The notes beneath the pieces were generated by a model. It was given only the letters and a program-made list of their open reading frames with translations, was not told the origin of the DNA and made no database searches. Below, piece after piece: positions 1-62,825 of a stretch of 62,825 nucleotides of DNA. This stretch comes from a bacterium (GTDB taxonomy: Bacteria; Calditrichota; Calditrichia; RBG-13-44-9; J042), in contig WFTQ01000047.1 in assembly GCA_015485355.1 (NCBI GenBank), forward strand, positions 1-62,825. The letters run 5' to 3'. The position numbers and the translations under genes are program-made. Within the stretch, counting starts at the first letter, position 1, and the number at the start of each line of letters is the position of its first letter.

Positions 1-53
1 CTATTAAGAAAATTATTAAATTCTTTCGGAACCCGAGGGCAAAGAAAGGGTAA
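1..53 (+). CDS. C-terminal tail of an upstream gene, cut by the window edge (tentative)
   Basis: Reading from base 3 gives a short basic tail (IKKIIKFFRNPRAKKG) ending in TAA at 51-53. A second open frame from base 1 ends in TGA at 58-60, so the true frame is uncertain. The amphipathic basic tail would suit a membrane-associated enzyme or glycosyltransferase, but that is a guess; too little is visible to name a product. Confidence 0.3.
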   Translation, partial: IKKIIKFFRNPRAKKG

Positions 54-86
54 GCCATGACTTCAAACAAGAGGGCGTAGTCACCG

Positions 87-650
87 ATGATCGATGTTAG
101 TCCTTTGCAAAAACGGATTCAGCGTTTTGTACGGCGCATCCGAAACATCTGGCAGATCGTTGTCTTTTTAACGGTGCTGCTTTATGCCGTGGCCGCTATC
201 CATTATTTTAAAGTACGACCGCAATTTAACACAAATCTCGCACCTTATCTGACCGCGCTGGAAAATATCTCCCTGTTCATCGCCTTTGCCCTCCTGATGG
301 GCATTTTTTTAATCAAGCGCAAGTACTTCTCCCGACATTACCATCGCACCCGTTTAATGCAACTCATGAAATCCAGCGACAATGACAAAGGTGAAGTCTT
401 GCATGAACTCCTGGAAACCCTTGCACCGCGGTTTACCTGGGTATGGTTTCTGGCCTTCCTTGTGGTGAGCGACGGTGTTTTGTTCTATTGGTTGACCTTC
501 AGTCCTCAGTACCTTCACATGTTCTTCATCGTCGGGTTGTTCTCTCTGTTTCTTAATTATCCCAGAGAAGAGATGTTCAGCGAACTGCCCTGGCAGGTGG
601 AACGGCTGAAGCTGGACATGGAACCGGATCGTTCCGGAAGCCGAGACTGA
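87..650 (+). CDS. Small integral membrane protein of unknown function
   Basis: 187 residues with a basic N-terminus and about four hydrophobic stretches (roughly residues 20-42, 58-76, 115-135 and 140-156), so probably a four-helix inner-membrane protein. A soluble, charged loop of about 35 residues separates helices 2 and 3, and the C-terminus is hydrophilic. No motif that I recognise. The ATG at 87 is the first in frame; the ribosome site upstream is weak (GAGGGCG). The gene follows an upstream gene closely and converges with the secreted protein at 713, sharing a hairpin with it. Function unknown. Confidence 0.6.
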   Translation: MIDVSPLQKRIQRFVRRIRNIWQIVVFLTVLLYAVAAIHYFKVRPQFNTNLAPYLTALENISLFIAFALLMGIFLIKRKYFSRHYHRTRLMQLMKSSDNDKGEVLHELLETLAPRFTWVWFLAFLVVSDGVLFYWLTFSPQYLHMFFIVGLFSLFLNYPREEMFSELPWQVERLKLDMEPDRSGSRD

Positions 651-665
651 CGCCGCGGCTTCCGG
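634..665. terminator. Hairpin between convergent genes
   Basis: Nine-base perfect stem, CCGGAAGCC at 634-642 with GGCTTCCGG at 657-665. The stop codon of the upstream membrane protein (648-650) lies in the loop. There is no T-tract on either side, so it may be a weak or Rho-assisted bidirectional terminator. Confidence 0.45.
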
Positions 666-712
666 GAAGAGCATTCCGAAAATCAGGGGAATCCGGCCAA
701 GACGCGGGAGGA

Positions 713-2005
713 CTATTTCATGAGCATCATTTTAACGGCCTTTTGGTAATATTCCGATCGGAATACGGCGATATACACCCCACCCGGCAGAGGCCGTCCC
801 AGGGCATCTTTTCCCTGCCAGCGGATCCGATACCGTCCCGGCGCCACTTTACCCGTATACAGTACTCTCACCGGCTGCCCTAATACGTTATAAATCACCA
901 GCTCTACGTTCACCGCAGACTGTCTGGATGCAGGAATGTCAAACTGTAGAGTGGTAGTGGGATTAAAAGGATTAGGGAAGTTGGGGTAGAATTGGAACCC
1001 CCGGGGCACCTCCGGAGATGTGGTCATCAGTTCCTCCCCCATGGCATGGGGCGTGGCCTGAATCGGCCCATGGGTGGTACGAATGCCATTGACATCCACG
1101 TCCACCAACCGGTACCAATAAGTCCGCCCATTCACCACCAATTCATCGACATAGCGATAATGATGAGCCGCATTGGTGGTAAACTGACCCTGCAGATCGG
1201 GATTATTGACATAAGAACTCAGTAAATGAAAATCCTCCTCCTGTGATTCGGCCCGCCAGATTTCGAAACCGAGGTTTTTCACTTCGCTCTGGGTTACCCA
1301 TTTCAGGGTCACCCGCCCATCTCCGGCAACGGCCACGAAGGAAGACAACACCACCGGTAGCGCGGCATCTCCCAGAATATTGCCCGGGGAACCGGTATCC
1401 ACCGCATCCCACACACCAAACGGGGTGGAATTGTAAGCCCCGTCCACCCCATTCTGGGATAACGACCAGTTGGCGCCGTCATTATTGGTGGTTGCATTCA
1501 TTTGATCCTTGGGAATGCTTAAGTAAATAGAGGATTGATTGTTATCCGCGGGCCAGGGAGAGGCGTCATCGTAATTCACCGAATCGATTAAAACACCATT
1601 GTTATCCCGCAAATAAATAATCTCATTCGTGCTCGATGGGGTATTGGCCAGATTAAACATGGTTTGGCCCAGGTCTTTCAGTGCGATAATGGTAAACCCT
1701 GTACCCCAGGCCCCCTCGAAATCGGCCTGAGAACTCCCACAAATGACCGCGATGCCATAAGGCGGTAGGGTCACGTTCGGTAATGTGTTGGGGCCATCCG
1801 CATCCTCATCGTCAATGGTCCATCCATTCAAGTTGATGGATTCGGAGGTGGTGTTGGCAATCTCGATATACTGGGTCTCTTCGGTGCTCTCCGAGGAAGC
1901 CGGATTGTACATGATTTCCGTGATAATGACGCTGCCCACTTCCTGAGCCACCACGCCGGTGATCCCCAGCAAACAGAAAAGTAAACCCTTCGAGACGGAT
2001 ATCAT
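713..2005 (-). CDS. Secreted lamin-tail-domain protein with T9SS sorting domain
   Basis: 430 residues. It has an N-terminal signal peptide (about 1-20), then a lamin-tail-like beta domain (about 22-150; ITEIMYNP start, YIEIAN and LNGWTI motifs) often found in exported nucleases and adhesins. A linker of the LPVVLSSF type leads to a fibronectin-like region (W-x-T-x-SE, GFEIWR). The last 90 residues are a type A sorting domain (YPNFPNPFNPTTT, then IYNVLGQ, GVYIA, KMMLMK). No catalytic domain is visible, so binding or adhesion is more likely than catalysis. The start ATG follows a good ribosome site (GGAGGGTG). Expected outside the cell or anchored on the surface. Confidence 0.85.
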   Translation of the reverse strand: MISVSKGLLFCLLGITGVVAQEVGSVIITEIMYNPASSESTEETQYIEIANTTSESINLNGWTIDDEDADGPNTLPNVTLPPYGIAVICGSSQADFEGAWGTGFTIIALKDLGQTMFNLANTPSSTNEIIYLRDNNGVLIDSVNYDDASPWPADNNQSSIYLSIPKDQMNATTNNDGANWSLSQNGVDGAYNSTPFGVWDAVDTGSPGNILGDAALPVVLSSFVAVAGDGRVTLKWVTQSEVKNLGFEIWRAESQEEDFHLLSSYVNNPDLQGQFTTNAAHHYRYVDELVVNGRTYWYRLVDVDVNGIRTTHGPIQATPHAMGEELMTTSPEVPRGFQFYPNFPNPFNPTTTLQFDIPASRQSAVNVELVIYNVLGQPVRVLYTGKVAPGRYRIRWQGKDALGRPLPGGVYIAVFRSEYYQKAVKMMLMK

Positions 2006-2509
2006 GATTCACCCTCCTGTATTATTGGTTAGTCAAAGAACGTTGCCGGAAATCGCACCCCATCCCTCGTTGCCTTCCGGCGAATCAACGACCGCCCTAA
2101 CGGTCAACGAAGCCGGTGGTTGCCTCCATGCGCGTCTTCGGCGGGCTTGCCCGAATCGTCTCGGACGATGCCCGGATATGCTCGGCACATCGCCGCGGGG
2201 ATGCTTCCCCGAAGCCGAATCCCTGTCAACATGTTGGTAATAGATCGATATAAGTGGGTACAACGCCGATTGAAGACCTAACATTTTATGAAAGCCCAGC
2301 CAATTTGTCAATAGGAAGATGCAGAAAACGGCATGACACTTCTCCGCCCGGCAAATGGAGTCAGGATATTCCCCGGGGTTGCCTCGCCTTACCATTTTCT
2401 TAATCCCGGGTTCTTGCCGCACGATCTTTGGGAACGAAATCACCAGCGCCAATCGTTACCCTTGTTTTATTGAACCGTGAAGCACGCCATTGGCCTTTCC
2501 AAAAAGGCA
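2006..2509. other. Non-coding interval between a divergent pair
   Basis: About 500 bases between the secreted protein (minus) and lutA (plus). Open frames present are short, lack ribosome sites and show no recognisable protein. Bases 2040-2230 are GC-rich with several imperfect inverted repeats; 2240-2460 is closer to average. I see no tRNA or known riboswitch. Confidence 0.5.
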
Positions 2510-2539
2510 TTGAAGCTTTCTTAACCGTAGGTGTATATT
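2510..2539 (+). promoter_or_regulatory. Sigma-70-type promoter of lutABC with adjacent inverted repeat
   Basis: TTGAAG at 2510-2515 and TATATT at 2534-2539, spacing 18, about 26 bases upstream of the lutA ATG. Just upstream is a small inverted repeat (GCCTTT-CCAA-AAAGGC) that could be an operator. No lutR-type regulator is encoded nearby. Confidence 0.5.
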
Positions 2540-2565
2540 CCTTTTTATGAAAGGAGGAATGAAGC

Positions 2566-3366
2566 ATGACCCCTGGAATTCACCTCTTTGTCCCCTGTTA
2601 CGTCAATGCGCTGTTTCCGGAAGTTGGTCGGGTTAGCTTCCGGCTGCTCGAAATGCTGGGTTACCGGGTCACGGTGCCGTTAAATCAGACCTGTTGCGGA
2701 CAGCCCGCTTTCAACACGGGCTATTTCTCGGAGGCCGCTACCCTGGCCAGACGCATGCTCAACATCTTTAAAGAGGCGGAATACATCGTGGCTCCTTCCG
2801 GTAGTTGCGTGGCGATGGTCAAACATTGCTTGGGTATGCTTCCTTTAAGTCCCCGGGAAACCTCTTTGTGGCGAAGGTGGCGGAACCGATGCTATGAACT
2901 GTCTCAATTTATGGTCCAGGTGGCTGGAGTCCGCGGCTGGAGGGGGGTATTCCCCCATACGGTTGCCTACCACGATGCCTGTCATGCTTTACGGGAATTG
3001 GGCATTCATCATGAACCCCGGGCGCTGCTTACGGGGATCGACCGATTGCGACTGGTGGAGATGCCCGAAGCCCGGCGTTGTTGCGGATTCGGGGGAATGT
3101 TCGCGGTAAAATTTTCCCGGCTTTCCACCGCCCTGCTGGAACAAAAAATCGCCTCCCTGTTGAAGACCAAAGCGGAATTTGTCGTCAGCACGGATGCCGG
3201 TTGCTTGATGCACATCGGCGGTTATCTCTGGAAACATCGGTTAGCGATCCGTCCGCTTCATTTAGCGGAACTGCTCTGGCAGGCTCAACAGCTTTCGACC
3301 TCGAAGGGTCGTCTTCGCCATCGGGATCGACCCATCGAACCTTTGGAATACCCCAGAAACGAATGA
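2566..3366 (+). CDS. lutA: Lactate utilisation protein A (Fe-S, CCG domain)
   Basis: 266 residues, LutA/LldE family: two cysteine-rich CCG domains that bind Fe-S clusters and act with LutB and LutC to oxidise L-lactate to pyruvate. Visible signatures are PCYVN near residue 10, the first CCG at 43-45 (TCCGQPAFN), APSGSC near 81, HDACH near 137, and the second CCG near 167 (RCCGFGGMF). Length is close to the family norm of about 240, with a slightly extended tail. The ATG follows a strong ribosome site (AAAGGAGG). First gene of a three-gene operon, 19 bases before lutB. Cytoplasmic, likely membrane-associated through electron transfer to quinone. Confidence 0.93.
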   Translation: MTPGIHLFVPCYVNALFPEVGRVSFRLLEMLGYRVTVPLNQTCCGQPAFNTGYFSEAATLARRMLNIFKEAEYIVAPSGSCVAMVKHCLGMLPLSPRETSLWRRWRNRCYELSQFMVQVAGVRGWRGVFPHTVAYHDACHALRELGIHHEPRALLTGIDRLRLVEMPEARRCCGFGGMFAVKFSRLSTALLEQKIASLLKTKAEFVVSTDAGCLMHIGGYLWKHRLAIRPLHLAELLWQAQQLSTSKGRLRHRDRPIEPLEYPRNE

Positions 3367-3385
3367 CGGGAGGAGCAGACTTCGA

Positions 3386-4792
3386 ATGTGGAAGATATCC
3401 ACCCACACCCGAGGGTTGAAAAGGCGGATTCGGGCGTATCTTCGGGCCGGTCGTTATCGGGAAAACATTTATCGAGCCACCACGCACGCCCTGGCTCAAC
3501 GCCGGCGGGCGGTGGCGGAAATACCCCACTGGGAAGCCCTGAGGGAGCAAGCCCATCAAATAAAACGCGAAGTTATCGACAATCTGGAATACCACTTGGA
3601 GCGATTTCTGCACCATGCCCGGCAACAGGGCATCACGGCCGTCGTGGCCCAAACCGCCGCAGCCGCCAACGCCGAGGTTGAAGCCATCGCCCGGCGCCAC
3701 GGGGTACAAACGGTGGTGAAATCCAAATCCATGGTTACCGAAGAAATAGGATTGAATCCATATCTGCAACAACGGGGATTCGACATTGTGGAGACTGACC
3801 TGGGAGAATTCATCATTCAACTGGCAGAAGAACGTCCGGTGCATCTGGTAGGCCCCGCCCTCCACAAATCCCGCCAGGAAATCGGCCACCTGTTTCACCA
3901 ACAATTAGGAACCCCCTACACCGACGATCCGACCCTTTTGGCCCGCATCGCGCGAAGAGCTCTGCGGGAAAAATTCCTGGCCGCCGATATGGGCATCACC
4001 GGGGCCAATTTCGGCATCGTTGACAGCGGACGGGTGGTGGTCATCGAAAACGAAGGGAACGCCCGGCTGTGTATGACACTGCCCCGGATCCACGTGGTGA
4101 TCATGGGCATGGAACGCTTCATCCCCTCGGAAACCGATCTGCCCCTATTCCTGACCCTGTTATGCCGGAGCGCCACCGGCCAACGGTTAACAGCCTATGT
4201 GTCCGTGACAGGAGGACCGCTTCCTTCCCCATTTCCGGAAGGTCCGGAACAGGTATATTACATCATCGTTGACAATGGGCGCACCCGCCTGCTCAGGGAC
4301 CCATGGTTAAAACAGGCCCTCTATTGTATTCGGTGTGCTGCGTGTTACAACGCATGCCCGGTATACCAGACCGTAGGGGGCTATCCCTATGGATGGGTGT
4401 ACCAGGGTCCCATCGGAGCGGTCATTACCCCGGAGTTTCTGGGTCCTCGCATGGCGGGGGGACTGCCTTTCCTCTCAACCCTGTGCGGGGCCTGCACGGA
4501 CGTCTGTCCGGTAAAAATCCCCCTGCATCGTCTGCTGGTTTACCAGCGGCATCGAATGCTTCAGAGGGGAAGCGGTGCCTGGTGGGAAAAGAAATTTTTT
4601 TCGTTCTTCGAAAAACTGGCCTCGCATCCGCATCGTTGGAACAAGACTCTGCAAATACTGGGAACCCTTCAGAGGCATGCTGGTATTCCCCGGTGGTTGC
4701 CGGGATGGTCACCTTCCCGAAAACTTCCGCGCGTACATCCCCAAAACTTTTTCCAATGGTGGAAACGGCATCAATCGTCGGAGCCATCATGA
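3386..4792 (+). CDS. lutB: Lactate utilisation protein B (LUD domain plus ferredoxin domain)
   Basis: 468 residues. The N-terminal two-thirds is a LUD domain (KSKSMVTEEIG region near 112; LGEFIIQL; GITGANFGI). The C-terminal part is a two-[4Fe-4S] ferredoxin module, with cysteines 314/317/320/324 and 367/370/374 (CIRCAACYNAC and CGACTDVC). This is the canonical LutB layout. Good ribosome site GGGAGGAG before the ATG. The stop overlaps the lutC start (ATGA, 4789-4792), implying translational coupling. Partner of LutA and LutC in NAD-independent L-lactate oxidation. Confidence 0.94.
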   Translation: MWKISTHTRGLKRRIRAYLRAGRYRENIYRATTHALAQRRRAVAEIPHWEALREQAHQIKREVIDNLEYHLERFLHHARQQGITAVVAQTAAAANAEVEAIARRHGVQTVVKSKSMVTEEIGLNPYLQQRGFDIVETDLGEFIIQLAEERPVHLVGPALHKSRQEIGHLFHQQLGTPYTDDPTLLARIARRALREKFLAADMGITGANFGIVDSGRVVVIENEGNARLCMTLPRIHVVIMGMERFIPSETDLPLFLTLLCRSATGQRLTAYVSVTGGPLPSPFPEGPEQVYYIIVDNGRTRLLRDPWLKQALYCIRCAACYNACPVYQTVGGYPYGWVYQGPIGAVITPEFLGPRMAGGLPFLSTLCGACTDVCPVKIPLHRLLVYQRHRMLQRGSGAWWEKKFFSFFEKLASHPHRWNKTLQILGTLQRHAGIPRWLPGWSPSRKLPRVHPQNFFQWWKRHQSSEPS

Positions 4793-5379
4793 CCCCGAAT
4801 TTGTGGGAACAGTTTCGGCGGCACTTTCAAGAGGCGGGGGGACAACCTTACGCCACCTCCGCCACAAAAGCGGTGGACATGCTCCAGACCATTATCGCCG
4901 GAGCTAATGGCAAACAGCTCCTTTTCGAAGCATCGGCTATTTCGGAATTCTCTCTTCATCCGGAGGCATGGCTCCCGGAATCGTCCTTCTCCATCACTCC
5001 CGCTCCAACACCGAAGGGTTGGGATCGCAAACGCCGCCTGGAAAGGTTACTGACCGTGGATATGGTGGTATCCACCGCCGATTTTCTGATTGCAGAAACG
5101 GGCAGCGCCCTGGTGATTCTTCAAAAGCATCCGGGCCAATGGCATCTGTGGCTGCCCCCGGGGATAATACTCTTGGCCGCTCCCCATCAACTGGTAGACA
5201 GCTTACCCACCGCCTTCCATCGTTTGGCACAGCAATCTTCCTTGCTCCAACAGGGGTATGTGCTCCTTACCGGACCCAGCAAAACCGCCGATATTGAAAA
5301 GCGCCTGGTCATGGGCATGCATGGGCCTCGCATGGTATACGTCCTCTTGATTGAAGACGCTCCTTCTCCAGGCGGGTAG
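4789..5379 (+). CDS. lutC: Lactate utilisation protein C (LUD domain)
   Basis: 196 residues from the ATG that overlaps the lutB stop by four bases. The frame stays open further upstream, but that part is out of frame with lutB and shows no homology, so the overlap start is preferred; GGAG lies 6 bases upstream. LUD-domain signatures include VDMVVSTADFLIAETGSA and the GPSKTADIE motif near the C-terminus, typical of LutC/YkgG. Completes the lactate oxidation complex. No lactate permease or GntR-type regulator follows. Confidence 0.92.
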   Translation: MTPNLWEQFRRHFQEAGGQPYATSATKAVDMLQTIIAGANGKQLLFEASAISEFSLHPEAWLPESSFSITPAPTPKGWDRKRRLERLLTVDMVVSTADFLIAETGSALVILQKHPGQWHLWLPPGIILLAAPHQLVDSLPTAFHRLAQQSSLLQQGYVLLTGPSKTADIEKRLVMGMHGPRMVYVLLIEDAPSPGG

Positions 5380-5482
5380 TTCGCACGGATTCCCGCCGGG
5401 GGATGAAAGCCATCTCCGCCGCAGCACCACGCTGAAGAACGGTTGCGTTTGAAATCTCAGTGGAGAAAACCTTGCCCAAATG

Positions 5483-5494
5483 GGCGGGCCCGCC
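5483..5494. repeat. Perfect 12-base palindrome GGCGGGCCCGCC
   Basis: Perfectly self-complementary GC-only palindrome between the convergent lutC and aldolase genes. It could form a cruciform or act as part of a transcription stop, but there is no T-tract. Role unknown. Confidence 0.4.
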
Positions 5495-5537
5495 TATTCA
5501 GGCGATTCCCACCGCGGCCACCCGGAACGATAGTCTC

Positions 5538-6716
5538 TTACCATTCTTCAAAATCGATGGTGAGCCGATCGCCGGCAATGGGCCGGAACGCTGTATCCGC
5601 AAAGGCGAGATGATCCGGATGGTTCCGATAACTTTCGATCACCTGGGTTCCGGCAAAGCGGATTATCCAGCAATACCGATACCGGCTGTTGGGGGTGACG
5701 GATCGGCCGATAAACACCCGCCGCACCCCTGGAATACGGCTCAGCACCTTCCGTCCTTTGCGCATCATTTCGTGAACCTGTTTTTCATCCATGGCGGCAT
5801 CCGCATTAAACTCGACGACGTGCTCGACCTCATGCCAGCGTCGGCAATGCGCCAGGACGTCCTTTGCCCGACCGCTTCCACCCCACAATTGCATACACGT
5901 TTCGACCTCTTGCCGAACAGCCTCACGGACGCCTTGCAACAGCCGGGTATAACCCGCTTCCGCCGCGGCGGCGCTGTTGGACCGGATCCGACGGGCGGCA
6001 ACATCCGACAACGCCGTGTAATAATTGATTTTCGCCACCCCCCGGGCAATGAGAGCCCGATAGTGATCCGGAGACAACCCCGTGCCGCCATGGATAACCA
6101 ACGGTATGTTCACCCGGCGGCGGATAGCTTCCAGCCGTGGAAAATCCAACCGAGGTGCTCCCCTGAATCTGCCATGCACCGTACCGACCGATACCGCCAG
6201 AAAGTCCACTCCCGTTTCCGCCACATATCGGCAGGCCTCTTCCGGACAAGTATAGATCAATCGCCCGGGATGCTTTACGGCATCTTCCCCTTCCATTCCC
6301 GCCACGTAACCCAGCTCTCCTTCCACCGGAACGCCACACCGATGGGCCACTGCCACAACTTCCCGGGTCAACCGCACATTGTCTTCGTAAGACCGGTGAG
6401 AAGCATCCAGCATGACCCCATTACAACCCAAACGGACGGCCCGTACGACCGACTCCAGCGTCCTTCCATGATCCAGATGAACGGCCACCGGCACCGCGGC
6501 TCCCCGAGCCGCCGCAACCGTTGCAGCCATGATATAGGCAACATTGAAGTATTCGAAATGAGATTCGGCCAAACTCAAAATCACCGGGGCCTGCTGGTTC
6601 TCCGCCGCCTGAATAATGCCCTCCAGAAAATCCAGGCTTACCAGATCAAATGCCCCCACCGCATAACCATTCCCATACGCATGTTGCAACATGTCGCGCA
6701 TGTCCACCAACGGCAT
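5538..6716 (-). CDS. Class II aldolase fused to a C-terminal Dabb domain
   Basis: 392 residues. Residues 1-290 are a class II fructose/tagatose-bisphosphate aldolase family TIM barrel: AVGAFD near 20, zinc-type VHLDHG near 79, catalytic EGELG near 132, SVGTVHG, VIHGGTGL near 208 and VAKINYYT. Residues about 297-392 form a second domain matching the Dabb (stress-responsive A/B barrel) pattern: HVVEFN start, a central helix, IPGVRRVFIG, SRYRYCWIIRF, then the YRNHPDHLAF helix and a final DFEE strand. Substrate specificity cannot be read. A perfect ribosome site (AAGGAGG) precedes the ATG. Divergent from the unknown protein at 6864. The fusion is unusual; see findings. Confidence 0.85.
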   Translation of the reverse strand: MPLVDMRDMLQHAYGNGYAVGAFDLVSLDFLEGIIQAAENQQAPVILSLAESHFEYFNVAYIMAATVAAARGAAVPVAVHLDHGRTLESVVRAVRLGCNGVMLDASHRSYEDNVRLTREVVAVAHRCGVPVEGELGYVAGMEGEDAVKHPGRLIYTCPEEACRYVAETGVDFLAVSVGTVHGRFRGAPRLDFPRLEAIRRRVNIPLVIHGGTGLSPDHYRALIARGVAKINYYTALSDVAARRIRSNSAAAAEAGYTRLLQGVREAVRQEVETCMQLWGGSGRAKDVLAHCRRWHEVEHVVEFNADAAMDEKQVHEMMRKGRKVLSRIPGVRRVFIGRSVTPNSRYRYCWIIRFAGTQVIESYRNHPDHLAFADTAFRPIAGDRLTIDFEEW

Positions 6717-6748
6717 AACCGAGGCCTCCTTATTTTGCTCGACCCACC

Positions 6749-6754
6749 ATTATA
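6749..6754 (-). promoter_or_regulatory. Putative -10 element for the aldolase gene
   Basis: On the minus strand this reads TATAAT, 33 bases upstream of the aldolase ATG. No good -35 hexamer is found at 16-18 bases, so an activator may be needed. It lies in the divergent interval with the 6864 gene. Confidence 0.35.
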
Positions 6755-6863
6755 CGCATTTTTTCCGCTAAAGGGAATTGTGAAAACCAACACCCCTTTC
6801 CACCGCAAGGGAAACAACGTCCCGTCCCTAAACTCTCCCGCGGCCTTACCGATAACCCAGAAC

Positions 6864-7850
6864 ATGAATCCCGGAACCCGACATCTGATCGGTATTCGCC
6901 AGTATCTGAACAGCCCTCACAGTTTTCAGGACCTGAAGACACTCATCCACCTTTGGGAGCATCACGGGAATGCCCTCATTCCCGCCTTCACCCTGGCCGT
7001 GGCCCTCTGCGGAAAAGATCCCCGCCCGTTTCTACAACAGGAAGGACTGGAAGCAGCGGTTCAATTTTACGATTATGCAGAAGACCGTTTATCGCCCGCC
7101 CAGCTGGTGAAACGGTTGATTTACGACTTTTCCCCCGACCACCGGGTCCAGATCCTATACTACTCCCCTTACCCCGAGGGCCTGACTTATCCGATCGACC
7201 TGTTCACTCAAATGGCCGTCTTTTTGCATTTCCAACACCTTGCCGTAAGCGATTCGGATTTTCAAATTCCCTTTCCGTCCGTGTTAGAAGCATTTCAATA
7301 CCACATCGCCGCCCATCAAGAGGCCACCCCCCTGGTTACCTTTCCCAAGCGTAAACGCCGCAGTCTGGATGCAGACAACTACCCCATCAATCGATGGGCC
7401 ATGGAAGACATCGAAAACCTATACGTATACTTCCTCAGCAACATCCGTTACCTGGAGATGAAACTGGACATTCAATCCGGTCTATTTTTTACCAACCACC
7501 TGGCGAATATGGTGGTGGACTTCAACAAAGTGGGAAGATGGGTCGGCACGTTGCACCTGGCCATCTCGCTGTTAAGACAACCGGACATTCAGGTCGAACA
7601 GATTCCTGTGGATACGAACGTCCAACACGATTCCACCATCAGTTTCGGCGTTCAATGTGCCAAAATCGATGAATTGTACGACTACTACCTCATTCCCATG
7701 GAAAATATCATCCGCATCGCCCTGGACAACCCCCGAAAATACCTGATGCACGATTGGTGCGCCGGGCTCTCGGTCAAAGAAATTCAACGGATTCTGGAAG
7801 GCATCTATCGAGCGTATCTGGAATACAAAAAATCTCGCCATTTCCCTTAA
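6864..7850 (+). CDS. Hypothetical soluble protein, no recognised family
   Basis: 328 residues from the ATG at 6864. The frame is open much further upstream, but from 5460 to 6716 it lies antisense to the well-supported aldolase, so that part is rejected. No ribosome site is obvious, leaving the start uncertain. The protein has no signal peptide, no membrane segment and few cysteines. It is rich in aromatic residues and histidine, with probable mixed alpha/beta content (VQILYYSPYPEGLTYPIDL; LANMVVDFNKVGRW). No motif that I recognise. It is isolated between the aldolase and the cytochrome block. Confidence 0.65.
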   Translation: MNPGTRHLIGIRQYLNSPHSFQDLKTLIHLWEHHGNALIPAFTLAVALCGKDPRPFLQQEGLEAAVQFYDYAEDRLSPAQLVKRLIYDFSPDHRVQILYYSPYPEGLTYPIDLFTQMAVFLHFQHLAVSDSDFQIPFPSVLEAFQYHIAAHQEATPLVTFPKRKRRSLDADNYPINRWAMEDIENLYVYFLSNIRYLEMKLDIQSGLFFTNHLANMVVDFNKVGRWVGTLHLAISLLRQPDIQVEQIPVDTNVQHDSTISFGVQCAKIDELYDYYLIPMENIIRIALDNPRKYLMHDWCAGLSVKEIQRILEGIYRAYLEYKKSRHFP

Positions 7851-8244
7851 CCCCCCACTCACCATGGCGTGCGGATACCGACTTTGGGGGAACCCGTGCC
7901 CTCGCCCCCTCGGGTTAACGGAACGCCTTTGGAACTTACGATCGCGGATGGGTCGACCGGGAAAATGCCCCACCGGTTGGCCACGCAGCGGTCGCCAACC
8001 GGCCTTTGCCGCTGAGTGGACAAAACACCATGGGGCATCGGGATTCTTTCCCGGACATCCCTACGAGCCATGGTCATAAGGAGGGCGGTATACCGCGCAC
8101 CCGAATCACTCACCGGTATGCCGAGCCTTCCGATCGTACGGTGGGGTTGAACAAGAAAACGAAACCGCCCTCCAGGGCGGCGACCCCCGTTTTTTCCCTT
8201 ACCCGCCCATCCCGACGCATCCATGAAATATTTCAGACGGCCTT
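7851..8244. other. Non-coding interval between convergent genes
   Basis: About 390 GC-rich bases. Open frames on both strands are shadows without ribosome sites. It holds one clear hairpin (8165-8180, listed separately) and several imperfect inverted repeats. No tRNA-like fold found. Confidence 0.45.
8165..8180 (-). terminator. Rho-independent terminator after the 19-haem cytochrome gene
   Basis: Stem CCGCCC (8165-8170) with GGGCGG (8175-8180), four-base loop. On the minus strand it is followed by a T-rich run (TTTCGTTTTC), the expected orientation for ending the cytochrome transcript. A T-run 8 bases beyond it on the plus strand may serve the 6864 gene. Confidence 0.5.
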
Positions 8245-11028
8245 TTATTTATATCCGAACACGGCCGAATAAATGATCAATACAATCAGGGTAATGCCGA
8301 TGGTTAGAAAAATGCCGCCGAAGATGCGCACCAGGCGTTCCCACTGAGGGGTGATATCCTTTTTAACCAGCCGTTTTTTCAACTCCCCACTGGCCTTCAT
8401 TTCCGCGTATTCCCGGGGACGCACAATCTTAAACTCCTCCAGGGGGACCAATCCGGTAAAGATGACCGTATCCAGCGGGAAGGCTTCCGGGCGCAAATGG
8501 GTATTGAAAAAATGGACCGTAAAGATAAACCCTACCGCTAAGAGGGCTTCGTCGCTGTGCACGATGTGGGCCACGTTGATCAACCAGCCGGGTAAAAATC
8601 GGGTAAAAAATTCCGGGAACCAGAGCATCAACCCGGACAAGCCGATCACCGCCACTCCCCAGAACACGGCGAAATAATCGAATTTTTCCCAGTACGTCCA
8701 GCGCCCGTAAGCGGGACGGGGTCCAAGTCCGAAAAACCACTTCATAGTGGCCCAAAAATCTTTCACATCCTGTTTATTGAACATGATCGAATGGGGCCCG
8801 AAGAGGAACCGTTTCCAGCTGATTTTCTTTTTGCGCTTCAATTTTATCAGCGAAATCAGATGGTAACCGAAATAACCAAACGTAATAAGCGCCCCGATGC
8901 GATGAATGATGCTGGCCACCTTCACCCCGCCGATCATGTCGGCCAAAAATTTGGCCCAGGGCATGCCGGCAAATTTCAGCATCATTCCGGTCAGGGCCAA
9001 ACCCATAAAACTTACAATTACAAACAAGTGGGTGATCCGCTGTTCCCGGGTAAAACGCTGAATATAGTATCGGCTCAACGATGAATTGGACCGGTGTTTT
9101 TTCCGTTCCCTCACGCCCTGAATGGATCGCGGCAACCACAACAGGGTGTGAATCCCAAAAAACCCGAACACCCCGATCAGCAACGAGGTCATGAACCAAT
9201 AGGTATAAAACAGAATGGGGTATTTGACTTTGTCGTGATGGGTGGCATGGGTCAAATACCCCGTGAAACGCTCATTGGCATCCTCGTGGCACTTCCGGCA
9301 GGTTTTCACGATATTCTTCACCCCTACGGCGGAGTTGGGATTGTTTACCGCCAGAATTTTATGATCCCCGTGACAATCACTGCACTTTGCGGCTTTCAAA
9401 TAGCCCAGCTGATAGGTCTTCCCATGAATGGTTTGAAAATATGTTTGCGCCAACTCGCGATGACAGGAACCACAGGTCTGGGTCACCTCGGTTAAAAATT
9501 GATCCTGACGCGTTTCCACAATGCCATGGGCGGTATGACAATCCGCACACGTCGGCAGCTTTTCGTCCTCCCTGGCGCGATTAATGGCATGCACACTTTG
9601 TACATACTCTTTGTAGATGCCCCGATGGCATGTGGCGCAGGTGGCGGGGATGTTTCGAGGAAAAATGGTGGAGCGGGGATCGTCCATGCGTAACACATAA
9701 TGGGATGTATGGCAATCGGAACACACCGCGCTGGGAAGCAACCCTTTTTCCACCAATCCCTTGCCGTGGACACTTCTGGAATAATCGTAGAACACATTAA
9801 TCTCGTGCAATCCCACCACTTTGGCGGCCTTGCCATCCTTTTTATGACATTCCCCGCACAAGGTGGGAATGTTGGCACGATAGGTGGGAGAGGTTTCATC
9901 ATAGCGGGATTTTACCCGGTGTTTCCCATGGCAATCGGTACAATAAGGGGCATCGGGACTCTTTTTAAAATAGGCCTGTCCATGCCCGCTCTGAAAATAC
10001 TGATTGGCCAGTTCTGCATGACAATTGGAACAGTCCACCCGACCGGCGGTCTGGCAGGGCCGCCGCAACCGCGGGGAAACATCCGAATGACACTTGACAC
10101 AGGGGATATTTCGATGAACACTATTGGCGATATCCTCTTTGCGCACGGTCAAGGAAATGGTTTGCCCCCCTTCTTGCTTAAAAATCGTTTCCTTGGCGTG
10201 GCACCTCAGGCAGGAACGGTCCGCCACCTTGATCACGATATTCTGCCGCCGCACCTTGTGGGGAGGATGGCAATCGGTACAGGCGGGAATGGCACCGGGC
10301 CGCTTTTCCCACAACTCCCCTTTGATCACCTTTTTGTGCACCTCTTCGATACGGGCATGACATTTCATGCAGGTTCCGGCAATGTTATTCAGGGAAATCG
10401 AAGATTTGGGATCGGTGTGGGGCAAAATTAAGTGGTTGCTATGGCAATCGTTACAAGTGGCGGTAACGATCAATCCTTTCTTGAACAACCCTTCCCCATG
10501 AATGCTCTGACTATAATTTTCCAGGATGTTGTGTTCCGATATGTTGTACACCCGGGCCACAGGCGCTCCTTCTCGATGACAGCGACCGCATAGATAGGGG
10601 ACCCTCAATTTGTTGGTGCGTGAAACAGGGTCCGTACCGGGACGGATGTCATGCGTCCCGTGGCATTCGGCACAGGTGGGGGCATAAATGTCGCCGCGGT
10701 GTAAGGCCTGCCCGTGAATGCCGATATCGAACTTCTCCTGCACATCATCGTGGCAGTTGCCACAATCCACCCGTTGCAGTTGCTCCGGATGGGGGAACTC
10801 TTCCACGGCCGCATCCTCGTGACAATCGATGCAATCGAATCCACTATGTACCGAACGGTTTAATTGGTCGATGTCGACATAAAGGGAAATCGCTTTGCCG
10901 GCGCGTTCCGTGGTCAACTCCGGGTCGTCGTGACAATCCAGGCAATCCTCGTTGGTCTGGGCGGAGAGGTGCAGGGACAACCCCATTGTGAAAATTATAA
11001 CAAGAAGGTGAGGTCGTTGACACCACAT
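8245..11028 (-). CDS. CbcL-like giant cytochrome: 19 haem-c motifs fused to membrane cytochrome b domain
   Basis: 927 residues. After a signal peptide come about 580 residues with 19 CXXCH motifs, mostly in paired units with following HGxH or HxxH histidines. A C-terminal membrane domain (about 600-927) has about six helices and histidine pairs suited to b-type haem (IIHRIGAL, GYHL, VHSDEA, VHFFNTHLRP). This is the layout of Geobacter CbcL (multihaem c domain plus HydC/FdnI-like b domain), but CbcL has about half as many c-haems. Predicted role: inner-membrane quinol oxidation with electrons passed along periplasmic haems. The ATG at 11028 is preferred over TTG at 11037 because AAGGA lies 9 bases before it. 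Residues 110-225 and 345-470 are duplicates. Divergent from its paralogue at 11198. Confidence 0.88.
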   Translation of the reverse strand: MWCQRPHLLVIIFTMGLSLHLSAQTNEDCLDCHDDPELTTERAGKAISLYVDIDQLNRSVHSGFDCIDCHEDAAVEEFPHPEQLQRVDCGNCHDDVQEKFDIGIHGQALHRGDIYAPTCAECHGTHDIRPGTDPVSRTNKLRVPYLCGRCHREGAPVARVYNISEHNILENYSQSIHGEGLFKKGLIVTATCNDCHSNHLILPHTDPKSSISLNNIAGTCMKCHARIEEVHKKVIKGELWEKRPGAIPACTDCHPPHKVRRQNIVIKVADRSCLRCHAKETIFKQEGGQTISLTVRKEDIANSVHRNIPCVKCHSDVSPRLRRPCQTAGRVDCSNCHAELANQYFQSGHGQAYFKKSPDAPYCTDCHGKHRVKSRYDETSPTYRANIPTLCGECHKKDGKAAKVVGLHEINVFYDYSRSVHGKGLVEKGLLPSAVCSDCHTSHYVLRMDDPRSTIFPRNIPATCATCHRGIYKEYVQSVHAINRAREDEKLPTCADCHTAHGIVETRQDQFLTEVTQTCGSCHRELAQTYFQTIHGKTYQLGYLKAAKCSDCHGDHKILAVNNPNSAVGVKNIVKTCRKCHEDANERFTGYLTHATHHDKVKYPILFYTYWFMTSLLIGVFGFFGIHTLLWLPRSIQGVRERKKHRSNSSLSRYYIQRFTREQRITHLFVIVSFMGLALTGMMLKFAGMPWAKFLADMIGGVKVASIIHRIGALITFGYFGYHLISLIKLKRKKKISWKRFLFGPHSIMFNKQDVKDFWATMKWFFGLGPRPAYGRWTYWEKFDYFAVFWGVAVIGLSGLMLWFPEFFTRFLPGWLINVAHIVHSDEALLAVGFIFTVHFFNTHLRPEAFPLDTVIFTGLVPLEEFKIVRPREYAEMKASGELKKRLVKKDITPQWERLVRIFGGIFLTIGITLIVLIIYSAVFGYK

Positions 11029-11114
11029 GATAGACAATCCTTATGCCTCTTTGGATTTCTATCCTAATCTACAAAAGTTATTTTCGCGAACCATGACAAC
11101 AATCAGTTTTTTGC

Positions 11115-11142
11115 TTGAGAATTATCATGTGAAAAATATAAT
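11115..11142 (+). promoter_or_regulatory. Sigma-70 promoter with FNR/CRP-like palindrome, cytochrome divergent region
   Basis: TTGAGA (11115-11120), 16-base spacer, TATAAT (11137-11142), reading toward the 17-haem gene at 11198. The bases 11115-11128 read TTGAG-AATT-ATCAT, eight of ten matches to the FNR-family half-sites TTGAT-N4-ATCAA, with symmetric mismatches. A dimer there would cover the -35 box, so repression or co-regulation of both divergent genes is possible. Confidence 0.5.
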
Positions 11143-11197
11143 TTGTATCGTAAATTTAAGGGCCCAAGTGGGTAAATGACAAATAAAAATTGGGATC

Positions 11198-13609
11198 ATG
11201 AAAATATTGTTCCGGATGGGGTTGGTAATCGGTCTTCTGACCCCATCCCTTTGGACGCAAACCAATTCGGAGTGCTTTGACTGCCACGACGACCCTGAAC
11301 TGACTACGGAGCGGGGGGGACGAGAGGTCTCCCTGTATATCGATCCGCTACGGTATCAGCGCTCCGCCCACGGCCGACAGCAATGCGTGGATTGCCATCA
11401 ACGGTTTGATCCCGACGCATTGCCTCACCGCCCCCGGATTCCTCCGGTGAACTGTGGTGACTGCCATCAGGAGGTTGCCCGAGTTTTCGCCGGCAGTCCC
11501 CACGCCCGGGAGCTCCGTTGTGGTTCCTGTCACCGGAATCTTCATGCACCGGAGAAGCGATCCGTTCTGATCCGGCGGTGCGGGGATTGTCACGAAAGGG
11601 CATTTCGGGTAGTGGAGGCCAGCATTCACGGACGGGTTCCCAACGGGCCTTCTTGCGGGGATTGCCACTCCCCTCACCAGGCCAAAACGGTGGACACGCC
11701 TCGCTGCCTTTCCTGCCACGGCAAGAAAGAGTTTGTCCATACCAGTGTGTATCATAAGAGTCTGGAATTCATTCTGCGTTACCGGGAGAGCATTCATGCG
11801 GCGGTCATCGAATGTGCCGATTGTCATGGAGGTCATCGGATTTATCCGGCCGACTCGCTGCAATCCCGGGTGCACCGTCAAAACATCGGGCGTACCTGCG
11901 CCGCGTGCCACGAAGCGGAAGCCGCCGAGTTTGTTCATTCTGAACACGGCAAGGCCCTGGCGGAAGGTTTTGTTGGCGCGCCCACTTGCACGGATTGTCA
12001 CGGGGAACACAATATTCATCAGATCACCGATTCGCGTTCCCCGGTTTCTCGGGAACACGAAATCGAGGTATGTCTGGACTGCCATCTGGATTCTCCGGAA
12101 GTCACCCGCCGCATGACTCACAGCAAGGCGTTTATCGCCGACTATACCCGCAGCATCCACGGGCGGGTATTTCAACAGGGCAAAACCGAAGTGGCCATTT
12201 GCAGCGATTGTCACACGGCCCATAGTGAGCGTAAGGCCTCCGATCCGTCATCCACGGTGTACAAGTTTAACATACCCAAAACCTGCGGTCGATGTCACGA
12301 GTCGGTCGTAACGCCCTACACCGCCAGCATCCACGGCAAGGCCCTGGCCCGGGGAGTGGAAGACGCCCCAACCTGTACCGACTGCCATGGGGAACACAAC
12401 ATCATCGAAGCGGAGCGGCCGGAGTCTCCGGTGTCTCCGCAACATGTATCGGAGGAAGTTTGCGCCCCCTGCCACCGTTCCGTTCGGCTGGCCGAGAAGT
12501 TCGGGCTCCCATCGGATCGCTACACCTCTTACATCGACAGCTACCATGGTCTGGCCGTGCGGGCGGGGCAGGTTCAGGCGGCCAATTGCGCCAGCTGTCA
12601 TGGAGTCCACGATATTCTGCCCTCCACCGATCCCAACTCCCGGGTCAACAAGGCCAACCTGGCCCGGACCTGCGGCGAATGTCATCCGGGGGCCGGGGAA
12701 AATTTTGCCAAAGGCAAGGTGCACATCGTCCGGACGCCCGAGGGAGATCAATGGCTTTACTGGATCAGCAGCCTTTACATGGCTCTCATTGTGGTGACCA
12801 TCGGCTTTATGGCCTTGCACAATGCGCTGGATTGGTTTCGCAAACTCATCGAACGGTACCGAGAGCGTTACACCACCGCCATCCCGGGCCCCTCCGAACA
12901 CCAAAGCAATTTGTATCTGCGCATGACGGTCAACGAGCGCATCCAGCATGCCGTGCTGGCCATCAGCTTTTTCGCCCTGGTCTTTACCGGTTTCATGCTC
13001 AAATTTCCGGACGCCTGGTGGGTGGTGTTATTGCGCCGCCTGGGGGGAGTGACGATTTTCGAGCTTCGGGGGATTGTACACCGGGTGGCTGCGGTGGTCA
13101 TGGTGGCCGACGCCCTCTATCACCTGTATTATGTGATCTTTACCGCGCGAGGCCGGCAATTCATCAAAGACATCCGCTTCCGGGGTCAGGACTTTCGGGA
13201 CATGGTTCAGCTTTTAAAATATAATTTGGGGAAAACGAAAACCAGACCCAAATTTGGACGTTTCAATTATATAGAAAAAAGCGAATATTGGGCCCTGATC
13301 TGGGGGACAATCGTCATGACCGTCACCGGCGTGGCGCTGTGGTTCGAATCCGAGTTCATCGGGCTGTTCTCGCTGCTGTTTGTGGAAGTCTGCGAAATCA
13401 TTCATTACTATGAAGCCTGGCTGGCTTTTCTGGCCATCGTTGTCTGGCATTTTTATTATGTCATCTTTAATCCGGACGTCTACCCGATGAACTTTTCCTG
13501 GTTGACCGGAACACTCACGGAAGAAGAAATGGCCAAAGACCATCCGTTGGAGTTGGAAAAAATGCCACCCATTACCGGTACACGGAACTCCCCATCGGAA
13601 ACCCATTGA
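11198..13609 (+). CDS. CbcL-like giant cytochrome: 17 haem-c motifs fused to membrane cytochrome b domain
   Basis: 803 residues. Signal peptide (about 1-20), then about 480 residues with 17 CXXCH motifs. The last 290 residues form a membrane domain of about five helices with histidine-rich stretches (ERIQHAVLAI, GIVHRVAAV, ALYHLYY, EIIHYYEAW, VWHFYYV). The N-terminus shares CxDCHDDPELTTER with the divergent 19-haem protein, so the two are paralogues. Four repeats of about 52 residues each hold two haems and the pattern HGxAxxxG-CTDCHGEHNI-P-S-TCxxCH. Predicted to be an inner-membrane quinol:cytochrome c conduit like CbcL. The ribosome site is weak (TGGGA). Followed 75 bases later by the NapC-like cytochrome. 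Confidence 0.88.
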   Translation: MKILFRMGLVIGLLTPSLWTQTNSECFDCHDDPELTTERGGREVSLYIDPLRYQRSAHGRQQCVDCHQRFDPDALPHRPRIPPVNCGDCHQEVARVFAGSPHARELRCGSCHRNLHAPEKRSVLIRRCGDCHERAFRVVEASIHGRVPNGPSCGDCHSPHQAKTVDTPRCLSCHGKKEFVHTSVYHKSLEFILRYRESIHAAVIECADCHGGHRIYPADSLQSRVHRQNIGRTCAACHEAEAAEFVHSEHGKALAEGFVGAPTCTDCHGEHNIHQITDSRSPVSREHEIEVCLDCHLDSPEVTRRMTHSKAFIADYTRSIHGRVFQQGKTEVAICSDCHTAHSERKASDPSSTVYKFNIPKTCGRCHESVVTPYTASIHGKALARGVEDAPTCTDCHGEHNIIEAERPESPVSPQHVSEEVCAPCHRSVRLAEKFGLPSDRYTSYIDSYHGLAVRAGQVQAANCASCHGVHDILPSTDPNSRVNKANLARTCGECHPGAGENFAKGKVHIVRTPEGDQWLYWISSLYMALIVVTIGFMALHNALDWFRKLIERYRERYTTAIPGPSEHQSNLYLRMTVNERIQHAVLAISFFALVFTGFMLKFPDAWWVVLLRRLGGVTIFELRGIVHRVAAVVMVADALYHLYYVIFTARGRQFIKDIRFRGQDFRDMVQLLKYNLGKTKTRPKFGRFNYIEKSEYWALIWGTIVMTVTGVALWFESEFIGLFSLLFVEVCEIIHYYEAWLAFLAIVVWHFYYVIFNPDVYPMNFSWLTGTLTEEEMAKDHPLELEKMPPITGTRNSPSETH

Positions 13610-13684
13610 GGGGAACGATGCGGCATGCAGACAGCGAGTGATGAAACAGAAGGTCGAGGTTAACCTAACGATGAGGAGTGAAAG

Positions 13685-15691
13685 GTGAAACGATTGAAGG
13701 CGTTGTTGAGAATGACGCGGAAAAGCTGGAAGGCCAAACTGTTGGTCGGATTTTTGGCGCTGGTGCTCACTACGGTGTTTTCGGCCGAATTTACGTCCCG
13801 TCCCTCGTTTTGTCCCACGTGCCATTACATGGAACCCTTTTACGAAAGCTGGAAAGCTTCTTCCCACAATGACGTGAGTTGCGTGACCTGCCACTTCCCT
13901 CCGGGACTGGCGGGTACCATTCGGGGAAAAATGGAAGGGCTGGTTCAGGTAGTCAACTATCTGGCCCGTTCCTACACCCGCCGGCGCCCCTGGGCGGAAA
14001 TCACCGATGCTTCCTGTTTGCAGAGCGGCTGCCACCAGACCCGCTTGCTTAAGGGCAAGGTCATTTTCAAAGGGGTGGTGTTCGACCATCAGGATCATTT
14101 GACCGAAATGCGGCGGGGCAAAAAATTGCGTTGCACCAGTTGCCATTCGCAAATCGTACAGGGAGACCACATGGTGGTGACCGAGACCACCTGCTTTCTG
14201 TGCCACTTCAAACGCAGCGGAGATGTGGACCCTCAACTGGTGACCAAACTCTCCAATTGTCAGAAATGCCATCACTGGGAATCCATTCCCAAGGAAGAAA
14301 TGGTGGATTTTCGTTTCGACCACACGAATGTGGTGAAACGCCACATCGATTGTACCCGCTGCCATTCGCAAACGGTCATCGGGGATGGATTCGTGCCCAA
14401 AGAGAACTGCTATGCCTGCCATTTCGATTACGAACGGTTAAGTAAATACGACAACACCACCCTGCTGCACGAGGTTCACGTCTCGGAACATAAGATTGAG
14501 TGCATCCAGTGTCATCTGCAAATTCAGCATAAGATTCAAAAACTTTCTGTGGAGAAAGGCCTGGACTGCACCACTTGCCATATGAACACCCATGTGGAAC
14601 AGTTGACGCTGTTTACGGGAAAAGATGTGGACGGCATCAAGGGCATTCCCAATCCCATGTACAGGGCGGGACTGAACTGCGCCAGTTGCCACATTTTCCA
14701 CGAGGAACTGATCGGCCGGGCGGAGGTGCATGTGGCCAAACCCCAATCCTGCGAAACCTGTCACGGAAAAGGATACGCGCGCCTGCTCCAGATGTGGGAA
14801 AAGAGCGCCGATCAAAAACTGAGTCTGGTCCGCCAGGTGCTTCAACAATTCGAATCCCAAATGGAGAATCCCCAAGTCAATCATAAAAAGCGGGTGCAGC
14901 AATATATCGATCTGGCCAAAGAAGGCATCCATTTGGTTGAAGTGGGAAAGGCCATTCACAATGTGAGCTATTCCAATAAAATCTTGAAGGAAACGTATCG
15001 GCTGCTGGAGCGGGCCAACCAGGTAGGCGAGTTGCAGGTGGCCATTCCCCGGATCGTGTTCGACGTTTCTCAGCCCAGCGAATGTTTCAACTGCCATGTG
15101 GGCGTGGAAGACCTCAGCATCAACTACCAGGGTCGTACATTCCAACATTCCACGCACCTGCTTCAAGAAAAACTGCAATGCAATAAATGCCATTCCAACA
15201 TGCGGCGCCATGGGGAAATGATCCTATCGGATCGGAATTGCAATGCCTGCCATCACAAACAGGCCACCGAGGAGAACTGCTCCGAGTGCCATTCCACGGA
15301 AGAGCGGATCTACCAGGGCACCTTCGCCGAGCAAATGGAACCCGATGTGATGGCGGAGGGCGAGGTCACCTGCGCCGAATGTCACATTCCAGAAAACGAA
15401 ATTATCCGACCCGATATTTCCATGTGCGAAAGTTGCCACGAACCGGAATATGTGGACACCGGCCGCGAATGGATGGACGATGTGGATCAACTCACTGGGG
15501 AAGTGTTCGAGATCATTCAGATTCTGGAGACTGATCCCCGGATCGCCCAGCGCGAGGATTTTCAAAAACTGCGCCGCCTCTACCATCAAGTGAAACAGGC
15601 CTCCGCACGGGGGATCCACAATTACGAAGGCACCATGGCGTTCATGAACTGGCTGAAGGAGCAACTTCAACAACTGAGCCCGGGCATTTAA
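13685..15691 (+). CDS. Membrane-anchored NapC/NirT-like multihaem cytochrome, 17 CXXCH plus one CX4CH
   Basis: 668 residues, GTG start with GAGGAG six bases upstream. One N-terminal helix (about 19-36) anchors it, followed by a NapC/NrfH-like first haem with the CHxM pattern (CPTCHYM, C43) and a second at C66. Seventeen CXXCH motifs are visible, plus CLQSGCH at 111-117, a CX4CH site of the kind known in tetrahaem cytochrome c3. Residues about 370-465 lack haems and look helical; the stretch KAIHNVSYSNKIL resembles the HN-x-Y helix pattern of NrfA/HAO-type cytochromes. Likely takes electrons from quinol or from the CbcL-like partners and passes them on in the periplasm. Confidence 0.85.
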   Translation: MKRLKALLRMTRKSWKAKLLVGFLALVLTTVFSAEFTSRPSFCPTCHYMEPFYESWKASSHNDVSCVTCHFPPGLAGTIRGKMEGLVQVVNYLARSYTRRRPWAEITDASCLQSGCHQTRLLKGKVIFKGVVFDHQDHLTEMRRGKKLRCTSCHSQIVQGDHMVVTETTCFLCHFKRSGDVDPQLVTKLSNCQKCHHWESIPKEEMVDFRFDHTNVVKRHIDCTRCHSQTVIGDGFVPKENCYACHFDYERLSKYDNTTLLHEVHVSEHKIECIQCHLQIQHKIQKLSVEKGLDCTTCHMNTHVEQLTLFTGKDVDGIKGIPNPMYRAGLNCASCHIFHEELIGRAEVHVAKPQSCETCHGKGYARLLQMWEKSADQKLSLVRQVLQQFESQMENPQVNHKKRVQQYIDLAKEGIHLVEVGKAIHNVSYSNKILKETYRLLERANQVGELQVAIPRIVFDVSQPSECFNCHVGVEDLSINYQGRTFQHSTHLLQEKLQCNKCHSNMRRHGEMILSDRNCNACHHKQATEENCSECHSTEERIYQGTFAEQMEPDVMAEGEVTCAECHIPENEIIRPDISMCESCHEPEYVDTGREWMDDVDQLTGEVFEIIQILETDPRIAQREDFQKLRRLYHQVKQASARGIHNYEGTMAFMNWLKEQLQQLSPGI

Positions 15692-15729
15692 CCCGACAAC
15701 GGACAGATGTCAAAAAAAATCTACGGGGT

Positions 15730-15756
15730 TTGTATATTCGGCCCAAATCATATAAT
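15730..15756 (+). promoter_or_regulatory. Promoter of the tetrahaem cytochrome gene
   Basis: TTGTAT at 15730-15735 (or TTTGTA one base earlier, spacing 16) and TATAAT at 15751-15756, about 45 bases before the ATG, which has a strong AAGGAGG site. Suggests expression independent of the upstream cytochrome gene. Confidence 0.5.
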
Positions 15757-15800
15757 TTACAGGCGCAACATCATGACCTAATAAAACGAAGGAGGTCGCT

Positions 15801-16373
15801 ATGAAACGCTACCCAGTGGTTGTTGCTCTGATGATCCTTGTTGGATTATGGCTGGTACCTGTCTCCCCCATTCGCGCGGAAGAAAAACAGTACAAGTACG
15901 TGGGAGCGGCCGGATGCAAGACCTGTCATAAGACCAAAAAATCCGGCAACCAGTACGGCATCTGGATGGAATCGAAACATGCCAAGGCTTACGAGACCTT
16001 AAAAAGCGAAGAAGCCGCCAAAATCGCCCAGGAAAAAGGGCTGGACAAACCCGCATACGAGGCCCCCGAATGTCTGAAATGCCACGTTACCGCTTATGAT
16101 GTGGACAAAGCCCTTCTGGGCCGCAAGTACAAAATGGAAGACGGGGTTCAGTGCGAAAGCTGCCACGGGCCCGGAAGTGCCTATAAGAAGAAAAAAATCA
16201 TGAAAGACCGTCAATTAGCCATCGCCAACGGATTGAATCCGATCCTGGTGGAAGACGGTACCGCCGAAAAACAATGCAAAACCTGCCATAACGAGGAAAG
16301 CCCTACGTTCAAAGGTTTTAATTTTAAAGAACGCTGGGAACAGATTAAACACCCCGTTCCTGCGAAACAGTAA
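15801..16373 (+). CDS. Periplasmic tetrahaem cytochrome, c554 family
   Basis: 190 residues. Signal peptide to about residue 26 (PIRAEE), then four CXXCH motifs: CKTCH, CLKCH, CESCH and CKTCH. The layout (GCKTCHK near 38, HAKAYETL, CxKCHVTAY, GVQCESCHGPG, final CKTCHNEESP and KHP) is that of the cytochrome c554/c-prime family. Such proteins shuttle electrons in the periplasm. Its own promoter and a downstream terminator make it a single-gene unit beside the larger cytochromes, for which it is a natural redox partner. Confidence 0.88.
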   Translation: MKRYPVVVALMILVGLWLVPVSPIRAEEKQYKYVGAAGCKTCHKTKKSGNQYGIWMESKHAKAYETLKSEEAAKIAQEKGLDKPAYEAPECLKCHVTAYDVDKALLGRKYKMEDGVQCESCHGPGSAYKKKKIMKDRQLAIANGLNPILVEDGTAEKQCKTCHNEESPTFKGFNFKERWEQIKHPVPAKQ

Positions 16374-16435
16374 AGGGGACCGGTCCTGAAATTCCGCATG
16401 TGGGCTCGAATCTAAGCGGCGCGTTAGACGGTACG

Positions 16436-16464
16436 ATCCCCCCTTGGATGTAGGGGGGATTTTT
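16436..16464 (+). terminator. Rho-independent terminator after the tetrahaem cytochrome
   Basis: Stem ATCCCCCC (16436-16443) with GGGGGGAT (16453-16460), nine-base loop, then a T-run. Classic intrinsic terminator. Confidence 0.85.
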
Positions 16465-16595
16465 ATGCGCTTATTTGTGATTCAATTCACATATGGTTTC
16501 TACGATCATCCCCGCCCGCGCAACATCCCGATTCCACAACCTCCGCGGCACCCCAACCGCCACCCGGAGGCCGGAGGAATCCCCTCCAATCCCTT

Positions 16596-16733
16596 GGTCC
16601 CGGAAATGTGCGAGAGCTGGAAAACGCCATCGAGCGGACCATCGTTTTCGGCCGGCACCCGGAATCCGTCCTCAGCCCCTTCCCGTGTCCGGGAAACCGC
16701 CTTTTCCTCATCCCAAGCCGGTTCTTTCTTTAG
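16596..16733 (+). pseudogene. Relic of an NtrC-type sigma-54 activator (C-terminal AAA+ fragment)
   Basis: The frame reads GPGNVRELENAIERTIVFGR (16596-16655), an almost perfect match to the conserved WPGNVRELENAIER block at the end of the sigma-54 interaction domain, then drifts into unrelated sequence before a TAG at 16731-16733. Upstream in the same frame nothing matches the AAA+ core, and there is no start codon or ribosome site. So this is a fragment, not a gene. The intact regulator at 18677 has a variant block (EWKGQIRELENVIERALIL), so the relic did not arise as a simple recent copy of it. The rest of 16374-16835 holds a terminator and no gene. Confidence 0.7.
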
Positions 16734-16835
16734 CAGGCTTTCAGCCCGGTGACAGCGGACGACAGACCGTGGATTAGTGTTTTCAATATCCCACCGATCA
16801 TCTTATATTTTATTGATCCAGGGGAGGAAAGACCC

Positions 16836-18680
16836 ATGCTCAGGAAAGTCGACCGACTGATTTTGAATCAACTGAAAAGCATTCGGAGTAAATTTTTACT
16901 GGGATTTTTCGTCCTTTCCATTGTGCCCATCATTGTCATCTCCGTTGCCGGGTATCAAATGACCAAAAACATGATTGTGCAAAGCAGTTTTCGTTATCTG
17001 GCTCTACGGAACGAAACGGCTTGTAACGCTGTGCTGCAATTCTTACAGGAAAGTCGTCAGATGCTGTCACCGTACACGACCGCTAACCGGCGTCGCTATC
17101 AGCAAATAATGGTCGATTTTCAATTGGATACCGCCGAGCCAATGCCCCGGGATGCTGCGGTCCGGAAGTGGTTTCATACCCTGCGGTCTTCCGGGAATTT
17201 TAAAAATATTTGGCTGATCGACCGTCATTTACAAGTGCGCTGGTCGCTGGAACCCGACTCTTTACCGCTCCAGACGCACTGGTTGGTGTCCCTACCCCGG
17301 GACACGCTGGTCGCTCTTCCCCGAACGCGTCGGCACGGGAATCACGATTTTTTTTGCGTCCATACTCTGCAGAACAGCCGGGGGCGGACCCTCGGTTACG
17401 TTGTGGGTCAGTTAAATCAAAAAGCCCTGTTGAAATATTTTCCCCGCACAGGGGAGGCCATCCAGAATCCCCGGATTTCCATCCTGCGGGGTGAAAGCGA
17501 GATTTTGCTTTGCTCCCTTCGAGGAGGGGCGCAAACCTCTCCCTTGTTAAAGATGCAATCCCTGAACAGCGAGGAAGCCCGCGTGGTAACCCTGGATAAC
17601 GGCGAAAAGGTCATTCGGCACGTGCGCCCGTTGGGTTTTCTGGACTGGAAGATCATGTCCGAGATTCCGTATCGGATCGCCCTGGCCAATGTCATTCGAT
17701 TTCGCAACCAGGCCCTGGCCGGGGTGGGGTTGTTACTGGTACTGATTGCTTTGCTGGCCATTTATTTGAGTCGGTTGTTAACCGTGCCCATCCAAGAGTT
17801 GGCCGATACGGCCCGCCGGATCGGCGAAGGGAATCTATCGGTAAAGGTGCCGGTACTCACCCGGGACGAAATCGGGCACCTGGCGCGGGCCTTCGATGAA
17901 ATGCGCCGGCAGCTTAAAGACCTGTACGAAAACCTGGAGAAAAAGGTGAACGAACGCACCGAAGAACTTCGCAAGGCGCAATTCCAGATTCTGCATCAGG
18001 AGAAAATGGCTTCCCTGGGATTGATGGCCGCCGGTATCGCCCACGAGATCGGCAACCCCCTGACTTCGATCTCCTCGGTCATCCAGTTGATGAAACGGCG
18101 ACTAAAAGACCCCCACCTTCAGCAGGATGTGGAAGCCATTCAGGAAAACATTCGTCGCATCTCCCGGATCGTTCGGGAGCTGGTCGACTTTTCCCGGCCT
18201 ACCAGTGAGGAACTGCAACCCACGGACGTCAACCGGGTAATCCAGTCCGCCGTGGGAATCATGCGCTACGATCAACGGGCCAAGCACATCGCTTTCCACG
18301 TGAATCTGGATCCCGGCCTTCCGCCCTTAACCCTGGTGGCCGATCAACTCCAGCAGGTGCTGATCAACATCCTGGTCAACGCCCTGGACGCCATGGAGAG
18401 TCGGGGAAAGGACTTATACGTGCGCAGCAAACGCTACGATCGAAGAGTGGTTATCGAAGTCGAAGATACGGGCATCGGCATCCCCGGAGAAGCGCTCTCC
18501 AAAATCTTTGAACCGTTTTTTACCACCAAAGACGTGGGCAAAGGCACCGGTCTGGGGTTAACGGTCAGCTACGGTATTATCCGTAAGTTCAAAGGAGACA
18601 TCGAAGTGCAAAGCCGGGTCAATCAGGGCACCATCTTTCGGATTATCCTTCCCATCGAATCGGAGGAGGAAGCGGCATGA
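16836..18680 (+). CDS. Membrane sensor histidine kinase (Cache-like sensor, HAMP, HisKA, HATPase)
   Basis: 614 residues from the ATG at 16836, chosen because GGGGAGGAAA precedes it. Helix 1 (about 25-47), a periplasmic sensor region of about 240 residues, helix 2 (about 290-312), a HAMP domain ([19 protein letters not shown]), then a short coiled coil. The kinase core has the phospho-acceptor H403 ([15 protein letters not shown]), N-box ([14 protein letters not shown]), G1 (EDTGIGIP) and G2 ([11 protein letters not shown]). No haem motif in the sensor. The stop overlaps the start of the regulator gene by four bases, so they are a cognate pair. Confidence 0.93.
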
Positions 18681-20026
18681 GCGCCCGAATACTCATTGTC
18701 GATGACGAAAGAACCATCCGTCACACCCTTTCCACGGTGCTGGAAGAGGAGGGGTTTCAGACCGACATCGCTGAAAACGGCGACATGGCCCTGCAAAAAA
18801 TACGGGAGCGGGACTTTGATCTCGTGATCACCGATTTGCGCATGCCCGGTATGGAAGGGTTGGAGCTGTTAGAAAAAATCAAATTGATGGCGCCCCGGAC
18901 CTCCGTCATGATCATCACCGCTTACGGCTCTCTGGAAAGCGCCATTCAGGCCCTGCGTTTGGGCGCTTACGACTATATCGTAAAGCCTCTGGATTTCGAA
19001 GATGTTCTGTTGCGCATCAAGCGGCTGATGGAACATCGGGAATTGATTCAGGAAAACCAAATCCTTCGAGAAGCGGTAGAGAAGAAATACAGTTTCTCCA
19101 ACATTATCGGAGAAAGCCCCGCCATGAAGCGGGTGTTCCGCATGATCCAGAAAGTTTCCCGGACCAAAGGGAACGTGCTGATCACCGGAAAAAGCGGCAC
19201 CGGAAAGGAGCTGGTGGCCCGGGCGATCCATTTCCATTCTCCCCGTAAGAACAGACCGTTTGTGGCCATTAATTGCGGCGCAATTGTCGACACGCTTATG
19301 GAAAGCGAGTTGTTCGGCCACAAGAAAGGAGCGTTCACCGGCGCCACCCGGGACAAAGATGGATATTTCAAAGTGGCCGACGGTGGAACGCTGTTCCTGG
19401 ACGAGGTGGGCGAAATTCCCCTGCATTTACAGGTCAAGTTGCTTCGGGCCATCGAAACCGGAGAAATCACCCCTGTCGGTGCGACCGAACCCATTTCAGT
19501 GGACGTGCGCATCATTGCGGCCACCCACCGGGACCTGGCCGGAGAAGTGGAAAAGGGGAATTTCCGGGAAGACCTATACTATCGGCTGAACGTCATTGAG
19601 ATCAAGCTTCCCTCGCTTTCGGAACGCAAAGAAGATATTCCCCTGTTGGTTCACCATTTCATCGAAAAATACAATCGAGAATTGAACCGTCGGATTCGCG
19701 GAGTGGACAACGAGACCATGAAAATCCTGATGAACTATGAATGGAAAGGCCAGATCCGGGAACTGGAAAACGTCATCGAGCGGGCCCTCATCTTAGCCGA
19801 GGGAGATCGGATTACACCGCAGGATTTGCCCGCCAATCTGGTTCAAGAGGCCCGTTATCTGGAAGCCAATCCGGCAACGTTAAAACACGCCCTGGCCCAG
19901 TTCGAAAAGCAACACATTCGGAAAATATTAAAGGAGGCGGGGGGCGACAAAGAAAAGGCCGCCCGGCTTCTGGGAATCGGACTATCCTCGCTGTATCGTA
20001 AAATTGAGGCACATGGATTGAAATAA
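18677..20026 (+). CDS. NtrC-family sigma-54-dependent response regulator
   Basis: 449 residues. Receiver domain 1-120 with acidic pocket D9/D10, phospho-acceptor D53 (ITDLRMPG) and K near 103. AAA+ domain about 138-370 with Walker A GKSGTGKE, the sigma-54 contact loop GAFTGA, Walker B TLFLDEVGE and arginine-finger region REDLYYRLNVI. C-terminal Fis-type helix-turn-helix (EKAARLLGIGLSSLYRKI). Encoded with the kinase just upstream (ATGA overlap). Targets are likely among nearby respiratory genes, but I found no convincing GG-N10-GC (-24/-12) promoter upstream of them. Confidence 0.94.
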   Translation: MSARILIVDDERTIRHTLSTVLEEEGFQTDIAENGDMALQKIRERDFDLVITDLRMPGMEGLELLEKIKLMAPRTSVMIITAYGSLESAIQALRLGAYDYIVKPLDFEDVLLRIKRLMEHRELIQENQILREAVEKKYSFSNIIGESPAMKRVFRMIQKVSRTKGNVLITGKSGTGKELVARAIHFHSPRKNRPFVAINCGAIVDTLMESELFGHKKGAFTGATRDKDGYFKVADGGTLFLDEVGEIPLHLQVKLLRAIETGEITPVGATEPISVDVRIIAATHRDLAGEVEKGNFREDLYYRLNVIEIKLPSLSERKEDIPLLVHHFIEKYNRELNRRIRGVDNETMKILMNYEWKGQIRELENVIERALILAEGDRITPQDLPANLVQEARYLEANPATLKHALAQFEKQHIRKILKEAGGDKEKAARLLGIGLSSLYRKIEAHGLK

Positions 20027-20049
20027 CCCATACACGAAAAGGACCCTCT

Positions 20050-20469
20050 ATGCCGCGAATCACACGGTGGTTCTTAAAAAGCGGGCTGATGTATCTGCTG
20101 CTTGCCCTGGTGATCGAAATTCTGGTCACCTTTCCTGCGTCGGGACCTGTGGGGACCATTGCCGCCGGCATGCGCCCTCTGGCCTTTCATTTTTTCTTTG
20201 TTGGCTGGGTGGCCCAACTCATCATGGGCGTATCGCACTGGTTTTTTCCCCGTTACCGCCGCGAAGCACCCCGGGGAAAGTCAGCCCTCATCTGGGGAGC
20301 GTTTGGTTGCCTCAACGCAGGGCTGATACTCCGATTCTTCTCCGAACCAGCATTCTGGATATCCGTTTATCCCGGACGCATCTGGGTGGCCTGGATATCC
20401 GCCGGCCTCCAATGGATGGGATTTCTCCTCTACACCTTCCATATCTGGCCCAGAATACGGGGGAAGTAA
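20050..20469 (+). CDS. Four-helix membrane protein resembling a haem-copper oxidase fragment (paralogue 1)
   Basis: 139 residues, four predicted helices. Helix 2 carries PLAFHFFFVGWVAQLIMG (43-60) followed by SHWFFPR; helix 4 ends YTFHIWPR with H131. This resembles the helix-II region of haem-copper oxidase subunit I and related small uncharacterised membrane proteins. It aligns without gaps to the next gene over the P43-G60 block. Candidate haem-b ligands are H47, H63 and H131. It lies 23 bases after the sigma-54 regulator and 2 bases before its paralogue, so the two probably form one complex. Function unknown. Confidence 0.75.
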   Translation: MPRITRWFLKSGLMYLLLALVIEILVTFPASGPVGTIAAGMRPLAFHFFFVGWVAQLIMGVSHWFFPRYRREAPRGKSALIWGAFGCLNAGLILRFFSEPAFWISVYPGRIWVAWISAGLQWMGFLLYTFHIWPRIRGK

Positions 20470-20471
20470 AC

Positions 20472-20915
20472 ATGCCTCTCAGATCTCAAATCACCCTGCG
20501 ATTGGCCCTGGGATATATGGTGGCCGCGGCCACCCTGGGAGCCTGGATGCTGGTGGGAAAAACCATTCCACACACCATTGCCTGGACGAAATGGCTACCT
20601 CTCCATATCGCCTGGATGGTGGGCGGCGGTTTTCTTCAATTTATCATGGGTACCGCTTTCTGGATCCTTCCCAAATTCGCCAACCAGCCTTCCTTTTACG
20701 GAAGAGTCTATTGGTTTGATCTGGCGGTTATTTCGCTCAACGGGGGATTGTTTCTGTTCACTGTAGCCCAATTTTTGCCTCCCGGTTCCTTTTGGCAAGC
20801 CCTGAGCCGTTGGGGCTTCGGGATCGCCGTTTTCGCTTTCATCGCCCACATCTTCCCGCGAATTAAGCCCTTCCGCAGCGAGGAACCGGAAGAAAACCGT
20901 CAAGGGGGCCAATAA
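20472..20915 (+). CDS. Four-helix membrane protein resembling a haem-copper oxidase fragment (paralogue 2)
   Basis: 147 residues from the ATG at 20472. The frame is open upstream, but that part overlaps paralogue 1 and is not coding. Four helices; block PLHIAWMVGGGFLQFIMG (43-60) followed by FWILPK aligns position for position with paralogue 1, except that the histidine sits two residues earlier (H45 instead of H47). Helix 4 ends FIAHIFPRIK with H126. A heterodimer of the two proteins would place histidines from helices 2 and 4 in each subunit. Charged C-terminal tail. Function unknown; a redox or signalling partner of the upstream cytochromes is one possibility. Confidence 0.75.
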   Translation: MPLRSQITLRLALGYMVAAATLGAWMLVGKTIPHTIAWTKWLPLHIAWMVGGGFLQFIMGTAFWILPKFANQPSFYGRVYWFDLAVISLNGGLFLFTVAQFLPPGSFWQALSRWGFGIAVFAFIAHIFPRIKPFRSEEPEENRQGGQ

Positions 20916-21029
20916 CCATGTTCCGCCATGAAGATTATCGCATCCAAACCATGGGGCGGGTCTGCTGCAACAGGCGGATTGAGCATAGAATCGTCTGGAG
21001 AATCCATTCACACCTGCAATTGAGCGACC

Positions 21030-21056
21030 AAGGCCCCATCTCAAACCGGGGCCTTT
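21030..21056 (+). terminator. Hairpin between the membrane-protein pair and mobA
   Basis: AAGGCCCC (21030-21037) pairs perfectly with GGGGCCTT (21048-21055), ten-base loop, followed by a short T stretch. Likely ends the two-component/membrane-protein transcript. Confidence 0.6.
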
Positions 21057-21093
21057 GCAACCGGCAAGAAAGCCCCGTGGATTGGACATAGCC

Positions 21094-21714
21094 ATGCCGG
21101 AAAAACAGACAGAAGTCCAACAAGCGGTTGCCATCATCGCCGGGGGATTGAGCAAGCGATTCGGGAGGCCGAAAGCGCGTGCTTTACTGGAAGGTCGCGA
21201 ATTCATCGATTGGGCACTGACATTGGCGCGTCGGTTGTCTTCCCGGGTGTTCATTGTCCACACGGAGGTGGACGACTTTGCGGATAAATCCGTGCCGGGC
21301 GTCCCGGATAAAGTACCCCGTTGCGGACCCATGGGCGGGGTCTATACCGCCCTGCTTTGGGCCGGAACGCCGGCCGTGGCCACCCTGCCCTGCGATACCC
21401 CCCTACTCTCGGAGCGAGTGTATGACGCCCTGAGGGAGCATTGGCAGGGAGATCGCCCGGTGGTGGCCCGTTCACACAAAGGTCTGGAGCCGCTCATCGG
21501 CCTCTGGCCTACCCGACTCCACATCGAGTTAAAAAAACACATCGAGCAGGGCCAATACAGTTTGTATCGATTTCTTCAGCAAATTCAGGCCGTTCAGGTG
21601 GATGTGCCCACCCTTGTCCCGGAATATAATCCCTACTGGTTCTGGAACGTGAACGTGCCGGAAGACCTGCAAATTCTGGAAAATCATCGAAAAAATTCTC
21701 CACGCAATTGTTAA
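21094..21714 (+). CDS. mobA: Molybdenum cofactor guanylyltransferase
   Basis: 206 residues. NTP-transferase fold with the AIIAGGLSKRFGRPKA nucleotide-binding loop, CGPMGGVYTAL, the PCDTPLLS metal-binding motif and EPLIGLWP. This is MobA, which adds GMP to Mo-molybdopterin to give the MGD form used by DMSO-reductase-family enzymes. The frame opens upstream at 21055, but the ATG at 21094 gives the standard N-terminus. First gene of the cofactor cluster, placed just upstream of the riboswitch, so it is probably not under its control. Confidence 0.9.
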   Translation: MPEKQTEVQQAVAIIAGGLSKRFGRPKARALLEGREFIDWALTLARRLSSRVFIVHTEVDDFADKSVPGVPDKVPRCGPMGGVYTALLWAGTPAVATLPCDTPLLSERVYDALREHWQGDRPVVARSHKGLEPLIGLWPTRLHIELKKHIEQGQYSLYRFLQQIQAVQVDVPTLVPEYNPYWFWNVNVPEDLQILENHRKNSPRNC

Positions 21715-21730
21715 AAATTTCAAAAAAAGC

Positions 21731-21760
21731 TTGAAAAATTCCTGCGGTGATCCATATAAT
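21731..21760 (+). promoter_or_regulatory. Promoter of the moaA riboswitch transcript
   Basis: TTGAAA (21731-21736), 18-base spacer, perfect TATAAT (21755-21760). The predicted start, about 21767, lies just before the 5' strand of the riboswitch. Confidence 0.7.
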
Positions 21761-21766
21761 ACAGTG

Positions 21767-21880
21767 ACTGTTAAGTGACGGGAATGAAAACTCCGAGCCT
21801 GTTGGCCTAAGTCCCGGTGGGGATAGGGCGGCAGGCCGATAGGGTAAGGCTGGAAACGGCTTTGCCTCCCGTGTTTGGAA
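21767..21880 (+). ncRNA. Molybdenum cofactor (Moco) riboswitch
   Basis: Leader directly upstream of moaA with the hallmarks of the Moco RNA motif. Outer stem P1 is ACGGGA (21778-21783) with TCCCGT (21867-21872). Then come CTCCGAGCC, a GCC-TGTT-GGC hairpin, the tetraloop-receptor strand CCTAAG (21806-21811), and a 7-bp hairpin 21846-21863 closed by a GAAA tetraloop (21853-21856). The 3' side is GCCTCCCGT. Such RNAs bind Moco and repress cofactor synthesis or transport genes. AACTCC at 21789-21794 is fully complementary to GGAGTT (21882-21887) in the moaA ribosome site, which suggests control of translation. A covariance-model search would settle the assignment. Confidence 0.85.
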
Positions 21881-21892
21881 AGGAGTTGAGCC

Positions 21893-22912
21893 ATGGTGCA
21901 ACCACACAACAAGACCCCGGATTCACCTCCCCCAAAATTGATCGATAATTTTGGTCGGGAAATGAATTACCTGCGACTGGCGGTCACCGATCGCTGCAAC
22001 CTTCGATGCGTGTATTGTATGCCCGAAAAAGGCATCGACTGGATACCCCGGGAAGCAATTCTTACTTATGAAGAAATGCATCGGTTGGTACGTCTGTTTG
22101 TGGAGCTGGGGGTCACCAAAGTCCGTTTGACCGGTGGAGAGCCTTTTCTTCGAAAGAATTTGGTCGAATTCCTGGCCCGCATTCGGCAATTGCCCGGTTT
22201 ACGTCACATTCACGTAACCACAAACGGTGTATTGACGGCGCCCCACGTCCCTCGATTAAAAGAGATCGGCATCACCAGCATCAATTTGAGTCTGGACACT
22301 TTACGCCCCGAGCGTTTCTTTCGGATTGCCCGGCGCAACGAATTCGGCGCCGTGATGGAAACGTTCCACCGAATTCTGGAATATGGGATCCCGTTGAAGC
22401 TAAACATGGTGGTTTACGAAGGGCTGAACGAGGACGAGATCGTCCCCATTGCCCGCCTGGCCGAAAAGTATCCTGTCGAAGTACGTTTTATCGAACAAAT
22501 GCCCTTTAACGGCAACGGTGGTTTTCGCCGGATTCGCTTTTCCTGGAAGACGATTTTAGAAACCCTCAAGACGGCTTTTCCCGGGATGGAACCCCTGGCG
22601 CCGGGGCATTCCACGGCAGCGGTGTATCGGGTAGCGGGATTTCGCGGTCGTCTGGGCATCATCGGGGGGTATTCGCGGGTGTTTTGCGAAACCTGCAGCC
22701 GCATCCGGGTCACCCCCCGGGGGGTGATGAAAACCTGCCTGTACGACAACGGGGTACTGGATCTAAAGCGGCTGATGCGTGCCGGAGCGTCGGATCGGGT
22801 GATTCAACAAGCCATTCGAGAAACAATCCTGCATCGTGCCGCCAACGGATTTGAGGCCGAGAAAAGAGCGCCTCGCATTCATTCGGACTCCATGGCAACC
22901 ATTGGAGGTTGA
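21893..22912 (+). CDS. moaA: GTP 3',8-cyclase (molybdopterin biosynthesis)
   Basis: 339 residues, radical-SAM enzyme that with MoaC converts GTP to cyclic pyranopterin monophosphate. N-terminal cluster cysteines C35/C39/C42 (CNLRCVYC), SAM-binding TGGEP, and the C-terminal second cluster (CETCSRIRVTPRGVMKTCLY). It ends in the GG dipeptide required for activity. Length normal. Preceded by the Moco riboswitch and a strong AAGGAG site; the molybdate transporter starts within two bases of its stop. Confidence 0.96.
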   Translation: MVQPHNKTPDSPPPKLIDNFGREMNYLRLAVTDRCNLRCVYCMPEKGIDWIPREAILTYEEMHRLVRLFVELGVTKVRLTGGEPFLRKNLVEFLARIRQLPGLRHIHVTTNGVLTAPHVPRLKEIGITSINLSLDTLRPERFFRIARRNEFGAVMETFHRILEYGIPLKLNMVVYEGLNEDEIVPIARLAEKYPVEVRFIEQMPFNGNGGFRRIRFSWKTILETLKTAFPGMEPLAPGHSTAAVYRVAGFRGRLGIIGGYSRVFCETCSRIRVTPRGVMKTCLYDNGVLDLKRLMRAGASDRVIQQAIRETILHRAANGFEAEKRAPRIHSDSMATIGG

Positions 22913-22913
22913 A

Positions 22914-24155
22914 GTGAGTGGAAAAAAAAACGGGTCACGGCAGCCCTCATCCTCCCTCCACCGGCAAACACCTCCGCCTCAACTAAGGAACAGTTTTCGA
23001 TGGCATGAATGGTCGGGCGCTGTAGGCGACCTGGGAACCTTGCTGCCCCTGGGGTTCGCCCTAGTGGTCTTTAACGGATTCCCGCCGGAGCGATTGTTCT
23101 TCTTATGGGGACTGGCCTACGTTTTCAGCGGCTGGTACTATAAGGTGCCCGTTTCCATTCAACCCCTGAAGGCCATGTCTGTCATCGCCATCAGCATGGG
23201 CTACTCCACGGTACTGCTTTCCACCACAGCTTTTTTTTACGGACTACTCATGATTGTACTGGCCCTTACGGGAATGATCCGCTGGATGCAAAAATGGTTT
23301 TCTCCGGCACTGGTTCGGGGCGTTCAACTGGGTATCGGATTGATTCTGGCCCACAAGGCCGTCCAGCTGGTACTGGAGAAAGGACTGCTCCTACAACGGC
23401 CCCAGGCCGACCTCTATGTCAGTCTGGGTCTGCTGGGGGCCGCTCTGGGAATCCTGGGAATTTTTCAATTCCGTAAGAACATCCCCGTGGTTCTGATACT
23501 CATCGCTCTTAGTGTGGTCGGGGTGGCCCTTGCGGGGATTGTTCCCCATCCCCAGAACCCCGATCATTCTCCATTTTCGCTGACACCGCCGGACGTTTCA
23601 TTTTTCTGGCCGGCTCTGGTCTATCTGATGGTACCCCAGTTGCCTCTGACCCTGGGCAACGCGGTCTTCGCCGCGGCGGATGCTTGTCACGTCTTCTGGC
23701 GGCAGCGCTCCCACCGGGTGAATCCCACACGGCTGTCTTGGTCCATCGGCCTAAGCAACACCTTCATTGGATTGCTGGGCGGGTTTCCCGTATGCCATGG
23801 CGCGGGGGGCATCGGCGCCCACGCACAATTTGGTGCCAAAACAGGGGGAGCCGCGATCATCATGGGCGGCATTCTCATCCTGGTCGCATTGACGCCCTCT
23901 TTTTCCTCCATCCTTTTCTTGATACCGGTCCCCTTGCTGGCAGCCATGTTAATGTTCGATAGCTGGCGGATGATGACCCTGATACAGAAGTTGGGTCCCG
24001 GTCGAGAGATCGCCGTGGCGCTGGTTGTGGGGCTTCTTTCGTTTATGACGAAAAACTTATCCGTGGCCCTGGTTGCCGGCTTTGTACTGGAACGAAGTCT
24101 ACACTATTATGCAAAACGTATGGCCATCGTTAGTCAGGAGAAGAACCATGATTGA
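22914..24155 (+). CDS. MOT1-family molybdate transporter
   Basis: 413 residues from GTG at 22914, chosen because GGAGG lies five bases upstream and just inside the moaA stop. Ten or more hydrophobic segments. Family signatures are GDLGTLLPL near 43, SIQPLKAM near 86, PQLPLTLGNAV near 240 and GGFPVCHGAGGIGAH near 290. This is the MOT1-type branch of the sulfate-permease-like superfamily, high-affinity molybdate uptake in characterised members. Inserted between moaA and moaCB and translationally coupled to both, so molybdate import should be under the same Moco riboswitch. Sulfate transport is a less likely alternative. Confidence 0.85.
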   Translation: MSGKKNGSRQPSSSLHRQTPPPQLRNSFRWHEWSGAVGDLGTLLPLGFALVVFNGFPPERLFFLWGLAYVFSGWYYKVPVSIQPLKAMSVIAISMGYSTVLLSTTAFFYGLLMIVLALTGMIRWMQKWFSPALVRGVQLGIGLILAHKAVQLVLEKGLLLQRPQADLYVSLGLLGAALGILGIFQFRKNIPVVLILIALSVVGVALAGIVPHPQNPDHSPFSLTPPDVSFFWPALVYLMVPQLPLTLGNAVFAAADACHVFWRQRSHRVNPTRLSWSIGLSNTFIGLLGGFPVCHGAGGIGAHAQFGAKTGGAAIIMGGILILVALTPSFSSILFLIPVPLLAAMLMFDSWRMMTLIQKLGPGREIAVALVVGLLSFMTKNLSVALVAGFVLERSLHYYAKRMAIVSQEKNHD

Positions 24156-25104
24156 TGTCAGTTCCAAATTCAATACCTTGCGTTACGCCCTGGCCAAGGG
24201 AAGTCTCTACACCAGCCCGCAAACCCTGGAGCGGGTACGCAACAACGAGGTCCCCAAAGGAAACGTGCTGGAGGTGGCGCGGGCCGCCGGGATCGCCGCC
24301 GCAAAGCGGACGTCCGAGTGGATCGTTTTTTGCCATCCCATTCCTTTGGATTGGGTGGACGTGAAAGTGGACATCCAGGAAGACGGCCTAAAAGTTCTGG
24401 CCGAAGTGCGCTCCATCTGGAAAACGGGGGTGGAGATGGAAGCGCTTACCGCCGTTACCGCCGCCCTGCTGAATGCCTACGATATGCTGAAGCCCCTGGA
24501 CGAAAACCTGAAAATGGGAAATATCCGTCTGGTAAAAAAACGCGGAGGCAAAAGCGACTTTACCGATGAATTTCCGCAACCTTTAAAAGCCGGGGTTCTG
24601 GTGGTATCCACCTCCACCTTTCAGGGTACCCGAGAGGACAAATCCGGAAAGGTGATTCAGGAATTTTTACAACAGCAGCCCGTGCAGGTACGGGAATACA
24701 AGGTCGTACCCGACGAGATGGAGACCATCGTGGCAACTTTAAAGGACTGGGTGGACAGGCGCGGATTGGATTTAATCTTTACCACCGGGGGCACGGGGCT
24801 GGGACCGTTCGATCTGACCCCGGAAGCCACTCTTCAGGTAATTGAAAAGGAAGTTCCCGGCATTGCCGAAGCCATCCGGCGTCATGGGAAAGACCGGACA
24901 CCCTATGCCATGCTCTCCAGGGAAGTGGTCGGCGTTCGCCGACAGAGCCTGATTGTCAACCTACCCGGGAGCTCCAAAGGGGCTCGGGAGAGCCTGGAAG
25001 CCTTATTCCCGGGACTGTTACACGCCTTTCCCATGCTCTGGGGAGGGGGACACGACACAGCGTCCCGAGAGAAGGGGAAAAGGGCTTCGAATCCTGAACA
25101 ATAA
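24148..25104 (+). CDS. moaCB: Bifunctional MoaC-MoaB/MogA fusion
   Basis: 318 residues; the ATG at 24148 overlaps the transporter stop by eight bases, with CAGGAG upstream. Residues 1-148 are MoaC (cyclic pyranopterin monophosphate synthase): IDVSSKFNTLRYA, KRTSEWIVFCHPIPL, KTGVEMEALTAV, IRLVKKRGGKS. Residues about 155-318 are MoaB/MogA (molybdopterin adenylyltransferase): TTGGTGLGPFDLTPEAT near 230 and VNLPGSSKGARE near 287. The same fusion is known in other bacteria. It combines an early and a late step of cofactor synthesis. Confidence 0.93.
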   Translation: MIDVSSKFNTLRYALAKGSLYTSPQTLERVRNNEVPKGNVLEVARAAGIAAAKRTSEWIVFCHPIPLDWVDVKVDIQEDGLKVLAEVRSIWKTGVEMEALTAVTAALLNAYDMLKPLDENLKMGNIRLVKKRGGKSDFTDEFPQPLKAGVLVVSTSTFQGTREDKSGKVIQEFLQQQPVQVREYKVVPDEMETIVATLKDWVDRRGLDLIFTTGGTGLGPFDLTPEATLQVIEKEVPGIAEAIRRHGKDRTPYAMLSREVVGVRRQSLIVNLPGSSKGARESLEALFPGLLHAFPMLWGGGHDTASREKGKRASNPEQ

Positions 25105-25126
25105 CAAGTTTTTTCGGGAGGTGCCG

Positions 25127-25315
25127 TTGACAAAGACCCGTTTTTCATCGAAGAGCAACAGTGAAGAAGCAGGGGAATGTTCCTTACCCCCTGAGAATCT
25201 TGAGGCGTGTCTGGAGGACCATCGTGGAAGCGCTTTTTGCGATCAACAACCGGATACCGCAGAGTCCGGCGGGACATTCCAAAGCCTCAATTGGAACGGG
25301 CAGGTGAAGAGATGA
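25127..25315 (+). CDS. Small acidic ORF, translationally coupled, unknown
   Basis: 62 residues from TTG at 25127, five bases after GGGAGG. Acidic overall (10 D/E against 6 K/R), with three cysteines (C18, C28, C38) but no known motif. It starts 22 bases after moaCB and its TGA overlaps the ATG of the next small ORF (ATGA, 25312-25315). The coupling argues that it is translated, but size and lack of homology leave it uncertain. Confidence 0.4.
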   Translation: MTKTRFSSKSNSEEAGECSLPPENLEACLEDHRGSAFCDQQPDTAESGGTFQSLNWNGQVKR

Positions 25316-25440
25316 GCCATATCAATCTAAACGGTGCAAAGGCGGTAAGAACGATGCGTCGGGTTCGAGTTCGATACCCGTCAATGGACGGGGGTCTTGA
25401 ACGCAAGGGCACGGAAGCAAGAAAGGACCACCGACCATGA
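25312..25440 (+). CDS. Small basic ORF, translationally coupled to moeA, unknown
   Basis: 42 residues, strongly basic (11 K/R against 4 D/E; centre reads MRRVRVRYPS). Its start overlaps the stop of the acidic ORF (ATGA at 25312-25315) and its stop overlaps the moeA start (ATGA at 25437-25440). A ribosome-site-like AGGTGAAGAG precedes it. It could be a real microprotein or a coupling leader that carries ribosomes to moeA. Confidence 0.4.
   Translation: MSHINLNGAKAVRTMRRVRVRYPSMDGGLERKGTEARKDHRP
25377..25392 (+). promoter_or_regulatory. RNA hairpin upstream of moeA
   Basis: CCCGTC-AATG-GACGGG, perfect six-base stem, 45 bases before the moeA ATG and inside the basic small ORF. Possibly structural control of moeA translation or an mRNA-processing site. 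No T-tract, so not a terminator. Confidence 0.35.
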
Positions 25441-26648
25441 TCACCATTCAGGAAGCCTTGCAGATCATTCAGCAACAGCTTCCAGCGGCTCAAACGACCC
25501 GTTGCCCTATTGAAAGGGCTCCGGGATTTGTATTGGCCCAGGATGTGGACGCGCCGGAACCGGCACCCCGGTTCACGAACAGCGCCATGGATGGGTTTGC
25601 GGTTCGCTGGGAAGATATACAGCGGGCCGGTGCCGATCATCCGATTTCCTTGAAGATCATTGGGGAGAGTCAGGCGGGTTTTCCTTTTAAAGGGGAGGTC
25701 CACCCCGGAACGGCGGTGCGCATCAACACCGGGGCCATGCTTCCACCGGGGTCCGATACGGTCATCCCCGTCGAAGAGGTTCATCAGGAACAGGCGTTTA
25801 TTGAGGTCCGCACCGCTGGCTCTAAAGGGCAACACGTGCGCTATCAGGGCGAGGAATTTCAGAAAGGCGAGCGGCTGCTGAAAGCGGGTACTGTACTTTC
25901 CCCGCGCCACATTGCCCTTCTGGCTTCCCTGGGTATCGATCAGGTCTCGGTTTACCGTCCCCCTGCGGTGGCCGTACTGGTCACGGGATCCGAGCTGGTG
26001 GATTTTCGGCGACAACCCTCACCGGGACAAATTCGGGAATCCAACGGGCTAATGCTGCGTACTCTGGTCACGGCCTCGGGAGGAGAGGTGGTTTACCAGA
26101 CCGTAGTCCCCGACGATCTAATGATCACCCGCACGGAAATCCGCAAGGCGGCCGATCGGGCAGACATTTTAATCTTTTCAGGGGGGGTATCGGTCGGTCC
26201 TCACGACCACGTCAAACATGCCGCGGCCGCGGAAGGATTCCGAGCCTTATTCTGGAAAGTCAAACAAAAACCCGGCAAACCGCTCTTTTTCGCCCGACAA
26301 AAAGAAACTCTGCTGTTCGGATTACCCGGAAATCCGGTATCCGCATTCATGACTTACAGCTACTATGTGCATCCGGTGCTTCAAAAGTTAAGGGGGCGGG
26401 AATTTTCCTGGTCCGTTTGCCAGGGTCAGTTGCTGGCGGCAGTGGCCAATCCTCTGGAGCGAACGGTTTTTCTAAGGGTAGAAGTGCAGAAAGAGGGCGA
26501 TCCCCCGGGCTACCGGGTGAAGCCCCTCAAGCGTCAAGGGTCGCACATGTTGACCAGCATCGCCCGGGCGGATGGGTTTATCATTCTGGAACCCGGACGT
26601 TCCCTCGGAGCCGGGGAAAGGGTGAGGGTTTATCGATTTCCCGAATAA
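25437..26648 (+). CDS. moeA: Molybdopterin molybdenumtransferase
   Basis: 403 residues, normal length. Inserts molybdate into adenylyl-molybdopterin. Signatures are NSAMDGFAVR near 45, INTGAMLPPGSD near 98, VTGSELVD near 181, QIRESNG near 196, FSGGVSVGPHD near 243 and FGLPGNPVSAFMTY near 295. Preceded by two coupled small ORFs and followed by moaD and moaE. Cytoplasmic. Confidence 0.95.
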   Translation: MITIQEALQIIQQQLPAAQTTRCPIERAPGFVLAQDVDAPEPAPRFTNSAMDGFAVRWEDIQRAGADHPISLKIIGESQAGFPFKGEVHPGTAVRINTGAMLPPGSDTVIPVEEVHQEQAFIEVRTAGSKGQHVRYQGEEFQKGERLLKAGTVLSPRHIALLASLGIDQVSVYRPPAVAVLVTGSELVDFRRQPSPGQIRESNGLMLRTLVTASGGEVVYQTVVPDDLMITRTEIRKAADRADILIFSGGVSVGPHDHVKHAAAAEGFRALFWKVKQKPGKPLFFARQKETLLFGLPGNPVSAFMTYSYYVHPVLQKLRGREFSWSVCQGQLLAAVANPLERTVFLRVEVQKEGDPPGYRVKPLKRQGSHMLTSIARADGFIILEPGRSLGAGERVRVYRFPE

Positions 26649-26683
26649 TTACCGAAAAGACAACCAAAGGGGAGACGTTTCCG

Positions 26684-26932
26684 ATGATCCGGGTGAGGGT
26701 ACGTTTTTTTGCGATGATTCGCGAGATCACCGGGGTGGAAGACCTGTGGCTGGAACTTCCGGAACCGGCGACGGCAACGGTTTTCTGGGAACAGCTGACC
26801 AACCGGTATCCGGAGTTACAACCGTATCGGCATCAAAGCCGGTTGGCGGTGAACCAGGAGTATGCTTCCGGAGACCTGCTGCTGCGGGATGGGGATGAGG
26901 TCGGCATCATCCCTCCCGTAAGTGGGGGTTAA
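26684..26932 (+). CDS. moaD: Molybdopterin synthase small subunit
   Basis: 82 residues from the ATG at 26684. The frame is open upstream but overlaps moeA, so that part is not used. Ubiquitin-like fold with the essential C-terminal Gly-Gly (PPVSGG), where the sulfur carried as thiocarboxylate is attached. AVNQEY and DGDEVGIIPP match the family. Sits 35 bases after moeA and 49 before moaE. No moeB-like activating enzyme is in the window. Confidence 0.92.
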   Translation: MIRVRVRFFAMIREITGVEDLWLELPEPATATVFWEQLTNRYPELQPYRHQSRLAVNQEYASGDLLLRDGDEVGIIPPVSGG

Positions 26933-26981
26933 TATCAGGTTTTCAATAAGGTTACCTTAAACATCCCAATGGAGCGCATCC

Positions 26982-27413
26982 ATGATCCAGACAGAACGTT
27001 ATCGAGTAGCCATAGTGGACACCCCGCTGAAGCTACAACCCCTTTTTGATTTTGTTGTATCCGAACACTGTGGTGCCGTGGACATCTTTATTGGTACCGT
27101 TCGTAATCACGCCGAGGGGAGAGCGGTGGAGCGCCTGGAGTATCATGGCTACCCCGAAATGGGTGAAAAGATTCTGGAACAGATCGTTCAGCGGGCTTTC
27201 CAGCGTTGGCGCATTCATCGGGCGGCCGTTTATCACCGAATTGGAACCTTGGCGCTTAAGGAGGCCAGCGTTATTATTGCCGTTTCCAGCGCCCACCGTG
27301 CCGAGGCCTTTGAGGCCTGCCGTTTCGTGATCGAAGAGATCAAGAAAGATGTCCCGGTATGGAAGAAAGAACATTTTACAGACGGGCACACCCGCTGGCA
27401 GGGGGTGGAATAA
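26982..27413 (+). CDS. moaE: Molybdopterin synthase catalytic subunit
   Basis: 143 residues. MoaE signatures are GAVDIFIGTVRNHAEGR near 31-47, LEYHGYPEMGE, YHRIGTLALKEASV, SSAHRAEAFEACRF and the catalytic-lysine region PVWKKEHFTDG near 125. With MoaD it converts cyclic pyranopterin monophosphate to molybdopterin. Last gene of the cluster, convergent with the amidase gene 50 bases on. Confidence 0.95.
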   Translation: MIQTERYRVAIVDTPLKLQPLFDFVVSEHCGAVDIFIGTVRNHAEGRAVERLEYHGYPEMGEKILEQIVQRAFQRWRIHRAAVYHRIGTLALKEASVIIAVSSAHRAEAFEACRFVIEEIKKDVPVWKKEHFTDGHTRWQGVE

Positions 27414-27463
27414 GCCCTTCCGGATTACGGCGGACGGTTCGATCCGGTACTGTGAACGGCGGC

Positions 27464-30400
27464 CTACCGCAACAGCATCATCTTGCGGGAAAGCCGGCGA
27501 TCCTTCACTTTGAGACGATAAATATACACCCCACTGGCAACGGGGATGCCGCGATCATCCCGGCCGTCCCATTGAACGCGATACACCCCCGCCGTCCGGC
27601 GCCGGCGGACCAGGGTGCGTACCTGTTCGCCCAGTATATTGAAAATTTCCAGTTGCACCTCAGCACCGGTCAGGCGTGCGGGAATCCGATATTCTATTGT
27701 GGTCGCAGGATTGAAAGGGTTAGGGAAATTGGGCAGAAGCGCCAACCGTCGGGGGACACCCGCATCGGTCCCTTCAATGGAAGTGACATAGCCAAAATAA
27801 TTCAATACCCGTCCCATCAATTGCGCCCGGTCCGTCGGCGTAACGATGGTTTCGAAGGTAAAGCCCAGATACACCAGTTGGGCCTCCCGGGGGCTTTGCC
27901 CATACGTCCCGGTAAACTGAATCCCGGCAATGCGTAAGTTATCATAAACCAGCGCCGTTCGGCTGCCATGAATGGGCTTTAAATAATCGGGATAATCTTC
28001 GATGTAAAGATCGGGTCCATTCACAGTGCCATACTCAAAATCCAGGCCTTGGAACACCGTTCCGTTCTCTCCCAGAACCCGGTTGGAGCCCGACAAATCT
28101 CCCACATACTGAGCCCGCAGCAAATACTCATACCGATCCTTTTCCACCGCGGTGGTACCGGCAAAATCGTATCCGATTTCGGATCCGGAGATGAACAGTT
28201 TGCCCCCGTTTTCCAGATAATCCAGCAACCGAAATTGATCGGCGGCGGCTAAAGATTCGTCGGAACGGCTATCGTCTCCACAAAAATAAATGACCACATC
28301 GTAATCGTTCAGATCGATCTCTCCGTTCTGAACGGCGGTTTCGGTACAGGATTCGAATCCCACCCCGTTAGCGGCCAATGCCTCGCCATAACTGGCCACA
28401 AACGGGTGATACGGTTTTTGCCAGCTGGCCCGGCGATCGAAATTGTCCACAATTAACACCCTGGGACCGGAAAAAAATCCCACACCATAGGCATCGCTGG
28501 GCAGGCTCACAAAAGGTTCCGCGGTACCGTCTTCCCCCACAAATTTATTGGTGTCCACCGCTACTACCCGAAAATACACCGTCGTCCCGGTGTCCGGATA
28601 GACAAGACGATACACCCGATCGTCGGCCGTTAACACCTGTTCATCGACAATAGGATCGCCCCAGGTCAGTCCATCGGGACTGGCATAGAGACGGTAGCCG
28701 GCAATATCGCCCTCCAGCGTTGGATACCAGGATATTTCAATTTCACGACTCCCGGGAACCACGGGTTTCACCCACTTTAACACCGGGGCATGGGGGGCAT
28801 CCAGGCGATCCACCTTTTCCAGACGAATGGCATCCAGCACCAGACGGACATCGAAGGCGCCCAACCCACTCAGTTCAATAAACCCACCGTTCCGGGGAAC
28901 ACCGGTAAAATAAATCGGGGTGGGACTAAGACGACCCCATTTCTGGTAGAACACCCGGTTGTATTCGGTAAAATGCACCATCCTTCGGCCCAGGGCGTTG
29001 ACGAATGTAAAACGGGCGCTTTCTCCCAGATACCGGGAAGCGGTGGCGAAATATACCCGGTAATCCCCCGGCTCGCTTACCCGAGGATAAATGCGGGCCA
29101 CATGGCTACTATCCTGGTCCAAGGCCACCAGACGGGCTCCATCGTTTAGTCCCTCCAGCTGGACATCATTCAAATCCAGTTGCCAGTCTCCCACCACATA
29201 CAAATCGGCATTGCGCATGCTGTCGGCGTCTTCCACCTCGGCATAAAAGGTTTCCACCTCTATGCGAAACTGATATCGATAGCTCATCGTCCTGGCAGGT
29301 TCTCCCAGATCGCCGGCCTGAACCTCTACCACCACATTCTGCGAATAGGGAAATGGTTCCGGCGGCTGGTAATGAATACGATATTCGGTAGCCGTGCCAC
29401 TAATGCTGGGGACCACTTGCTCATGATTCACCCACACTCGAATGGTTTGACGGTCCACCCCTTCTTCATCGTCGCGAATGGAAAAGGAAATGGCGGTACC
29501 CGGGTCTACCTCCGCAGAAAACGGTTGGGGAAAGGGAAAAGCCACATAGGGAGCTCCGAACCCCAGGGTTTTGCGAATCTCATTCCGCATCACCGGCAAA
29601 CGCACATAAAGGTTGTCCCCCGGGCAGGCGGTGGCCTTGTAATCCCGATGGCCGAAGAGAGAATCCGGATTGATTGTATAGGCATCGCTCAGCCAGCTCC
29701 AGATGTTTACCAGACTCCGGAAGGCCTCTTCGGTGGGATATTCCCCCGCAATTTGAAAATTACCCATGTAGGAGATACCAATATTCCCCGTATTGTTTCC
29801 CCCCACATGGGTCCCCCGGTATTCCACCGGCACCCCTTCGTATAATCTTCCGGAATCGTCCACGCAGAAGTGGTAACCAATATCCTGCCATCCCCGACCA
29901 TTCTGATGAAAATCTTGAATAAATTGCATTTCCTGAATGCCCTCTTCCAGGGTGGACACCCGGCGACCCGCGGTATGATGCTGGGTCAACCGATAAGGAT
30001 TGTGAGGAATGTAGTTGCCGACGGGTGGGTCGGCTCCCCATTGTTGCCGGGAGATGATCGGGGGTTTGGGGACGGTATCCTGAACCATAAAAAATGCTTT
30101 CTGGGAAGGCGGCCTCCTTTCCCTTTCCGGAAGTCTACCCTCTTGCTTACGATTGATCCCTTCAACGGCATAAATTTCGATCCGGATGGGCGGCCGAACG
30201 CCCCGATTGATGATGCGATACTGAATCTGACGGGTCTCTCCCTCCGGAAGATCATATCGAGCCCAAAAGCGTCCATTGGGGAATACCCGTAAATAGACCG
30301 TTTCCCATTGCGTCCAGCCTCCTTTTTCGTCCAGATATCGGAGCTGCAAAACCACGTTGGTATCGGATAATAATCCATTGACCAGTATGCGATCGAAAGG

Positions 30401-30595
30401 CTCCCGGGCCGGTTCGCTTTCCTGTGAGGTAAACAATACCGAATCCCCCGCCCGGGCGACGAGCCGGGCACTTAATTGGATATCCAGATTCACCTTTCCC
30501 TCAAAGCGCAGCAGTTCACCGGTCTCTTGAGCAGATGCCAGAGAACATAACACCCCCATGAAGAGTGCGACAAGCTTCCAGATGATTTGTTTCAT
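27464..30595 (-). CDS. Secreted PGRP-type amidase with golvesin-like, FnIII, GATase-like and T9SS domains
   Basis: 1043 residues. Signal peptide (1-22), a beta domain, then an N-acetylmuramoyl-L-alanine amidase/PGRP domain (about 180-345; SRQQWGAD, LTQHHTAG, YHFCVDDSG, GHRDYKATACPGD with zinc-ligand histidines and cysteine). A bacterial-Ig-like segment is followed by a golvesin-like carbohydrate-binding-type domain (about 455-610), then FnIII (about 620-715). Next is a degenerate class I glutamine-amidotransferase-like domain (about 730-950; RVLIVDNFDR, FISGSEIGYD), and last a T9SS sorting domain. Predicted to cleave cell-wall stem peptides outside the cell. Last of a run of three enzymes with the same C-terminal architecture. 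Ribosome site GGGAGAGG. Confidence 0.88.
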   Translation of the reverse strand: MKQIIWKLVALFMGVLCSLASAQETGELLRFEGKVNLDIQLSARLVARAGDSVLFTSQESEPAREPFDRILVNGLLSDTNVVLQLRYLDEKGGWTQWETVYLRVFPNGRFWARYDLPEGETRQIQYRIINRGVRPPIRIEIYAVEGINRKQEGRLPERERRPPSQKAFFMVQDTVPKPPIISRQQWGADPPVGNYIPHNPYRLTQHHTAGRRVSTLEEGIQEMQFIQDFHQNGRGWQDIGYHFCVDDSGRLYEGVPVEYRGTHVGGNNTGNIGISYMGNFQIAGEYPTEEAFRSLVNIWSWLSDAYTINPDSLFGHRDYKATACPGDNLYVRLPVMRNEIRKTLGFGAPYVAFPFPQPFSAEVDPGTAISFSIRDDEEGVDRQTIRVWVNHEQVVPSISGTATEYRIHYQPPEPFPYSQNVVVEVQAGDLGEPARTMSYRYQFRIEVETFYAEVEDADSMRNADLYVVGDWQLDLNDVQLEGLNDGARLVALDQDSSHVARIYPRVSEPGDYRVYFATASRYLGESARFTFVNALGRRMVHFTEYNRVFYQKWGRLSPTPIYFTGVPRNGGFIELSGLGAFDVRLVLDAIRLEKVDRLDAPHAPVLKWVKPVVPGSREIEISWYPTLEGDIAGYRLYASPDGLTWGDPIVDEQVLTADDRVYRLVYPDTGTTVYFRVVAVDTNKFVGEDGTAEPFVSLPSDAYGVGFFSGPRVLIVDNFDRRASWQKPYHPFVASYGEALAANGVGFESCTETAVQNGEIDLNDYDVVIYFCGDDSRSDESLAAADQFRLLDYLENGGKLFISGSEIGYDFAGTTAVEKDRYEYLLRAQYVGDLSGSNRVLGENGTVFQGLDFEYGTVNGPDLYIEDYPDYLKPIHGSRTALVYDNLRIAGIQFTGTYGQSPREAQLVYLGFTFETIVTPTDRAQLMGRVLNYFGYVTSIEGTDAGVPRRLALLPNFPNPFNPATTIEYRIPARLTGAEVQLEIFNILGEQVRTLVRRRRTAGVYRVQWDGRDDRGIPVASGVYIYRLKVKDRRLSRKMMLLR

Positions 30596-30671
30596 GACCT
30601 CTCCCTATGATAACCTTGTGCTTTCCCGCCCGTCGAGGGACGGAAGCCGGAATTCCCGGCACGAATCCGTT

Positions 30672-33167
30672 TCATCGATTCAAAATCATTTTACGGGATT
30701 GCGATTGTGCTCCCACCTGCAATCGATAAATATATACACCACTGGGAACCGGTCGGCCCTTACCGTCCCGGCCATCCCAGACCACCCGGTGCCGCCCGGC
30801 CGGCATGCGCCGATGTACCAGAGTAATCACCTCGCGGCCCAACAAATCGAACACCTGTAAGAGTACAGGTTGCGGAAAGGCATCAGGCAGGGTAAAGGCG
30901 ATGGTGGTAACAGGGTTGAAAGGATTGGGATAATTCTGTTCCAGCTGAAACCTGTGGACGGCGGTTGTCGGTCGCTTTTGCGGTATGGCGGTAGGCACAT
31001 CAAAGAAGGTTAGTATCCGTTCCATCAGGCTATCGCGCGCGCTCTGAGGATAGAAAGCCTCGAATCCCACGGCCAGATACACCAATTTACCGGGCTGAGT
31101 GCCATTGCCGAACAGGCCTTCGTATTGAATCCCGGCGCCTCCGTTACTGCCGGCATCGAACCCAGGATAAACCATCGCCAGTACGGCGCCCTCTTCCGGG
31201 AGGATGCCATCAGGATAATCCACATTATAAGTGCCCTGGCTGCCATCATCGAAGGCAAGATTGCTCAGGCCGGCGAAAATGCCTTCGGCGGTACCGGAGA
31301 CCCGATAATTTCCCGTCTTATCACGAATGTAACGGGCCTTCAGGTAGTCCCGGTAAAAATTCCGATCTGCCTGTGACCCTTTGGCCACCAGATCGTAACC
31401 GATCTCCGAACCGGAGATAAAGAGACGGCCTCCGTTTTCCAGGTAGGCGGCCACCTGATGTTGTTCCAGCCCGCTGAAACTCTCGTCCGAAGTGCCTTCT
31501 TCTCCCAGAATCCAGATGACCGTGTGATAGTCCGACAGGTTCAACAAGCCCTCCTCAATCACTTCGTTGGCACAGGCGTCGAATGCATATCCCATCCGGG
31601 CGACGGAGGGGGCGAACCGTTTGATATAGTCGAACGTGTTGCGCGTTCCGGATGTGCGATCGAACCCATGAACGATTAAAATAGGGGCCTTCCCTGGGGT
31701 GGGTCGAACGGCCAACACCTCTGTGGTGGGGCTTTCTCCATTAGCATTCACCGCCGAAAGTTTGAAATAGTAAACGCTGTCCGCCGATAATCCCGACAAC
31801 AGTATGCTATGGCCGGGATAATCCACCGTCTGGAAATGCACCGCGTCGGTGCTACGATAAACCCGGTAGCCGGTGGCACCCGCAGAAGGGCTTACCGCAA
31901 TTTGTACCCGCCCATCGCCCAGGTTGGTCAACCGGAAATTGGCGGGCTTCAGGGGTGGGGCCGTGGAGCCGAAGGCATTCGAAACGGCCGCCTGCAACTC
32001 GGTACGCTGCCCGTCGTAGGTTAGGGCCCAGACGGCGATGCCCTTCAAATCCCGATCATTCACCAGATCGAACTTGAGGGACAGACTTAAACTATCATCG
32101 TACCATCCCTGGAACCATTGGTTCCCCTGTTGATATTTGTACCAGGGGGTTTGGGAATGTTGGTCCCACAACCGTCCATACGTTTGAGCGTTGGAATAGG
32201 CCACGCTGTAAATCATGGCACTGCCCACATCCGTCGTGGGGGAATTGAGTTCCCCATCGGCGGTGGGCCATTCGATGCCATAAAAAGGTACGCTTAAGAT
32301 CAATTTCGCATGGTTGTTCTGGGTTTTCAACAGATAGTCTTCCACCGTCCAGGTGACATTGTAAGTGCCCCACACATCGCCGCTGGTGAGGGGGGCCACA
32401 GGGCCCGCATTGGGTGCACTGCTCCAGTGATAATCATAGCCTTGCATGATGAGCCCATCGGTCACCTCCGCCAGGGTGAAGTAATCGAACGCGTTGCGCC
32501 AGTCCACTGCCGGCGTAAATATGGTCACATACGATCCGGAAATCTCTTCATGAAACGTATTCGTCAGATCGGTCATGAATCGGGTTAAATTTTCCCTCTG
32601 GTCACCGGGCACCCCCTCAAAATCGATGGTAACTCCATCTGCACCGGCCAGCTTGACCTGGTTTACCAGATTGGTAATCAAATTCTGACGATTAGCGGAA
32701 GCGCTCAATAATGTTCGGAGTTTATCCGAATCGAAAAGAACGGCGGTTAACACCACGCGTACGCCGTTGGCGTGGGCCAATTGCACCAATCCCGAGGCCG
32801 GCCAGTGCCGCAGGTTCACCAGGTTGCCCAGCTCATCCACCTCCGCCCCGAAATAGGCGATGGTCGTCACCAGGTTATAGTTGATGTTCTCATAACCGTC
32901 ATACCGCCAATACGGCAAATACCCAAACACCTCCCGGGAGAGCTGAACCGAACGCGGCTGCAAGGGAAGAGGCTTCACCGAGCGATCCGGCTGAATGGCA
33001 GCGAATCGGGACTGTTTCCGATGATATTCCCATTCTATTTGATGGATACTCTTGTACTCGGGATACGGTGCCTGGAATGGGGCGTTCCGATTGGACTGCG
33101 CCCGAAGGGCGCCCCCCATCACACACAGCAGCAAGGAAAATCCGATCATCCCAATTGTTGTTTTCAT
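30672..33167 (-). CDS. Secreted GH18 glycosidase with FnIII, GATase-like and T9SS domains
   Basis: 831 residues from the ATG at 33167, which gives a normal signal peptide; an ATG 36 bases earlier would add a hydrophilic extension. GH18 barrel about 55-375: VFGYLPYWRY start and catalytic DGVTIDFEG, closest in style to spore-cortex or peptidoglycan GH18 enzymes of the SleL/YaaH group. FnIII follows (about 385-470), then the shared GATase-like domain (PILIVHGFDRT, FISGSEIGYDL; about 475-710), then a T9SS sorting domain (NYPNPFNPVTT). Likely cleaves N-acetylglucosaminyl bonds in peptidoglycan or chitin. Middle gene of the three-enzyme family; 76 bases before the amidase gene. Confidence 0.88.
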   Translation of the reverse strand: MKTTIGMIGFSLLLCVMGGALRAQSNRNAPFQAPYPEYKSIHQIEWEYHRKQSRFAAIQPDRSVKPLPLQPRSVQLSREVFGYLPYWRYDGYENINYNLVTTIAYFGAEVDELGNLVNLRHWPASGLVQLAHANGVRVVLTAVLFDSDKLRTLLSASANRQNLITNLVNQVKLAGADGVTIDFEGVPGDQRENLTRFMTDLTNTFHEEISGSYVTIFTPAVDWRNAFDYFTLAEVTDGLIMQGYDYHWSSAPNAGPVAPLTSGDVWGTYNVTWTVEDYLLKTQNNHAKLILSVPFYGIEWPTADGELNSPTTDVGSAMIYSVAYSNAQTYGRLWDQHSQTPWYKYQQGNQWFQGWYDDSLSLSLKFDLVNDRDLKGIAVWALTYDGQRTELQAAVSNAFGSTAPPLKPANFRLTNLGDGRVQIAVSPSAGATGYRVYRSTDAVHFQTVDYPGHSILLSGLSADSVYYFKLSAVNANGESPTTEVLAVRPTPGKAPILIVHGFDRTSGTRNTFDYIKRFAPSVARMGYAFDACANEVIEEGLLNLSDYHTVIWILGEEGTSDESFSGLEQHQVAAYLENGGRLFISGSEIGYDLVAKGSQADRNFYRDYLKARYIRDKTGNYRVSGTAEGIFAGLSNLAFDDGSQGTYNVDYPDGILPEEGAVLAMVYPGFDAGSNGGAGIQYEGLFGNGTQPGKLVYLAVGFEAFYPQSARDSLMERILTFFDVPTAIPQKRPTTAVHRFQLEQNYPNPFNPVTTIAFTLPDAFPQPVLLQVFDLLGREVITLVHRRMPAGRHRVVWDGRDGKGRPVPSGVYIYRLQVGAQSQSRKMILNR

Positions 33168-33274
33168 GGCCCTGCCCTTGTTGTTATGTTGTAATGTTTC
33201 CATTCAATTCCGTGGTGTTCCGGGGTGTCGGATTCCGTCTTTAAAAGAGGCGCTCCCGAATCCCCTCATGCCTT

Positions 33275-35521
33275 TCATCTTATCAATACCATTTTACGCG
33301 TCGCTCGAAAAACGTCTTTACCCGAATCGGCTTGCATTCGTAATAAATAGACGCCTGCAGGTACCGGTGCATGGTGTTGATCCTTGCCATCCCAGCGAAT
33401 TCGATAACGTCCCGGGGCTTGCCGTCCATCCACCAGCACCCGTACCCGTTGCCCCAACAGGGAATAGATTTCCAGCCTTATCCGGGCCGATACGGGCAAC
33501 TGGTATTCAATCATCGTTTCCGGATTAAAGGGATTGGGGTAGTTGGGCGACAGGGAAAATGAACGAATCCCCATCGCTGTTTCGGTTTCTTGCAGTCCCA
33601 CCAGGAAATCGAAAAACGTATCCAGCACATCCCGAATGATCTGCAACCGTGCTGAATCATCCCCGATCGTTTCCCAGGGGAAGGCCAGATAGATCAGTGT
33701 TCCCGAGGAATCGCTTTCTCCAAAAGTGCCCCGATAATAAATACCGGCGGCATCCCCGTTCGCATATTTCAGACAAACCCTTGTGGAATCTCCCACAGGC
33801 TGAATGACATCCACGGAGTCCACCCGATACGCCCGGGAACCAAAAGTAAAAGCCATTTGCCTAAAGGGGCGCAAGTCGGTGCCATGAACCTGAGTTCCCT
33901 CCGGACCCCGATAAAGAAAATCGGCCTTTAAATAATGGTGCAGAAAATCGGCATCGGCGATACCGGCACTGTCGGAACCAGCGGTATCCAGATCCCAGGC
34001 GATGTGTGCACCATTAAGGAACAGTTTCCCTCCGCTTTCCAGATATTCTTTTATCAGCGTTTGTTCGGCGGCATTGAGGGTCTCCAGACGATCCGCTTCG
34101 TCCCCCACAAACCAGAACACCGCATCATAATCCCGTAATCGAACCGTTCCGTCCACGACACTCTCGTTGGGTGCCGAATCGAAGTGAAATCCCCAGGAAA
34201 AGACGGCGCTTCCATAGTCATAGATAAAGTGATGCCAGGGTCGGGGCCAGGCGCCATCGGTGCGGTCAAATCCGTCCACGATCAGAATCCGATGCCCCTG
34301 GGCCGCATACCCATTGCTGGTGCCCAGTACATCCGACGGATCGCTCTCATTTTTCCAGGGAGTATTGTCCACGGCCGTAATTCGAAAATAAATGTCCCGA
34401 TTCAATACAATGTGAAGGCTGGTATCGGTGACTTCCGGGGGCAAATCCTGTTCATTTTTGTACAACGTCCAATTCTGATTATCGAAGCTGTAATATACCC
34501 GATATCCCAGCAGATCGGGATCCGGACTGGCGGTCCATCCATAGCGCAGGCCCTCTTCGTCGCCCACAAAATAACGGAAGGTGGGGGTTTGCGGGGGCGT
34601 GGTGTCGGACTCTCGAATGGTCACGCGAACGAAAGCAGTATCCGCATTGAAGCGGGTATCCTCGGTAAACACCATCACCACATAATCGCCCGGGGTCAGC
34701 TGGGTGGTATCCCAATAATTATCCCGGCCCACATCGTTGGTCACCTGATAGACATGGCTGGTGGTGCTGGATAAGGGCCGATAATAAACCCGGTTGACAT
34801 AGGCATTATCCGGCTTGGTATCGAATTGAAAGCGCCATCCTCCATTGGGCGGTTCATAGATTACCGTTGCGGTATCGGCACTCAGGATTTTATAGCCGAT
34901 TTTATAAGTACCGTTGTTAAGCCGGGACTCCCGGGCGTTTGGGGGACCGTTCTGTTCGTCCACTTTAACCACAATATCGACCCGCCCGCTTAAATGGGTT
35001 GCGGGTAACTCCGTGGTGGTGTTATTTTCAAAAAAACGCACAAATCGAATAATGGGTGGCCAGGGATCAACCAGCGGAGTCAAACCACTATTGACTAACA
35101 TCGAGTTGCGTTCGCTACCCACATACCCATTGGTAAAATGTACATGGCCGCTCCCCGTTCGAATATAGCCGATTATCGTTGTGGAGGCATACACCGGGTC
35201 GCCCACCTGCAGATTGGGATTGGGGGTGATATGCACATAGGCTTTATCATCCACCCGCACATAGGGGGTGCCGCTGGTGGCAATGGCCACGATGGTTCCG
35301 TCTTTCACCGGATAGACCGGCGAACCGTCCGCCTTGGGGATATCGGTACCGTTATGAAAGTGCCCGCTGGGGCTGGTGCTGCGGTATTCACAAAAATTTC
35401 CGGTGATCTCGTGGCTCTGATCAAACGGCTGAACCGGCCAGGGAAATTGATCCTGGGCCCGGCCCGGAAATATTCCCAATACCCAGATGCAGCCAAAAGC
35501 CATGCAGATGATACGTTTCAT
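33275..35521 (-). CDS. Secreted M23 metallopeptidase with FnIII, GATase-like and T9SS domains
   Basis: 748 residues. Signal peptide (1-22); M23/LytM-like domain about 25-150 with zinc ligands in HFHNGTDIP (H and D) and GHVHF (the HxH pair). A beta-sandwich region follows, then FnIII (about 315-400), the shared GATase-like domain (RILIVDGFDRTDG; nucleophile elbow altered to FLNGAHIAWD; about 410-650) and a T9SS sorting domain (NYPNPFNPETM). Predicted cell-wall endopeptidase. Its ATG overlaps the stop of the upstream propeller gene by four bases, so the two are translated together. Confidence 0.88.
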   Translation of the reverse strand: MKRIICMAFGCIWVLGIFPGRAQDQFPWPVQPFDQSHEITGNFCEYRSTSPSGHFHNGTDIPKADGSPVYPVKDGTIVAIATSGTPYVRVDDKAYVHITPNPNLQVGDPVYASTTIIGYIRTGSGHVHFTNGYVGSERNSMLVNSGLTPLVDPWPPIIRFVRFFENNTTTELPATHLSGRVDIVVKVDEQNGPPNARESRLNNGTYKIGYKILSADTATVIYEPPNGGWRFQFDTKPDNAYVNRVYYRPLSSTTSHVYQVTNDVGRDNYWDTTQLTPGDYVVMVFTEDTRFNADTAFVRVTIRESDTTPPQTPTFRYFVGDEEGLRYGWTASPDPDLLGYRVYYSFDNQNWTLYKNEQDLPPEVTDTSLHIVLNRDIYFRITAVDNTPWKNESDPSDVLGTSNGYAAQGHRILIVDGFDRTDGAWPRPWHHFIYDYGSAVFSWGFHFDSAPNESVVDGTVRLRDYDAVFWFVGDEADRLETLNAAEQTLIKEYLESGGKLFLNGAHIAWDLDTAGSDSAGIADADFLHHYLKADFLYRGPEGTQVHGTDLRPFRQMAFTFGSRAYRVDSVDVIQPVGDSTRVCLKYANGDAAGIYYRGTFGESDSSGTLIYLAFPWETIGDDSARLQIIRDVLDTFFDFLVGLQETETAMGIRSFSLSPNYPNPFNPETMIEYQLPVSARIRLEIYSLLGQRVRVLVDGRQAPGRYRIRWDGKDQHHAPVPAGVYLLRMQADSGKDVFRATRKMVLIR

Positions 35522-36735
35522 TGTAACCTGTATGTTTGTTTTTCCTGTTGAAAGCCGATCTGGATAAACTCTCCTGTTGGGGCAAAGCGCAGCGCGGGCG
35601 ATAGAAACCGTCGACCGGAAAAGTTCAACTCCTGAAACACCTCTCCGTCCCGATTGAGCAGCAGCAGGCGAGGTTCGACGAAATGAAACCGGCGATCCTG
35701 AAACTCACTGCGGGCCATCAACAGGGCCGCCGCTTCCCCCGCAGGGTGGATTTCCACCGCGGCTATACCGGTCGCCTTCGAAGGAAGCGAATATTCCCAC
35801 AAAACGGTACCGGCGGGGATCGTTATCAAACGCGCCCGTGCATTCTCCGCTAAAACCAGAAAACGCGCCGCCGAGGAAAATTGACCGTATTTCATCAACA
35901 AATCGGTTTCGGCCACCTTCTGCCCCCGTTGGTCATACACCAGGGTTTTCCGCTCAACCACCTTACCGGCTCCCATTCGATAGACCCCCAGGGCAAACCA
36001 TTGACCATCCGGCGCAACGATCAGACGGGTGAATCCATGGGCCGGTATCGCCCGACGCCACACAATCCCTCCCTTGGGGCCCAGCAGCAAGAGATGCGGT
36101 TGGGCACCGCTCCGCTTCATCCCATGTCGATTGGCGGCAACAACCAGGCGATTCTTTCCTGGAATCACCACCGCATCCAGCTGCCGTTCCAGGTCATAGG
36201 CGGCGTCCGGGAACAGGGAACCCGTGGGTATCCGATCCCCCCGGGGACCAAACAGCCGTAACCGTGCGGTGGTATTTTGCAAAACAAACAGCCATCCATC
36301 ATCCGTGATTCGCATTATCGGAAATCCTTCATCGTATGACCGGGTAAAGGTTTCCTGAAATCGCCGACCGTCGGTGACATGATAGAGTTCAATAAATCCT
36401 TTCTGCTGACCGCCGGGTGCCCCAGAGAGAGTCGGTGTCCACAGCAGGGCATAATACCGCCCCGAGGGGGAAAAACGAACATCCACGGTGTTCCGGGGCA
36501 GCATTACACGTTTGTACTCCCCGGAGGCGTTTACCCAGATCAACGCCTCCCGGGTAAAGGCCACGTTCCATTCTTCAAAGAAAAACCAGCGCTCCACCGG
36601 GACGTCCAAAGAGGCCTGAGCCACCAATTGATACGGGCCTCCTGTCTTCGCCCGGGTACCCACCTTCAGCCCAATGATAAGAACAATGGTACCCAGAAAA
36701 AACCACAAGATATACTTCAACTTTGATGATCTCAT
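35518..36735 (-). CDS. Membrane-anchored beta-propeller-like protein
   Basis: 405 residues from the ATG at 36735, chosen for AAGGAAGAGAG upstream and the short basic N-terminus. One N-terminal helix (about 7-26), then about 370 residues of repeated beta-rich segments of WD40/YVTN-like character (VDVRFSPSGRYYALLW, RLIVAPDGQWFALGV, ALRFAPTGEFIQIGF). Probably a periplasmic propeller held in the inner membrane. No catalytic motif. The four-base overlap with the M23 gene suggests that it assists or senses the work of the downstream wall enzymes. Confidence 0.7.
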   Translation of the reverse strand: MRSSKLKYILWFFLGTIVLIIGLKVGTRAKTGGPYQLVAQASLDVPVERWFFFEEWNVAFTREALIWVNASGEYKRVMLPRNTVDVRFSPSGRYYALLWTPTLSGAPGGQQKGFIELYHVTDGRRFQETFTRSYDEGFPIMRITDDGWLFVLQNTTARLRLFGPRGDRIPTGSLFPDAAYDLERQLDAVVIPGKNRLVVAANRHGMKRSGAQPHLLLLGPKGGIVWRRAIPAHGFTRLIVAPDGQWFALGVYRMGAGKVVERKTLVYDQRGQKVAETDLLMKYGQFSSAARFLVLAENARARLITIPAGTVLWEYSLPSKATGIAAVEIHPAGEAAALLMARSEFQDRRFHFVEPRLLLLNRDGEVFQELNFSGRRFLSPALRFAPTGEFIQIGFQQEKQTYRLQ

Positions 36736-36915
36736 GAGTCTCTCTCTTCCTTTATGTTCGGGAAACTCGGGCAAAACACCCGGCATTCATCGTGCCGCCC
36801 GGCTCCCATACCCATCATCCGGTGCCGGAGGAGTATTCTTTCTCCTTTGGGCATGGGAGCACCCATTGCTGAAAAGGTGTACGAGACCATACCGGTAAGC
36901 GGTTTCAGACACCCA

Positions 36916-38148
36916 TTAATGGAAGAACAGATAACCCACAAAAATACCGGCAATAATTCCCGCCAGGTCGGCAATGAGTCCTGCACCGGCGGCATACCGG
37001 GTGTTTTTAATATTGACCGAACCAAAATATACGGCAATGATATAGAAAGTGGTTTCCGTAGCCCCCCGGAAAATGCTGGAAAGACGTCCCACAAAGGAAT
37101 CCGGTCCAAAAGTTTTCATAATCTCCAGGTTCATGCCTCGTGCCGCACTACCGCTCAACGGTTTCATCAATGCAGTGGGTAAGGCCTGCACAAAATCGGT
37201 ATCAATCCCGAACAGGCCGATCACTCCGGCGATACCGTCCACAATGAAATCCAGGGCCCCGGAAGCCCGAAACACCCCGATGGCTACCAGGATCGCCACC
37301 AGATACGGAATGATCTTGACGGCCACGGAAAACCCTTCTTTGGCCCCCTCAATAAACGTTTCGTAAATGTTGATCCTTTGCCACAAGGCAATCACAATGA
37401 AACCGACAACCACACTGAAGATGATCAAATTGCTCATCACATTGGAGATGGTGGTGATCCGTTCCTGAGGGATCATAGAAAAATAGCCCACAACGCCACC
37501 CATCACAATGGTTAGTCCCCCCAGATAAGCCAGAATGACCTTATCCAGTAAATTGATTTTCTGGATGACCGCCACGGTAATCATGCCCACCAGGGTGCTG
37601 CAAAAGGTGGCCAGCATGATAGGAATGAACACGTCTGTGGGATTCGCAGCACCCACCACCGAACGGTCAATCAGAATGGTTAGAGGGATAATCGATAAAC
37701 CCGACGTGTTCAATACCAGAAACATGATTTGCGCATTGGAAGCCGTATCCTTACGGGAATTGACCTCTTGCAATTCTTCCATGGCTTTCAGACCCAAAGG
37801 CGTGGCGGCATTGTCCAGTCCCAGCATATTGGCGGAAAAATTCATGATCATGGAGCCAATGGCCGGATGATTTCTGGGAATTTCGGGAAAGAGACGGGTA
37901 AAGAAGGGCGCGGTAATCCGACTAAAAAACTGTATCACCCCTCCTTCTTCTCCAATCTTCATTATCCCTAACCAGAACGCCATCACTCCGGTTAAGTAAA
38001 TCGATAATTCAAATCCCGTTTTAGACATATCAAAAATGGACTGAACGATTTGAGGAAAGACTTCCACATCTTGAAAGAACACCCAACGGATCAATCCCAC
38101 CACAAAAGCCACCAGGAAAAAGACAATCCAGATATAGTTTAATACCAT
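36916..38148 (-). CDS. SpmA-SpmB fusion, nucleoside-recognition (Gate) domain membrane protein
   Basis: 410 residues with about ten hydrophobic segments. Residues 1-200 match SpmA (GIMKIGEEGG near 62, MNFSANMLGLDNAATPLGLKAM near 103, LNTSGLSIIP); residues about 205-410 match SpmB (GAKEGFSVAVKIIPYLVAIL, PTALMKPLSGSAARG, ATETTFYIIAVYFG). These fused forms are common outside spore formers, where the role is unclear; the family is thought to move small molecules. Being next to secreted wall enzymes is suggestive, since SpmAB affects cortex maturation in Bacillus, but I see no sporulation gene here. Confidence 0.85.
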   Translation of the reverse strand: MVLNYIWIVFFLVAFVVGLIRWVFFQDVEVFPQIVQSIFDMSKTGFELSIYLTGVMAFWLGIMKIGEEGGVIQFFSRITAPFFTRLFPEIPRNHPAIGSMIMNFSANMLGLDNAATPLGLKAMEELQEVNSRKDTASNAQIMFLVLNTSGLSIIPLTILIDRSVVGAANPTDVFIPIMLATFCSTLVGMITVAVIQKINLLDKVILAYLGGLTIVMGGVVGYFSMIPQERITTISNVMSNLIIFSVVVGFIVIALWQRINIYETFIEGAKEGFSVAVKIIPYLVAILVAIGVFRASGALDFIVDGIAGVIGLFGIDTDFVQALPTALMKPLSGSAARGMNLEIMKTFGPDSFVGRLSSIFRGATETTFYIIAVYFGSVNIKNTRYAAGAGLIADLAGIIAGIFVGYLFFH

Positions 38149-38252
38149 CGAACGGCCCTCGGCGCAGTTTTAATCACCATCTTTATGATTTTCCCACGAA
38201 CCGTACCGTAAAATGTAAGCAATATTTTCTCTCTGATCATGACAATAATTTC

Positions 38253-41225
38253 TCAATTTCCCTTGCAAGGGGCAGTGTCGATTTCCGATTGAGGCCGATG
38301 TTCATGAAAGGCTTTAGCCAACAGACTTATGGGATGCCAGACCGGCCTTCCGGTGACATCTTGAATCTGATGACGGCAGGAGGTTCCCGGAGCCACAATC
38401 AGGGCTTCTTGTTCCCGGCGCAGGGCCGGGAACAGGCGATCTTCCCCGATTTTCCGGGACAGGTCATAATGTTCCACCTGATAACCAAATATCCCTGCCA
38501 TGCCACAACACCCGCTATCAATTGTGTCCACTTTCAGCCCGGGTACCCACGCCAGGACTTCCGGAGTAAAGCGGTCTCGTCCCAAGGCCTTCTGGTAACA
38601 ATGGGTGTGCACCAGCGCCCTGCGTTCCGGCAAAGCCTCCGACGGCGTTGGATTTAACGGCCTTTTTTCCACGTGCTGCACCAGAAACTCGTCGATAAGA
38701 TACGTCTGTTGCGCCAGTTGCCGGGTTTCCTCTCCCGGCAGCAAGGCGGGATACTCATCTCGAAAAGTGATCATACACCCGGGTTCCACGCCCACGATGG
38801 GTATCCCTTTCCGGATAAAGGGTCTCAGGGCGTGAAGATTCCGGCGGGCCAACTTCCGGGCGTTCTCCAGCACGCCCATAGAGATGGCCGGACGACCACA
38901 ACAATAATGGCGGGGGAGAACGATCACCCGCCACCCCAGATGTTCCAGCACCTCCACAGTGTCCCGGCCGATCTGAGGTTCCAGATAATTGGTAAACGTA
39001 TCCACCCAAAAGACCACCCGGGGCTGGTCGGAATCCTTACCGGATTTGTGCCGGGAAAAGAACCACCGGCGAAAGGTTTTCCGGGCCCAATCGGGTAATG
39101 ATCGGCGCCGATCGATACCGGCGATTTTTTCCAGCAGAAACCGAAACAGAGGGGTTCGATTCAACCGATTCATCCATCCGGGGCAGTGACTTCCCAACCG
39201 GTACATCCGATCGATTCGAGCCAGCACACGGACCGTCCATGGGGTTCCATTTTCCCGATAGTAAGCCGCTAAAAACTCCGACTTCAGCCGGGCCATATCC
39301 ACCATTGAGGGGCATTCACTCTTGCAGGCTTTGCAGGCCAGGCAGAGGTCGAATATCCGATACAACTCCGGACTGGTTAACCCTCTTTTGCCAAGCTTTC
39401 CGGAAATGGCCGCCCGCAGAGCATTGGCTCGACCGCGGGTGGAGTGCGCTTCATCCCGGAGCGCCTTAAATGAGGGACACATGACTCCACCGAGCCGGTT
39501 CCGGCAATTTCCCTGTCCATTACACATCTCCACCATTCCGGCGAACCCCCCATCGGCGGAAAAGTCCAGTATTGTGGAAGAAATCGTCCGGGGCGTGAGA
39601 TAACCGGGATGAAAACGCAGGAGGTTGGGCTCCCAGGGTGCAGGCGCATCCACAATCTTGCCTGGATTCAACAGATTACCGGGGTCGAACAAACCTTTTA
39701 CGTCCCGAAACGCTTGATGCAGTTCCCGACCGAATACCCGTTCGTTATAATAACTGCGTGCCAGGCCCTCCCCATGTTCTCCGGTACTGGTCCCTCCCAT
39801 TTGAACGGCCAATTCGATAACGGATTGAGATATCTCCCGAAACTGACGGATACCCTCTTCGGTCTTTAAATTGATAACCGGATTGATATGCAAACATCCC
39901 GCAGATGCATGGGCATAAAAAGCCGCTTCGGTGCCGGCATCGGTACAAATACGGATGACTTCCCGGGCATAATCCGCCAGATGTTCGACGGGGACAGCGG
40001 CATCATCTATAAATGCCAAGGGTTTGGCATCGCCCCGCTTACTCATCAGTAACCCGAGCCCGGCCTTTCGCACCTGCCAGACGTTGGCAATCTGTTCTTG
40101 GGTATCCTGAACGACCACCGCCCCCCGAAATCCTTTGTTGCGTAAAGCCGATACCAGACGCCGGGAACGGTCGTTCAGCTCCCGGGTGGTTTCCCCGGAA
40201 AATTCCACAATGCATACCGCCGCTGGATTTCCCTCGATAAAACCCAACCGTTTTCGATATTCCGCATTCCTGCGGGTCAAATCAATGAAATACCGATCCA
40301 GTAACTCCACCGCCGACGGACGATGTTCCAGCATGAACGGTACCAGCGACAAGGCTTGATACAGCTGATCGAAATGCAACAGGGTTAAGTGGGTTTTCCG
40401 GGGGCGCGGCACCACCCGAACTTTCAGCGAAAGGATGATTCCCAGGGTACCTTCGCTACCCACCACCAATGCGGATAGATTCAACTTCTTAGTCGTTTCC
40501 CAATCGCTCAACAGCCGGTGCAAATTGTAACCCGCCACGTTCCTCCAGGTTCGGGGATAGTGCTTTCGAATGGCCCGGCGGTACTTGTTCAATACCAGAA
40601 AGATCCCTTGATAAAGGGAAGAGTCTTGAGCGGCCATACCGATTTTTTGCCGGATCTGCCCGCCGGTTAGGGGTTCCAGACACACCCGTTTTCCATCCGC
40701 CAGTACGACCTCCATTTCCAGTACATGATCGAGCATCATGCCGTAGACGATGGAATGGGCGCCGGTGGAATTGTTGGCCGCCATGCCGCCCAACGTAGCC
40801 GCGTAAGAGGAGGAGGGATCGGGCCCCACCATCAAACCATAAGGCCTCAGAGCCATGTTTAGTTGATCCAGCACAACGCCGGCCTCAACCCGAACCCAGC
40901 CTTCTTCGGGACAAATCTCCAGAATACGGTCAAAATGGCGGGTAAAGTCCAGAATCACTCCTGGGCCGATCCCTTGTCCCGACAAACTGGTGCCGCTGCC
41001 ACGCGGTATAATCGGCACACGGTGGTCGCCGGCCATCCGTACTGTGGTGATGACATCGTCTACATTTTTCGGGATCACCACACCCAGGGGTTCCACTTGA
41101 TAACTCGAGGCATCGGTGCTGTACAGCCAACGATACAGGGGATCGCTACGAACATCCCCCGCCAGTTGATGGGATAATTCGCGAAAAAAAGCCGAAGGAA
41201 CAGATGTCATGGGCGTTGCGACCAT
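38253..41225 (-). CDS. Fused FAD-linked oxidase and Fe-S (CCG) 2-hydroxyacid dehydrogenase
   Basis: 990 residues from the ATG at 41225 (AAAGG five bases upstream; a TTG 24 bases earlier is less likely). FAD-binding domain of the GlcD/D-lactate type about 40-260 (PIIPRGSGTSLSGQG), FAD-oxidase C domain to about 530 (STGEHGEGLARS). Then an Fe-S region: CNGQGNCRN-MCPS near 585, CLACKACKSECP near 650, and two CCG domains (YCCGRPAIS; DSGCCGMAG). This GlcD-GlcF fusion oxidises D-lactate, D-2-hydroxyglutarate or a similar acid and passes electrons to quinone. In the first cluster motif the second cysteine is replaced by Gln, as in some relatives. Complements LutABC. Confidence 0.88.
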   Translation of the reverse strand: MVATPMTSVPSAFFRELSHQLAGDVRSDPLYRWLYSTDASSYQVEPLGVVIPKNVDDVITTVRMAGDHRVPIIPRGSGTSLSGQGIGPGVILDFTRHFDRILEICPEEGWVRVEAGVVLDQLNMALRPYGLMVGPDPSSSYAATLGGMAANNSTGAHSIVYGMMLDHVLEMEVVLADGKRVCLEPLTGGQIRQKIGMAAQDSSLYQGIFLVLNKYRRAIRKHYPRTWRNVAGYNLHRLLSDWETTKKLNLSALVVGSEGTLGIILSLKVRVVPRPRKTHLTLLHFDQLYQALSLVPFMLEHRPSAVELLDRYFIDLTRRNAEYRKRLGFIEGNPAAVCIVEFSGETTRELNDRSRRLVSALRNKGFRGAVVVQDTQEQIANVWQVRKAGLGLLMSKRGDAKPLAFIDDAAVPVEHLADYAREVIRICTDAGTEAAFYAHASAGCLHINPVINLKTEEGIRQFREISQSVIELAVQMGGTSTGEHGEGLARSYYNERVFGRELHQAFRDVKGLFDPGNLLNPGKIVDAPAPWEPNLLRFHPGYLTPRTISSTILDFSADGGFAGMVEMCNGQGNCRNRLGGVMCPSFKALRDEAHSTRGRANALRAAISGKLGKRGLTSPELYRIFDLCLACKACKSECPSMVDMARLKSEFLAAYYRENGTPWTVRVLARIDRMYRLGSHCPGWMNRLNRTPLFRFLLEKIAGIDRRRSLPDWARKTFRRWFFSRHKSGKDSDQPRVVFWVDTFTNYLEPQIGRDTVEVLEHLGWRVIVLPRHYCCGRPAISMGVLENARKLARRNLHALRPFIRKGIPIVGVEPGCMITFRDEYPALLPGEETRQLAQQTYLIDEFLVQHVEKRPLNPTPSEALPERRALVHTHCYQKALGRDRFTPEVLAWVPGLKVDTIDSGCCGMAGIFGYQVEHYDLSRKIGEDRLFPALRREQEALIVAPGTSCRHQIQDVTGRPVWHPISLLAKAFHEHRPQSEIDTAPCKGN

Positions 41226-41579
41226 GTAGGCCTTTGCTTCTCCTGTCAAACCGACCTATGTTCAGAAGCAATATACAAAGAAACAGCGATCGAAAACTTG
41301 TATCATTTTATAAAAAATTCATACTTTTTTAACGCTTTCGCGGTCTCCCTTCAACCCTGCCTCCGCCATCCGCTTTAACAGGCACAGCCGCCTTTTCGGC
41401 GGATCCGCATTACCCGGATCCCTACCCCGAAAGCCCTCCTATTCCGCATCCGTTCATTGGAAATGCCCTCGGAAATCATTAAATTTCCGCTGCAGACGAA
41501 CGGTGAGGTAAACGGTTTGTTGCTCCATCGATAAATCCTTCCGATTGAAAAATCTCCAAAAAATGAAAGGGTGCCGTTT
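41226..41579. other. Non-coding divergent interval
   Basis: About 350 bases between the FAD/Fe-S oxidase (minus) and the NlpC/P60 gene (plus). 41270-41335 is AT-rich and probably holds the oxidase promoter, though no convincing -35/-10 pair stands out. 41390-41400 has a small GCCGCC/GGCGG hairpin. No gene or known RNA seen. Confidence 0.45.
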
Positions 41580-42431
41580 ATGAGAACCTATTGGGAGACA
41601 GCGGAAGCCGAACAGATCGGTATCATCCAGGTAAGTGTGGCCAGCCTGCGAGCGCTTCCGGTGTTTCAGTCCGAGATGACCAGCCAGCTGCTGTTAGGTA
41701 CCATTGTACCCATTTTCGAAGAACGCAACGAATTTTATTATGTGCAAAACTGGGATGGTTATGAAGGATGGGTCAACCGCCACTTTGTACAGCTTGTGGA
41801 TCGTTCGGCGGCTCTGGAGTGGACATCGGCCCCGCGATTATTCGTTACCACCCCATGGGGTGTCGTGCGGACGCAACCGGACGATGAAAGCACTATTTTA
41901 ACCGACGTGGTGGCCTGCAATATTCTAAGAATTCAAGAACGCCGGGGAGGTTTCACCCGGGTGAAACTTCCCGACGGCCGATGCGGTTGGCTGGCCAACG
42001 ACCATTATGTTCTGGAACAGGAACTGAAAACAATTCGACCGCAAGTATCGGCCGTTCTGGCCACGGCGAAACGCTTTCTGGGGATCCCCTACCTATGGGG
42101 TGGGGTTTCCCCCAAAGGTTTCGATTGCTCGGGGTTTGTGCAAACCGTTTTCCGCTTGAACAACATGGAGCTGCCCCGGGATGCCGGCCAGATGGCCTCC
42201 TTGGGGAAGGACGTAGCCCTGGATGATTCCTTCCGCCGCCTTCGTCCGGGCGACCTTCTCTTTTTCGGAAAGACCTCCCGCCGGATCAACCATGTGGCCA
42301 TTTACCTGGGAAAGGGTCGTTACATTCATGCCCGGGGGCGGGTGATGGTGAACAGTCTTCTCTCCGATGATCCCTGCTTCGAGGGGTATTTACGATCCTT
42401 ATTGTTCAGAGCGAGCCGAATCCTGCCCTGA
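41580..42431 (+). CDS. NlpC/P60 peptidase with two SH3-like domains, no signal peptide
   Basis: 283 residues from the ATG at 41580 (a GTG nine bases earlier is possible). Two bacterial SH3-like domains (about 12-75 and 85-145), then an NlpC/P60 domain (about 155-283) with catalytic FDCSGF and the histidine in NHVAIYLGKGRYIHA. Layout matches gamma-D-glutamyl-L-diamino acid endopeptidases such as YkfC. No signal peptide or lipobox is visible, unlike its relative at 61258, which fits processing of muropeptides in the cytoplasm. Converges with the FG-GAP gene over a strong shared hairpin. Confidence 0.87.
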   Translation: MRTYWETAEAEQIGIIQVSVASLRALPVFQSEMTSQLLLGTIVPIFEERNEFYYVQNWDGYEGWVNRHFVQLVDRSAALEWTSAPRLFVTTPWGVVRTQPDDESTILTDVVACNILRIQERRGGFTRVKLPDGRCGWLANDHYVLEQELKTIRPQVSAVLATAKRFLGIPYLWGGVSPKGFDCSGFVQTVFRLNNMELPRDAGQMASLGKDVALDDSFRRLRPGDLLFFGKTSRRINHVAIYLGKGRYIHARGRVMVNSLLSDDPCFEGYLRSLLFRASRILP

Positions 42432-42459
42432 AGATCATTCTTCACCCCCCCAAATTCAG

Positions 42460-42489
42460 AAAGGGCTTTCCCTTCCGGGAAAGCCCTTT
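42460..42489. terminator. Bidirectional terminator, 13-bp perfect stem
   Basis: AAAGGGCTTTCCC (42460-42472), loop TTCC, GGGAAAGCCCTTT (42477-42489). Serves the convergent NlpC/P60 (plus) and FG-GAP (minus) genes. The stem ends in TTT on both strands. Confidence 0.8.
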
Positions 42490-42535
42490 CCGTGACATCT
42501 TATACCCGGAAAGCTACCTTGAGAATCCGGGCGCC

Positions 42536-44914
42536 TTATTTCATCAGGGTCATCTTGCGGGACTTCACGAAATTACCGGCCTTGATGGTGTAAATGTATA
42601 TGCCATTCGCCACCGGTACGCCGAATTCATTTCGCCCGTCCCATACCACCTGATGGGTACCGGCATCCAGAGCATCGTTGACCAACGTGCGCACCTTTTG
42701 ACCCAGCGTATTATAAATCACCAGCGTCACATTCGCATTGACCGGGAGATCGAAGGAAATGGTGGTGCTGGGGTTGAAAGGATTGGGGTAATTTTGGTGC
42801 AGGGCGAACGCCTTGGGTATCCGGCTGAGCTCATCTTCAATGCCCACCACCTGGGCCGAGATTTCCTCGGAAAATTCGCCCATGTTCCCATTGAAATCGA
42901 ACGCCACCACGCGATAATAATACTGCACTCCCGCTTCCACGGTATTATCAATGAACTTCGTGTCCACAGTCGTGCCCACTTCCGTGGCCGGGTCGGTGGG
43001 ATCAAAACCGGCTTCCGTTCCCCGCCGGATGGAGAAATAGTTGAAATCGGGATCCGGCGATTCATCCCAGGTCAATTCGATGGCATCGTCTATCTGAGTG
43101 GCCGCGACGTTGGACGGTGCGGTGGGAATCAGATTGTCCTCGGAGACGCCCCACTTGGGAAAAGATTCCCAGAAGACTTTGGGATCCTGCGTGTGCGCGG
43201 AAACGACAAATTCTCCGGCCCACTCCTCTCCATCACCCAGGGTGGGGACCACGGCCGCATAATAGTCAGACTGAATGGGCAGAGTCGTCGCCACCTGCAC
43301 GGGATATCCATCGTCGATCCGCCACACGGCATATTGCGAGATCGAGTTGGCGTATACCTGCTCCACATCCTCTGCATAAATCAATTTCACCGGTCGGCCG
43401 TTCATCTGGCTGAAGGGGAAGGCGATTTTTTTGGAGGCGGCAACTAGAACGGTAACGGGGTCTTCCGGATTAACGGTCATGTTATGATCCATATCCGCCG
43501 CCGAACCAAACCAGACCACCCATACCTGACGCCCCTGATCATTGGGAACGTCCACCACATCGGTGATAATGGGCTGATTTTCGGGCACCTGTTCCAGGAT
43601 AACGATGGGTTGCGGAGGTTCAGAAGAGCTTTTGCCCCGAGGCGTGCCCGTATAAGCCACCTCGTCCTTGCCATCGCCATCCAGATCGGCCATATCCAGC
43701 ACATCGTACTGAATGGGCTCGGCCACCAAAGAGTCGATGGCGGTTAACGCCCAGCTGTTGGGATCCGTCAACGGGCCACCCTGGTATTCCACCCGGAAGA
43801 TCAACCCATTGGGGTTGGAGCTCCGAGTTCCGAACACATAATCCAGGTGACCGTCGGCATCCACATCGCCCACCGTACCGCCATAAAGACGATTGGCCAT
43901 ATGGGAGGGGACATTAACAATTGTGGTGGCCTTCAGGGAATCCCCGGACTGCTCGAGTAACACCACTTCTCCCGGAGCAGAATACAACCATCCGTTCAAG
44001 ATGAGGATCTCCTCCACTCCATTGGTGTCCACATCCACCACCTGGGCGGACATCCAGGGAGACTTGATTAAGCCGGTCTGATAGCTCACGTCGTAAGAAA
44101 CCCCATTCCATTTAATGGCATAGACCGTATCGGAGGTTTTAAACCCATAGGCGGTATTGCCCAGTACGGCCAGGTCCCAATACACGTCGGTAAATCCACT
44201 GGGGCTGGCGGGACCCCCGCCCACGAATTCCACCGTCCAGGTTTCGGAGGAATCGGCGGCGTCGGGAACGTCGTTCACGGAGATAATATAAATGCCCTCA
44301 CCCCCGCGACGGGACACGGCAATAATTTCATCGGTGCCATCGGAGTCGATATCGTGCACCACAAAACGGGAAAACCGCAGCTCGTAGTTGTCCTGATTGA
44401 CCACGGTCCATTGAGCATTGGGGCGCCAGGTACCATCAGGGTTCTGGACTCCCATGTTGTCGGAACCATCTCCTGCCGATTCGAAGACAACGATGCGAGG
44501 TGGGTTCGGTTGCAACCCTTGTCCAAAATTGTTCACCGGGCCCCAAACGATTTCCCATTTGCCGTCCTTATCCAGGTCTGCAGCCGCCATGGGGGGCCAG
44601 GTATTCTGGAAATCCAACGGCAGTCTGGTCGACCACACGACTTCCCACATGCCCTCTTCGTTTTGCTCATACTTATAAATTCGGGGTACCAGGTCCAGCC
44701 CAAGCTGATCGTGCCAGTCGTTGTTCACGGCGTAAATTTCCTTGCGGCCATCGTTATCAAAATCAACACCCACAATGATGTTCCCAAATCCCCCGATATC
44801 CAGAGAATCCGCCGGAATATAGGCCGAACGATCAAAACGATCCTGAGCCTGCGCGCCCGTGGGTAAGAAAACGAATAACGCAAACAGGGTCATACACGCT
44901 ATAAAAAGCTTCAT
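42536..44914 (-). CDS. Secreted FG-GAP/VCBS-repeat protein with FnIII and T9SS domains
   Basis: 792 residues. Signal peptide (1-23). At least six calcium-type repeats of the DxDxDGxxE kind (for example VDFDNDGRKEIYAV, ADLDKDGKWEIVWG, DIDSDGTDEIIAV, DVDADGHLDYVFG, ADLDGDGKDEVAYTG), consistent with an integrin-like propeller. FnIII domain about 610-695 and a T9SS sorting domain at the end (NYPNPFNPSTT, KMTLMK). Surface adhesin or substrate-binding role is likely; no enzyme motif. Strong ribosome site (AGGAGG). Last gene after the TonB receptor, giant secreted protein and PorV-like gene; paralogue at 53320. Confidence 0.85.
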   Translation of the reverse strand: MKLFIACMTLFALFVFLPTGAQAQDRFDRSAYIPADSLDIGGFGNIIVGVDFDNDGRKEIYAVNNDWHDQLGLDLVPRIYKYEQNEEGMWEVVWSTRLPLDFQNTWPPMAAADLDKDGKWEIVWGPVNNFGQGLQPNPPRIVVFESAGDGSDNMGVQNPDGTWRPNAQWTVVNQDNYELRFSRFVVHDIDSDGTDEIIAVSRRGGEGIYIISVNDVPDAADSSETWTVEFVGGGPASPSGFTDVYWDLAVLGNTAYGFKTSDTVYAIKWNGVSYDVSYQTGLIKSPWMSAQVVDVDTNGVEEILILNGWLYSAPGEVVLLEQSGDSLKATTIVNVPSHMANRLYGGTVGDVDADGHLDYVFGTRSSNPNGLIFRVEYQGGPLTDPNSWALTAIDSLVAEPIQYDVLDMADLDGDGKDEVAYTGTPRGKSSSEPPQPIVILEQVPENQPIITDVVDVPNDQGRQVWVVWFGSAADMDHNMTVNPEDPVTVLVAASKKIAFPFSQMNGRPVKLIYAEDVEQVYANSISQYAVWRIDDGYPVQVATTLPIQSDYYAAVVPTLGDGEEWAGEFVVSAHTQDPKVFWESFPKWGVSEDNLIPTAPSNVAATQIDDAIELTWDESPDPDFNYFSIRRGTEAGFDPTDPATEVGTTVDTKFIDNTVEAGVQYYYRVVAFDFNGNMGEFSEEISAQVVGIEDELSRIPKAFALHQNYPNPFNPSTTISFDLPVNANVTLVIYNTLGQKVRTLVNDALDAGTHQVVWDGRNEFGVPVANGIYIYTIKAGNFVKSRKMTLMK

Positions 44915-45043
44915 ACGGACCTCCTATAATTTTGGTTTAAACTGGACCCCTCCATCACATGCGTTTACCAAACGCCTTTCCTGCTTCTGACTCACCTCCT
45001 TTCTGTAAATTTTAGCTCTGTTCTTTAATAAGACCGGTTAATT

Positions 45044-46093
45044 TTAATACTTAATCGAAAAAGAAACAAATTTTACATTGTTCAAGCGGCCGTAATCGGC
45101 CCATCCGAAATCAAATTTCAGGTTGGTTCCCACCATGTTATAATACAGGCCCACGCCAAACGTCAAGCCCTGTTCACTGTTTTCCAGGAAAAGCGCTTTA
45201 TACCCCAGGCGCAGGAACACGACATTTTGAAAACCGATTTCGAGGCCGCTGTTGATGTGCTCGGAGTTATCATTGGGTTGAGTACCATCGACGGCTGCGG
45301 TGATCTGGATGTTGTCGTTTCTTATCGGTTGCCAGGCGATGCCAAAACGCATGCTCAGGGGCATATCAAAACTTTCGGTGCGATATTTTGCCGGGACCGC
45401 ATCGACCGATCCGTCCTCAGGCAAAGGGTCTTCATTAAAAAACAGGTCCCGACCGTCCAGGCGCATCTGGGTACCAAAATTGGCGATGGAAGCACCGAGA
45501 ATCACGTTCTTAAAGGGGGTATAATACAAGATGCCCAGATCAAAGGCGGCTCCTCGGGCAGTAACGTTGAAAATGGTTTCCTGCACATATTTTCCCGTAA
45601 ACCCAATGGAAAAGCGATCGGTCAGGTTACGAGCATAAGTGATTCCCAGGGCAATCATATTGGCATTCCACAGCTGCCCGGTACCCTCCGGATTATCGAT
45701 GGTGCGCACCGGTTGTTCCGGGGTACGAAAAGCAATGACCTGGAATCCCACCGATCCCACCGCCCCCAAATTGACCGAAAAGGCGGCAAAGTCATAATCG
45801 GTTTCGGCAAGCCATTCGGCATGGTTGAATACCGCTTCCCCCCGTCCCACCACCCGGGACAATCCTGCGGGATTCCAATAGACCGCTAAAATATCGGTAG
45901 CCAGGGCGCTATACGCTCCCCCCATACCAACGGGGCGCGCACCGGCGGCAATCTTTAAAAACTGCGCCGCCGTGGTTCCCACCCGATACACAGACTCTGC
46001 CCCTTCCGATACCGTTTGGGAAAGGAGAGGAATCGTCAGAAATGAAATCATAACCATTATCGAAAGCACCACATTCCTGGTCTTCCCTTTCAT
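45044..46093 (-). CDS. PorV-like (UPF0164) outer-membrane beta-barrel protein
   Basis: 349 residues from the ATG at 46093, which gives a clean signal peptide; an ATG 42 bases earlier lacks a ribosome site. The N-terminal signature AAQFLKIAAGARPVGMGGAYSALATD followed by WNPAGLSR is diagnostic of the PorV/PorQ family. Such FadL-like barrels work in T9SS: PorV carries cargo to the attachment machinery. It sits between a 1203-residue secreted protein and an FG-GAP cargo on the same strand, so it may be a dedicated PorV for this cluster rather than the general one. Confidence 0.85.
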   Translation of the reverse strand: MKGKTRNVVLSIMVMISFLTIPLLSQTVSEGAESVYRVGTTAAQFLKIAAGARPVGMGGAYSALATDILAVYWNPAGLSRVVGRGEAVFNHAEWLAETDYDFAAFSVNLGAVGSVGFQVIAFRTPEQPVRTIDNPEGTGQLWNANMIALGITYARNLTDRFSIGFTGKYVQETIFNVTARGAAFDLGILYYTPFKNVILGASIANFGTQMRLDGRDLFFNEDPLPEDGSVDAVPAKYRTESFDMPLSMRFGIAWQPIRNDNIQITAAVDGTQPNDNSEHINSGLEIGFQNVVFLRLGYKALFLENSEQGLTFGVGLYYNMVGTNLKFDFGWADYGRLNNVKFVSFSIKY

Positions 46094-46149
46094 ATCATAT
46101 CCCACATTTTGAAGATGACAACGGATCCTTTTCATTTAGACGATCGGGG

Positions 46150-49100
46150 TTATTTGATCACTGCAAATCGCCCGATTTTGGTGCCGATCCCGGGCGCATC
46201 TATATGATAAATATAGACTCCGTAGGCAATTTCCTGGGCTTCGTAGGTGAGAAGGTTCCAGGTAGCAAAATTACTGGGATCGTCTTTCTCGATTTTGGCC
46301 ACAAACTCGCCCGTAATGGTATAAATTCGAATGGTGCACCGGGGCGGCAAATTTCGGAATTCGATTCGTCGATCATCCCGCTGCCCGGTACGGATGCCGG
46401 CCAGTTCGGCCGCACTATACGCCACGTATGGATTGGGAACCACAATCACGTTATCCAGGGCATTGCGGGCCAATTGATTATCGAACCGCGCCGCCTGGGT
46501 GACAAAAGAGTACTTATCGCCCGGCTGGAATGGTTTGCTCGAAAACAGCAGAAAAACGTCCCCGTCCCCGGGATAAATCGGTTCCCGCCAGACCAGACTG
46601 TCCGCCCCGGTTTGGGAGACCACCGTATCCACAGGTGGCGAGAAACGCACTTCGTACATGCTTTCGACAAAGGATTGCCAGTTGGGTTTCATGATAATGA
46701 TAGGCTCTATCCAATCCCACCTCCCGTTCCGATAATTCTTGCCGGTCTTGGGATCGTAGCCCACTTCGTTAATGAAAAAGTCCACCCGGTCTCCGGTTTC
46801 CAAGTCGATGATCTGAAAGTTGGTCTTCACTTTTGTAATGATCGAAGAATCCGCCGGGTTCAGAAGTTGACCGCCGGCGGTGGTATCGTAATCGGTGAAC
46901 CGAATCTCAAAGTCGGAGGGATAAGGCTGAGAAAACCCTACCGTTGCCAAACCGATTTGGGTAAATTTATCGCTAAAATTGGTGTTTGTAACAATGGTTT
47001 TAAATCCACTCTTTCCCCCCTCGGTGCTCAGGGGACTTAAACGCGTCTCATCATCTTGTACGTACAATTTAATGCCATCGAAGACGGGATTGTCATCCTC
47101 TCCTTGCATGGAAGTACTTCGAGCAACCGGTTTGATTTTATACGTCATGGTGAACTCCTCCCCATCGGGCAGCGCATCGGGATAGGCTCCCCGCACCCGT
47201 CCCCTTTGATAGTCCACTACATATCGACTGGTATCCACTTCACCGCCCGAACGGTCCTGAATACTGACCGATCCTTCCACAAATTCCACATTTTTGATCA
47301 CATTCACCCACAGCGTATCTCGCGAGACGAACGTTTGGGTACGCACCTGGTGATCAATGACCGAATACCCCACGACCGTTGTCACCGAGTCCAGAACCAC
47401 CTCTTCGAAAACCACGTCGTAGGTTTTGCCGTCCTTTACCTGTAGGGGGTCCAGGAACTCCACCCACACCTTACCGGTGGCATTTCCGATGACCTGTGTG
47501 GCGCTGTTGTCCTCGCTGGTTTCCAACCTGGGGGGCACAAAGCCTTGAGCCGGCCCGCCCGGCACGACCATCGCCGTATTGACGTCCAAAATGAATTCCC
47601 GAGTAACCGCATCCCGTTTGATGGTCATCTGGGTCTCTGTCGGAGGAAGTTGGGCATTCACATCCCCATGGTCGTAGGCCGTTACGGCGTAAAAATAGGT
47701 GACCCCGTTTTTGACATTGTTGGAATCCACAAACACATGCACCAATCCCGTATTATTGCCCAGATCGAATCGCACTCCCCGTCCCGGATATTCGATCTCC
47801 GACAGTCCGGAATATTCATTAATCAGGTCGAATTGGGCCGGCAGTCCGTTGACCATTTTCAGAGGCTCGTAGAGGAAAGGAATGCCTTTCGAGTCTGTAA
47901 TGGTCTTTAAATCGTTAAAACTATAATCCTGACTTCGATAGATACGGTATCCCTCAAAATCATACCCTTTGTCTGGATCATCGGGATTGGCTCGGGCGAC
48001 AAATGGGTCGAAGGAGCGTTCCGCCGCGCTATCCCAGTACAGCGTGACTTTTTCGTCTCCCGGAACCGCCACCAGCCGGGGCTTTTTGGGGGCCTGGGCA
48101 AACCGATAATCCGCTTCGAAGACTTGCTGAGAAATTTCGGCATTTTTTAAAAGATCATCAAAATCCTCGCCCATCAACAAGGCGATGGAAAACCGTACAC
48201 TTTCTCCGGGTTCCAGAGAAAAAGGGCCCGAACCATAGATAAAAACATTATCGGATTCCTGCAGAATAAAAGGTGGCGGGTCTTCGGGTCGCTGATTAGG
48301 AGTGGAAAGGACTTTCCACATCAATTCATCGTTTTTCGGACGGTTATTGCCCCCGTATCGCAAGGCGTTAAAACTGGTCAACCCCAGCTGATCGGATTCG
48401 GCGATATCCAGAAACCCGAAATTAGGCTCGCCTCCCCAGAAACGCATTCCCGGCTCCCGGGATTCCGAATAGGGTTCTCCGCTGTCCCATACACTATTGC
48501 CATTCAAATCCTGATAAAAAAGCTGGGTCGGTCGTCCATCGCCTTCACCGTAATCGCCGGTGCCCGGAATGCCATCCACACCCACGTCATCAAAATCGGG
48601 ATCCCAATCTCCGTCTTCGTCGCCACTCCAATGAAACTTGCCCAACCGGCTGTTGTACTCATAAACGCCCGCATCGTTAAAGGGACTTTCATCGATCAGG
48701 CCGTCATTGTCATTGTCCCTTCCATCATCCTCAATGCCCGGGCTTTCCATAAAGCGGTAACCAAAATATCCCGGGATTTTACCGCCGTCTCCCCGTCCAT
48801 CGGCGTCGTAGGCATACAACATATTTCGCGTGTTATAGGGGAACCGTTCATCCCATACCGAAATGAAGCCGGCGTTATCGTCGGCATAATCATTCGGCCC
48901 GCCGACATGGGGATCCCCAAACATTCCCAGGTAAACTTGATCCAGTCGTTTGGGACTGACATTGGTGATGGTATACACCAGAAAAATAATATCTTCGGCC
49001 AGGGGATTGTTGAACTGGAAAATCCGTACTTGCAATTCCAGGCCCAGCCCCCGTTTGGTGGAATCGTCCGGGAAGGGATAATAAGGGAACTCGGCATTAT

Positions 49101-49761
49101 CGAAATCATCCATGACATAGAACACTTCTTCATCGGGGGTGGTGGCATCGTCCCCCAAAAAGGCCGGCCACACATACCGGCCCAGGGTCTCGTTGTACCA
49201 GCTTCGGGGCCAGCTGTCGGGCTTACCATCCAGATCCCGATCTAAGTCGGAAAAGTAGGCCAATTCATTCGAATTGGGATCCGAATAACCCAGTTTAGGT
49301 TCCCAGCCCCATTTTTTCAGCGTTTTGGGCTCGAAATCCCCATCCGTGGCCAGAATAAATCCATCGTCCACAATATGCAGGGTATCCCCATGGGCACCGA
49401 TGACCTCCGCCGCCACCAGCGGGCCAAACTCGTAAGCATACCCCAACCCGTTGGGGCCTTTGGGCCATACCAAATCTGCGTTGGCATTGTCCGCTGTGGG
49501 CGTGGAAATCGAACCCATATTCGTGACCAACACACGAATCTGGTTACCATTGATAATCACTTCCTTCAGCGATTCGTGGCGTTCATCCTGCTGCAACGCC
49601 TTTTTAAATCCTTGGATTTCCTGAGACACCCGCTCCCATCGTTCCTGGGGGGATAAGGCTTTGATATCGACCTGTTCCAGCTTGCGTTCTCCTGCGGCCA
49701 GACCGCCCCAAAAGACACTCAGAATAATCACCAGACACAGCTCTTTCTTAATCCTAAGCAT
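46150..49761 (-). CDS. Giant secreted multidomain protein with variant T9SS C-terminus
   Basis: 1203 residues from the ATG at 49761 (GGAAG upstream and a normal signal peptide). N-terminal half is aromatic- and Asp-rich with calcium-loop-like runs (DNDNDGLIDE, DEDGDWDPDFDD, GNSVWDSGE). An FnIII-like region lies near 590-730, followed by a long beta-rich part. The C-terminus is the variant sorting domain with VVPNPYVAYS, EFRNLPPRCTIRIYTITGE, GVYIYHI and a final FAVIK. No enzyme motif that I recognise. Second in a minus-strand row: TonB receptor, this protein, PorV-like protein, FG-GAP protein. Proteins of this size and C-terminus recur next to TonB receptors in related phyla, so it may be the surface partner of the receptor. 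Confidence 0.8.
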   Translation of the reverse strand: MLRIKKELCLVIILSVFWGGLAAGERKLEQVDIKALSPQERWERVSQEIQGFKKALQQDERHESLKEVIINGNQIRVLVTNMGSISTPTADNANADLVWPKGPNGLGYAYEFGPLVAAEVIGAHGDTLHIVDDGFILATDGDFEPKTLKKWGWEPKLGYSDPNSNELAYFSDLDRDLDGKPDSWPRSWYNETLGRYVWPAFLGDDATTPDEEVFYVMDDFDNAEFPYYPFPDDSTKRGLGLELQVRIFQFNNPLAEDIIFLVYTITNVSPKRLDQVYLGMFGDPHVGGPNDYADDNAGFISVWDERFPYNTRNMLYAYDADGRGDGGKIPGYFGYRFMESPGIEDDGRDNDNDGLIDESPFNDAGVYEYNSRLGKFHWSGDEDGDWDPDFDDVGVDGIPGTGDYGEGDGRPTQLFYQDLNGNSVWDSGEPYSESREPGMRFWGGEPNFGFLDIAESDQLGLTSFNALRYGGNNRPKNDELMWKVLSTPNQRPEDPPPFILQESDNVFIYGSGPFSLEPGESVRFSIALLMGEDFDDLLKNAEISQQVFEADYRFAQAPKKPRLVAVPGDEKVTLYWDSAAERSFDPFVARANPDDPDKGYDFEGYRIYRSQDYSFNDLKTITDSKGIPFLYEPLKMVNGLPAQFDLINEYSGLSEIEYPGRGVRFDLGNNTGLVHVFVDSNNVKNGVTYFYAVTAYDHGDVNAQLPPTETQMTIKRDAVTREFILDVNTAMVVPGGPAQGFVPPRLETSEDNSATQVIGNATGKVWVEFLDPLQVKDGKTYDVVFEEVVLDSVTTVVGYSVIDHQVRTQTFVSRDTLWVNVIKNVEFVEGSVSIQDRSGGEVDTSRYVVDYQRGRVRGAYPDALPDGEEFTMTYKIKPVARSTSMQGEDDNPVFDGIKLYVQDDETRLSPLSTEGGKSGFKTIVTNTNFSDKFTQIGLATVGFSQPYPSDFEIRFTDYDTTAGGQLLNPADSSIITKVKTNFQIIDLETGDRVDFFINEVGYDPKTGKNYRNGRWDWIEPIIIMKPNWQSFVESMYEVRFSPPVDTVVSQTGADSLVWREPIYPGDGDVFLLFSSKPFQPGDKYSFVTQAARFDNQLARNALDNVIVVPNPYVAYSAAELAGIRTGQRDDRRIEFRNLPPRCTIRIYTITGEFVAKIEKDDPSNFATWNLLTYEAQEIAYGVYIYHIDAPGIGTKIGRFAVIK

Positions 49762-49824
49762 ATTCCACTTCCATATTTTGTTTTCCCTGCCCTTTGTAAG
49801 GTTCATTGGCTCAATATCCCCGTT

Positions 49825-52677
49825 TTAAAACATGAGACTGATTCCCAACCGAATCCGTCGGGGCGTACTCAACCAATCTTCCCGCTGGTAATAATCGTCG
49901 ATAAACCGCACCGGGAAAAAGTCCCGGGGATTCGATTCAATCGTGGCTCTTAAATTATTGAACAGCGTCGGGTTGATGGATTCCTGAAGATTGGTCAGAG
50001 ACCTTCCTGTATTGGGATGCACATAGAGCTCGTTCTTAATGTCCAAAATATTTTCCGCCTGCATAAAAACAGAATATTTAAACTTGCCCAAACGGAAAAA
50101 CTTTTCCAGCTTCAGGTCCACATTCTTAATCCAGGGTCGTCGGGCGCTGTTGCGTTCGAAACGAACCGGTTGAATCGACGAAGGCACCGTGGGGGTGTAA
50201 GGCGTTCCGGATTGGATCGATCCAATGGCGCTGATGATCCAGTTATTCGTTTGGCTTAATGTAAGGGTTGCATTCAGGGTGTGTCGACGATCGAAGTCCA
50301 GGGGAATCAGCTTTTGAGGCGTGATTCGGCCGGTACGCACATCGATTGCCAAATCCAGGGGATTGGTGTAGGATCCCATTCCAATTTGAAACGTGTAATC
50401 CAAGGTGGCGGACAACAATCCCCCTCTGGATTTTCGCTTTACCAAAGAAGCGGTGAATCCTTTCACCTTGGCATATCCGATGTTGGTATACACGTTAAAC
50501 TCCTTATCCACCGCAACTTCCCCCGCAATCACTCGTCGGTTGTCGATCAGGTTGTTCACATCTTTGTAAAACAGGGTTAGATCCATCTTAATATCATCAG
50601 TAAACTGTTGTTGCAATCCGATTTCGTATTGAATACTGCGTTCGGGTTCCAGATTGGCATTACCAAAAGTGGGGGTGCGGACAAAGTTAAAGTCTTCAAA
50701 CCGGGGATTGGCATAAATTCGGCGTAAGACGGGATACTGGTAAAAGATGCCGTAAGAAAAGCGAATGATACCTCGCGACGTAATGGGAAAGCTGAAACTG
50801 ATTCTGGGCATCACCCGGTGTTTGGGTTGAGACCACTTCAGGAATTCGGGTCGATCGACCCCCTGGTCCACCGTAGCCGCCAGATTGGGATTATACAGGG
50901 CTTTGGAGTGAAAATACTCGTAGCGGACCCCGATATTGAAAATAAACTGTTTTCCCAGTTCCATCTTATCCAAAATGTAGAGCGATCCCTGCACCGGTTT
51001 TCGGACGTAGAATTGATAATCCACAAAATTCGGATTCTTATCCTGGCTGGGGATGAAAAAGCGCCCCAGGCTATCGCCCAGTTCTTCGAAAAACATCAGA
51101 TAGCTTTCGTAATCTAAACGGTGGGTGGCGAATTCCCCTCCAAACTTGATTTCGTGATGAGCAAAAGGCTGGCTGACCACATCCAACTTGATGATATAGG
51201 AACGGTTGCTTTCCTCGGTGCGGGCCAGATCCATTCCCCCGGCCACATAGCTGGTGGGTTGAATTAGATGGTTCCGAATGTCGTTGCCGATGCTGGGAAC
51301 ATAGCGGGGGTCAAAAGGATCATCGAAGACGGCCGTACGGGCCCAGTTCTGGTTCAACCCCAGCTTTAGCGTATAAAAAATATTTTTCCCCAGGGTATGG
51401 ACAATACCCAGGGAGTGACTGATGTTACGGCTTTTGGTTTTGGGTCGTCCGTCGGGGGTAAACCGGTAACGTCGGAAAATGTTCACCCCATGGGCCACGC
51501 GATTGTAGCGATCGGCCCGATCCATGATAAAATCATAGGTAATTTTAAAGGTACTGCTGGGTCGGTAAGTCAGTTTCGCGGTGACGTTCAGCGCATCTCG
51601 GGTAACCATCGGAACGATGGCGCGATCGCCATTGGCCCCGCGCCGCGCCGGGTCGCGCTTGATCCGCAAAGTATTGTCCGGTCCCGGCACAAAATATTCG
51701 CCGTAAGGATCGATCAACATGTTTCCGCCGTCCAGAACCAGACGATCGTCCGGATTATAAATTCGAATGCCGTATAAATACCCCCGATCGTTTTCCAAAA
51801 CCCCCGAAGCAAAAAAGGTGATTTTTTTGTTTATCCAGGGAATGGGTACGGGGCCACCCAGGGTCCATTCCACACGCCGACTATTGGCGGGGTCCACATC
51901 GTCGATATTAAAAAACAAATCTTTTCGTCCGCTGATATAGTCTCCCGACCAGATTTCGAAACTGCCGCTGTAGTTGGGTCCGCCATCTTTGGTCACAAAA
52001 TTGATCACTCCGCTTAAGGCGTTGCCGTATTCGGCACTGAAGGTCCCCGCAGAAATGGACACCTCTTCTATGGCATTGGTTGCCAGACCCACCCCCTGAC
52101 TATTACCGAAGGGATTATTGATCGACAATCCGTTGACCTGATAAGCGATTTCGTTGGCCCGTCCGCCACGAATATGGATGTTGCCCGCATTGTCGACCAC
52201 GATTCCCGCTTGCAACGCAATAACATCCTGGATCTGATCCACCGGCAATTCATCAATGGTTTCCGAGGTTACCGCAACCTGGGTATTGGTCAGGTCCACC
52301 CGGACCAGAGGATTCTTCTCCCCGAACACCTCTACGGCTTCGCCCTCCAGCACGGTGGGTTTTAACTGCTGGTCCACCCGGGTGGTAAAGTCGACATTCA
52401 CACGGACATTTTTTACATGGACCGTTTGATACCCCAAATACACAAACGTCAGCGTATATACTCCGGGCGGGACATTGAGAATCACAAAGGTGCCGTCGAT
52501 ATCCGTCGCCGCTCCTAAATTGGTACCTTCGACCACCACATTCACCCCAGGTAAGGGATCGCCCGTTTCGGCATCGGTGACCATACCGACAATCTTACCC
52601 GTGGTTCCGGCGAAAAGGAGCTGAGCCCCCAATACCCACCCAAGCAAAACGACCTGCCGTAGCTTTCGAATCATCAT
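49825..52677 (-). CDS. TonB-dependent receptor with carboxypeptidase-regulatory-like domain
   Basis: 950 residues. Signal peptide (1-23), a carboxypeptidase-D regulatory-like domain (about 26-105; GTTGKIVGMVTDAETGDPLP), plug domain (about 120-245; ETIDELPVDQIQDVIALQAG, HIRGGRANEIAYQVNGLSI), then a large 22-strand-type barrel ending in aromatic residues (LGISLMF). Outer-membrane importer energised by TonB. Substrate not readable. No SusD-like gene follows; instead a giant T9SS protein and a PorV-like barrel come next, an arrangement unlike classical SusCD. Ribosome site GAGGA. Confidence 0.9.
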   Translation of the reverse strand: MMIRKLRQVVLLGWVLGAQLLFAGTTGKIVGMVTDAETGDPLPGVNVVVEGTNLGAATDIDGTFVILNVPPGVYTLTFVYLGYQTVHVKNVRVNVDFTTRVDQQLKPTVLEGEAVEVFGEKNPLVRVDLTNTQVAVTSETIDELPVDQIQDVIALQAGIVVDNAGNIHIRGGRANEIAYQVNGLSINNPFGNSQGVGLATNAIEEVSISAGTFSAEYGNALSGVINFVTKDGGPNYSGSFEIWSGDYISGRKDLFFNIDDVDPANSRRVEWTLGGPVPIPWINKKITFFASGVLENDRGYLYGIRIYNPDDRLVLDGGNMLIDPYGEYFVPGPDNTLRIKRDPARRGANGDRAIVPMVTRDALNVTAKLTYRPSSTFKITYDFIMDRADRYNRVAHGVNIFRRYRFTPDGRPKTKSRNISHSLGIVHTLGKNIFYTLKLGLNQNWARTAVFDDPFDPRYVPSIGNDIRNHLIQPTSYVAGGMDLARTEESNRSYIIKLDVVSQPFAHHEIKFGGEFATHRLDYESYLMFFEELGDSLGRFFIPSQDKNPNFVDYQFYVRKPVQGSLYILDKMELGKQFIFNIGVRYEYFHSKALYNPNLAATVDQGVDRPEFLKWSQPKHRVMPRISFSFPITSRGIIRFSYGIFYQYPVLRRIYANPRFEDFNFVRTPTFGNANLEPERSIQYEIGLQQQFTDDIKMDLTLFYKDVNNLIDNRRVIAGEVAVDKEFNVYTNIGYAKVKGFTASLVKRKSRGGLLSATLDYTFQIGMGSYTNPLDLAIDVRTGRITPQKLIPLDFDRRHTLNATLTLSQTNNWIISAIGSIQSGTPYTPTVPSSIQPVRFERNSARRPWIKNVDLKLEKFFRLGKFKYSVFMQAENILDIKNELYVHPNTGRSLTNLQESINPTLFNNLRATIESNPRDFFPVRFIDDYYQREDWLSTPRRIRLGISLMF

Positions 52678-53221
52678 GGACCATCCTCACTATCAATCTA
52701 ATGGACCTACTTTTGGTTTCGCGAAGTGCCATCCATGGAACACAATGGTACGGAGAAAACGAGCCGCCCCGACCCGACCTTAACTACAAAATATCATTAT
52801 AACTTAGCACACGACCCCTAACCTCTGGTTAAGTTTTCAAATTCACCCGGTAATTTCTACACTTATTTTAACAAAAAATGATACTATATTACACCTGCGC
52901 CCGGGCGCTTCCCCCTCTGGAAATACGGCCCATAGGAGGTTGCATTTCAAACAATTTTTCGGTCTTTACAATCCATCCGCCCCCGGCCCCGAAAAAGACA
53001 AAATAATACAAAAGCTCGCCGGTTTCCCTATGGAGTCGCGGGTAAACCCGTCAACGACCCTTTCACCGTCCGTTGTATTTTTCAAAAATCAAAATTACGA
53101 TCGATTTTGAGTAAAACGCAAGATTTAAATAGCGGTTCAACTATTTAATTTTTCTTTAAAAAAACTGGCCCCTGTGAAGCAAGAATAGTACATTAATTTG
53201 CAAAAATAGGAGTAGAATTTC

Positions 53222-53251
53222 TTGCATTTCTTCAAGGATATTGATTAAAAT
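53222..53251 (+). promoter_or_regulatory. Promoter of the 53320 gene
   Basis: TTGCAT (53222-53227), 18-base spacer, TAAAAT (53246-53251), about 70 bases before the ATG of the FG-GAP gene. Confidence 0.5.
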
Positions 53252-53275
53252 ATGCAACAACTGCGTGGAGGAGGC

Positions 53276-53305
53276 ATGAACAGGGACAACAATATCCAAA
53301 CATAA
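53276..53305 (+). CDS. Possible nine-residue leader peptide
   Basis: ATG at 53276 with GGAGGAGG immediately upstream (53267-53274), encoding MNRDNNIQT and a TAA, 14 bases before the next gene. The ribosome site is strong but very close to the ATG. No run of a single amino acid suggesting attenuation. Confidence 0.2.
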   Translation: MNRDNNIQT

Positions 53306-53319
53306 CGAGGAGGTGTCCA

Positions 53320-55128
53320 ATGCTAAAACACGGTTTCAAAGTACTGGTCGTCCTTGGTACACTGGTTATGCTGTCACCGGGGATTCATGCGCAGCCGGCA
53401 TCCGGGGAAAACGAATATCGCCTGGCCGCCGTCAATCCCCGCACTTCCGGACAGGATACCATTGATGCCGACGCCGGTCGGGGCATTTGGGTGGCTGATA
53501 ATCCGGACCTCGACAATGACGGAAAACCCGAAATTTTAATCACCGATTATCAACTGGGAGGACGGGTTTATGTGTATGAAGTGATTGGGAACGATCAATT
53601 GGAGTTGATCTGGGTTTCTCCGGTTCTGGATTCCCTGCGACCCGGCGGTGGTTCGACACCCCGTTCGGTGACCACGGGGGATTTCGACAACGATGGCAAA
53701 CAGGAAATCATTTTTCCCATTGGCTTTTCAGCCACCGACTCCCTATCGCGGATCAATCGAGGCCTGTATTTTTACGAATGGACCGGCAATGACAACGATT
53801 TCGGCACCCAACCGGCTTACAAATTGACTTACGAAGCCATCGACAGTGGTTTCGCCGACGTCAACATGGGAAGAACCGAAAACGGCATTCGAGTGCAGGA
53901 TATCGACGGCGATGGCAAAAACGAGCTGCTTTTTCCACCCCGGCAGGCTCCCGTGCTCCTGTCGAAACTGTATATACTGGAGATCGAGTCCGGCACCTTT
54001 GAAGATGGAAACGCCGTTTTGAAGCACGAATATGTTTACGAAGGGATGGTACAACCCCCGGTCATTGCTCCGGACAGTTTTACACCCTGCGGAACGGAAA
54101 TCGGAGACGTGGATGGTGATGGATACGATGAAATCATTGTGGCGGGTTGGACCAGCATTTCCTCCGGCGCCGGCCTGGGATTTATTCAAATCAACGGCCC
54201 CGATTCCTACACCGATGGAAGCGTCATCAAAATAGCCGATTTCAGTGCCTTCATTGTGAAAGGAAAACCCATTTTTACCCAAATCAACGGGAAGCCTGTC
54301 ATCTACCTGCACGGAACCAATGTGGCCAATTTTGAAAGTCAAATGTGGGTGGTGGAAGGCATTGTTGCCGATCAATTTGTTACCGATGCCAATGTGTATC
54401 CTCTTTTCTCAAACGTGGGCTACTGGAGCGCCTGGGACTTGGGCGATCAGGATCATCCCACCGATGACCCCGGCGATGGGATCGACCTGTACTTATACGG
54501 TGGCGGCGGCCGTCTGCTGGATATTGAATACGACGGTACCGGACCGGTGACAGACGTCAACAGTTACACGGTCTCCACCATTTACGATTTGGGGCAGGTC
54601 TACGACGTCCTGGGAGGCCTATTTAACGATGTTTTTACCTACCCCGGCATGGATCTGGACAGAGACGGACTGCGAGACCTGGTGGCGGCTTATAAGGGTT
54701 ATGGGGGCGATACCCTTGCAGGCGAATCTCTGGCCAAAGATGGATTTCATGTCTTTTTCTTCGAATGGGGCGATTCCACCCAATCCATCAATCTGGTAGA
54801 TGTTTTAACCGGATTTGAAGTGAAGCAAGCGCACATCATCACGCCGGAAGATTACGAACTGGCCCAGAATTACCCCAATCCTTTCAACCCCAGCACCACC
54901 ATCGAATTTACACTGCCCGTCCGTAAAACGATCCGTTTAACGATCTACAACTCCCTGGGCCAGGAAGTGCGTACCCTGATCAACCATACCCCTTATCCGG
55001 CAGGAACCCATAAAGTGGTTTGGGACGGCAAAGATAACCACGGAAATCCCGTACCCAGCGGCATGTACATCTATAAGCTTGTTTTTGGTAACTTTTCCAA
55101 GTCACGAAAAATGACTTTGCTCCGTTAA
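53320..55128 (+). CDS. Secreted FG-GAP-repeat protein with T9SS sorting domain
   Basis: 602 residues. Signal peptide (1-24) and an FG-GAP-type propeller with several calcium-type loops (NPDLDNDGKPEILITD, GDFDNDGKQEIIFPIG, DIDGDGKNELLF, DVDGDGYDEIIVAG, DLDRDGLRDLVAAY). The C-terminal T9SS domain has NYPNPFNPSTT, IYNSLGQEVRTL, VPSGMYIYKL and KMTLLR. Paralogous to the protein at 42536 but without a clear FnIII. Strong ribosome site (GAGGAGG). Surface binding or adhesion likely. First of three T9SS cargos on this strand. Confidence 0.87.
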   Translation: MLKHGFKVLVVLGTLVMLSPGIHAQPASGENEYRLAAVNPRTSGQDTIDADAGRGIWVADNPDLDNDGKPEILITDYQLGGRVYVYEVIGNDQLELIWVSPVLDSLRPGGGSTPRSVTTGDFDNDGKQEIIFPIGFSATDSLSRINRGLYFYEWTGNDNDFGTQPAYKLTYEAIDSGFADVNMGRTENGIRVQDIDGDGKNELLFPPRQAPVLLSKLYILEIESGTFEDGNAVLKHEYVYEGMVQPPVIAPDSFTPCGTEIGDVDGDGYDEIIVAGWTSISSGAGLGFIQINGPDSYTDGSVIKIADFSAFIVKGKPIFTQINGKPVIYLHGTNVANFESQMWVVEGIVADQFVTDANVYPLFSNVGYWSAWDLGDQDHPTDDPGDGIDLYLYGGGGRLLDIEYDGTGPVTDVNSYTVSTIYDLGQVYDVLGGLFNDVFTYPGMDLDRDGLRDLVAAYKGYGGDTLAGESLAKDGFHVFFFEWGDSTQSINLVDVLTGFEVKQAHIITPEDYELAQNYPNPFNPSTTIEFTLPVRKTIRLTIYNSLGQEVRTLINHTPYPAGTHKVVWDGKDNHGNPVPSGMYIYKLVFGNFSKSRKMTLLR

Positions 55129-55157
55129 AATGTCGTGGCGTTATATCGGAAGTACCC

Positions 55158-55188
55158 GCCCCTGATGAGAGCCCCCTCCATCAGGGGC
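55158..55188 (+). terminator. Hairpin after the FG-GAP gene
   Basis: GCCCCTGATG (55158-55167) pairs perfectly with CATCAGGGGC (55179-55188). No T-run follows, so termination may be partial and allow read-through to the next cargo gene. Confidence 0.5.
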
Positions 55189-55231
55189 ACAATAAAACAC
55201 CATCCTCCAAAGCGATAAAAGGGGAGAATGT

Positions 55232-56728
55232 ATGATGCGTACCATTTCGATTGTTCTGGGATTGCTTGTATTGCCGTTCGTCCTTATCGGCCTCACTCAG
55301 AGTGCCGACTGGGAGACCCAGTATGTGACCTTCGATGACTCTGACAACGGTACCGGTAACCGGACCTCCAGTGTCGCCGTTGTGGGACCCAACCGGTTCG
55401 CGGGATTGGTCACCCGGTTTTCCGGAGATGCCATCCCCGATAACATGTTTGCCCCACACACCAATTATCTGGTCGGGTACTGGGATGCCGATTCCGCGGC
55501 AGGACGGGTACCTTCCCCCATCAACGGCAGCCAGGGCTTTCCCGTTTACGGGGAACCTGGATCCTTCTCGGATTGGGAATATCTACTGGAAAAGGTTACC
55601 CTCCAGGGAGCCTGGCAACTGGCTTCCGACAACAACGGCTTTGTGTATGTGGCCAACAATGATGCCGCCCACAATATTCTGGTCTTTCAGCTGACGGCCA
55701 ACGGCCTGGTCTCTACCCAGTATCGCATGGAAACGGGGCCGGAATATATTTTCGCCATCGAAGTGGATGACAGCGGTTACGTGTATGTGGTGGATTATTT
55801 GGGCAACGATACGAAAACCAACGAAGTAAAAATTTATGCCGGTATTCATGCGGAAGGGACGACCTGGGGCGTCATTGGAGCTCATAACGATGCACCGGTG
55901 AGCACCATCGATCTGCCTCCGGGAATCTATCAGGGTATCACCGTAAGCGGCGACGGCCGTGAAGTCTTCATCAGCGCCACCTCCCAACGAAGCATCTGGA
56001 AATTCGTGGGCACCCCCACCAACGGTTATTCGCTGGATACCAGCTTCGCGTTTACGCTTTCCCCGGACGACACGGTGGCTCACGGCGGCCACGGCACCCC
56101 GAGCGTGTTAGGGCTGGCCTATCTGAACGATCCTCCACTGTTGTTCGCCGCCGTCGATACATTTCTATCCTCCGGGGTTTCCGGAGGCTATCCTTACGGC
56201 CGGTTATATGTTATAGATCCCGACAACGGCGCCCCCCTGGACACCATCGACATTGCCGCATGGAATTTCGCCCGGACCGGTTTCTACGACACGGGTTCGA
56301 ACAACGGCCGTGCAGGCGGTTTTACCTCGGTGTATGATGTAGACGTCGACCCCACAGAAAAAGCCGTTTATACTCAAACTTATTACGGATGGGCCGTGGA
56401 GAAATGGGTATTCAGCGGCGACCTCAATGTGTTGAATATTGAAGCGATTTCCACCCAGGTGCCGGAAGGCTTCCAACTGAGGCAAAATTATCCCAATCCT
56501 TTCAATCCCATTACGACCATTGAATTTTCCATTCATCGATCCGACAGGGTGCAATTGGATATTTTCAATATCATGGGACAAAAAGTGGCCACCCTGTTGA
56601 ATCGCCGCTTAGCACCGGGAATCTATAAGGTAGAATTCAATGCTTCGGGTTTACCCTCCGGAGTGTACTTTTACCAGCTCACTGCGGGAAAATATCGTCA
56701 GGTCAAAAAAATGATTCTCAGCAAATAA
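55232..56728 (+). CDS. Secreted propeller-like protein with T9SS sorting domain
   Basis: 498 residues. Signal peptide (1-25). Residues about 130-400 show repeated beta segments of NHL/SMP-30-like propeller type (WQLASDNNGFVYVANND, FAIEVDDSGYVYVVDYLG, GITVSGDGREVFISAT). C-terminal T9SS domain (NYPNPFNPITT, IFNIMGQKVATL, LPSGVYFYQL, KKMILSK). No catalytic site visible. Followed by a strong terminator. Confidence 0.83.
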   Translation: MMRTISIVLGLLVLPFVLIGLTQSADWETQYVTFDDSDNGTGNRTSSVAVVGPNRFAGLVTRFSGDAIPDNMFAPHTNYLVGYWDADSAAGRVPSPINGSQGFPVYGEPGSFSDWEYLLEKVTLQGAWQLASDNNGFVYVANNDAAHNILVFQLTANGLVSTQYRMETGPEYIFAIEVDDSGYVYVVDYLGNDTKTNEVKIYAGIHAEGTTWGVIGAHNDAPVSTIDLPPGIYQGITVSGDGREVFISATSQRSIWKFVGTPTNGYSLDTSFAFTLSPDDTVAHGGHGTPSVLGLAYLNDPPLLFAAVDTFLSSGVSGGYPYGRLYVIDPDNGAPLDTIDIAAWNFARTGFYDTGSNNGRAGGFTSVYDVDVDPTEKAVYTQTYYGWAVEKWVFSGDLNVLNIEAISTQVPEGFQLRQNYPNPFNPITTIEFSIHRSDRVQLDIFNIMGQKVATLLNRRLAPGIYKVEFNASGLPSGVYFYQLTAGKYRQVKKMILSK

Positions 56729-56746
56729 ACCGACTATGCTGCTTCG

Positions 56747-56779
56747 GGAGCCCCTCTCGGTTCGGAGGGGCTCCTTTTT
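56747..56779 (+). terminator. Rho-independent terminator after the propeller gene
   Basis: GGAGCCCCTC (56747-56756) pairs with GAGGGGCTCC (56765-56774), eight-base loop, then TTTTT (56775-56779). Textbook form. Confidence 0.92.
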
Positions 56780-56814
56780 AAAATACCCGGAATCCTTATT
56801 CGGAACCTTTCATT

Positions 56815-58182
56815 ATGACGTTGTGGAATTTTCCTAACTTTTCCACACGGGCCATCTTCGGCATCCTCAGTTGGTGGTTTTCTCTCGCCGCTCAGGCTCC
56901 GGTCATGTTTCCGGACGCTTGCACCGCCGAATTCATCCGGCACATTTCCGCCGATAGCATCCAGAAACACATCCTGAATCTTTCTCGAGCCAACCGCCAC
57001 TACTCTCGGGTTTCGTTCACTCCGGGAAATCAATGGGCTGCAGAATACATCCACCGTTATTTTTCCCGATTACCGGGATTCTCGAGGGTTGAATACGATA
57101 CCTTTTATGTCTCCTTCGTCTCGTCACCCTACGATACGATTCCCCTGGTCAACATTGTGGCAACCTTTCCCGGAGTTCAGAATACCTCCCATTATCTGGT
57201 GCTGGGTGGGCATTACGACGCTACGGCGAATCAGGATCCGGAATACCATTGGGAGACCGAATGGTCGCAGGCCATGGCTCCCGGCAGCGACGATAATGCC
57301 AGCGGCATCGCCGCCCTCCTGGAAATCGCCCGGGTAATGACCCTGCATCAGGAACATCAACCCCATTGGATTACCATGAAATTCATCGCGTTTGGGGCGG
57401 AAGAACGGCACCCGGTGTATGACGATTTCAACCACTTCGGTAGTCGCCGTTTTGTGTGGAACGCCTTCAATAGAGGGGACTCTATTTTGGGCGCGTTGAT
57501 TCTGGACATGATTGGTTACAACGACACAGACACCGTTCATGTTGGCATTGTAGCCAACCAGGCTTCTGTAGAATTGGGCCGAACGGCCGTTCAGGCCAAA
57601 CACCGATACCAAATTGGAATACACACCGACACCGAACCCTTTCCCGAAGGCCGCTACTCGGATCATGCTTCTTTCTGGATCTATGGTTATAAGGCCGTTC
57701 TGTTTATCGAAAACGCCCCACCGTGGCAAGACAACCCGCCCTGGTACAGAACCAATCCCTATTATCATCAAAATGACGATACCCCCGATAAAATCCGGCT
57801 CGTTCAGGTTCAACGGGTAGCCCGACTGGCACTGGCCACCGCCCTGGAATTATGCCGGAAAGAGGTCACCCGATTGCAAGCTCCCATCGCACCCCACTCC
57901 CCAACCGACGACCTCCGACTTTCAGCATTCCCGAACCCTTTCAATGCCTATACCCGGATCACTTTTTTTGTGGGAAAACCTTCCCGAATCCGGATTCAGA
58001 TTTTTGACCTTCAGGGGAAAACAATAGACACCCTTTACCAGGGCCTGGTAAAAGCCGGAGATCACACCATCGTCTGGGACGGCACGGATCGCTTCGGCCG
58101 AAGGGTGGTTTCGGGCATTTATATTTGTACTTTACAAACCCCCACTTCGATATCGGCGTACAAACTCTTGCAAATCAGATAA
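56815..58182 (+). CDS. Secreted M28-family aminopeptidase with T9SS sorting domain
   Basis: 455 residues. Signal peptide (about 1-27). M28 zinc peptidase domain with all expected ligands: GGHYDA (H), PGSDDNASG (bridging D), FGAEE (catalytic E and ligand E), LDMIGY (D) and YYHQNDDTPD (H). C-terminal sorting domain is the shorter FPNPFNAYT variant with IRIQIFDLQGKTID and VSGIYICTLQT. Releases N-terminal amino acids from peptides outside the cell. Start at 56815 has a weak ribosome site. Runs alone after a terminator. Confidence 0.9.
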   Translation: MTLWNFPNFSTRAIFGILSWWFSLAAQAPVMFPDACTAEFIRHISADSIQKHILNLSRANRHYSRVSFTPGNQWAAEYIHRYFSRLPGFSRVEYDTFYVSFVSSPYDTIPLVNIVATFPGVQNTSHYLVLGGHYDATANQDPEYHWETEWSQAMAPGSDDNASGIAALLEIARVMTLHQEHQPHWITMKFIAFGAEERHPVYDDFNHFGSRRFVWNAFNRGDSILGALILDMIGYNDTDTVHVGIVANQASVELGRTAVQAKHRYQIGIHTDTEPFPEGRYSDHASFWIYGYKAVLFIENAPPWQDNPPWYRTNPYYHQNDDTPDKIRLVQVQRVARLALATALELCRKEVTRLQAPIAPHSPTDDLRLSAFPNPFNAYTRITFFVGKPSRIRIQIFDLQGKTIDTLYQGLVKAGDHTIVWDGTDRFGRRVVSGIYICTLQTPTSISAYKLLQIR

Positions 58183-58362
58183 TCCAATACACCGGCCGCC
58201 ATCCCCTTGACGGGACAGAAGATATCGGCGACAGGCAAGCGATTTGAAGTTGTCCAACAAATTCGCTATATTCAAAAGAACTCAAAAAAACGCTGAACTA
58301 AATCAAGCATTGTCCGTTTCCGGGCAGGCATCGCCAAAAGTTTCATTCAAATAGAGGCCCAA

Positions 58363-59448
58363 ATGCCCATGCACATTCCACCCACCTTACCCCTGATCGT
58401 TATTTCGTTTCTTCTGGGGTATTTACTCTTGCGCTTTTTCCAGCGATATGATCTGTACGAAAAAGAGCCGCTACCCGTGATGGGCGCCGTCACCCTCTTT
58501 GGCGGACTGGCTTCCATAGGTATTGCATTGGCCCTCTATCGACTGGTCAAGCTGTTCGGATTTGTGGATTTCACTTCCGACGCGGGACTGATCTTCTTCG
58601 TCGCCCCCATCGAGGAGATGGCGAAACTGACGGCGTTGTTTATCACTTATCCCATTTTTAAGAAGGAGATGAATGAACCCACCGACGGGGTGGTGTATAT
58701 GAGCAGCGTGACCCTGGGGTTTTCCCTGATCGAAAACCTGTTTTATGCGCTTCCCGCTCCCGAAACCCGGATGCTGATTGTTCTCCGCGTTTTCACCAGC
58801 ACCCCGGCCCATATTTTATTCAGCATGTTTATGGGACTGGGTTTTTATCTGACCCGCAAGAAACGCCTGAGCTATCGGTTCCTGTTGCTAACGTACCTCT
58901 ATGCCATTGTCGCCCATGCGCTGTACAATTTGTCCCTTTTTAACGGCTGGCCAATTTTCTATGTGCTGGTCCTTTTCTACCTTAGTTTTCGGGCGTTTAA
59001 CTGGCTTTTAGAATATACCACCGCCAAATCGCCTTTCCACATCTCTCTGAAAAACTATGTTCGGAATGCCTTGCCCCCGCCTTTGGAAAAAGGATTGGAA
59101 TGTTTAAACTGCGGCGATAGGTCGCCTAAACCCACTTATCGCATCGGAAAAATTATGTTTCAAAAATGTGTTCATTGTCCCTATTTCATCACCCCTTTGC
59201 CCTCGCTGGCGCAGATTTTCCACCATTTCGGATCCAAGTTTCATAATGTTTCCGCTATGGTGTACGCCTCTCCCCCTTCCCTTGAGAATCCATTGATTCA
59301 ACACCATTGGATTTCCACCCAAAAGAAACTGGCCATTTTTGACCTGGAAGCACTGGATGCTTACTTAGAAGCGATCCAGCGACAAATCATCCAGCGTTTC
59401 GAAAGTAAGAGCTGGTTCCGAAAAAACATAGTCTCTTCTGAACAGTAA
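58363..59448 (+). CDS. PrsW-family membrane protease with C-terminal zinc ribbon
   Basis: 361 residues. Residues 1-235 form about seven helices with PrsW/CAAX-protease-like motifs: YDLYEKEP, APIEEMAKL (the EExxK pair), LGFSLIENLFYAL and TSTPAHILFSMFMGLG with the metal-site histidine; HALYNLSLF adds another. PrsW enzymes cleave membrane proteins such as anti-sigma factors. Residues about 245-275 hold CLNCGDRS and CVHCPYF, a four-cysteine zinc-ribbon-like knuckle not typical of PrsW, followed by a soluble tail. No anti-sigma gene adjoins. An independent gene between the M28 peptidase and the cold-shock gene. Confidence 0.82.
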   Translation: MPMHIPPTLPLIVISFLLGYLLLRFFQRYDLYEKEPLPVMGAVTLFGGLASIGIALALYRLVKLFGFVDFTSDAGLIFFVAPIEEMAKLTALFITYPIFKKEMNEPTDGVVYMSSVTLGFSLIENLFYALPAPETRMLIVLRVFTSTPAHILFSMFMGLGFYLTRKKRLSYRFLLLTYLYAIVAHALYNLSLFNGWPIFYVLVLFYLSFRAFNWLLEYTTAKSPFHISLKNYVRNALPPPLEKGLECLNCGDRSPKPTYRIGKIMFQKCVHCPYFITPLPSLAQIFHHFGSKFHNVSAMVYASPPSLENPLIQHHWISTQKKLAIFDLEALDAYLEAIQRQIIQRFESKSWFRKNIVSSEQ

Positions 59449-59495
59449 TCCGGGGTTTGCTCCGCCCCCTGATTTCTAAATTATAATTTATTCTC

Positions 59496-59524
59496 TTGAC
59501 ACAATGCCCCGGTGTTCGTACCTT
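59496..59524 (+). promoter_or_regulatory. Promoter of the cold-shock gene
   Basis: Perfect TTGACA (59496-59501), 17-base spacer, TACCTT (59519-59524). Leaves a 5' untranslated leader of about 95 bases, long enough for the temperature-sensitive folding seen in some cold-shock mRNAs. Confidence 0.65.
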
Positions 59525-59624
59525 GAGGCGCATGGAATCAGGTATGTTTAACCAGCCTAAGAAGCGGGTTTAACCTATCTGAGCTAATTAATTTTATATT
59601 TACAAGAAGTAAGGAGTCGTTGTA

Positions 59625-59837
59625 ATGGCTAATCGAGTAACTGGAGTCGTCAAATGGTTTAATGCCACCAAAGGATATGGATTCATTTCCAGCGCCGATG
59701 GTGAGGATGTGTTCGTCCACTATAGTTCCATTCGGGATGATGGTGGCTTTCGATCTCTGGAAGAAGGTCAGGAAGTGGAATTTACCCTGGCCCAAGGCGC
59801 CAAAGGTCCCCAGGCACAGGACGTTGTTTTAATCTAA
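59625..59837 (+). CDS. Cold-shock domain protein (CspA family)
   Basis: 70 residues, full family length. Nucleic-acid-binding RNP1 (KGYGFI) and RNP2 (VFVHYS) motifs, with the initial VKWFNATKG. Single-strand RNA/DNA chaperone. Own promoter and a strong terminator; ribosome site TAAGGAG. Confidence 0.96.
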
Positions 59838-59860
59838 ACACACCGTTTGTGTGACTCACC

Positions 59861-59896
59861 AAGTGCAGTATGGCCGATGCGATACTGCACTTTTTT
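59861..59896 (+). terminator. Rho-independent terminator of the cold-shock gene
   Basis: AAGTGCAGTAT (59861-59871) pairs perfectly with ATACTGCACTT (59882-59892), ten-base loop, six T at 59891-59896. Confidence 0.93.
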
Positions 59897-60068
59897 AATT
59901 CCAAGCAATTGAGGTAGACTTTCCGTCAAGTGGTCGTCTTAGCTCAACGGCGAAACAGGCACCCGTCTGATACAATTCGGCTGTTACGGGGTATGCTTTC
60001 GGGTTGATGATTGTTCCGGTAAAGGCCTTATCGTCGGAGAAGCGCAGTCTATCCAGAAATTGAGGCAT
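59895..60068 (-). CDS. Short ORF after the dipeptide epimerase, unknown
   Basis: 57 residues beginning one base after the epimerase stop (TAG-C-ATG). The composition looks protein-like (FLDRLRFSDDKAFTGTIIN, AYPVTAELYQTGACFAVELR), but I recognise no family and no ribosome site is separate from the upstream gene. It could be a real coupled gene or a decayed 3' fragment. Its stop abuts the cold-shock terminator. Confidence 0.35.
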   Translation of the reverse strand: MPQFLDRLRFSDDKAFTGTIINPKAYPVTAELYQTGACFAVELRRPLDGKSTSIAWN

Positions 60069-60069
60069 G

Positions 60070-61215
60070 CTACCAGTTGCCATCAACCCCCAGTCCCGGT
60101 TTGGAGTTGTACCTCAACCGACCTTGATCGACACCAACCCCTTGAAACGGATCGTTGCTGATTAGCAAATTGCCATCCAGGTCCAACCAGTCGGCATAGG
60201 GCGCCAATTGTGCCGCCGCCGAAATGGCGACTGAACTTTCAATCATACATCCCAACATGATCTTAAGTCCCAGTGCCTTGGCCAGCTGAATCATGCGGAG
60301 GGCCTCTTGTAAACCACCCGACTTCATCAGTTTTATATTGATTCCATCATATGCCCCAACCAGCGCCGGGATATCGGCCGCTGTTTTAACCGCTTCGTCT
60401 GCCACAATGGGTATAGGGACCCGTTCCCGTAACCAGGCGATATCGTCGATCTGATTCGCCGGCATCGGTTGCTCCACAAATTCGACACCCTGCGTTTCCA
60501 ACCATTGAATTTTTTCCAGCGCCTCTTCCTTAGACGTCCACCCTTCATTGGCATCGACACGGATCGGTTTGTGAGTCACGCTGCGCACCGCCTGAATGAT
60601 CTCTTCGTCCCGGTCGGTTCCCACTTTAATCTTCAATATTGGAAAAGACTCGGCTTCCCGCACTTTCTTCCGGATCATCTCCGGGGTATCGATCCCTATG
60701 GAAAAAGAAGTAACCGGCGCCTTTTGGGTATTCAACCCCCACAACCGGTAAAGCGGTACGCCCAATGCCTTCCCCACCCAGTCCATCAAGGCCATGTCCA
60801 GTGCAGCCCGGGCACAATTTTGATCCTTAATCCGGGCATCGATTTCCTGTTTGAGGTCTACATAATGAAACAGGTCGCGATGTTGAAATACCGAGCGGAC
60901 CTCCTGAATGCGACGCACCGTCAGCTCTGCGGATTCCCCATAGCGCACGTTGGGGGCTGCTTCTCCATAACCCACAATGCCATCTTTTTCCAGCCGAACA
61001 AACACATTCGTTTTATAATCGCTGGAATTTCGTGAAATGGTCCAGGTATGTTTTAAAATCAATGGTTTAACTTTAACCTCAATCATTGCTTCTCCAGATT
61101 TACGTTTTGGAACCCCGGAACGCCCCAAGGCCGCGGTCATCAATGCCGGAAAGAAGGGCAGTCCCATTAAAGTCTTACCACTCAAGGAAAGAAATTCTTT
61201 ACGATTTACGATCAT
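60070..61215 (-). CDS. Dipeptide epimerase (L-Ala-D/L-Glu type), enolase superfamily, exported or Tat-like
   Basis: 381 residues from the ATG at 61215 (AAGGAG eight bases before; the earlier ATG is too close). N-terminus NRKEFLSLSG plus a hydrophobic stretch looks like a Tat-type signal with RK in place of RR. Muconate-lactonizing/epimerase fold with catalytic lysine in LKIKVG, metal ligands in DANEGW, EQPMP and VADEAV, and the second lysine in KLMKSGGL. Acts on L-Ala-D-Glu from peptidoglycan. Directly downstream of an NlpC/P60 lipoprotein gene that would release this dipeptide, a pairing known in Bacteroides and Bacillus. Confidence 0.88.
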   Translation of the reverse strand: MIVNRKEFLSLSGKTLMGLPFFPALMTAALGRSGVPKRKSGEAMIEVKVKPLILKHTWTISRNSSDYKTNVFVRLEKDGIVGYGEAAPNVRYGESAELTVRRIQEVRSVFQHRDLFHYVDLKQEIDARIKDQNCARAALDMALMDWVGKALGVPLYRLWGLNTQKAPVTSFSIGIDTPEMIRKKVREAESFPILKIKVGTDRDEEIIQAVRSVTHKPIRVDANEGWTSKEEALEKIQWLETQGVEFVEQPMPANQIDDIAWLRERVPIPIVADEAVKTAADIPALVGAYDGINIKLMKSGGLQEALRMIQLAKALGLKIMLGCMIESSVAISAAAQLAPYADWLDLDGNLLISNDPFQGVGVDQGRLRYNSKPGLGVDGNW

Positions 61216-61257
61216 GGCCATCTCTCCTTCGGCTTTTGAGCTCCTGGCCCTGCATCA

Positions 61258-62385
61258 CTATTCGGGTAAAACCCGTTTAATCTTTTTTAAAGTGTTCAAT
61301 CGATAGGCGTTAAAGATCTCCGAATGAGGATTCAGGCTGTTTAAATGAACGTCGCCGCTCTGATGGATGTATTCGGTACCTCCCAAACTCATGGCCACAT
61401 GGGTAATTCGGTCTTGAGCCCCGAAAAACAACAAATCTCCGGGTTTAAGATTCGAGAAATCCGGTTCCGGCTGTACCTCCCAACCCACCAGGGCCTGTTG
61501 GCGGGCATCCCTGGGCAAAGAAATGCCGTTGGCCATAAACACGGTGCGGGTAAAGCCGGAGCAATCGCTTCCCACACTGGAATGGCCGCCCCACAGGTAA
61601 GGGGTACCCATCAACCGGTAAGCGGTTTCCACAACGGCCTGACGAAGCGCATCCCCGATCGGATAACGGTTCAACTCTTCGGAAATATGTTTTTTCTGGA
61701 TGAATCCCCGCCGGCCATCGGGCAATTGCACCTCTACCCAGTCCTGCACCGTCTGGATTTTACGCAGCCACCCATTCATTACCACGCTGGCCACAGGCAC
61801 GGCCGATTCCTGCGGCCGACGATATACCTGGGCAAACAGGGCGGTCACCCGAACCTTCGGCCCATCACGCCAATCCTGAACACCCCGGCGATCGCTACGC
61901 ACGAAGGACTCTTTCCGCATCCAGCCGAGATAGCCGTATCCCGTTTGTACCAGGAACCATCCATCCTGCTGTTTTAATAGACGAAGGATATTTCCCATGA
62001 TCGTCTGGTCAACCAGCTGGGCCGAATGCCGGGGATGTTCCCGCAAATTGGCGACCCCAACCCGAACAACGGCAAAGCTGCTATCTCCCAGCCGGGGATG
62101 CGGAAGCAGGATCACCTCCTTCTGCACCTCTTCCTGGCCCAACAGCGAATCCACCATCTGCTCCACGGCACGCTTGGCTTCCGGAACGGTGGTTTCCCCC
62201 CGAAGCACCCAGCGGCCATCCTTCCGTTCCAGGGAAAAATCAAACACGTTTAAGGTAAGATCCGGAGCATAGCGATATTGCAGCGTCTTCAAGTGTTTCT
62301 GAAATTCCCGGGGAACATGATTGTTCGGCCCCACACACCCCAACACCCCTAATAGGAGGAGCATCCAAAAACGCTTCTGTTTCAT
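61258..62385 (-). CDS. NlpC/P60 endopeptidase lipoprotein with SH3-like domains
   Basis: 375 residues from the ATG at 62385 (GAGGA six bases upstream). Lipoprotein signal with lipobox LGVLGC, cysteine 17, so membrane-anchored. About 110 residues of unassigned N-domain, two SH3-like domains (about 115-170 and 185-250), and an NlpC/P60 domain with catalytic SDCSGF and histidine in THVAMSLGGTEYIHQ. Predicted to cut gamma-D-Glu-diaminopimelate bonds in muropeptides. Same fold as the unanchored protein at 41580. Operon with the downstream epimerase (42 bases apart). Confidence 0.9.
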   Translation of the reverse strand: MKQKRFWMLLLLGVLGCVGPNNHVPREFQKHLKTLQYRYAPDLTLNVFDFSLERKDGRWVLRGETTVPEAKRAVEQMVDSLLGQEEVQKEVILLPHPRLGDSSFAVVRVGVANLREHPRHSAQLVDQTIMGNILRLLKQQDGWFLVQTGYGYLGWMRKESFVRSDRRGVQDWRDGPKVRVTALFAQVYRRPQESAVPVASVVMNGWLRKIQTVQDWVEVQLPDGRRGFIQKKHISEELNRYPIGDALRQAVVETAYRLMGTPYLWGGHSSVGSDCSGFTRTVFMANGISLPRDARQQALVGWEVQPEPDFSNLKPGDLLFFGAQDRITHVAMSLGGTEYIHQSGDVHLNSLNPHSEIFNAYRLNTLKKIKRVLPE

Positions 62386-62472
62386 ATTTTTCCTCGGTTT
62401 TTTGGTGGCTTTGATTTTAGCGTCCCGGTAACAAGGCAAACCGTTGCTCGTTGTCCGGCGGACCGTTTCCGA

Positions 62473-62825
62473 TCACAGCACATCGGAGAACACCGACCCC
62501 GCCGGATTTCGCAAGTTATATCGGGAAGCCATCACTTCGGCGTAGGCGCCGGTGGAGCGAACGGCCAGCAAATCGCCCCGTCGGGTTTCCGGCAAACGCA
62601 CCGCTTTTCCGAGAAAATCCGACGATTCGCACACCGGGCCCACCACGTCGTACTCAAACCTCCGCCGGCCTCGACGAGCCGTGAGATTTTCGATGTGGTG
62701 ATAGGCGCCATAAAGGGCCGGACGAATCAATTCCGTCATCCCGGCATCCACAATGACATACGTCTTTTTCATCCCCTGTTTAACATACAACACTCGCGTC
62801 AGCAGCGCACCGCATTGTCCCACAA
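62473..62825 (-). CDS. lysA: Diaminopimelate decarboxylase, C-terminal part (truncated by window edge)
   Basis: About 117 residues of the C-terminal barrel: VDAGMTELIRPALYGAYH, VGPVCESSD (active-site cysteine), GDLLAVRSTGAYAEVMASRYN. This is LysA, which turns meso-diaminopimelate into lysine. The N-terminal PLP-binding half lies beyond the window. Upstream of the muropeptide genes on the same strand, linking diaminopimelate recovery to lysine synthesis. Confidence 0.92.
   Translation of the reverse strand, partial: VGQCGALLTRVLYVKQGMKKTYVIVDAGMTELIRPALYGAYHHIENLTARRGRRRFEYDVVGPVCESSDFLGKAVRLPETRRGDLLAVRSTGAYAEVMASRYNLRNPAGSVFSDVL

What the first reader, a model, noticed from the sequence alone, without database searches (positions are those of the whole stretch)
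8245..16373. Divergent pair of giant CbcL-like cytochromes inside a 58-haem-motif locus
Four neighbouring genes encode 19, 17, 18 (17 CXXCH plus one CX4CH) and 4 haem-c motifs. The two largest each fuse the haem array to a membrane cytochrome b domain. The known CbcL of Geobacter has this architecture with about nine c-haems; here the wire is about twice as long. The pair share N-termini and a promoter region, so two potential-tuned quinol exits may have arisen by duplication. A two-component sigma-54 pair adjoins. Motif counts and domain order are read from the sequence; the role in extracellular or nitrogen-oxide respiration is inference.
Basis: partly seen in the sequence, partly recalled or inferred. 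Interest (0 to 1): 0.85.

Follow-up and report, generated by a model that had tools for sequence, protein, structure and literature searches.

The report
Paired long-wire quinol cytochromes, CbcL type
Two neighbouring genes encode very long haem-chain proteins that probably draw electrons out of the inner membrane; they belong to a family already known from metal-breathing bacteria, but one of them has a haem chain of nearly fixed length, built by doubling an eight-haem block and shared by many bacterial phyla.

Summary
In detail: four neighbouring genes carry 19, 17, 18 (17 CXXCH + 1 CX4CH) and 4 haem-c motifs, and the two largest end in an FdnI-like cytochrome b domain with conserved histidines. 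The kind is not new: CbcL/MtrH/MtoC homologues with 3-23 motifs and up to 1034 aa are published (PMC6295460). The pair is no local duplication: A and B are two old clades, each in many phyla. New here: (i) A has exactly 19 CXXCH in 75 of the 80 best-scoring loci fetched, and its array is an 8-haem module in tandem (8+8+3); (ii) B varies (11, 13, 16, 17) in its N-terminal part, and B and an ImcH-like protein, but not A, co-occur with a 12-haem protein of a putative outer-membrane conduit (B: 17/0/1/4 of 22 good genomes, p=0.0007, not corrected for descent); (iii) C, a NapC-like cytochrome, and the ImcH-like protein were never seen together (0 of 86 loci). Best reading: A, B and C are membrane quinol dehydrogenases of a periplasm-to-outer-membrane chain, probably extracellular respiration. 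A nitrogen-oxide role is less likely but not excluded. New variant of a known kind.

The parts
8245..11037 (-). A: 930-aa CbcL-type cytochrome, 19 CXXCH + FdnI-like cytochrome b domain
   Evidence: 19 haems in 75 of 80 fetched loci; AlphaFold model of residues 2-930, pLDDT 80.8, pTM 0.59
10234..10962 (-). A, first 8-haem module (haems 1-8)
   Evidence: spacing 37,23,30,28,45,28,30,23; aligns with the second module, score 450 against 500 shuffles (mean 56.5, sd 22.5, highest 142)
9496..10230 (-). A, second 8-haem module (haems 9-16)
   Evidence: spacing 37,23,30,28,45,28,30,25; six non-motif histidines invariant in both modules of 11 species
9238..9492 (-). A, trihaem stretch (haems 17-19) before the membrane domain
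   Evidence: motifs at residues 522, 552, 580
8398..9063 (-). A, cytochrome b domain (formate dehydrogenase gamma type)
   Evidence: TIGR01583 match below cut-off; VIA-align Z 14.5, rmsd 3.0 over 205 residues to 1kqf_C
11198..13609 (+). B: 803-aa CbcL-type cytochrome, 17 CXXCH + FdnI-like cytochrome b domain
   Evidence: 11 to 17 haems in homologues
11450..11893 (+). B, 148-aa insert with 6 haems (residues 85-232), absent from the 11-haem orthologues
   Evidence: alignment A2: present in 6 rows (own genus and family f2), absent from the 10 11-haem rows
12920..13546 (+). B, cytochrome b domain
   Evidence: TIGR01583 match below cut-off; Pfam Ni_hydr_CYTB over cut-off; four histidines aligned with histidines of FdnI
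13685..15691 (+). C: 668-aa NapC/NrfH-like membrane-anchored cytochrome, 17 CXXCH + 1 CX4CH, with a haem-free stretch of about 110 residues
   Evidence: PF03264 37.6 bits over cut-off 24.1; one N-terminal hydrophobic helix; relatives with 11-17 CXXCH, some perhaps cut by contig ends
15801..16373 (+). D: tetrahaem cytochrome c554-like protein
   Evidence: PF13435 79.7 bits, cut-off 20.8; family near A in 30 of 86 distinct loci
16749..18680 (+). sensor histidine kinase (HAMP, HisKA, HATPase), no CXXCH
   Evidence: 74% identical in the sister species
18677..20026 (+). NtrC-type sigma-54 response regulator
   Evidence: 91% identical in the sister species

Best explanation
A and B are inner-membrane quinol:cytochrome c oxidoreductases of the CbcL/MtrH/MtoC type. 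The C-terminal FdnI-like helices hold b-haems that take electrons from menaquinol; the N-terminal bis-histidine c-haem array, in the periplasm, carries them away from the membrane. A's array is two tandem octahaem modules plus a trihaem; B's is an 11-haem core with a 6-haem insert. C is a third quinol-facing cytochrome (NapC type) that in this genus seems to stand in for the ImcH-like protein of its relatives; D is a small tetrahaem carrier. The acceptor is most likely an outer-membrane porin-cytochrome conduit, in this genome the cluster on contig C51 (barrel-like 408 aa, 12-haem, 7-haem protein), that is, extracellular respiration. SHOWN: genes, motifs, homology, conserved histidines, module duplication, gene linkage, co-occurrence. 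INFERRED: quinol oxidation, direction of flow, partners, the barrel nature and location of the C51 proteins, the acceptor.
For: b domain by sequence and fold (1kqf_C, Z 14.5, next row 7.9; Foldseek E 6e-5). In 81 non-redundant A sequences all 19 motif histidines and 20 other periplasmic histidines are kept in at least 95%, enough for bis-His ligation; membrane histidines 670, 712, 827, 842 are kept in every row that has the position. Linkage: B lies within 2 kb of the 12-haem gene in 9 relatives and about 5 kb away in two more that carry 17-haem B, that is 11 of the 26 relatives that have both. Co-occurrence of B with the 12-haem protein: 26/2/4/7 of 39 relatives, p=0.0006; 17/0/1/4 of 22 good genomes, p=0.0007. 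Beyond the class, single gene runs hold B, A, an ImcH-like, Rieske, cytochrome b, 11-haem, c554-like, barrel-like and 8- or 14-haem protein (L123, L139). In Bacteroidota and Chlorobiota records A sits with a DUF5777 beta-barrel (14 loci), 10 of these with a hexahaem protein. CbcL of Geobacter passes electrons to a periplasmic trihaem cytochrome (PMC9129911, passages).
Against: No biochemistry of any member was found. A itself is not associated with the 12-haem protein (p=1 and 0.62) nor with B (p=0.15 and 0.36); the ImcH-like protein is associated as strongly as B over all 39 relatives (26/2/4/7) and less in the 22 (p=0.01), so the link may reflect the whole set. 25 of 86 distinct A loci show none of B, ImcH-like, C-type, c554-like or barrel genes, though many contigs are short. 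DUF5777 is not tied to cytochromes everywhere: no multihaem gene lies near it in the own genome. The barrel nature of the 408-aa family rests on N-terminal signal-like and C-terminal aromatic residues seen by eye, a weak OmpA match of a homologue (18.1 bits, cut-off 21) and a low-confidence all-strand model of another homologue (pLDDT 44.7). The own 7-haem protein failed my lipobox pattern. No conduit gene is in the window. Fisher tests ignore shared descent, and presence was read by hand. Direction could be reversed.
Confidence: 0.6

Rival explanations
1. The set feeds periplasmic reduction of nitrite, nitrate or other nitrogen oxides: NapC-like C and c554-like D recall the HAO-c554-cM552 chain of ammonia oxidisers (recalled), run in reverse.
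For: C is NapC/NrfH-like and D c554-like, D also over Pfam's cut-off for the HAO-related PF13447. The hexahaem neighbour scanned (L080) is over the cut-off for the NrfA family PF02335, matching part of the profile. The own genome has a TAT-type molybdopterin reductase, 4Fe-4S, Rieske, cytochrome b, tetrahaem and PF13447 8-haem proteins together on contig C110, and moaA-, mobA- and moeA-like genes follow in the window. C. abyssi reduces nitrate to ammonium with Nap and eHao (PMC5317091, passages).
Against: Among 941 neighbour proteins of A in 90 loci: no match to the own molybdopterin reductase, no haem protein with CXXCK, and all 13 matches to the own eHao-like and all 45 to the other 8-haem protein are A- or B-type. 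The C110 cluster has its own Rieske/cytochrome b pair.
Confidence: 0.17
2. They work backwards, as quinone reductases for electrons from outside (MtoC type).
For: The published family occurs in Fe(II) oxidisers and Fe(III) reducers, with no feature that separates them (PMC6295460, passages).
Against: Nothing here tests direction; carbon-fixation genes were not looked for.
Confidence: 0.12
3. Another role: electron reservoir, detoxification or redox sensing rather than a respiratory exit.
For: A often stands without any of the partners (25 of 86 loci); a sensor kinase adjoins.
Against: Strict conservation of b-domain histidines and haem number and linkage to barrel and multihaem genes.
Confidence: 0.11

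Closest known systems
CbcL/MtrH/MtoC family (PMC6295460; CbcL: PMC9129911)
   Same: N-terminal CXXCH array, C-terminal HydC/FdnI-like helices with conserved histidines, spread over many phyla; published range 3-23 motifs, 416-1034 aa
   Different: A has a nearly fixed 19-haem array made of a duplicated 8-haem module; B17 has a 6-haem insert; CbcL has nine haems. No direct comparison with the CbcL sequence was made
ImcH (PMC6295460)
   Same: The 6-haem protein near A in 31 of 86 loci: the two members tested have three N-terminal hydrophobic helices, the third at a NapC-like segment
   Different: Not in the window or in this genus; C has one helix and 18 motifs
NapC/NrfH/CymA quinol dehydrogenases
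   Same: C begins with one helix and a NapC/NirT domain
   Different: C carries some 14 further haem motifs and a haem-free stretch
Formate dehydrogenase-N gamma subunit FdnI (1kqf_C)
   Same: Fold and aligned histidines of the membrane domain
   Different: FdnI is a separate subunit without c-haems
Porin-cytochrome conduits (Pcc, Mtr)
   Same: Barrel-like, 12-haem and 7-haem proteins together on own contig C51; homologues of the first two near B in relatives
   Different: No Pfam family for the 408-aa protein; barrel unproven; not in the window

Membership tests
CbcL/MtrH/MtoC | N-terminal array of CXXCH motifs | tested here: met
   19 and 17; published range 3-23 (PMC6295460)
CbcL/MtrH/MtoC | C-terminal FdnI/HydC-like cytochrome b helices | tested here: met
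   A is just under Pfam's cut-off by sequence, but its model matches 1kqf_C at Z 14.5
CbcL/MtrH/MtoC | Histidines that can ligate b-haems conserved | tested here: met
   81 A sequences; 16 B sequences
CbcL/MtrH/MtoC | Six transmembrane helices | tested here: inconclusive
   hydropathy finds 4 (A) and 5 (B); the model of A has six helices of 25 residues or more after residue 600
CbcL/MtrH/MtoC | Sequence similarity to CbcL, MtrH or MtoC themselves | not tested
CbcL/MtrH/MtoC | Quinol oxidation or quinone reduction | not testable with these tools
   needs protein
ImcH (for C) | Three N-terminal helices before the haem domain | tested here: not met
   one helix
NapC/NirT (for C) | N-terminal NapC/NirT domain | tested here: met
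   PF03264 37.6 bits, cut-off 24.1; the NrfH model TIGR03153 gives 69.5 of 134.2 needed
Cytochrome c554 (for D) | Cytochrome_C554 domain | tested here: met
   PF13435 79.7 bits, cut-off 20.8; the Nitrosomonas model NF043010 gives 49.3 of 400 needed
HAO-like octahaem fold (for the modules of A) | Fold of the octahaem core | tested here: inconclusive
   HAO-type chains at Z 6.3-7.9 over one or other module, a level the tool calls common; profile match to HAO E 0.004, weaker than to NrfB (3.6e-7) or a chain of the Mtr complex (3.2e-7)

The most novel reading that the evidence does not exclude
A is a fixed-length wire: two octahaem modules plus a trihaem welded to a quinol dehydrogenase, held at 19 haems across many phyla because its length is matched to the distance from the inner membrane to a docking site near the outer membrane, so that quinol electrons cross most of the periplasm inside one polypeptide; B is the length-adjustable partner tied to the porin-cytochrome conduit.
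Probability: 0.12. Interest if true: 0.75.

Novelty: new variant of a known kind. Interest (0 to 1): 0.45.

Why it matters
Inner-membrane quinol cytochromes are used as markers of extracellular respiration (PMC12977616, passages). A 19-haem type with a nearly fixed array, found mostly in metagenome-assembled genomes but also in named isolates (Maribellus sp. YY47, Draconibacterium aestuarii), gives a marker and a testable partner set (B, ImcH-like or C, c554-like, barrel). The module duplication shows one way in which long haem wires grow.

Tried and rejected
Local duplication of A and B: rejected by the tree (quick method, SH-aLRT only, one long row, L108). Sigma-54 control of the A-B gap: no match there; 9 matches in the window against 14 expected. 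HAO/NrfA/Nap partners beside A: none by BLAST or CXXCK, but two Pfam scores over cut-off are told under the rival explanation. DUF5777 as the own genome's conduit: its neighbours there lack CXXCH. BLASTP self-comparison of A, B and C gave no second diagonal at E 1e-3; A's repeat was seen from spacing and global alignment. In that control, shifts 1-7 overlap the first module and are not comparable; the non-overlapping wrong-register shifts 9 and 10 still scored 316 and 253 against 450 in register, so part of the score is general likeness of haem segments. HAO fold of A's modules: left open. The barrel model was too uncertain to search with; a profile of that family found nothing in the PDB below E 0.88. 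Paper searches: DUF5777, 0 papers; '19 heme' and variants, 35 papers, 25 listed, none opened, none of the listed titles on this family, 0 papers; some searches gave listings from which only PMC5317091, PMC6295460, PMC9129911 and PMC12977616 were opened, and of these passages only.

Rows dropped before counts: of 90 loci, 9 were left out of the ligand count (four duplicate contigs, two with 21 haems, three split genes), leaving 81 (checked); the four duplicates were left out of the 86-locus counts but not of the 941-protein search; the tree used 72 rows, with A thinned to about a third. Neighbour genes were taken up to 9 kb either side and are cut by contig ends.
Full report
CHECK. Four neighbouring genes at 8245-16373 carry 19, 17, 17+1 (CX4CH) and 4 haem-c motifs, 58 in all. 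A sister species keeps order and counts. The window lies in a 3.44-Mb assembly of 114 contigs; the nearest named record for A is a Calditrichota metagenome-assembled genome (92%), so the organism is probably of that phylum (inference).

WHAT A AND B ARE. Both end in a cytochrome b domain of the formate dehydrogenase gamma type (scores against TIGR01583 are below its cut-off). In B four histidines align with histidines of FdnI; that these are FdnI's b-haem ligands is recalled, not from a call. In 81 non-redundant A sequences (48-91% identical to the window's) the corresponding histidines and all 19 motif histidines are kept, with 20 further periplasmic histidines in at least 95%, enough for a second ligand to each haem. 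The AlphaFold model of A (45 sequences, pLDDT 80.8, pTM 0.59) places the b domain on 1kqf_C at Z 14.5, rmsd 3.0 over 205 residues. So the refuter 'no b ligands or a non-redox family' is not met. The refuter 'already characterised' is half met: the class is surveyed in print with 3-23 motifs (PMC6295460, passages), but in the searches I found no work on these particular proteins.

HOW THE WIRES GREW. Motif spacing in A is 37,23,30,28,45,28,30,23, then 37,23,30,28,45,28,30,25, then 30,28: an 8-haem unit of about 244 residues twice, then three haems. The units align with one 2-residue gap at score 450, against a mean of 56.5 (sd 22.5, highest 142) in 500 shuffles that keep the haem residues; wrong-register, non-overlapping comparisons scored 316 and 253. 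In 22 units from 11 species six non-motif histidines are invariant at the same places. The commonest 11-haem B spacing (6 of 18 in that group) is 38,21,30,28,44,28,30,29,42,28, the same unit once plus three haems; so 19 = 11 + 8. Forms with 13, 16 and 17 haems differ in the N-terminal part and keep the C-terminal series 30,28,43,28,30,29,42,28 or nearly so. B17 has a 148-residue, 6-haem insert. Of 80 fetched A loci 75 have 19 motifs, 2 have 21, and 3 have the b domain in a separate frame after a 19-haem gene.

ANCESTRY. The 80 loci bear some 16 phylum labels, mostly of metagenome-assembled genomes and some doubtful. In a tree of b domains (72 rows, quick method) A and B are separated by a branch of support 100 and each spans many phyla; B17 is one group (support 93) within a starred set (98) that also holds five 13-haem forms. 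The divergent pair is therefore two old families brought or kept together. Among 86 distinct A loci, B lies within reach in 30, the c554-like D in 30, the ImcH-like protein in 31, the C type in 8, and the last two never together (chance of no overlap 0.023 if independent). In 39 relatives the ImcH-like protein has a strong match in 28 and not in the other species of this genus, nor in the own genome, while full-length C is only in this genus. C's relatives elsewhere are in records labelled Latescibacterota, Aminicenantes, Elusimicrobia and Eisenbacteria at 32-41% identity, so C may have come by transfer; no tree of C was made.

CONTEXT AND FUNCTION. In relatives B often sits beside a barrel-like protein and a 12-haem protein; homologues of both are on own contig C51 with a 7-haem protein, a Rieske protein, a cytochrome b and a 9-haem protein. 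B and the ImcH-like protein co-occur with the 12-haem protein, A does not, and A and B are not significantly associated with each other (read by hand, descent not corrected). In L139 and L123 one gene run holds both CbcL-type genes (A split in L123), the ImcH-like gene, Rieske, cytochrome b and 11-haem genes, the c554-like gene, the barrel-like gene and a 14- or 8-haem gene, the last cut by the locus end in L123. Bacteroidota and Chlorobiota records, including two named isolates, have A in a run with a CRP-type regulator, a hexahaem protein (the one printed has a lipoprotein-like start), a monohaem protein, a DUF5777 barrel, a 7-haem protein, a b561 protein, and often the ImcH-like and c554-like proteins. 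This favours extracellular respiration. A molybdopterin reductase and an eHao-like protein exist on contig C110, as Nap and eHao are described for Caldithrix abyssi (PMC5317091, passages), but nothing found ties them to A-D; two Pfam scores that lean the other way are given under the rival explanation.

CHANGES ON CHECKING. Two Pfam scores over cut-off (D to PF13447, a hexahaem neighbour to PF02335) and the missing A-B association had been left out; the odds moved slightly (best explanation 0.62 to 0.60, nitrogen-oxide rival 0.15 to 0.17).

NOVELTY. Known kind; new are the 8+8+3 build, the narrow haem number of A, the partner set, and C in place of the ImcH-like protein.

Noticed in passing
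L118:7926-10847, L123:7983-10910, L127: Type A is split into a 19-haem gene (669 aa in L118 and L123) followed by a separate b-domain gene of 286-297 aa, so wire and membrane domain can be separate subunits.
   Followed up: partly
L129:6722-8666, L068:3341-5576, L136:5510-7515: A 10- or 11-haem protein of 416-448 aa is followed by a separate 231-252 aa cytochrome b-like gene, apparently a split B.
   Followed up: no
L021:9853-12857; window 16373-16749: The sister species has an extra kinase-regulator pair, whose kinase carries one CXXCH, between D and the pair shared with the window; it is missing in the window. CXXCH-bearing kinases also lie near A in L035, L036 and L100.
   Followed up: partly
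window 20050-20915: Two small reading frames (62 and 58% identical in the sister species) without Pfam or NCBIfam match follow the regulator, ahead of mobA-, moaA- and moeA-like genes.
   Followed up: no
L064 (own contig C37): A second possible conduit cluster: 5-haem, 654-aa barrel-like and 12-haem proteins; homologues of the 654-aa protein lie near A in L088, L091 and L093.
   Followed up: partly
L080, L081, L084, L086 and others: DUF5777 barrels (PF19089) sit in one gene run with multihaem proteins and type A; no paper in the held library names DUF5777.
   Followed up: partly

Follow-up and report, generated by a model that had tools for sequence, protein, structure and literature searches.

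Three adjacent genes of a Calditrichota bacterium encode predicted surface enzymes with different wall-cutting catalytic heads and a common C-terminal tail. The tail consists of an FnIII-like spacer, a domain that we term the chassis and a type IX secretion (T9SS) sorting tag; a beta-propeller protein is co-encoded. The chassis is a predicted pseudo-amidotransferase, with the fold of a class I glutamine amidotransferase (GATase) and no nucleophile cysteine. The explanation that we favour, and think probable, is a kit that breaks down foreign peptidoglycan (PG) at the cell surface, in which the pseudo-amidotransferase binds wall glycan or docks the enzymes. The T9SS would place the amidase, GH18 and M23 enzymes outside the cell, where their heads would jointly cut the amide, glycan and peptide bonds in the walls of other or dead bacteria. 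The chassis, not itself an enzyme, would most likely either bind something that the heads all share as a ligand, PG glycan or a muropeptide, or dock the enzymes into one surface complex.

Gene cluster and domain layout

The window, by which we mean the whole 62,825-nt stretch of DNA analysed, carries three minus-strand open reading frames in a row, at 27464–30595, 30672–33203 and 33275–35521, each encoding a wall-enzyme head followed by an FnIII-like domain, the chassis and the T9SS type A sorting domain. The first product (1043 amino acids) has an Amidase_2 (PGRP) head (residues 202–327; 29615–29992), a linker, a weak FnIII-like domain (28550–28750), the chassis (residues 712–935; 27791–28462) and the sorting domain (27467–27739). 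A Golvesin-like linker considered for this protein had no support on checking. The second (843 amino acids) comprises a GH18 head (residues 94–397; 32013–32924), FnIII (31710–31949), chassis (residues 508–735; 30999–31682) and sorting domain (30681–30944). In the third (748 amino acids) the M23 head (residues 21–155; 35057–35461) is followed by a second domain, assigned to no family, that accompanies the M23 head in every relative (residues 156–310; 34592–35056), then by an FnIII-like domain, the chassis (residues 411–637; 33611–34291) and the sorting domain (33278–33556). The initial annotation gave each protein an FnIII domain; this holds for the GH18 protein (E 2e-5), is weakly matched in the amidase protein (E 0.04) and in the M23 protein is an assignment by position alone.

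A fourth minus-strand gene, at 35518–36786, was missed in the initial annotation; it shares 4 bases with the M23 gene and encodes the beta-propeller partner, which adjoins the M23-chassis gene in 24/24 related loci from three phyla. Judged by eye, the start of this protein has a possible N-terminal membrane anchor. Promoter and terminator scans gave approximately the shuffled expectation. A further, more distant chassis copy, likewise missed initially, lies elsewhere in the same genome, on a subtilisin-like protein.

Catalytic heads

The heads had been read as a PGRP amidase, a GH18 glycosidase and an M23 peptidase in a row, and Pfam matches and invariant catalytic residues bear this out. The Amidase_2 head matches at E 7e-21, and its zinc ligands (H, H, C) and catalytic Tyr are invariant (8/8). 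The GH18 head (E 2e-33) has the DxxDxDxE motif with the catalytic Glu; D194 and E196 are found in 83/83 sequences, and Y256 is likewise invariant in the 83. The M23 head scores E 2.5e-4 and 21.6 bits, under the Pfam cut-off of 28.7 bits; its motifs HxxxD, YxH and HxH are invariant in all 24 relatives, and by its sequence it is a divergent subfamily with motifs intact.

The GH18 head is probably an N-acetylglucosaminidase. In the PDB it best matches the sporulation-specific glycosylase YdhD and an unnamed GH18, and spore cortex-lytic enzymes rank high. The GH18 family also covers chitinases, a point counter to the foreign-PG reading. Were the head a chitinase, the cluster would target chitin-rich or mixed necromass instead of PG, and chitinases do appear among both the Pfam and the PDB matches. 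We find this quite improbable given the leading PDB matches, the amidase and peptidase neighbours, the NamZ genes of Fidelibacterota (see below) and the Caldithrix abyssi genome paper, in which chitinase activity was not seen in growth tests (PMC5317091).

Predicted export to the cell surface

TIGR04183 (T9SS type A) exceeds its cut-off at the C-terminus of all three proteins, in agreement with the tags noted initially. The machinery was judged from the genome, which has SprA (SprA_N, E 2e-25) and two C25 peptidase genes. The three enzymes are accordingly tagged, and are predicted from sequence to be exported and located at the cell surface.

Such a location, combined with complementary bond specificities, would also suit predation or antagonism, with the kit lysing living competitors on contact and nutrients as a by-product. 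Against this, the neighbouring genes include no immunity gene or toxin module and match no defence family, a PADLOC defence search gave no match, and the distribution described below is that of a conserved core, not patchy. PMC11652737, moreover, reports that Fidelibacter uses fragments that growing bacteria release and does not kill them. We therefore regard predation as very unlikely.

The chassis as a predicted pseudo-amidotransferase

The three chassis copies are mutually similar, as first proposed: pairwise identities are 36–41% over full-length alignments, and the M23 chassis as query retrieves the other two at E 7e-37 and 3e-31, far beyond chance. The AlphaFold2 model of the GH18-protein chassis (pLDDT 93.4) gave Foldseek matches that include class I GATases (E. 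coli PabA at E 3e-6, TM about 0.5), the IFT52 GIFT domain, a levan-utilisome chain and GH164; on this model the chassis is predicted to have the class I GATase fold. At the elbow the amidase and GH18 proteins read GSEIG and the M23 protein GAHIA, cysteine-free as originally stated. None of 133 chassis copies has the nucleophile Cys there (Glu, Tyr, His, Asp and others occur instead), which rules out a catalytic GATase and, with the structure prediction, upholds the earlier description of a GATase-like fold without its nucleophile. Residues G6, G60, G91, D97 and E208 are conserved and positioned after predicted strands, and the strand-end residues G60, G91, D158 and E208 are 99–100% conserved. 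In the model, the chassis appears to retain the GATase fold on its pocket side but to have lost the nucleophile.

The nearest Pfam family is DUF4960, which matches 21/72 isolated chassis domains (best E 1.1e-7); against full-length chassis proteins it scores 13–21 bits, below the Pfam cut-off of 29.2 bits. In the Bacteroides levan surface protein (SGBP) the DUF4960 domain is glycan-binding, and by analogy with its binding of levan in the Bacteroides utilisome, ligand binding or docking is the most likely role of the chassis. Like the chassis, the levan SGBP domain is non-catalytic and GATase/ThuA-like, sits C-terminal to Ig-like domains and is found beside a glycosidase; the structure match has 11% identity. 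The SGBP differs in being a separate lipoprotein that binds levan, whereas the chassis is fused to enzymes and T9SS-tagged. Class I GATases share the predicted fold and elbow position but keep the Cys. The IFT52 GIFT domain and the GATase-like region of GH164 likewise place a GATase fold in non-GATase proteins, although these are a eukaryotic transport protein and a mannosidase, and their likeness to the chassis is structural, as judged from the model.

Distribution and phylogeny

In a tree of 133 chassis rows, one clade of 104 rows carries wall-enzyme heads in 94/94 assigned heads, from GH18, M23, Amidase_3, NlpC/P60-like, Amidase_2 and GHL10; the remaining 29 rows have none. Chassis copies on Omp28, subtilisin (S8) and matrixin (M10) proteins form a separate clade, so the domain is not confined to wall enzymes. 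An alpha/beta-hydrolase-type head also occurs, as does a headless chassis protein with an adjoining NamZ gene. Most Amidase_3-chassis copies have no T9SS tag and look like lipoproteins, which speaks against the foreign-PG reading. Recent local triplication is ruled out as the full story, as the head types mostly group into separate clades that span genera and phyla. The suggested profile search for other heads thus returned at least six wall-enzyme families across several phyla, and the kit of three enzymes, present as annotated, proved too narrow a description once these and the beta-propeller partner are counted.

Wall-chassis proteins were found in Calditrichota, Fidelibacterota, Ignavibacteriota, KSB1 and WOR-3; the profile search of genome contigs used a 12-row chassis subset, and its results are biased to GH18 proteins. 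Chassis genes occur in 40/40 Calditrichota genomes, usually one per head type. The three-gene cluster was found only in this Calditrichota order; elsewhere the genes are dispersed. Near-universal presence in Calditrichota would fit a housekeeping role in the wall just as well, a further point against the foreign-PG reading.

The presence of related domains on unrelated T9SS cargo (Omp28, S8, M10) suggests another reading, in which the chassis has no ligand and serves T9SS cargo only as a passive stalk or an aid to folding, its sharing being a convenience of gene fusion. This is possible but doubtful: the wall-enzyme copies are a clade of their own with no wall heads outside it, the strand-end residues are nearly invariant, Amidase_3 copies retain the chassis without the tag, and a headless chassis protein is found beside NamZ.

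NamZ neighbours and loss of MurB

In Fidelibacterota, genes for NamZ exo-muramidases adjoin the GH18-chassis gene, flanking it on both sides in 14/16 MurB-lacking versus 0/25 MurB-bearing genomes; the window holds no NamZ gene. Across 149 Fidelibacterota genomes, which are not phylogenetically independent, wall-chassis genes average 2.7 per genome without MurB and 0.66 with it. Two or more are present in 38/46 MurB-lacking and 16/103 MurB-bearing genomes, and one MurB-lacking genome of 2,788,509 bases has four chassis genes. Since MurB loss accounts for only about three changes on the GH18 tree, the association with kit size is largely one clade's history, with only three independent pairs.

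The initial annotation left predation, scavenging and self-remodelling side by side; NamZ neighbours and enrichment in PG-auxotroph relatives now add support for scavenging. Under self-remodelling the substrate would be the wall of the producing cell itself, cut during growth or division or to open it for secretion, and the chassis would anchor the enzymes in the envelope or localise them. A core function of this kind suits the Calditrichota distribution, the MurB of the window's genome and the possible anchor of the beta-propeller partner. We nevertheless consider it unlikely, because T9SS tags route cargo across the outer membrane, kit size and double NamZ flanks track MurB loss in Fidelibacterota, and the window's genome encodes further M23 proteins that lack a chassis. 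Moreover, 60/103 MurB-bearing Fidelibacterota genomes have no wall-chassis genes, so a cell can have a wall without the kit. For the foreign-PG kit we infer PG as the substrate, a foreign wall as the target and ligand binding by the chassis. A point against it is that the window's organism has MurB and so can do without foreign material in building its own wall.

Relation to known systems and significance

Endolysins, autolysins and cellulases with carbohydrate-binding modules also join varied catalytic heads to a common accessory module; the present proteins differ in having a pseudo-GATase as the accessory and the T9SS as their predicted route of export. NamZ-based PG use and muropeptide scavenging, as in the cultured, muropeptide-dependent Fidelibacter multiformis and in Tannerella forsythia, likewise exploit PG fragments, and in Fidelibacterota the GH18-chassis gene has NamZ genes as neighbours. 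These systems differ in that chassis enzymes are not mentioned for them in the literature searched, and the window's organism keeps MurB. We found the arrangement described nowhere in the open-access literature searched, in line with the initial annotation, which did not recognise it as a described system.

Tentatively, and with less confidence than the foreign-PG reading itself, the chassis may be a PG-recognition domain uniting at least six hydrolase families, the beta-propeller and NamZ as a surface murein utilisome in five phyla, supplying muropeptides from which PG-auxotrophic Fidelibacterota would build their own wall. Some members of the widespread Fidelibacterota (SAR406) are unable to make their own wall material. 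PMC11652737 does not name exported enzymes that could free wall fragments for them; chassis enzymes, whose number is higher in genomes that have lost wall synthesis, are candidates. As a recognisable marker of wall-cutting enzymes in several phyla, the domain may also point to unknown ones, such as the alpha/beta-hydrolase-type head, and the conserved beta-propeller partner makes the M23 pair directly testable.

The gene cluster and its export signals

Three enzymes are encoded in a row on the minus strand, each with a shared pseudo-glutamine-amidotransferase (GATase) domain, the chassis, in its C-terminal part. Their heads are M23 (748 aa, 35521-33275), GH18 (843 aa, 33203-30672) and Amidase_2, or PGRP (1043 aa, 30595-27464), with intergenic gaps of 71 bases (M23-GH18) and 76 bases (GH18-Amidase_2). 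All have signal-peptide-like N-termini (judged by eye) and a C-terminal T9SS type A sorting domain, bearing out the initial annotation of three wall-enzyme heads on one tagged chassis. The genome (3.44 Mb, 98.7% complete), of which the window is one contig, also encodes SprA and two C25 peptidases.

The M23 gene overlaps by 4 bases a minus-strand gene (36786-35518) for a 422-aa partner protein, predicted to be a beta-propeller (pLDDT 93.7) and matching mainly WD40-type propellers. All 24 loci checked, from Calditrichota, Fidelibacterota and one Melioribacteraceae genome, have a partner homologue next to the M23-chassis gene and in the same orientation; it lies upstream in 21 (mostly overlapping or touching) and downstream in three.

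Further upstream on the same strand is a PF07670 Gate (nucleoside recognition) protein (36916-38148), kept in G001 and G003 among the genomes compared. The window also holds a MoaE gene (26982-27413) and a molybdenum/tungsten cofactor riboswitch (RF01055; 21779-21901, plus strand, E 3e-18).

Catalytic heads

Key head residues are invariant: H56, D60, H97, H126 and H128 in M23 (24/24 sequences), D194, E196 and Y256 in GH18 (83/83), and H206, Y241, H316 and C324 in Amidase_2 (8/8). At 21.6 bits against a cut-off of 28.7, the M23 head is a divergent one. The genome has several further M23 genes and one more Amidase_2 gene; its GH18-chassis gene is its only GH18 gene above cut-off. Caldithrix abyssi, for which chitin was among the substrates tried, grew on four saccharides only, chitin not among them (PMC5317091), which is consistent with a non-chitin substrate for its putative GH18-chassis protein.

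The chassis domain

The three chassis copies are mutually similar (pairwise identity 36-41%), and the predicted structure (AlphaFold2, 72 sequences; pLDDT 93.4, pTM 0.92) is GATase-like, both as the initial annotation had proposed. Best Foldseek matches in the PDB (TM ~0.5) include class I GATases, the IFT52 GIFT domain, a levan-utilisome chain and GH164. The chassis profile finds only weak matches among PDB sequences, one a DUF4960 protein (E 0.32); Pfam DUF4960 is matched by 21 of 72 chassis members (best E 1.1e-7).

The cysteine-less nucleophile position reported for the window holds throughout the tree set (below), where no copy has Cys: it is Glu in 58/58 NlpC, GHL10, GH18 and PGRP copies, mostly Tyr in Amidase_3 copies and mixed in M23 copies. 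Because conserved residues G6, G60, G91, D97 and E208 come after predicted strands and D158 is nearly invariant too, we infer from sequence and model that the chassis probably kept its pocket and lost its nucleophile.

Distribution

The chassis was found in 39 of 40 relatives by single query and in all 40 by profile. A scan of 84,980 species genomes yielded 329 loci, of which 80 were retained; these fall in Calditrichota, Fidelibacterota (Neomarinimicrobiota), KSB1, WOR-3, Fermentibacteria, Ignavibacteriota and unplaced bacteria, and among them the closest named relative is a Calditrichota MAG (GH18 chassis 86% identical). Only the window's order of Calditrichota showed the three-enzyme cluster, in full with the partner in G001, G009, G010 and L100 and partially in others.

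In other families of the order a protein of ~420-450 aa adjoins the amidase gene (L037:9180-10433, L038:10633-11982, L039:11227-12534, L046:10361-11716), overlapping the amidase start in L039; it is absent beside the window's amidase gene. One protein (L181:3478-6645) combines two chassis-like stretches with a concanavalin-A-like (Laminin_G_3) domain, and the window genome's fourth, more distant chassis copy lies within a subtilisin-like protein (L004:28-3399).

Chassis tree

A quick IQ-TREE run on 133 chassis domains, with GH18 rows subsampled, separates a wall-enzyme side of 104 rows from another of 29 (Omp28, S8, M10 and unassigned rows); the dividing branch has support 89, without a star. 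Head assignment drew on Pfam and on similarity to the window's proteins and to representatives. All 94 wall-side rows with an assigned head, every row having been found via chassis similarity, belong to wall-enzyme families: GH18 (29), M23 (21), NlpC (15), Amidase_3 (15), PGRP (8) and GHL10 (6). The NlpC/P60 assignment is weaker than the others (DCSGF-type motif, Pfam match E 0.14), and GHL10 is presumed a wall enzyme from its relatives. The other 10 rows are seven open-ended fragments, two proteins lacking a head and one of alpha/beta-hydrolase type (L056). The tree needs 21 head changes, against 90.7 with labels shuffled.

In L056:4040-7108, L253:2467-5658 and L273:5311-8403, the wall-clade chassis bears a head that has a GHSGGG alpha/beta-hydrolase motif, then a DYSHG-containing region. 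Above cut-off, Pfam has no family that covers this head, which occurs in Fidelibacterota and a single Calditrichota genome and is a candidate new wall enzyme. A headless chassis protein (473 aa; L140:9608-11026, L143:9608-11026) has a signal-peptide-like N-terminus and adjoins NamZ.

Peptidoglycan context

NamZ (exo-beta-N-acetylmuramidase family; PF07075, PF20732) adjoins the GH18-chassis gene at 51 loci in Fidelibacterota. NamZ flanks both sides in 14 of 16 genomes lacking MurB and in none of 25 bearing it (41 genomes); in 14 of those 25, a DAP-decarboxylase-like gene precedes the GH18-chassis gene and NamZ follows it. In the Calditrichota locus L094, Amidase_3-chassis (5457-8540) and NamZ (9677-10999) genes lie ~1.1 kb apart on the same strand.

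Across a sample of 149 Fidelibacterota genomes (completeness of at least 85% requested; eight hand-corrected for weak non-wall matches), wall-chassis genes average 2.70 in the 46 without MurB versus 0.66 in the other 103, and at least two occur in 38/46 versus 16/103. The gap persists inside genome-size bands. MurB needs only three changes on the GH18 tree, with three independent pairs, so the Fisher p of 4e-15 overstates the independent evidence. MurB-lacking G103 has four chassis matches; the two read carry NlpC and alpha/beta-hydrolase-type heads. According to PMC11652737, cultured Fidelibacter multiformis IA91 needs exogenous muropeptides, and its class is reported without peptidoglycan synthesis genes.

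Among the uses first proposed (predation, scavenging, self-remodelling), scavenging is best supported, with enzyme target and chassis role putative. Since the window's organism retains MurB, the role of its kit would lie in nutrition or turnover, not in supplying wall material.
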